NCBI GenBank assembly: GCA_946479405.1
Contig: CAMLGD010000173.1
Location: forward strand, 1 to 7,023
DNA length: 7,023 nucleotides
Reading direction: 5' to 3'
From: an uncultured Vogesella sp.
GTDB taxonomy: Bacteria > Pseudomonadota > Gammaproteobacteria > Burkholderiales > Chromobacteriaceae
Made by a program: the position numbers and the translations under genes. This document shows, piece by piece, positions 1 to 7,023 of the stretch (within the stretch, counting starts at the first letter, position 1; every line of letters begins with the position of its first letter). Below the pieces are notes generated by a model. That model saw only the letters and a program-made list of their open reading frames with translations, was not told the DNA's origin and did no database searches.

Positions 1-374
1 GCCAGATACGGCGCAGTCGGCAGCCCGGCCTTGTTGATCCAGCTCTTTTCGGCGATGCGATCCTGGGCGATGGCCACGCAGTCGCCGGACGGCGATACGC
101 GCGTGGTTTTCGCCAGCTGGCGCATGGCGTCGGCGTTGACGTTCTCGAACTCGGTAGTCACCGCGGCACAGCTGGCCGCCAGGGTCTTCAGCGCCTCGGC
201 GTCGTCGAACGATGCACACAGATGCACGTCGGCAAAATCGGCGGCCGGTGCGTTGGCATCCGGATCCAGCACGGTGACGCGGTAGCCCATGCGCTTGGCA
301 GCGGTAACGAACATGCGGCCCAGCTGGCCACCGCCGAGGATGCCCAGCATCGCGGGCGGCAGGATGGCGCGCAT
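1..374 (-). CDS. purK: N5-carboxyaminoimidazole ribonucleotide synthase PurK, N-terminal part
   Basis: PurK is the cytoplasmic ATP-grasp enzyme that makes N5-carboxyaminoimidazole ribonucleotide from AIR, ATP and bicarbonate, the substrate of PurE in de novo purine synthesis. Only the first 124 codons are present; the rest lies beyond base 1. The translation begins [20 protein letters not shown], with the glycine-rich [11 protein letters not shown] nucleotide-fold signature typical of PurK, then [10 protein letters not shown] and the conserved TTEFENV segment. The ATG at 374-372 shares its A with the purE stop (TGATG), so the two genes are probably translationally coupled. An internal ATG nine codons in, just before LGILGGGQ, is an alternative start, but the longer form keeps the usual ILPP leader of the family. 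No lesion is visible in the part shown. Confidence 0.96.
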
Positions 375-862
375 CAGTTCACCTCCGGCAGCGTCATCGC
401 CAGTACGGTTGCTTCCTGTTGCTTGCGGAAGGCCTTCAGCTTGCTGGCCAGTTCCGGACGGGTGGTGGCCAGTTGTGCCACGGCAAACAGGGCAGCGTTG
501 GCGGCACCGGCTTCGCCGATGGCAAAGGTGGCCACCGGAATACCCTTCGGCATCTGCACGATGGACAGCAGCGAATCTTCGCCACGCAGGTATTTGGACG
601 GTACCGGCACGCCCAGTACCGGCACGTGGGTCTTGGCTGCCAGCATGCCCGGCAGGTGGGCAGCACCGCCGGCGCCGGCAATGATGGCCTTCAGGCCACG
701 CGCTTCGGCTTCTTCGGCGTACTGGAACAGCAGGTCTGGGGTGCGGTGGGCGGAAACGACGCGGGTTTCGAACGCGATGCCGAAGTCTTTCAGTACGCGC
801 GCGGCGTTCTGCATGACTTCCCAGTCGCTGTTGCTACCCATCACGATGCCAACTTCGATCAT
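374..862 (-). CDS. purE: N5-carboxyaminoimidazole ribonucleotide mutase PurE (class I)
   Basis: PurE converts N5-CAIR to CAIR (4-carboxy-AIR) in purine biosynthesis, directly after PurK, and acts as a cytoplasmic octamer. The 162-residue protein is full length for the family. It shows the GSNSDW phosphate-binding loop (residues 9-14), SAHRTP (37-42) with the catalytic-type His39, [12 protein letters not shown] (62-73) with His69, and the PVLGVPVPS segment (81-89). The frame stays open upstream to about 1105, but [14 protein letters not shown] is the canonical N-terminus, and the upstream extension is low-complexity and runs into an inverted repeat, so the ATG at 862-860 was chosen. No convincing Shine-Dalgarno precedes it (the upstream bases are rich in C and T). 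A -10-like TAAAAT lies about 35 nt upstream. It overlaps purK by one base. Confidence 0.97.
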
Positions 863-896
863 GGAGGCGAGTCCCGTCAAGGAGAGGAAAAACGGG

Positions 897-902
897 ATTT
901 TA
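897..902 (-). promoter_or_regulatory. possible -10 box for purEK
   Basis: TAAAAT on the minus strand (5/6 match to TATAAT), inside GGTAAAATCCC, would give a start of transcription near 890 and a leader of about 28 nt before the purE ATG. No good -35 hexamer sits 16-18 nt upstream, so the call rests on the -10, its position and the local drop in GC. The leader also has short complementary arms (873-877 with 892-896) that could form a 5-bp hairpin. Confidence 0.4.
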
Positions 903-1076
903 CCTGATTCGGCAAGGGCTTGCCCGCCGGATATAGCGCGCCCGGCTGCTCCAGGCCGGCGTGGCACGTGACGATTACCCTCACGCCGCGCGAGGGGCGG
1001 GGAAGAAAACCGGCCGGCGGTGGATTCCGCCACTAAATGACGGCCAGCCGGCGCAGCGTGTGACGGCGGACGCCGG

Positions 1077-1112
1077 CCAAAGGTTGGCCGCAGACCTGCG
1101 GCCAACCTTTGG
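1077..1112. repeat. perfect 16-bp inverted repeat after cpoB, possible terminator or paired repeat element
   Basis: The arms CCAAAGGTTGGCCGCA (1077-1092) and its exact reverse complement (1097-1112) flank a 4-nt spacer, so an RNA from either strand would form a very stable stem-loop. It begins three bases after the cpoB stop codon, where a 3' terminator or mRNA-stabilising hairpin is expected. No T-run follows on the minus strand, so it is not a classic intrinsic terminator. Each arm contains the core AAGGTTGGCCGCAG, which occurs a third time at 6489. The rest of the 253-nt cpoB-purE gap holds only the purE promoter candidate and GC-rich sequence in which I see no gene. Confidence 0.85.
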
Positions 1113-1115
1113 GCC

Positions 1116-1862
1116 TTACAGCGTGCCCAGACGCTGCTTGGCTTTTTGCGCCGCAGTCGACGCCGGATACAGCTTGATCAGCCGCTGCAGCGTGCTGCGG
1201 GCCTGATCCTTCTGCTGCAGCGCGATCTGGTTGTCCGCCATCAGCCGTAGCGCGTCGGCGGCGCGCGGGTTCTTCGGATACTGCTCGGCAAAACGGCGCT
1301 GGATATCGATGGCGGCGTCGTACTGTTTCAATGCGGTATGCGCCACACCCAGCCAGTAATTGGCCTCGATGCCCTGCGGCGTACCCGGATAGCTGTCCAT
1401 CACGCCCTTGAGCTGACCGACCGACTGGGCGAAGTCGCGCTTGCGCAGTGTGTCCAACGCCTTGCCCAGTGCTGCATCGGCGGCCGATACCGTCGCCACC
1501 GGTGCCTCGGCCTGTGCCGCGCTGGCCTCGCCCTGTGGCCGTTCCAGCTTGCCCAGCCGCAGGTCCAGATCGGCATACAGGTCGTTCTGCCGCTTCTGCG
1601 TTTCCGCCAGCTGGTGCTGCAGCACTTCATTCTGGCCGCGCAGATTGGCCATCTCCGTCTGCATTTCCCCCACCTGGTTCACCAGATCCAGCAGGCGCTG
1701 GTTGGCCAGTTTCGCTTCCACGTCGGACAGGCGCGCACTGGCCTGCTGCGCATTGTTCGACATCTGGCTCTGCAGCTGGCGGCGGGTTTCTTCCAGGTCG
1801 GTAGAGGTGGCACAAGCGCCCAGCAGCAAGGGCAGCAACAGCGGCAACAGTCGGTTTTGCAT
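1116..1862 (-). CDS. cpoB: Tol-Pal system protein CpoB (YbgF), with a lipobox
   Basis: CpoB (YbgF) is a periplasmic protein that binds TolA and links the Tol-Pal machine to PBP1B/LpoB peptidoglycan synthesis at division. The 248-residue product has three parts. Residues 1-16 form a hydrophobic leader ending LLLGAC, which fits a lipobox with Cys17 as the lipidated residue. Residues of about 20-105 are Gln/Glu/Leu-rich heptad-like sequence, matching the N-terminal coiled coil that trimerises in the family. From about 125 to the end there are tetratricopeptide-like repeats, including the signature [18 protein letters not shown] and a closing [14 protein letters not shown]. It is the last tol-pal gene here, as in other Proteobacteria. 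It starts about 21 nt after the T-run of a terminator that follows pal, and no clear Shine-Dalgarno precedes the ATG at 1862-1860. The family call is firm; the exact start and lipidation are inferred. Confidence 0.93.
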
Positions 1863-1883
1863 GGTGTGATCGCCAATCGCGTC

Positions 1884-1920
1884 AAATAAAAATCCGGGAC
1901 AGCGTGCCGCGATCCCGGAT
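1884..1920 (-). terminator. intrinsic terminator after pal
   Basis: Read on the minus strand, ATCCGGGA and TCCCGGAT (1920-1913 and 1899-1892) form a perfect 8-bp stem around a 13-nt loop, followed directly by TTTTATTT (1891-1884). It lies 21 nt past the original pal stop codon at 1942-1944. It should end much of the tol-pal transcript before cpoB, leaving cpoB dependent on readthrough or a promoter I cannot identify. Confidence 0.85.
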
Positions 1921-1941
1921 GGGGGTCAAGCCGCTTGCCGT

Positions 1942-2478
1942 TTACGGGTAAACAAAGTCGGCGCGACGGTTTTCGGCATAATCCTGCTCGCTAGTCCCCT
2001 GGGCGCGCGGTTTTTCCTTGCCCAGGCTCACGGCTTCCAGCTGTTCCGGCTTCACGCCCAGCACTTCCAGGCCCTGCTTCACGCTCTCGGCGCGCATCAG
2101 GACCAGCGCCCGGTTTTATTAACGGCATCCACGGGCCTCGGTATTAAACGGGATCGTAACATTGGTCTTGTAATTGTTGATGTATTTGGCATGCGCCTGT
2201 ACGGTGCTCTTGTCGCCATCACGAATGCTGGACTGGTCAAAATCGAAATACACGCTCTTGCCGTTCACACCGGCAAATGCGGCGGCCTCGGCGGCACGGG
2301 CATCCACTTCCGGCAGCGGCTGAGCCGGTTTCAGCTCGTTGTTGCTGCCCGCCGTGCCATTGCCGGCAGTGACCGGCGCGCTGCCGGCCATTGTGTCGCT
2401 GGGTGCCTTGCTGGGAGTGGAGGCGCAGGCGCTCAGCAATACCACGCTGGCGGCAACGATAAACGGAACAACTTTCAT
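1942..2478 (-). pseudogene. pal: peptidoglycan-associated lipoprotein Pal, interrupted by two in-frame stop codons
   Basis: Pal is the outer-membrane lipoprotein that binds peptidoglycan through an OmpA-like domain and is the partner of TolB and TolA. The start is secure: ATG at 2478-2476 with AAGGAG six bases upstream, a signal peptide and lipobox LLSAC with Cys18. After a Pro/Ala-rich linker the OmpA-like domain begins near residue 75 (SVYFDFDQSSIRDGDK). Translation stops after residue 119 at tandem TAA codons (2121-2116). The same frame then runs on for 57 codons with a normal Pal C-terminus, including VKPEQLEAVSLGKEKPRAQG and ending ENRRADFVYP, to a stop at 1944-1942. Full length would be 178 codons, normal for Pal. 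The damaged stretch (residues about 110-128, bases about 2095-2151) replaces the usual EGNTDERG..EYNLALGQRR motif that binds peptidoglycan, with no net change of length. The cause could be local sequence error or true mutation. Confidence 0.93.
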
Positions 2479-2484
2479 GCGGAT

Positions 2485-2490
2485 CTCCTT
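2485..2490 (-). promoter_or_regulatory. ribosome binding site of pal
   Basis: AAGGAG on the minus strand, six bases before the pal ATG. It is one of the strongest Shine-Dalgarno sites in the window, which suits an abundant lipoprotein and shows that the 5' end of the broken pal gene is intact. Confidence 0.85.
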
Positions 2491-2520
2491 CTTGCGGTTT
2501 TATTGGGCAATGATGGGCGG

Positions 2521-2535
2521 GCAAAATCATTTTGC
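2521..2535. repeat. short palindrome between tolB and pal
   Basis: GCAAAA and TTTTGC are perfectly complementary around a 3-nt centre, in an AT-rich patch of the 103-nt tolB-pal gap. It could be a small hairpin in the polycistronic RNA or an operator-like site. No T-run follows on the minus strand, so a terminator is unlikely. Its function is unknown. Confidence 0.45.
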
Positions 2536-2581
2536 ACAAAAACAAAGACTCATCAGCTGCGCGAGAGTTCAGCCAGCGGGC

Positions 2582-3853
2582 TTACGGGTTGAACGGCCCC
2601 CAGGCGGCATCCTGTACTTCACCTTCAATCACCCCCAGCCGCACCCGGCCCGGGTGTGCCACCGAGGCGGCAAACAGCACACTGCGCCCACCCTGATCAC
2701 TGGCATACAGCACCATCTTGCCATTGGGGGCGAAGCTGGGTGACTCATCATAAGCGCTGTTGCTCAGCTGGCGGCTGTCGCCGGCGGCCAGATCATGCAA
2801 CATCACCTTGAAACGGCCGGCCTCGCGCTGCACATACACCAGCTGGCGGCCATCCGGCGAGAACGACGGCGACACGTTGTAGCTGCCCTGGAAGGTGAGG
2901 CGGCGCACATTGCGGCTGCCATCCACCGGCTGCACATACAGTTGCGGGCTGCCGCTGCGGTCGGAGACAAAGGCGATGCTACGGCCATCCGGGCTCCACA
3001 CCGGCTCGGTATCGATGGCGCTGCTGTAGGAGAAGCGCTGCAGGCCGCTGCCATCGGCATTCAGCAGATAGATCTGCGAATTGCCGGACAGCGTCAGCAC
3101 CACTGCCAGCCGGCGGCCGTCCGGGCTCCAGGCCGGTGCCGAATTGCTGCCCTTGAAGTTGGCCAGTATCCGACGCTGGCCGGTGGACAGATCCTGCACG
3201 TAGATGATCGGCTTCTTGTTCTCGAACGATACGTAGGCCAGGCGGCCGCCGTCGTAGCTCCACGCCGGCGAGATGATCGGCTCGTTGGAGCGCAGCACGG
3301 TCTGCGCACGGCGACCGTCGACATCCGCCACCTGCAGCCGCCATTCCTTGCCGACCTGGATCACGAAGGCAATGCGGCTGGCAAACAGGCTTTTCTCGCC
3401 CAGCAGCGCCTCATACACCATGTCCGCCATGCGATGCGCCACATCGCGCAGCTGCGACGGGTGGACATCGAACTCCATCGCCAGCTTCTGCTCGCGCGGC
3501 GCCAGCGTATCGGCCCAGAACGTTACCCGCAGCATGCCGCCATCCAGCCGCGTCACCCGGCCGTACACCATGGCGCGCGCGCCCTGCTGCTGCCAGTAGC
3601 CGGCATCCAGCGACGCACCGCTGGCCGGCACCGGCAGCAGGTTGAACATGCCGGTCATCGCCAGATCGCTCTGCACAGTGCTGGTCACCGCATCCGGCAG
3701 CCATTCCTCATTGGTCAGCGGCAGGACCGCCAGCGGGTAGCGGTTGACACCTGCACCGACGATATCCACGGTCAGATCGGCGCGGGCCAGCGGTGCGGCC
3801 AACAGCAGGCAACACAGCAACAGGCGACGGACAATAACAAAGCAGGTGTGCAA
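2582..3853 (-). CDS. tolB: Tol-Pal system beta-propeller protein TolB
   Basis: TolB is the periplasmic protein that shuttles between Pal and TolA and is also used by some colicins. The 423-residue product is about the family's usual length. Residues 1-25 are a Sec signal peptide with a long hydrophobic run and an ARA cleavage site before Asp26. An N-terminal alpha/beta domain follows (LTVDIVGAG, YPLAVLPL; to about residue 165). The C-terminal propeller has five visible PD40-type repeats, each with a core like PAWSPDGRRLA or PSFSPDGRQLVYV, and ends AAWGPFNP. The start is a TTG at 3853-3851: no ATG or GTG gives a full signal peptide, and AAGGAG lies six bases upstream within the last codons of tolA. 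Only three bases separate the tolA stop from this start, so coupling is likely. The gene is intact. Confidence 0.97.
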   Translation of the reverse strand: MHTCFVIVRRLLLCCLLLAAPLARADLTVDIVGAGVNRYPLAVLPLTNEEWLPDAVTSTVQSDLAMTGMFNLLPVPASGASLDAGYWQQQGARAMVYGRVTRLDGGMLRVTFWADTLAPREQKLAMEFDVHPSQLRDVAHRMADMVYEALLGEKSLFASRIAFVIQVGKEWRLQVADVDGRRAQTVLRSNEPIISPAWSYDGGRLAYVSFENKKPIIYVQDLSTGQRRILANFKGSNSAPAWSPDGRRLAVVLTLSGNSQIYLLNADGSGLQRFSYSSAIDTEPVWSPDGRSIAFVSDRSGSPQLYVQPVDGSRNVRRLTFQGSYNVSPSFSPDGRQLVYVQREAGRFKVMLHDLAAGDSRQLSNSAYDESPSFAPNGKMVLYASDQGGRSVLFAASVAHPGRVRLGVIEGEVQDAAWGPFNP

Positions 3854-3856
3854 GGT

Positions 3857-4708
3857 TTACTCCTTGGGGCGGAAATTCAGGGTCAGCCGGCGAACATCGG
3901 TAAATTCAACCCCCTTGGGTAGTGGGGGCATACGCCGCACCTGGGCCAGGGCGGCCAGTACCGCCTGATCCCAAGCCGTAGAAGTACTGGCACGCACTAT
4001 CCGGGTGTTCATGATTTCAAGGGTCGGCAACAGAATGATTTCAACGGTAGTCTGCGGATCGCCCTTGATGCCATCAGGCATGACGATGTAAGGGCGAACT
4101 CGGTTGCGGATGGCTTCACCATATTGCTGCGTCAGGTCGGGTTGTCCATTAGGTATCCCCTGCCTGCTTCCTGTTTTGCCGCCCGCCTGCGTCACCTTGC
4201 CCTTGCCCGGGCCTGGAGGCAGATCGTCAAGTTCGGACAGCAGATCGTCGGTACGCGGCGGCGCTGCTTTGGCGGCGGGCTTGGGCTGTGGCGCGGCCGG
4301 TTTGGCCACCGGGGTCGCGGGCGCCGGTTTGCTCGAGGCCGGCGGCAACGGTTTTTTGGTGAGCTCCTTGTCCTGTGGTAGCGGGCTTGGCACCGGCTTC
4401 GGCTGCGGCTTGCCGCCCTTGACGGTGATGTCGGCGCTGTTCAGCGTCGGCAGCTGTGCTGCCGGTGCCGGCGCGACTTTGGCGGCTGCCGGCTTGCTGA
4501 CTGGCGCCGGTGTAGCCGCCGGCGCAACGGCCGGCTTGGTCGCGGATCGGGTGATGGCACCGCCACCGGCCCACAGTTCTACCGCCAGCGGTGGCGGGGT
4601 GTGCAGCACCGCCGGTGCGGCGGACCACCACAGTACGGCGATGACCGCCACGTGCAGCAGCGCCGACAGCAGCCAGGCGGCAGCGCCCGGTTGGCGTGCG
4701 GCCAACAT
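3857..4708 (-). CDS. tolA: Tol-Pal energy-transducing protein TolA
   Basis: TolA spans the periplasm and passes energy from TolQR to TolB and Pal. The 283-residue protein has the three expected domains. Residues of about 10-29 are one transmembrane helix carrying Ser15 and His19, the SxxxH pattern needed for contact with TolQR. Residues of about 40-185 are a Pro/Ala/Lys-rich linker (KPAVAPAATPAPVSKPAAAK, PQPKPVPSPLPQ). Residues of about 190-283 are the globular C-terminal domain (DLTQQYGEAIRNRVRP, AWDQAVLAALAQVRRMPPLP, ending LTLNFRPKE). The linker is much shorter than in E. coli TolA (421 residues in all) and looks extended like that of TonB rather than helical. The ATG at 4708-4706 shares its A with the tolR stop (TGATG), and an AGGGGAG site lies just before it. 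TonB was considered, but the C-terminal domain and the neighbours tolR and tolB favour TolA. Confidence 0.94.
   Translation of the reverse strand: MLAARQPGAAAWLLSALLHVAVIAVLWWSAAPAVLHTPPPLAVELWAGGGAITRSATKPAVAPAATPAPVSKPAAAKVAPAPAAQLPTLNSADITVKGGKPQPKPVPSPLPQDKELTKKPLPPASSKPAPATPVAKPAAPQPKPAAKAAPPRTDDLLSELDDLPPGPGKGKVTQAGGKTGSRQGIPNGQPDLTQQYGEAIRNRVRPYIVMPDGIKGDPQTTVEIILLPTLEIMNTRIVRASTSTAWDQAVLAALAQVRRMPPLPKGVEFTDVRRLTLNFRPKE
3860..3865 (-). promoter_or_regulatory. ribosome binding site fixing the TTG start of tolB
   Basis: AAGGAG lies exactly six bases before the TTG at 3853 and overlaps the last Lys and Glu codons of tolA, immediately before its TAA stop. The spacing is identical to that of pal, which supports TTG as the real tolB start. 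Confidence 0.8.
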
Positions 4709-5115
4709 CAGCTCCCCTGCTGGCGTACGGTCAACGCCACGCGCTGGATGCCGGCTTCGTGCAGGCGATCGGCCACCGCCACCACCGCGCTGTATTTCAA
4801 GTCGCGGTGCGCGGTCACTACCACCGGCCGGTTGTCGTGTACCCGTGTCTGCACCGCGGCAATCAAGGCATCCAGATCGGCTACCGGCTGGCGCTTGCCA
4901 CCTTCGCCGACAAAATAATGGCCATCGGCTTCGATGCTGATTTCCAGCGGTGTGGTGTCCACCTGTGCGGCGCGGGTCACGCTGGGCACGTCGATCACCC
5001 CGGGGGTAAACATCGGGGCGGTCACCATGAAGATCACCAGCAGCACCAGCATCACGTCGATGTAAGGCACCACGTTCATCTGGTTCATCATGCGGCGGGG
5101 ACGGCGTTGCAGCAT
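4708..5115 (-). CDS. tolR: Tol-Pal stator protein TolR (ExbD/TolR family)
   Basis: TolR is an inner-membrane protein that, with TolQ, uses the proton gradient to drive TolA. The 135-residue product starts MLQRRPRRMMNQMNVVPYID, a basic cytoplasmic tail followed by one transmembrane helix (about 16-36) with VPYIDVMLVLLVIFMVTAPM. Asp20 is the proton-path aspartate (Asp23 in E. coli). The periplasmic domain includes ISIEADGHYFVGE and the NRPVVVTAHRDLKYSAVV stretch of ExbD/TolR proteins. The frame extends upstream to 5262, into the methyltransferase gene, but the ATG at 5115 gives the normal length and has an AGGA nine bases ahead. It overlaps tolA by one base. tolQ, which normally precedes tolR, is absent. 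ExbD is the alternative, but the tolA and tolB neighbours decide. Confidence 0.95.
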   Translation of the reverse strand: MLQRRPRRMMNQMNVVPYIDVMLVLLVIFMVTAPMFTPGVIDVPSVTRAAQVDTTPLEISIEADGHYFVGEGGKRQPVADLDALIAAVQTRVHDNRPVVVTAHRDLKYSAVVAVADRLHEAGIQRVALTVRQQGS

Positions 5116-5135
5116 TGGCAGTATTCCTGGGCGGT

Positions 5136-5162
5136 GGATGCAGGATGTTAGCATCTGCATCC
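5136..5162 (-). promoter_or_regulatory. stem-loop in the tolR leader
   Basis: GGATGCAG (5136-5143) pairs perfectly with CTGCATCC (5155-5162). Inside, one bulged base and an ATG/CAT pairing extend it to an 11-bp stem with a 4-nt loop. It ends 20 nt before the tolR ATG, just upstream of the AGGA site, and has no T-run, so it is not a normal terminator. It may stabilise or process the RNA or tune tolR translation; function unknown. Confidence 0.5.
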
Positions 5163-5213
5163 GGCGAATGGTTTCGGCAATGTAACGACCGGCGGCGGCC
5201 GGCAGGGTTCCCG

Positions 5214-5879
5214 TCAGCGGCGACGCAGCAGGGTCATACCATCCCCCATCGGCAGGATGCACTGGTCGACGCGGGCATCGTGCTTGAGGCTGGCATTGAA
5301 TGCGCGCAGTACCTCCACACTGTGCGGCTGCCCCGGCTGCGACTCCACCACCCGGCCGTTAAGCAGGATATTGTCGATGGCAATCACCCCACCCGGGCGC
5401 ACCAGTTGCAGGCAGGCCTCGTAGTAGTCCGGGTAGTTGCTCTTGTCGGCATCGATGAAGGCCAGATCGAAGCTGCCGGCGGCGCCCTCGGCCAGCAGCT
5501 GGTGCAGCGTCAGCAGGCCATGCTGCAGGTACAGCTGGATGCGTTCGGCCACGCCGGCCTGCCGCCAGTACTGCATGGCAATGCTGGAAAACTCCACGCT
5601 CATGTCGCAGGCCACCGTGCGGCCGTGCTCGCCCATCGCCAGCGCCACCGTCAGCGCGCTGTAGCCGGTAAAAGTGCCGATTTCCAGATAGCGGCGCACC
5701 CCCAAGAGCTGCACCAGCCAGCCCAGAAACTGCCCCTGCTCCGGCGCAATCTGCATCTTGGCCATGCGGTGACCGGCGGTGAATTCGCGCAGCTGGCGCT
5801 GTACCGGGTGCTCCTGCACGCCGATGTCGAACAGGTATTCGGCCACCTGCGGGCCAAATGTCATGGTGTGTCGTGTCAT
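5214..5879 (-). CDS. class I SAM-dependent O-methyltransferase (Methyltransf_3 / CCoAMT-like)
   Basis: A predicted cytoplasmic O-methyltransferase of 221 residues, normal for the small caffeoyl-CoA-type family. Motif I for SAM binding is VRRYLEIGTFTGYSALTVAL (61-80). The acidic strand after it is VACDMS (89-94), and FIDADKSNYPDYYEACLQLV (141-160) and PGGVIAIDNILLNGRV (162-177) carry the metal-ligand residues Asp143, Asp169 and Asn170 expected for divalent-metal-dependent members. The natural substrate cannot be told; bacterial members accept catechol-like compounds or have unknown targets. The ATG at 5879 was chosen because an in-frame TTG at 5900 lies in the T-run of the preceding terminator; a second ATG at 5864 is possible. 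No useful Shine-Dalgarno is seen (GAGG is only one base from the ATG). It lies 98 bp before tolR, where tolQ would be expected; a role in the Tol system is not implied. Confidence 0.92.
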   Translation of the reverse strand: MTRHTMTFGPQVAEYLFDIGVQEHPVQRQLREFTAGHRMAKMQIAPEQGQFLGWLVQLLGVRRYLEIGTFTGYSALTVALAMGEHGRTVACDMSVEFSSIAMQYWRQAGVAERIQLYLQHGLLTLHQLLAEGAAGSFDLAFIDADKSNYPDYYEACLQLVRPGGVIAIDNILLNGRVVESQPGQPHSVEVLRAFNASLKHDARVDQCILPMGDGMTLLRRR

Positions 5880-5892
5880 GCCTCGGGTCCGG

Positions 5893-5917
5893 AAAAGCAA
5901 AACGCCCTTGCGGGCGT
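5893..5917 (-). terminator. intrinsic terminator after the DUF3460 gene
   Basis: On the minus strand ACGCCC, a GCAA tetraloop and GGGCGT form a 6-bp GC-rich stem, followed by TTTGCTTTT. It lies 23 nt past the DUF3460 stop codon. It ends only 13 nt before the ATG of the methyltransferase, leaving no room for a separate promoter between them. Confidence 0.88.
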
Positions 5918-5940
5918 CGTGGTGTGTCGCAGCGGCCGGT

Positions 5941-6120
5941 TTATTCCGGCTGGTACACGTAGGCTTTCTGCGGTACGCGCGATTCTTTCCAGCGCTGCAC
6001 GTCGTCCAGGTTCTGCGGACGCTCCCACCAGGTCAGGCGCAGTTCGCGGCGTTCGCTCTCGACTTCCGGGTGCTTGTCCAGGTAGTCGTTCATGAATTGG
6101 GTGAATTCGGACTGGTACAT
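5941..6120 (-). CDS. DUF3460 family small protein
   Basis: A 59-residue protein starting MYQSEFTQFMNDYLDKHPEV and ending RVPQKAYVYQPE. The N-terminal MYxSxxTQF, the central arginine/tryptophan-containing segment (RRELRLTWWERP) and the closing SRV.Q.AYVYQ match the DUF3460 family, small hypothetical proteins mainly of Betaproteobacteria. No biochemical function is known to me. It has no signal peptide or membrane segment and is strongly charged, so it is probably a cytoplasmic protein. The start is well supported: a GGGAG site lies seven bases before the ATG at 6120-6118, and a -10 box (TACAAT) lies about 30 nt upstream. A terminator follows, so it appears to be a single-gene transcription unit that could also feed the methyltransferase-tol genes by readthrough. 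An Fe(II)-trafficking YggX protein was considered because of the size, but the motifs do not fit. Confidence 0.9.
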   Translation of the reverse strand: MYQSEFTQFMNDYLDKHPEVESERRELRLTWWERPQNLDDVQRWKESRVPQKAYVYQPE

Positions 6121-6149
6121 CTGAGTACTCCCGGTAAAAGATGGCGGCG

Positions 6150-6155
6150 ATTGTA
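6150..6155 (-). promoter_or_regulatory. -10 box of the DUF3460 gene
   Basis: TACAAT on the minus strand (5/6 match to TATAAT) would start transcription near 6143, giving a leader of about 23 nt before the ATG at 6120. The region 17 nt upstream is GC-rich and has no recognisable -35 hexamer. It falls in the 70-nt gap after the sensor-like gene. Confidence 0.5.
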
Positions 6156-6190
6156 CTGCAAATCCGCGCCGGCCGGCAGCAGGCTACGCG

Positions 6191-7023
6191 CTAACGGTGT
6201 TGCTGCGGCGATGGCACATGACGCTGCAGCCAGGCCTGCCGCTGCTGCAGCAGCATATGCCGGCGGCGGCGCAGCACGCCAAATTGCAGGTAGCTTAGCC
6301 AGCACAGCAGCAGGCTGAGCAACAGCCACACCAGCAACAGCCACAGCCGCGGCGAGTGGATGTCTTCCCAGCCCAGCTGTCGCGCCAGATCCAGCCGCAA
6401 GGCAAACGGGCCGCTGCGCACTTCGACGCTGGCATGCAGGCGCCCGCCCCAGCTGTCCTCCTGCGGCAGCGCGGTCTGCAACGGCACCAAGGTTGGCCGC
6501 AGACGCTCATCCGTCATGGTCGGCAACAGTGCAGACGGCTGCAGCCACAATGCCAGATAGTTGCCGGGTACACCGGGCAACAGCAGCAATTGCTGCAGGC
6601 CGCTGCGGTCGCGCCACGGCGCCACCGCCGGCTGGCCCGCCTGCAACAGCGGCATGATCTGCGCCACCGCGGGCTGCCGGCTCAGATCCTGTGTCGGCAG
6701 CACGTCGCCGCCTAGCAGGAACGGTGCCACCTGGCGCACCAGCAGCTGCTGGCTGCGCACCTCCCCGCCCAGCAACGCCACGCGCTGCAACAGGGGAAAC
6801 GCCTGATGCAGGTTGGACAGATAGCGCCCCGGGTCGCTGCCGGCCTCGGCTTGCTGCAGGCTTTCCAGATCCTGCAGCAGCTGCTCGCCGGCGTCCTGCA
6901 GCTGGCTCAACCGTGTCCGCACTTGCGCCGCCAGCTGTTGGGTCTGCTCGTCCAGCTCGCTCTGGGCCCGGGCACGCTCGTAGGCCAGCAGCCAGCTGCC
7001 GCCCAGCAAGGCCAGCGCCAGCC
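6191..7023 (-). CDS. sensor-like two-TM membrane protein, N-terminus beyond the window
   Basis: I do not recognise this protein. The frame is open from the right edge to a TAG at 6193-6191, about 276 codons. It begins inside a hydrophobic stretch (LALALLGGSWLLAYERARA), likely the first transmembrane segment, then has a Gln/Leu-rich helical region (about 15-55 residues further on) and a region of about 160 residues with PFLLGG, RDRSGLQQLLLLPGVPG and YLALWLQPS, resembling the periplasmic ligand-binding part of sensor proteins. A second transmembrane helix (LWLLLVWLLLSLLLCWLSYL, bases about 6346-6272) is followed by RRRR and only about 25 cytoplasmic residues. The topology is that of a histidine kinase or cyclase input module, but no output domain follows, and the next 70 bases lead straight into the DUF3460 promoter. 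It may be a stand-alone sensor or a truncated one. Its true start cannot be seen. Confidence 0.8.
   Translation of the reverse strand, partial: LALALLGGSWLLAYERARAQSELDEQTQQLAAQVRTRLSQLQDAGEQLLQDLESLQQAEAGSDPGRYLSNLHQAFPLLQRVALLGGEVRSQQLLVRQVAPFLLGGDVLPTQDLSRQPAVAQIMPLLQAGQPAVAPWRDRSGLQQLLLLPGVPGNYLALWLQPSALLPTMTDERLRPTLVPLQTALPQEDSWGGRLHASVEVRSGPFALRLDLARQLGWEDIHSPRLWLLLVWLLLSLLLCWLSYLQFGVLRRRRHMLLQQRQAWLQRHVPSPQQHR
6489..6504 (+). repeat. third copy of the AAGGTTGGCCGCAG repeat
   Basis: AAGGTTGGCCGCAGAC here is identical over 16 bases to 1080-1095, and its first 14 bases also match the opposite arm of the inverted repeat after cpoB. This copy is inside the sensor-like gene, where it encodes Leu-Arg-Pro-Thr-Leu on the minus strand. 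A chance exact match of this length in 7 kb is unlikely, although GC-rich composition raises the odds somewhat. Confidence 0.6.

What the first reader, a model, noticed from the sequence alone, without database searches (positions are those of the whole stretch)
2095..2151. Tandem in-frame TAA codons and a dense substitution patch in the peptidoglycan-binding motif of pal
The pal frame is intact on both sides, and the lesion causes no length change: codons that should read like EGNTDERG-R-EYNLALGQRR read PFNTEARGCR, stop, stop, NRALVLM, after which a perfect Pal C-terminus continues for about 50 codons. Many substitutions in about 57 nt with both flanks pristine is not what slow pseudogene decay looks like. 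Options are a local assembly or base-calling error, a recent templated mutation, or a real loss of Pal in a strain that keeps the rest of the Tol system. Pal is normally needed for outer-membrane integrity, so each outcome matters: a corrupt reference, or a natural Tol system without functional Pal.
Basis: partly seen in the sequence, partly recalled or inferred. Interest (0 to 1): 0.72.

Follow-up and report, generated by a model that had tools for sequence, protein, structure and literature searches.

The report
Probable sequence error in pal gene
A patch of about 56 scrambled letters, including two stop codons, interrupts an otherwise healthy cell-envelope gene of a Vogesella bacterium; its make-up looks more like a local sequencing mistake than a real mutation, although only the raw reads can prove it.

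Summary
The window is the tolR-tolA-tolB-pal-cpoB-purE-purK region of a Vogesella (TolB 93% identical to V. oryzae). The pal frame has 178 codons; codons 110-128 (2095-2151) differ from V. oryzae at 17 of 57 nt, without indel, with TAA TAA at 2116-2121. Ten of the 19 codons give a residue or stop seen in none of 91 homologous rows; the 50 codons downstream look normal. Neither half of the patch occurs in 61 family genomes, no template was found, and 59 of those 61 carry a stop-free Pal. The patch is an altered version of pal itself, not a replacement. Of 16 changes polarised by two relatives, 14 are transversions and 11 are A<->C or G<->T; elsewhere in the window these are 64 of 446 (Fisher p = 2e-6). 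Those are pairs Illumina instruments confuse most. In 10 of 13 Vogesella genomes the site holds a GC-rich hairpin, a context linked to Illumina errors. Best reading: local base-calling or gap-filling error. Very recent real loss of Pal is not excluded: no reads, own genome or conspecific are held; a dephasing test was negative.

The parts
1942..2478 (-). pal, peptidoglycan-associated lipoprotein gene; 178-codon frame interrupted by two stops
   Evidence: TIGR02802 is the best family of both pieces, the piece before the stops and the piece after them
2095..2150 (-). core of the patch: 17 differences from V. oryzae, no indel, 10 of 19 codons with residues or stops unseen in 91 homologous rows
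2116..2121 (-). tandem in-frame TAA TAA (codons 120-121)
2152..2187 (-). upstream shoulder (codons 98-109): 10 differences from V. oryzae, lower G+C, mostly tolerable residues; may be part of the patch or natural divergence
2094..2110 (-). place where 10 of 13 Vogesella genomes have a perfect hairpin (8-bp stem, 1-nt loop); it is not present in the window's own sequence
1945..2094 (-). codons 129-178, normal Pal C-terminus (5 of 50 residues differ from V. oryzae)
2582..3853 (-). tolB, open
   Evidence: TIGR02800 over cut-off; 93% identical to V. oryzae
3857..4708 (-). tolA, open, with a mosaic-looking C-terminal domain
   Evidence: TIGR02794 best match, under its cut-off
4708..5118 (-). tolR, open
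   Evidence: TIGR02801 best match, 118.2 bits against a cut-off of 127.3
1116..1862 (-). cpoB/ybgF, open
   Evidence: TIGR02795 best match, 83.5 bits against a cut-off of 90.1

Best explanation
The patch is a local consensus error in the sequence record, not a mutation in the bacterium. Most likely a short stretch of poor Illumina base calls, at a site whose normal sequence forms a GC-rich hairpin with GGC motifs, reached the consensus where good reads were few, for instance when a gap was closed with one bad read. Shown: the patch is an altered copy of the local pal sequence, without indels, with a substitution spectrum unlike evolution in the same window, between constrained flanks. Inferred: the platform, the low coverage and the gap filling. 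The organism then carries an ordinary Pal.
For: In register the patch region matches V. oryzae pal at 43 of 60 nt, shifted at most 23: letters were changed one by one. Polarised changes in the patch: 2 transitions, 11 A<->C or G<->T, 3 other transversions; in the rest of the coding window 258, 64, 124; Fisher p = 2.3e-6, and 3e-4 within nonsynonymous codons. Against uniform noise the A<->C/G<->T excess has p = 0.004 to 0.008. AC and GT are reported as the bases most often miscalled for each other on Illumina (PMC6053417, passages). 10 of 13 Vogesella genomes have an 8-bp-stem hairpin at the site; GGC motifs and inverted repeats are reported triggers of miscalls and GGC-type motifs of coverage dips (PMC3622629 and PMC4872057, passages). 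Outside patch and shoulder pal shows 8 of 250 changes at codon positions 1+2 against 19 of 90 at position 3. 59 of 61 family genomes have a stop-free Pal.
Against: No reads, coverage or platform are known. Dephasing test negative: a changed base equals a neighbouring base in 6 of 17 cases, 8.0 expected. PMC6053417 itself found A-to-C and T-to-G rare. The other Vogesella genomes with the hairpin are intact. Three of the 16 changes are other transversions. Such errors usually hit one strand and are outvoted at normal coverage. If the shoulder belongs to the patch, its tolerable residues are less error-like.
Confidence: 0.72

Rival explanations
1. Real, very recent loss of Pal: one mutational event (a burst of error-prone synthesis or oxidative damage) changed about 56 bp and made two stops, in a strain that keeps the rest of the Tol system; a 119-residue fragment without the peptidoglycan-binding motif would be made.
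For: The frame is otherwise intact; 8 of the 17 differences from V. oryzae are G>T or C>A, as oxidative damage gives (recalled). The tol-pal operon is dispensable in E. coli K-12 though essential in Caulobacter crescentus and Pseudomonas aeruginosa (PMC7391070, passages). 6-10 OmpA_C matches in each of 13 Vogesella genomes leave room for partial redundancy.
Against: 17 changes in 57 bp in one event without any indel, between constrained flanks, is denser than any mutation cluster I know of (recalled). 59 of 61 family genomes keep Pal and no stop-bearing Pal appears among those 59 best matches.
Confidence: 0.17
2. Templated replacement: gene conversion or template switching from an unseen donor, such as a decayed OmpA-like copy elsewhere in the genome.
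For: Sharp downstream edge at 2095; the window's own genome could not be searched.
Against: No donor in the window, in 61 family genomes at up to 3 mismatches, plasmids, E. coli genomes, phages or viral contigs (two exact 20-mers). The residues occur in none of 91 homologous rows.
Confidence: 0.05
3. Chimeric or mixed-strain contig: the patch marks a join between reads of different strains.
For: TolA looks mosaic, its C-terminal domain resembling Vogesella sp. XCS3 (P0033) more than its N-terminal relatives P0021/P0022 do. No near-identical protein exists in the database for Pal (best 83%) or TolA (best 73%).
Against: The patch residues match no allele seen, and pal on both sides of it resembles the same relatives, V. 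oryzae and V. facilis.
Confidence: 0.05

Closest known systems
Pal of Vogesella oryzae (P0001, L001) and V. facilis (P0002)
   Same: Same operon position (V. oryzae), same length in V. oryzae (178 aa), lipoprotein N-terminus and C-terminal third alike
   Different: Both have an uninterrupted peptidoglycan-binding motif where the window has the patch and two stops
Illumina context-specific miscalls at GGC motifs and inverted repeats (PMC3622629, PMC4872057, PMC6053417; passages)
   Same: Substitutions without indels, excess of A/C and G/T confusions, hairpin and GGC context in relatives
   Different: Reported errors affect single reads, often one strand; here they would have reached a consensus, which needs low coverage (not known)
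Recent pseudogenes
   Same: In-frame stops in a conserved gene
   Different: No indel, no decay outside the patch, changes packed into 56 bp and almost all transversions

Membership tests
Functional Pal (TIGR02802 / PF00691) | Uninterrupted C-terminal OmpA-like domain | tested here: not met
   Two in-frame TAA at 2116-2121; the two pieces score 22.9 and 54 bits against a cut-off of 125.35
Functional Pal (TIGR02802 / PF00691) | Conserved peptidoglycan-binding motif | tested here: not met
   10 of 19 codons in 110-128 give residues or stops unseen in 91 rows
Functional Pal (TIGR02802 / PF00691) | Place between tolB and cpoB | tested here: met
Pseudogene by slow decay | Relaxed constraint over the whole gene | tested here: not met
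   8 of 250 changes at codon positions 1+2 against 19 of 90 at position 3 outside patch and shoulder
Templated mutation (gene conversion or template switch) | A donor sequence that explains the changes | tested here: inconclusive
   None found, but the own genome is not held
Illumina base-calling error | Excess of A<->C and G<->T over the evolutionary background | tested here: met
   11 of 16 against 64 of 446, p = 2.3e-6
Illumina base-calling error | Dephasing signature: the called base equals a neighbour | tested here: not met
   6 of 17, 8.0 expected under uniform noise
Illumina base-calling error | Low read support or strand bias at the site | not testable with these tools
   No reads held

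The most novel reading that the evidence does not exclude
The strain has truly lost Pal's peptidoglycan-binding domain while keeping TolA, TolB, TolR and CpoB, perhaps under pressure from a Tol-dependent phage or bacteriocin that also favoured the swapped TolA C-terminal domain, and the loss arose as a single dense cluster of mainly transversion mutations.
Probability: 0.1. Interest if true: 0.55.

Novelty: not a real feature. Interest (0 to 1): 0.12.

Why it matters
If it is an error, the record carries a false pseudogene of a core envelope gene, and the spectrum test used here (a local excess of A<->C and G<->T over the contig's own divergence) could flag such patches without reads. If it is real, it would be a natural Tol system without Pal and an unusual mutation cluster.

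Tried and rejected
Inversion, reversal or complement of a sub-segment around the patch: gains at most one matching base. Shifted reading: no shift of 1-12 nt fits. Template in the window or in the 601 bp around it: only short repeats; the longest exact match of the patch elsewhere in the window is 12 nt. Strong structure of the window's own strand at the site: z -0.37, unremarkable. Foreign DNA: no hit at E up to 1 for 116 bases in plasmids, E. coli genomes and phages, no exact 20-mer in viral contigs. Dephasing: negative. Density of change by itself as an argument: rejected, because tolA has a denser stretch.

One search compared the window with V. oryzae only and is unpolarised (patch 17 changes, 3 transitions; all 1181 changes, 622 transitions). 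One search tried a three-way DNA alignment that came out badly aligned (24 of 57 patch sites usable; 5 of 9 changes A<->C or G<->T, Fisher p = 0.007, transition test not significant); it was replaced by the codon alignment.

Papers: Illumina errors; 12 of 21 listed, one opened in passages; Vogesella genomes; 20 of 159 listed, none opened; pal and pseudogene; 12 of 40 listed, PMC7391070 opened in passages; sequence-specific errors; 10 of 22 listed, two opened in passages; assembly errors; 4 listed, none opened. I make no claim that natural pal loss is not in print.

Full report
Identity of the window. No own genome is held. The minus strand encodes, in order, an ORF without NCBIfam match, a 59-aa ORF (DUF3460-like by recall), a methyltransferase-like protein (weak matches only), TolR, TolA, TolB, Pal, CpoB/YbgF and PurE, then PurK (named by recall; 91-96% identical in ten Vogesella loci). 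TolR, TolA and CpoB are best matches slightly or clearly under their curated cut-offs; TolB and PurE are over them. TolB is 93% identical to Vogesella oryzae, and the DNA aligns along nearly the whole window with that species. The genus is therefore Vogesella; the species seems unrepresented: the closest protein found is 83% identical to the 119-aa truncated Pal (20 hits among 176 candidates) and 73% to TolA (44 hits among the 7995 candidates scored). There is thus no conspecific for the sister-strain test.

The lesion. The pal frame runs from 2478 to 1942. Aligned by codon with V. oryzae, without a gap over 178 codons, codons 110-128 differ at 17 of 57 nt and 10 of 19 residues, including TAA TAA at 2116-2121; codons 129-178 differ at 24 of 150 nt and 5 of 50 residues; codons 1-97 at 49 of 291 and 11 of 97. 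In 91 rows of homologous sequence from the loci fetched (some genomes appear twice), the window's residue or stop at these ten positions is never seen; the only other such positions between codons 90 and 178 are codon 100 and the last codon, and the last one's residue does occur in P0004 and P0005. None of the 91 rows has a stop. Across ten genes compared with ten Vogesella loci, the window departs from 31 of 1107 invariant residues: 12 in pal (10 of them in the patch), 10 in the TolA C-terminal domain, 9 elsewhere.

Family background. A search of 61 genomes of the family with the Pal model found a stop-free, essentially full-length match of at least 120.9 bits in 59; 47 pass the curated cut-off of 125.35. 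The other two (G022, G060) have only weaker OmpA-type matches; whether those genomes are incomplete is not told. Each of the 13 Vogesella genomes has one such Pal, and the next match in any of them is at most 80.5 bits, although each has 6-10 OmpA_C matches. A hidden second canonical Pal would be unusual, but cannot be excluded in the window's own genome.

Nature of the changes. The patch is not an insertion of unrelated sequence: in register a 60-nt stretch around it matches V. oryzae pal at 43 positions, shifted by up to 12 nt at most 23. No inversion explains it, and no template was found in the window, plasmids, E. coli genomes, phages, viral contigs (two exact 20-mers) or the 61 family genomes (halves of 30 and 27 nt, up to 3 mismatches, 0 of 61 each). 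With codon alignments to V. oryzae and a second Vogesella genome (L102), changes at sites where both agree were classified. Patch: 2 transitions, 11 A<->C or G<->T, 3 other transversions. Rest of the coding window, shoulder left out: 258, 64, 124. Fisher p = 2.3e-6; within nonsynonymous codons 10 of 14 against 56 of 241, p = 3e-4. Against uniform noise the excess has p = 0.004 (16 changes) or 0.008 (17 changes). Fifteen sites in the patch carry a base found in none of 13 Vogesella genomes. So the patch fits neither evolution nor quite uniform noise, but noise biased towards the pairs with similar dye spectra: PMC6053417 (passages) states that AC and GT are most often miscalled for each other in Illumina sequencing, while noting that in its own data A-to-C and T-to-G were rare.

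Context. At codons 123-129, 10 of 13 Vogesella genomes have a perfect GC-rich hairpin of 8 bp with a single-base loop and the other three have stems of 6-7 bp; 89 of 2312 pieces of 75 nt from five loci have a stem of 8 or more. GGC motifs and inverted repeats are reported triggers of Illumina miscalls (PMC3622629, passages) and GGC-type motifs of coverage drops (PMC4872057, passages). This makes the site a plausible weak spot, no more: the other genomes with the hairpin are intact. PMC3622629 also says that GGC alone does not reliably predict errors. A test for dephasing, in which a wrongly called base should equal its neighbour, was negative (6 of 17, 8.0 expected).

Selection. Outside the patch and shoulder, pal has 8 of 250 changes at codon positions 1+2 and 19 of 90 at position 3, the pattern of a working gene. 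If the lesion is real it is very recent and arose at once.

Limits. The upstream shoulder (codons 98-109) has 8 polarised changes in 34 sites (4 of 8 A<->C or G<->T), lower G+C (0.31 against 0.47 in V. oryzae) and residues mostly seen in other Pal proteins: it could be the faint end of the same patch or natural divergence. Density alone does not single out the patch, because tolA has a denser stretch, where an alignment suggests a mosaic allele.

Verdict. A local sequence error is the best reading (0.72). Real loss of Pal by a one-off mutation cluster remains possible (0.17) and would be interesting, since tol-pal is essential in some species and dispensable in others (PMC7391070, passages). 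Only the reads or a resequenced amplicon can decide.

Noticed in passing
3857-4240 (tolA, C-terminal domain): TolA looks mosaic: its N-terminal part resembles P0021/P0022, while its C-terminal domain departs from 10 residues invariant in ten Vogesella loci and shares several variant residues with Vogesella sp. XCS3 (P0033). It holds the densest stretch of codon-position 1+2 change in the window.
   Followed up: partly
5118-5217 (upstream of tolR), and L099: tolQ is not next to tolR in the window. In seven Vogesella genomes searched, a tolQ over cut-off was found in six, and in V. oryzae (G001) two partial pieces at contig ends; in G012 tolQ lies about 178 kb from pal, and in L099 it follows a Sua5-like ORF (name by recall).
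   Followed up: partly
6191-7021: An ORF with no NCBIfam match at E <= 0.001 and only 36-40% identity to nine of ten Vogesella loci (73% to V. oryzae): the fastest-diverging gene of the window.
   Followed up: no
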